From an uncultured delta proteobacterium (GTDB lineage: Bacteria; RBG-13-61-14; DRUE01), in assembly GCA_903930515.1 (NCBI GenBank), contig CAIYYW010000136.1, positions 1-8,919 on the forward strand: 8,919 bases of DNA, given 5' to 3'. The notes under the pieces were generated by a model. The model was not told the DNA's origin and made no database searches. It saw only the letters and a list, made by a program, of their open reading frames with translations. Numbering within the stretch: the stretch's first letter is position 1; each line of letters opens with the position of its first letter. This document shows, one piece after another, positions 1 through 8,919 of this stretch. Both the position numbers and the translations under genes were made by a program.

Positions 1-2451
1 CTCCTGCTCTATCATATCCTGAATTCGCGCGAGGATATTTTTTGCGACCGCTCCTACGCGGTCTGGCCTGATTTCGCGGCACAGATGCGTAAGAACCAGG
101 TGTTGCTCTATGGCTGGGAGAGCAAAATCCCGCTCAAGGATTTTGACCTGGTCGGTTTCACCCTGCCCAATGAGCTGGGCTATTCCAATGTGCTTTATAT
201 GCTGGACCTGGCCGGGATCCCGCTCCGGGCCGAAGCCAGGCGAAACGGGCAATGGCCGATCCTGATCGGCGGAGGCCCGTGCGCGAGCAACCCCGAGCCG
301 ATCGCGGAATTTTTTGACGCCTTCTTTTTCGGGGAAGCGGACGAGGCGATCCTGGAGATCGCGGACCTGGTTTTAAGATGGAAACGAGAGGGGGACGGCA
401 AAAAGGAAAACCTGCTGCGGGAGCTTGGCAAAATTGAGGGGGTTTATGTCCCGTCATTATATCATCCGGAGTTCGGCCCGGATGGTTCGCTCAAGGGGAT
501 CCGCGTTGCGCCGGGGATGCCGCTCAGGGTTCGGAGAAGGCTGGTCGCGGATTTGAACCAGACTTTTTACCCGACCCGCCAGCTGGTGCCTTTTGCCGAG
601 GCGGTTCACGACCGGCTGGTGATTGAAATCGCGAGGGGATGCACGCGCGGTTGCCGGTTCTGTCACGCCGGGATCATTTACCGGCCCTACCGCGAGCGGT
701 CTCCGAGCAAGGTCCTGGAGCTGGCGCGGGAGGGCTTGAAAAACACCGGGTATGAGGAGATTTCGCTTTTGAGCCTGTCCGCGGGTGATTACAGCGGGAT
801 TGAGCAGTTGATCGTGCAACTGATCACCGAGCACTATCCCCGCAGGGTCGCGGTCTCGCTCCCGAGCCTGCGGGTGAATTCGCTTACGCCGCTCTTGCTG
901 GAAGCGATCAAGCGGGTCCGAAAAACCGGGTTCACCATCGCCCCCGAGGCCGGGAGCGAACGGCTCCGGCTGGTCCTGAACAAGCGGATCACGGACCAGG
1001 AAATTTTGGACACCTGCGAAAAGGTGCTCAGCGCCGGATGGCGGACCTTGAAGCTTTATTTTATGGTCGGCCTGCCCACGGAAACCATTGAAGACCTCAA
1101 GGGCATCGCAAGGATCAGCCGGGAGATGACAAGGGTCGCCAAAAGGGTTCAGCCCTCTGCCCAGTTCAACCTGAGCGTCAGCGGCTATATCCCGAAGCCG
1201 CATACGGCCTTCCAATGGGAAAAACAGGCCGGGATCGAGCAACTGAACGAAATCCGGGAGCAGCTCAACAGGGAGTTGCCCCGGGACCGGATCCGGTTCC
1301 GGTTTGAAGACCCCAGAATTTCTTTCCTGGAAGGAGTGATCTCGCGCGCCGGCCGGGAACTGAACCCGGTGATGGAAACCGCGTTTAAAAAAGGGATTTG
1401 CTTTGACGGATGGACCGAACAGTTCCAGTTTGAAACCTGGATCCGGGCCTTGGAGGAAAACGGGATCGTCGCGCAAAACTATTTCAACGAAAAAGCCGAG
1501 AAGAGCGTTTTCCCATGGGAACATCTGGACCCCGGGGTGGAAAAAGGGTTCCTGCTCCGGGAGCGCGAGCGGGCCAGGCAAGGCGTGTTCACCGAGGATT
1601 GCCGCGAGGTCGGTTGCGTGGAAAGTTGCGGGGTGTGCGACCTGAAAAAAATTATGCCCAGATCCGACGCGTCAATGGAGAAAAAGAGCGTGGAGGATTT
1701 GGTCCAGACCCTGGAACAGGCCCGGCCCCAGGAGAACCTTTTCTACCGATACCTGATTAAATACAGCCGGCTCAACGATCTAAGGTTTTTGGGACCGCTG
1801 GAAAACAACCGGATGTTCCTGAGGGCCGTGCGCAGGGCCGAACTCCCGATGCGGTACAGCCAGGGATTCCATCCCCTGCCCAAAATATCCTTCAGCCCCG
1901 CGCCCCCGGTCGGCGTGGAAAGCGATGTGGAATTTATTGAACTGGAACTGCGGGAGAGGTATCCCCAGGAAAAACTGCAAAACCAACTCCAGGCCGTGCT
2001 CCCCGATGGAATCGTGGTCCTGGAAACCAGAGAGATTTCTTTAAAGGCCCCGGCCATTACCCAGCAAATCCTGTCCATTGAATACCTTGCCCAAATTCCA
2101 AAGGATCTAGCCCCGCTCTTCAGCCAGGATAAAATCTCGCTCTTTATGAGCAAGACCGAGTTTGAAATCATCCAGAAACGCGAAAAAAGACCCCGTACCA
2201 TAGACTTAAGGCAGAAGGTTAAGTTTATTACGCAAGTATCTGAATTAGAAATAAATTTTTCTATAATATTGAGTGAAGGCCCAGGGGTAAAGCCCCAGGA
2301 GGTTCTTGGGGCGGTCTTTGGAATCAATGAAGAAGATTTGAACCGGATCCGGTATCGGAGGGTTCAGGTTCAATTTCGGGATCAGCGGCCGGTGAACTAT
2401 CCGGAAAGTTCGGTCCGGAAGCGTCCGGTCAGCCACACGCCAAGGAGATAA
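1..2451 (+). CDS. TIGR03960-type radical SAM protein fused to DUF2344 (5' partial)
   Basis: The frame is open from base 1 and the codons before the ATG at 85 read as normal family sequence (LLLYHILNSRED, then SYAVWPDF), so the true start lies upstream and 816 residues are visible. In-window residues 1-165 are the N-terminal Rossmann-like part. The radical SAM core follows, with the 4Fe-4S motif CTRGCRFC at C214, C218 and C221; these bind the cluster that cleaves S-adenosylmethionine. A second cysteine group, C534, C539, C543 and C546 (ending CGVCD), is typical of the family and may hold another metal site. From about residue 580 (FYRYLIKYSRL) to the end is a DUF2344/TIGR03936 domain, which many bacteria encode as a separate gene. 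The substrate is not established. Linkage of these families to the RNase G gene is a known conserved neighbourhood, suggesting an RNA- or ribosome-related role, but that is inference. Family assignment is firm; function is open. Confidence 0.95.
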   Translation, partial: LLLYHILNSREDIFCDRSYAVWPDFAAQMRKNQVLLYGWESKIPLKDFDLVGFTLPNELGYSNVLYMLDLAGIPLRAEARRNGQWPILIGGGPCASNPEPIAEFFDAFFFGEADEAILEIADLVLRWKREGDGKKENLLRELGKIEGVYVPSLYHPEFGPDGSLKGIRVAPGMPLRVRRRLVADLNQTFYPTRQLVPFAEAVHDRLVIEIARGCTRGCRFCHAGIIYRPYRERSPSKVLELAREGLKNTGYEEISLLSLSAGDYSGIEQLIVQLITEHYPRRVAVSLPSLRVNSLTPLLLEAIKRVRKTGFTIAPEAGSERLRLVLNKRITDQEILDTCEKVLSAGWRTLKLYFMVGLPTETIEDLKGIARISREMTRVAKRVQPSAQFNLSVSGYIPKPHTAFQWEKQAGIEQLNEIREQLNRELPRDRIRFRFEDPRISFLEGVISRAGRELNPVMETAFKKGICFDGWTEQFQFETWIRALEENGIVAQNYFNEKAEKSVFPWEHLDPGVEKGFLLRERERARQGVFTEDCREVGCVESCGVCDLKKIMPRSDASMEKKSVEDLVQTLEQARPQENLFYRYLIKYSRLNDLRFLGPLENNRMFLRAVRRAELPMRYSQGFHPLPKISFSPAPPVGVESDVEFIELELRERYPQEKLQNQLQAVLPDGIVVLETREISLKAPAITQQILSIEYLAQIPKDLAPLFSQDKISLFMSKTEFEIIQKREKRPRTIDLRQKVKFITQVSELEINFSIILSEGPGVKPQEVLGAVFGINEEDLNRIRYRRVQVQFRDQRPVNYPESSVRKRPVSHTPRR
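2239..2267 (+). promoter_or_regulatory. Possible internal promoter ahead of rng
   Basis: A perfect TATAAT at 2262-2267 sits in an AT-rich patch (about 2220-2275) inside an otherwise GC-rich coding region. The hexamer 17 bases upstream (2239-2244, TCTGAA) is a poor -35; CTGAAT at 2240-2245 gives a 16-base spacer and three matches to TTGACA. It lies about 190 bases before the rng start. Only the -10 is convincing, and the patch also encodes in-frame protein, so this is a candidate only. Confidence 0.25.
2442..2447 (+). promoter_or_regulatory. Ribosome binding site of rng
   Basis: AAGGAG lies 7 bases before the ATG at 2455 and overlaps the last codons of the radical SAM gene. It is a strong, well-spaced Shine-Dalgarno sequence that fixes the rng start and implies coupled translation in one transcript. 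Confidence 0.85.
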
Positions 2452-2454
2452 AAG

Positions 2455-3999
2455 ATGGCAGAACTTATTTTGGTAAATTCGGAGAATTTTGAGACCCGGG
2501 TGGCTTTGATTGAAGGGGGCGGTTTGAGCGAGATTTTTATTGAACGCGAAAACCGGAAGAACCTGGTCGGCAACATTTACAAAGGCCGGGTGATCCGGGT
2601 ATTGCCGGGGATGCAATCGGCGTTCGTGGAAATCGGGCTGAGACGCACGGCTTTTTTGTATGTCTCGGAGATTTCTCCGATTGAGCCGTCGGTTTTCCAG
2701 GAAGAGCTGGACCTGGAAATGGACCAGAAGGACCCCAAGAAATATTTCCCGGGCGAGGTGCCGATCCAGGATTTATTGAAAGAGGGACAGGAGATCCTGG
2801 TGCAGGTGATCAGGGAGCCGATCGGGGACAAGGGCGCCCAGATCACCACCTACATCACGCTTCCGGGCCGGTATCTGGTTTATATGCCGGAGGTGCGCCA
2901 GATCGGGGTAAGCCGCAAGATTGAGAACGGTAAGGACCGGGCGCGGCTGCGAAATCTGGTGGACGGTTTACGGCCGGAGGGCTCGGGCGGGTTCATCATC
3001 CGGACCGCGTGCGGCAGGGCCGGGGACCAGGAGATCAAGGCGGAACTGAATTACTTGGTTTCGCTCTGGTCCGAGGCGAAGGAGAAAGCCCTGACCAGCC
3101 CGACCCCCGGTTTGATCTTCCACGAACCGGCCTTTGAACTGATGGTGATCCGGGAATATCTGACCCCCCAGACCAACAAGATCATCGTGGACAGCCCGGA
3201 GAGCTTCAACCGGGTGAAGACTTTCCTGCAGCGCACGGCCCCGGGGAAGGAATCAATGGTGGAACTCTGGCCGGAGACCGAGCCGATCTTCGATCATTTC
3301 GGGGTGGAGCTGGAGCTGGACAAGGCCATTGCCAAGCGGGTCTGGCTCAAGAGCGGGGGATACATCGTGATTGACGAGACCGAGGCGCTGGCGAGCATAG
3401 ATGTCAATACCGGCAAATACACCGGGGGCAGGGATTTCGAGGACACCATTTTAAAGACCAACCTGGAAGCCACCCGGGAGATCGTTTCTCAGCTAAGGCT
3501 GCGGAGCATCGGGGGGATCATCATCATTGACTTCATAGATATGAACCGGATCAGGAGCCGGGAACGGGTGATCCATATGCTCCAGGAGGAGTTGAAAAAG
3601 GACAAGGCCAAGAGCGTGGTGGTCCGGATCAGCGAGATCGGCCTGACCGAGATGACCCGCAAGCGGAGCGGGGAGAGCCTGGCGAAGAAATTGTGCGAGC
3701 CCTGCCCTTACTGCGAGGGCAAGGGATATCTGAAGAGCATCCGGAGCATTGCCTATGAAATCTTCCGCGAGTTGCTCCGGAATAAAAGCGAGCTTGCGGG
3801 AAAAATCGTAAAATTGTATATTAATTCCCAAGTGGCGGAGTTGATGATGGGAGAAGAAAAACGCCTGCTGGAACAGTTGGATCAAAAGCATCAAATTCGG
3901 GTTCAACTGGAAATCGAATACAATTTCCATCAGGAACAATATGAGTATTCCGTCACGGAGCCGTCGGGACCTGATTCCAATCCCAAGCCGGGAGGATGA
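2455..3999 (+). CDS. rng: Ribonuclease G/E family endoribonuclease
   Basis: 514 residues, close to E. coli RNase G (489) and lacking the long C-terminal scaffold of RNase E. This family cuts single-stranded, AU-rich RNA, prefers 5'-monophosphate ends, and acts in rRNA 5' maturation and mRNA decay. The N-terminal S1-type RNA-binding domain (about 38-130) carries the family signature around IYKGRVIRVLPGMQSAFVEI. R183-T184 in IIRTA match the 5'-monophosphate sensor pair R169/T170 of E. coli RNase E. D316 (SIDVN) and D359 (IIDFID) are spaced 43 residues apart, as are the magnesium-binding D303/D346. CPYC at C417 and C420 matches the CPxC zinc link that joins protomers, so an active tetramer is expected. 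The start is set by AAGGAG 7 bases upstream. It follows the radical SAM gene by 3 bases, and its TGA overlaps or nearly overlaps the next gene. It is intact, with no missing key residue. Confidence 0.96.
   Translation: MAELILVNSENFETRVALIEGGGLSEIFIERENRKNLVGNIYKGRVIRVLPGMQSAFVEIGLRRTAFLYVSEISPIEPSVFQEELDLEMDQKDPKKYFPGEVPIQDLLKEGQEILVQVIREPIGDKGAQITTYITLPGRYLVYMPEVRQIGVSRKIENGKDRARLRNLVDGLRPEGSGGFIIRTACGRAGDQEIKAELNYLVSLWSEAKEKALTSPTPGLIFHEPAFELMVIREYLTPQTNKIIVDSPESFNRVKTFLQRTAPGKESMVELWPETEPIFDHFGVELELDKAIAKRVWLKSGGYIVIDETEALASIDVNTGKYTGGRDFEDTILKTNLEATREIVSQLRLRSIGGIIIIDFIDMNRIRSRERVIHMLQEELKKDKAKSVVVRISEIGLTEMTRKRSGESLAKKLCEPCPYCEGKGYLKSIRSIAYEIFRELLRNKSELAGKIVKLYINSQVAELMMGEEKRLLEQLDQKHQIRVQLEIEYNFHQEQYEYSVTEPSGPDSNPKPGG
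3794..3822 (+). promoter_or_regulatory. Possible internal promoter ahead of the MshEN-like gene
   Basis: TTGCGG (3794-3799) and TATATT (3817-3822) are separated by exactly 17 bases within an AT-rich patch near the 3' end of rng. The -10 matches 5 of 6 consensus bases and the -35 matches 3 of 6. It lies about 180 bases before the downstream start, a layout like that of the candidate inside the preceding gene. It may give the third gene expression independent of rng; unproven. Confidence 0.3.
3991..3995 (+). promoter_or_regulatory. Ribosome binding site that favours the GTG start at 4005
   Basis: GGAGG touches the ATG at 3996 with no spacer, which is unfavourable for that codon, but lies 9 bases before the in-frame GTG at 4005. 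The site is inside the last codons of rng, so the two genes are likely translationally coupled. Confidence 0.6.
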
Positions 4000-4004
4000 G
4001 AATC

Positions 4005-5678
4005 GTGGATAAGCTGGGAGGAGAAAAACTCGGAGACCTGCTGGTCAAGGCCGGCCTGATTGACAACCTCCAACTCCAGACCGCACTCGGGCATCAGCGG
4101 CGCTGGGGCGGAAAGATCGGCAAATGCCTGATTGACCTCGGGTTCCTGGAAGAAGCCGAATTGCTCAAGTTCCTGAGCGACCGGTTCAAAATCAAGGCGG
4201 TGGACCTGAGCAAGAGCGCGATCACCGAGCAGACCTTTGCCGTGGTCCAGGAAGCGGTTGCGAAGAAATACGGGGTGGTTCCGGTTTTCCTCAAGGAGGG
4301 TCCGGGCAGCAAGAAAACCGTGATCCTGGCAATGAGCGATCCCTCCGACCTGAAAGTGGTGGATGAAATCCAGTTCCTGACCGGGTACCGCGTGGAGCCG
4401 GTGCTCGCCACCGAGTCCGCGATCAGCAAGATGCTGGAGAATTACGGCAAGTCGTACCGGCCGGAGCCGGAAGATGAAAGAAAAATAGATACGGTCAGGC
4501 CCTTTGATCTCCGCAAGGCCCACCATAAACCGGAGGAAAATCCGGCTGACCTGGAATCCATTGAAGTTGGAAACGAGGATCTGCTACTGGGGGGCGAGGA
4601 TGTGGAGGAAATCCTGGACCTGAAGGAAGTTCAGCAGGAAGGGATTGAAATCACGCCGGACGATCAGATCAAGGTGGTCAAGGATGAAGTGGTGATGGTC
4701 CGGGCGGATAAGCCCAGGCCCAAAGGATCCAAGGTCGGATCGTCCACTGAACGGATCCCGTTCCGGCCCAATGTCCGGGACGAGTTCAAGACGCCCTTAA
4801 GACCGGAGCCCGGCCAGCCGAACCGCCGGATCGAGCCCCCGCCCCGGCCGGCGCCGGTTCCGGAAGCGCCCCCGGACTTAAGCCTGGCCCCGCCCGAGAT
4901 CAATCTGGGAACGCCGGAGCCGCCGCAGGTTCTGAAGCCGGAGCCGCCACCCCCTTTGCCCCCGGAACCGATTGAGATTCCGGAACCGGGTCCGGAAGAA
5001 AAAATGGAATTGGCCCAGGCCCATGAATTTGTGGAATGGGATGCTAAAGAAACTCCCAGGCTGGAAACGATGGAGGAATCGTCGAGCGCGGCCTCGGAGC
5101 CGGACTTGGAGCAAATTCCACAGACGCAGGCGCCAAAAGAGATCAAGCTGTCCCAGCCGGAGAGCGCGGATGATTTCTGGCAGGAAACGGAAGCGCCGAC
5201 GGCCAAGCCTAAAGCCCCGGCGCCCGCGGCCCACGATGCAGACCGACTTTCGTTTGAGATGCCGCTGGAACCTCCGACCCCGCCCCCTGCCCCTCCCGCG
5301 CCTGAGCCTGAGCCTGCTGCGAGGCCGGCTCCCGCTCCCAAGCCAGAGTTCCTCGGAAGCATTGAAGAATTGGCGCTGGGCCAGGATAAGGAATCAGAAA
5401 TGTACGCCTCGGCGACCCCGGCTCGGGAACTCGCGGCAAAGGAATTGGTTGTTCCATCCGCTGAGCCGGGAGAGGAAGTTGGCGAAGTCAGCCTGGAATT
5501 CGCGCTCAAAACCATCAAGGAATTGAAAGAGGATATCCGGGAGAAAGAGTTCCAGTTTGACGAACTTCTCAACCTGATGATGAAAAAAGAAATCGGCGAA
5601 ATCACCACCGATATTTATATGCGCGAACTGGCCACCCTGAAAAGGCAAATTGATCAATTCAACAAGAAAAAAGAATAG
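4005..5678 (+). CDS. MshEN-domain protein with Pro/Glu-rich linker and C-terminal coiled coil
   Basis: 557 residues from the GTG at 4005 (560 from the ATG at 3996, whose Shine-Dalgarno spacing is zero). Residues 8-31 and 37-60 are two tandem 24-residue units of the kind found in MshEN (T2SSE_N) domains, which in MshE-type ATPases bind c-di-GMP. Unit 1 fits the pattern (KLG, G17, LI, L24, L28, Q31), with K for the usual R. Unit 2 is degenerate: KIG at its start and R60 in place of the final Q. The rest of the domain runs to about residue 145. An acidic stretch (about 150-230) follows, then Pro/Glu/Ala-rich, probably disordered segments (about 252-335 and 395-452), and a charged helix likely to form a coiled coil (about 494-557). 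No Walker A or B motif, signal peptide or membrane segment is visible, so it is not a GspE/PilB ATPase. A cytoplasmic adaptor or scaffold is likely. Tight linkage to rng hints at a link with RNA processing, but this is inference. Confidence 0.85.
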   Translation: MDKLGGEKLGDLLVKAGLIDNLQLQTALGHQRRWGGKIGKCLIDLGFLEEAELLKFLSDRFKIKAVDLSKSAITEQTFAVVQEAVAKKYGVVPVFLKEGPGSKKTVILAMSDPSDLKVVDEIQFLTGYRVEPVLATESAISKMLENYGKSYRPEPEDERKIDTVRPFDLRKAHHKPEENPADLESIEVGNEDLLLGGEDVEEILDLKEVQQEGIEITPDDQIKVVKDEVVMVRADKPRPKGSKVGSSTERIPFRPNVRDEFKTPLRPEPGQPNRRIEPPPRPAPVPEAPPDLSLAPPEINLGTPEPPQVLKPEPPPPLPPEPIEIPEPGPEEKMELAQAHEFVEWDAKETPRLETMEESSSAASEPDLEQIPQTQAPKEIKLSQPESADDFWQETEAPTAKPKAPAPAAHDADRLSFEMPLEPPTPPPAPPAPEPEPAARPAPAPKPEFLGSIEELALGQDKESEMYASATPARELAAKELVVPSAEPGEEVGEVSLEFALKTIKELKEDIREKEFQFDELLNLMMKKEIGEITTDIYMRELATLKRQIDQFNKKKE

Positions 5679-5686
5679 CTGATTTT

Positions 5687-5731
5687 CACCGCAAAGATCG
5701 CCGTTCGGCCCAAAGCTCACCGCCGAGGCGC
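5687..5731 (+). repeat. Two degenerate CACCGC-type direct repeats
   Basis: TCACCGC occurs at 5686-5692 and 5717-5723, 31 bases apart, each followed by a similar short tail (AAAGATCGC and CGAGGCGC). They resemble the degenerate CACCGC-AG-GCGC repeat words common between genes in several GC-rich phyla. Only two weak copies are present, so the call is tentative. Confidence 0.25.
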
Positions 5732-5737
5732 ATCCAG

Positions 5738-5771
5738 CCTTCGTATTCCCGCCTTAAAGCGGGAGCGAAGG
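5738..5771. repeat. REP-like inverted repeat (12-pair hairpin)
   Basis: CCTTCG (5738-5743) pairs with CGAAGG (5766-5771), and inside it TCCCGC (5747-5752) pairs with GCGGGA (5759-5764). A TAT bulge on one side, a single G on the other and a 6-base loop complete the structure. No T-run follows on either strand, so it is not a canonical terminator. It could be an intergenic palindromic repeat or an RNA 3'-end stabiliser for the plus-strand operon. Confidence 0.6.
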
Positions 5772-5796
5772 ATGGTCTTCGAACAAACAAATCTGC

Positions 5797-5828
5797 CCGG
5801 AGGGGCGGACTTCCGCCCGCCCCTCCGG
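5797..5828. repeat. GC-rich inverted repeat between convergent genes
   Basis: CCGGAGGGGC (5797-5806) and GCCCCTCCGG (5819-5828) are perfect 10-base complements around a 12-base centre, GGACTTCCGCCC, whose GGCGG/CCGCC can pair instead. This is the strongest hairpin in the window. On the plus strand an A-run follows rather than a T-run, and on the minus strand the T-run precedes it, so it is not a classic intrinsic terminator. It may still pause polymerase or block exonucleases from either side. Confidence 0.7.
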
Positions 5829-5865
5829 AAAAATTAGTTGAGCATTTAAAGTTCAAGTGCTGTGC

Positions 5866-5892
5866 CCGAAAGTTGAAAAACTTTTGGCTTTT
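5866..5892 (+). terminator. Weak candidate terminator of the plus-strand operon
   Basis: CCGAAAGTT (5866-5874) pairs with AACTTTTGG (5879-5887), nine pairs with one G-U, closing a GAAA tetraloop (5875-5878). CTTTT (5888-5892) follows. The stem is AT-rich and the T-run short, so it is a weak intrinsic terminator at best. Its position about 190 bases after the operon's last stop, before a convergent gene, is suitable. Confidence 0.35.
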
Positions 5893-5898
5893 GGAATT

Positions 5899-5938
5899 GG
5901 GGGAATGTCTCAATATCCGGGTTTTTATTAAGACCCCC
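5899..5938. repeat. Imperfect inverted repeat just downstream of the protease stop
   Basis: GTCT (5907-5910) and AGAC (5931-5934), extended across an AAT bulge by four G-C pairs (within 5899-5903 against 5935-5938), frame a 20-base loop. There is no T-run on either strand. It lies about 20 bases past the protease stop on the minus strand and is the only structure near enough to end that transcript, but the evidence is thin. Confidence 0.3.
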
Positions 5939-5959
5939 TATTGCTCTGCTGGCCCGTTA

Positions 5960-7597
5960 TTATTGATAACAAAAGCAATCATGTCCGCAGACCGGATAAT
6001 CTGGACTGCAACAGCCATCGCCACAGTCAATAAAAGTGTCGCAGGGGCCATAACAGATATTAGTGGCGCCCGTATCTATCACCCAGCCGCAACCCGGATT
6101 TGCGATGCAACTTCCTTTACAGCAGGATGCGGCGTCGCAAGACTCGCCAATTCCTGAGCAACAACTTCCACAGCCCCATCCAATATGACCACGAGTGCAG
6201 TCACACAAGCAATGATTGGTAAATGGCTTTACCTGACCTCTCATAATACAGCACTTATTCCAAGAACATCCATTCATGCAGTTTTTATTGCCACAACCAT
6301 TATAACTCTCCGTGCATGTGGTGCATCCTCCATACCCGGGCGCATAATATTCGTCCAAAGCATGAAAAATATGGCCGGTCTCATGGGCATGCACGGAATC
6401 CATATTGCTGATTCCATAGCCATCATTGCTATAGGTCATTACCTCAAAAGGCCCTCCCAGATAGGCATAAGCGAAATAGCCGTCAGTGAATTGTTTGCCG
6501 TTAACCACAAAAACCGAATAAGCTTGACCAGCGCCATTGTTACTCGCCAGCCAGGCGTTAAAGCTATCCACCCTCGCGGAATAACTTCCGCTGGTATAAC
6601 CCAAACAGGTCATAATCTCGTTGATCCATAATCCTTCATCAGCAGATGAACGGCTGACGGGTTCATAGGAAGTCTTCATGCAACTATTGGCGAAAGGGCT
6701 GTAAGACACGACCACAAAACTCAAGCTTTGCGCGGCCGGAGCGCGGTTAACCCACCATTTTACCCCAGGCTTGATTTCCGCAATCACATTCTTTATTTGA
6801 GTTTTAGTCCAGTTTTTCTTGTTGGCATCAATCACGCCATTGCTCTCGGGAAAAAAAACCGCCACCGCCACCTTTCCCGACATACCGGTCGTGGCCGCCG
6901 GAGCTATTTCCTGAGATTTATCCCGGTATAACATAGAGCCATCCGGACCCGTTCCTTGCGGAAGTTGATTGGGAGGATGAACCTCCAGCTGATCTTGATC
7001 AATGGGAGGTCTCTCCCGGGCATCATTCGGGGGAGGAGGCGGATTAGGACTTAGCGTAGACTCAACAATATTTTTTAACTGGTTATTCCACTTTTCCAGC
7101 AACCTCTTCTGCTGGTCAGTCAGCCCCGGGATTGATTTCACATCAACCACGCTGGAGCTGACGATTAAAATTTCTTTGAGCGCTTCTAATTGATTCACTT
7201 TTCCCTTCGGAATTAAAGCAAAAAGATCCTCCGGCGGACCCCCAACCGAAATTTTCCCCCCAAGATCCACCACTGCCTTTTCTACCTTCCGATAGGAGTT
7301 CAGATTGGGCGAGGCGATGATAATAATCACCTCCTCCATACCTGATTGATCTTTGGCCGAATCCAGGGTTTCTTCACCGCCTTTTCCGCTGGATTGATCT
7401 ACGCTTGCGCCATTTGCGCAGCTGCCACTGGGTTTTCCCCCGGCAAGGCTGGAATCAGGGACCGTGGGCGAGATATTTGCAGCCTGATCTTTTGAAGAAT
7501 CATTAGCCGGCACGCATTTCAGGAACAGCAAAGATGCCATTCCGGCCAGAAGAATAACGCCAAACAGCCGTTTAAAATTTCCCTTCATAATCGTCAT
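5960..7597 (-). CDS. Secreted Cys-rich zinc metalloprotease-like protein (zincin)
   Basis: 545 residues. An N-terminal hydrophobic segment (about 11-27) after Lys/Arg is a signal peptide or anchor; C28 directly follows it but has Lys at -1, unlike a normal lipobox. A low-complexity Ser/Gly stretch follows. Residues about 88-150 have the alternating strand-helix pattern of I9-type propeptides (EEVIIIIAS to EILIVSSSVVD), possibly an intramolecular chaperone or inhibitor. A Pro-rich linker (183-212) leads to a catalytic-like domain from about 240. H405-E-T-G-H409 is an HExxH zinc motif with E406 as likely base; it is followed by IFHALDEY, close to the HExGHxF...DEY signature of M64-like peptidases, with D415 or E416 as possible third ligand. 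The last 121 residues (425-545) hold 26 cysteines, suggesting many disulphides outside the cytoplasm. The ATG at 7597 has GGGGGG 5 bases upstream; the next Met, three codons on, has none. GC is lower than in neighbours, suggesting acquisition. Substrate unknown; exact family uncertain. Confidence 0.75.
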   Translation of the reverse strand: MTIMKGNFKRLFGVILLAGMASLLFLKCVPANDSSKDQAANISPTVPDSSLAGGKPSGSCANGASVDQSSGKGGEETLDSAKDQSGMEEVIIIIASPNLNSYRKVEKAVVDLGGKISVGGPPEDLFALIPKGKVNQLEALKEILIVSSSVVDVKSIPGLTDQQKRLLEKWNNQLKNIVESTLSPNPPPPPNDARERPPIDQDQLEVHPPNQLPQGTGPDGSMLYRDKSQEIAPAATTGMSGKVAVAVFFPESNGVIDANKKNWTKTQIKNVIAEIKPGVKWWVNRAPAAQSLSFVVVSYSPFANSCMKTSYEPVSRSSADEGLWINEIMTCLGYTSGSYSARVDSFNAWLASNNGAGQAYSVFVVNGKQFTDGYFAYAYLGGPFEVMTYSNDGYGISNMDSVHAHETGHIFHALDEYYAPGYGGCTTCTESYNGCGNKNCMNGCSWNKCCIMRGQVKPFTNHCLCDCTRGHIGWGCGSCCSGIGESCDAASCCKGSCIANPGCGWVIDTGATNICYGPCDTFIDCGDGCCSPDYPVCGHDCFCYQ

Positions 7598-7602
7598 TTT
7601 GT

Positions 7603-7610
7603 CCCCCCTT
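7603..7610 (-). promoter_or_regulatory. Ribosome binding site of the protease gene
   Basis: On the minus strand AAGGGGGG lies 5 bases before the ATG at 7597. It supports that start over the Met three codons later, which is preceded by no purine-rich motif. Confidence 0.6.
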
Positions 7611-7622
7611 TTCAGGTTTCTG

Positions 7623-7659
7623 CTTTAGTGAATCGCTCCCGGTTTCTTGGACACTAAAG
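7623..7659. repeat. Perfect 8-base inverted repeat in the protease leader
   Basis: CTTTAGTG (7623-7630) and CACTAAAG (7652-7659) are exact complements separated by 21 bases. The palindrome ACTTAAGT at 7681-7688, overlapping the near-copy CTTAAGTG, lies a further 29 bases on. The dyad sits between the candidate -10 and the start codon, so it could be an operator or an RNA stem in the leader. Function is unproven. Confidence 0.45.
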
Positions 7660-7740
7660 AAGATAGTTTATCATATTTGTACTTAAGTGAACAGCGTTGA
7701 GACCAGTCCCCAGACCTCTCCGGTTTCAGGGCCGATTCGA

Positions 7741-8655
7741 TCATTTGCTGACGCCGGGTTGCACCGTGGCGCCCGGCTCGGGCAGAAGCGGATATTTGGG
7801 CTTGCCCACCACCGTGCCGACATTGATGGTGATCCCTTCCTGCTGAAGGATCTCGCGGAGGGTTTTTTCAATGGTTTGTTTGGTGACTCCCTGCATCTCG
7901 GTTTCCAACTGAGAGCTGGTCCGATCCAGGCGTTCGCTCGCGGCATAGATATGGTCAAAGGTTTTGGATAGCTGCGCGAGTTTTTGTTCCAGCTGCTTTT
8001 TCTCCTGCTGGTTCTTGGGCGCGATCACTTCCAGGACCGAATTCAAATTCGCGATCAGCCGGGTAAGCTCCCCGCTTTTCTCTCCGAAGTTGGAAAGGTT
8101 TTCCGAGAGGGTGACCAGATTATCAAACAAGGCGCGGATTTTTTGCTTGTCCTCCTCGGTCAGGGATTGATATTTCTTGTTAATCTTATCAAAGATGCCG
8201 TAGCCCTGGCTCAGGAATTGGTCAATCCGGGGCGGATCAATCCCGCGCACGGTGTCGTTATTTTTCAGGGCCTTGCCGGCCTGGGTTCCGGGATCTATCT
8301 CTACATATTTCTCGCCGATGATCCCGGCCATATTGATGTAAAATTTGGAATCGGTCCGGATCAATTCCTCGGCGCGGCGGTCAATCTGGATCCGGATCAG
8401 GATGGACACCGGCTCCTTGTTAAAGGTCTTGCCCGGCTCAAAAAACCGGATCTGGTCCACCTTGCCCACCTTGACCCCGGCCACCCGGACCGGGCTGCCC
8501 AGTTCAACGCCTCCGGCGAAGTTGTAAATGACATTGATCCGGTAGCTTTTCGCGAACGGGTTGTACTGACCGAGGAAGAATAGGAATGCCAGGATCAGGG
8601 CGATGGTGATGCTGACCACGATCCCGACTTTAACCTCTAAACTGAACCGGTTCAT
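7741..8655 (-). CDS. mlaD: MlaD-like MCE-domain lipid transport protein
   Basis: 304 residues. One N-terminal membrane helix (about 9-29, VKVGIVVSITIALILAFLFF) anchors it in the inner membrane. The MCE domain (about 37-125) carries the hallmark GSPVRVAGVKVGKV at 53-66 and GIIGEKYVEIDPG at 111-123. In the Mla system MCE proteins form hexameric rings that pass phospholipids between the ABC transporter and the periplasm. Residues about 145-275 are helical and coiled-coil-like, so the protein is much longer than E. coli MlaD (183) and closer in layout to Mce or TGD2-type proteins whose helical tails extend the channel. A Pro-containing tail ends it. It begins 8 bases after the permease gene; the weak Shine-Dalgarno AAGAAG overlaps the permease stop, implying coupled expression. 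Family firm; substrate unknown. The symbol is by family, not by proven orthology. Confidence 0.93.
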   Translation of the reverse strand: MNRFSLEVKVGIVVSITIALILAFLFFLGQYNPFAKSYRINVIYNFAGGVELGSPVRVAGVKVGKVDQIRFFEPGKTFNKEPVSILIRIQIDRRAEELIRTDSKFYINMAGIIGEKYVEIDPGTQAGKALKNNDTVRGIDPPRIDQFLSQGYGIFDKINKKYQSLTEEDKQKIRALFDNLVTLSENLSNFGEKSGELTRLIANLNSVLEVIAPKNQQEKKQLEQKLAQLSKTFDHIYAASERLDRTSSQLETEMQGVTKQTIEKTLREILQQEGITINVGTVVGKPKYPLLPEPGATVQPGVSK

Positions 8656-8663
8656 AAGCTTCT

Positions 8664-8919
8664 TTATTCTAACACAATTCTCAGTAATTTGTCAGCCAGG
8701 GAGTTGAGCAGGAAGTCCAGCAGGATGATGATCAGGATGGAAGTGACCACCGACTTGGTGGTGGCCTCGCCGACGCCCCTGGCTCCGCCTTGGGCGCGGA
8801 ACCCGTACCAGGCCGCGGTGATCGGGATCACCGGGGAGAAGATCAGGGCCTTGGCGAAAAGGGTTCCGATGTCGGTCATCTTCACGAACTTGGCCATCAT
8901 CGTGTAATATGCCCAGAAG
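8664..8919 (-). CDS. mlaE: MlaE-like ABC transporter permease (5' partial, C-terminal part)
   Basis: The frame stays open to the window edge: codons upstream of the Met at 8900 read FWAYYT, so that Met is internal and 84 complete residues of the C-terminus are seen. Hallmarks are the glycine-rich GGARGVGEATTKSVV, followed by a final membrane helix (TSILIIILLDFLL), as in MlaE/YrbE permeases. With an MlaF-type ATPase and an MCE ring it would form the inner-membrane lipid transporter. The MCE gene follows 8 bases after its TAA with no ATPase gene between; that gene must lie upstream, beyond the window, or elsewhere. Confidence 0.92.
   Translation of the reverse strand, partial: FWAYYTMMAKFVKMTDIGTLFAKALIFSPVIPITAAWYGFRAQGGARGVGEATTKSVVTSILIIILLDFLLNSLADKLLRIVLE

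Follow-up and report, generated by a model that had tools for sequence, protein, structure and literature searches.

The closest described relatives of the protein reported here are MshE of Vibrio cholerae, PilB, PilF of Thermus and NfrB, which share a tandem 53-residue motif, its spacer and the MshEN_C fold. In its relaxed published form, the c-di-GMP motif reads [RKPN]hGxxhhxx[GAS]hhxxxxhxxxhxx[QNKRYWST] twice, with a 5-residue spacer, and permits Lys at the first and Arg at the last position (PMC5013675). Wang et al. reported more than 10,000 MshEN proteins, with as many as 22 of the genes in a single genome and with the domain fused to many others, some of which have no known function (PMC5013675), and Myxococcus xanthus has 17 MshEN proteins, one with binding motifs and no known function (PMC8844925). 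A second system of relevance is the “oxydegradosome” of Escherichia coli, in which DgcO and PdeO associate with RNase E and PNPase (PMC8846402).

We analyzed a window of 8,919 nucleotides, which spans one entire contig of a 3.65-Mb genome (401 contigs) from a rarely sampled phylum. Behind rng, it encodes a protein with the same tandem motif, spacer and MshEN_C fold as MshE and its relatives but, unlike them, with neither ATPase nor glycosyltransferase, with Lys in place of both motif Arg residues and with Arg in place of the second Gln (Table 1). As in the oxydegradosome, c-di-GMP signaling is tied to RNase E/G-family machinery; the E. coli assembly, however, is a cyclase/phosphodiesterase complex in which PNPase is the c-di-GMP-responsive part, whereas the window encodes a putative receptor domain and the observed link is one of gene co-encoding. 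We consider it probable that the protein is a cytosolic, nonenzymatic c-di-GMP receptor or adaptor that is cotranslated with RNase G. The titles and abstracts listed on RNase G and c-di-GMP held no direct precedent.

Table 1. Features of the window and of the corresponding locus in G002 (Deltaproteobacteria bacterium RBG_13_61_14)
Feature	Position	Strand	Remarks
B12-binding radical SAM protein (TIGR03960) fused to TIGR03936/DUF2344	1..2451	+	First in run; 5' end beyond contig
rng, RNase E/G family ribonuclease	2455..3999	+	514 aa; TIGR00757 5.8e-145; PF10150 2.4e-99; PF20833
GGGAGG, ribosome-binding-site-like hexamer	3990..3995	+	Within rng end; 9 nt before GTG 4005; abuts ATG 3996
ATPase-less MshEN protein	3996/4005..5678	+	560 aa from ATG 3996; 557 aa from GTG 4005
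MshEN motif I, KLGDLLVKAGLIDNLQLQTALGHQ	4026..4097	+	NF053729; motif definition from PMC5013675
MshEN motif II, KIGKCLIDLGFLEEAELLKFLSDR	4113..4184	+	Last Gln replaced by Arg; NF053729; residue comparison
MshEN_C subdomain, PF05157	4188..4448	+	pLDDT ~90 or more
Pro/Glu/Ala-rich linker	4461..5489	+	Model confidence mostly low; length differs in ortholog
Conserved two-helix C-terminal tail	5487..5672	+	FQFDELLNLMMKKE block invariant in ortholog
GC-rich hairpin, very stable	5797..5828		-30 kcal/mol, z -4.9; terminator-like on - strand
Predicted lipoprotein	5960-7597	-	545 aa
MlaD/MCE protein	7741-8655	-	
MlaE permease, partial		-	
G002 radical SAM	5531-8290		Upstream of rng
G002 rng	8306-9829		
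G002 MshEN	9848-11968		706 aa

The MshEN domain is genuine, with matches far above chance. In the numbering of the 560-residue form, the tandem motifs extend from K11 to Q34 and from K40 to R63 and are separated by the 5-residue spacer RRWGG; the model of the 53-residue c-di-GMP motif, NF053729, matched residues 11 to 62 with 61 bits (cut-off, 38), and PF05157 matched residues 65 to 151 with 65.9 bits (cut-off, 23.1). A sequence search of the PDB retrieved the N-terminal domains of PilB, PilF and MshE (best E value, 2.5e-36). AlphaFold modeled residues 11 to 150 with a pLDDT of ~90 or more, and the best Foldseek match to this model was the MshE/c-di-GMP structure 5htl (E value, 1.3e-11; TMt, 0.81). 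A tandem 24-residue MshEN motif had been noticed in a sequence-only reading of this DNA, which proposed a Pfam search as a check, and the NF053729, PF05157 and PDB matches uphold it.

With respect to ligand binding, the two halves and their spacer fit the relaxed published motif. They depart from its strict form (RLG...LxxxLxxQ in both halves), which membership does not need, by R9K, R38K, L39I and Q61R. Compared with the ligand contacts published by Wang et al. in 2016 (PMC5013675), the sole change in motif I is R9K, while motif II carries R38K, L39I, D41K (a nonconserved position) and Q61R in the window protein and R38K, D41K, L54M and Q61R in its ortholog. The published contacts Leu10, Gly11, Leu25, Leu29, Gln32, Gly40 and Leu58 are retained, as is Leu54 in the window protein. 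Given that the relaxed motif permits Lys at the first and Arg at the last position, binding of c-di-GMP by this domain is likely, though not certain. The changes R9K, R38K and Q61R could also be those of a degenerate MshEN domain that has lost c-di-GMP binding and retains a purely structural or protein interaction role, for which XpsE offers a known nonbinding relative; we regard this as unlikely, because few polar or stacking positions are altered here, and conservatively so, whereas in XpsE some eight positions are gone, among them glycines and leucines that the window protein retains (PMC5013675). The genome also encodes producers and further receptors of c-di-GMP, with matches to GGDEF (2), PilZ (14) and MshEN (9), a signaling context in keeping with a receptor.

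Downstream of the MshEN domain, the open reading frame stops after ~410 residues, without a match to a secretion ATPase. MshEN was the sole match in the Pfam search of the protein, and the PilB model TIGR02538 aligned with the N terminus only (residues 11 to 163), at 74.3 bits against a cut-off of 675.65. Assignment to the GspE/PilB/MshE-type ATPases was therefore rejected, as the C-terminal secretion ATPase with its Walker A motif is missing. The region in between is a linker of ~343 residues with 19% Pro, 16% Glu and a net charge of -40, which is probably disordered, judging by the model. It leads into a tail with predicted helices at residues 498 to 532 and 538 to 559 (AlphaFold pLDDT of ~67 to 84, a moderate confidence), in which no homology to a known protein-binding domain was recognizable. 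Both the missing ATPase and the Pro/Glu-rich linker described in the sequence-only reading are thus confirmed, by the Pfam and TIGR02538 results and by composition, respectively. Its C-terminal coiled coil is right in that the region is helical, but AlphaFold shows a two-helix hairpin and not a single simple coiled coil.

The closest full-length relative is encoded by G002 and is 48% identical overall. Identity is 68% in the MshEN domain, falls to 38% in the linker, where the alignment has 183 gap columns, and is 53% in the tail, in which a block of 14 residues, EFQFDELLNLMMKKE, is identical in the two proteins. That the ends are kept while the middle drifts argues for a functional tail.

The MshEN gene and rng lie in one run, too close together to accommodate an intervening promoter or terminator. 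If translation starts at ATG 3996, the gene overlaps the rng stop codon (TGA 3997-3999) by 4 nt (ATGA); GTG 4005, the start codon of the sequence-only reading, lies 5 nt past the stop and is better placed relative to the GGGAGG hexamer. By either start, the proposal that translation signals are shared with rng holds. Our sample of the phylum consisted of three genomes, namely, the window genome, G001 (same genus) and G002, which belongs to a different family within the same order. Radical SAM gene, rng and MshEN gene follow one another in both the window genome and G002, and thus in two families; in G002, rng and the MshEN gene are separated by 18 nt. Between these two genomes, RNase G is 50% identical, and the downstream genes are not alike. 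In G001, no ortholog was found with the N-terminal or the tail query; its contig stops inside rng, at RNase G residue 362. A scan of the named genomes with the single sequence gave no match, and a scan with an alignment found one ortholog plus relatives unlinked to rng.

Cotranslation makes RNase G the first candidate to consider as a partner, albeit a tentative one. The MshEN protein could serve RNase G as a scaffold or regulatory subunit, with its tail or acidic linker binding the enzyme and with c-di-GMP, through the MshEN domain, acting on the enzyme's activity, its location or its choice of partners; it would then be an equivalent in trans of the C-terminal scaffold of RNase E. The overlap or close adjacency of the genes, their conserved order and the precedent set by the oxydegradosome of E. 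coli (PMC8846402) all point this way, as does the RNase G of the window, which carries the CPxC zinc-link motif and, at 514 aa, has no long C-terminal scaffold of its own. We nevertheless find this version rather doubtful, since colocation with rng was seen in two genomes only, no such linkage appeared among the matches listed outside the phylum, and operon neighbors may not interact. The radical SAM gene shares the run as well and, to our knowledge, is no part of a degradosome.

For the situation outside the phylum, we compared by hand the positions of MshEN and RNase E/G matches in 58 other genomes that carry both families. Among the MshEN matches listed, which were the stronger ones, none (0 of 58 genomes) lay within 20 kb of rng, and the nearest pair on the same contig was ~23 kb apart (G091:C18). 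On these matches, a general linkage of rng and MshEN genes outside the phylum was rejected. The association with rng put forward in the sequence-only reading stands, together with the same tail, in G002, the one further genome of the phylum that allowed a comparison, and is not supported as a general rule; homologs scattered without a link to rng, which that reading had named as speaking against it, are what we found outside the phylum and not inside it.

Some MshEN loci were inspected individually. L072 (Nitrospirae), considered as a possible third rng neighbor, was discarded, its upstream genes being ParA/ParB/bactofilin-like by inspection and not rng; in this metagenome-assembled genome (MAG), the MshEN gene stands at the contig end behind the apparent ParA, ParB and bactofilin genes (L072:271-3709). 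At L040:6598-8108 (-), two stand-alone MshEN genes occur in tandem with a 4-nt overlap; no RNase E/G family gene was detected in that genome. Another stand-alone MshEN gene, L043:10412-11323 (+), lies between what appear by inspection to be peptide ABC transporter permease genes.

MshEN proteins that lack an ATPase are common. They were found in G002, G016, G022, G045, G050 and myxobacterial and other proteobacterial MAGs, and the window genome encodes further ones (L004, L006, L007 and L008, of which L006 and L007 end at contig ends). The many non-ATPase fusions reported (PMC5013675) show more diversity than the sequence-only reading allows for, in which an ATPase usually follows an MshEN domain. 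The protein type is thus already known; what was found in this phylum alone is the pairing with RNase G. Most of the ATPase-less MshEN proteins identified, ten complete ones among them, have in common a short C-terminal tail of the LhxLLhxKGIITxEE type (examples are L004, L011, L013, L014, L047, L068, L069 and L071). When each of the ten was scored with a profile built from the remaining nine, 0 of 1000 shuffles were as good, for every complete member tested. Pfam models gave nothing above cut-off for this tail, and we found no curated family name for the whole protein. The tail resembles SHOCT (PF09851), but matched that model in only two of the members tested and below cut-off (14.6 and 15.5 versus 27 bits).

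Like the KGIIT-tail proteins, the window protein consists of an N-terminal MshEN domain, a variable low-complexity linker and a conserved C-terminal tail. In both it and its ortholog, however, the tail is longer and the linker much longer than in those proteins, and the gene adjoins rng. Two assignments of the window tail were rejected: it did not match the SHOCT model, and as a KGIIT-type tail it looked similar in a multiple alignment but scored 1.0 bit in the HMM/shuffle test, with 262 of 2000 shuffles as good. For the ortholog's tail against the KGIIT-type profile, 556 of 2000 shuffles were as good. Since neither tail passed the shuffle test, we treat the tail of the rng-linked pair as distinct from the KGIIT-type tail, to which it is not shown to be related.

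The unrelated neighborhoods in which further ATPase-less MshEN genes lie, along with PilB-type ATPases in the window genome that carry MshEN domains themselves, raise a quite conceivable second version of the adaptor explanation, though one we hold short of probable: a stand-alone MshEN adaptor for type IV pilus motors, polysaccharide or envelope machinery, placed behind rng by transcriptional convenience. It sits less well with an rng linkage that persists across families though the downstream genes differ, and with the absence of a nearby pilus gene.

The explanation that we favor, a receptor or adaptor cotranslated with RNase G, covers both the RNase G and the other-system versions, and it is the degenerate-domain reading that competes with it. 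The MshEN protein and RNase G would be made from one transcript by coupled translation, and the MshEN domain would bind c-di-GMP at the N terminus, tethered by the long acidic linker, which is probably disordered. The two-helix tail may oligomerize or dock a partner, and c-di-GMP would then shift a protein-protein interaction. An adaptor function is likely, and a role in RNA turnover, as suggested in the sequence-only reading, is possible. It seems improbable that the protein is a dedicated c-di-GMP-responsive partner of RNase G, with linker and tail forming in trans the scaffold missing from this RNase G and the second messenger directly setting RNA processing in the phylum. Should the protein be physically linked to RNase G, c-di-GMP would act directly on RNA turnover via an MshEN receptor, a connection that we did not find described in our literature search. 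Even without that link, the locus highlights a widespread, little-studied class of MshEN proteins that lack an ATPase and end in a conserved tail.

Elsewhere in the window, the predicted lipoprotein has a zincin-like HETGHIFHALDEYY motif and a Cys-rich C terminus; Pfam gave nothing above cut-off for it, and its match to M6 proteases was weak only. An Rfam search returned no match. The stable hairpin between the convergent MshEN and lipoprotein genes is probably a terminator.
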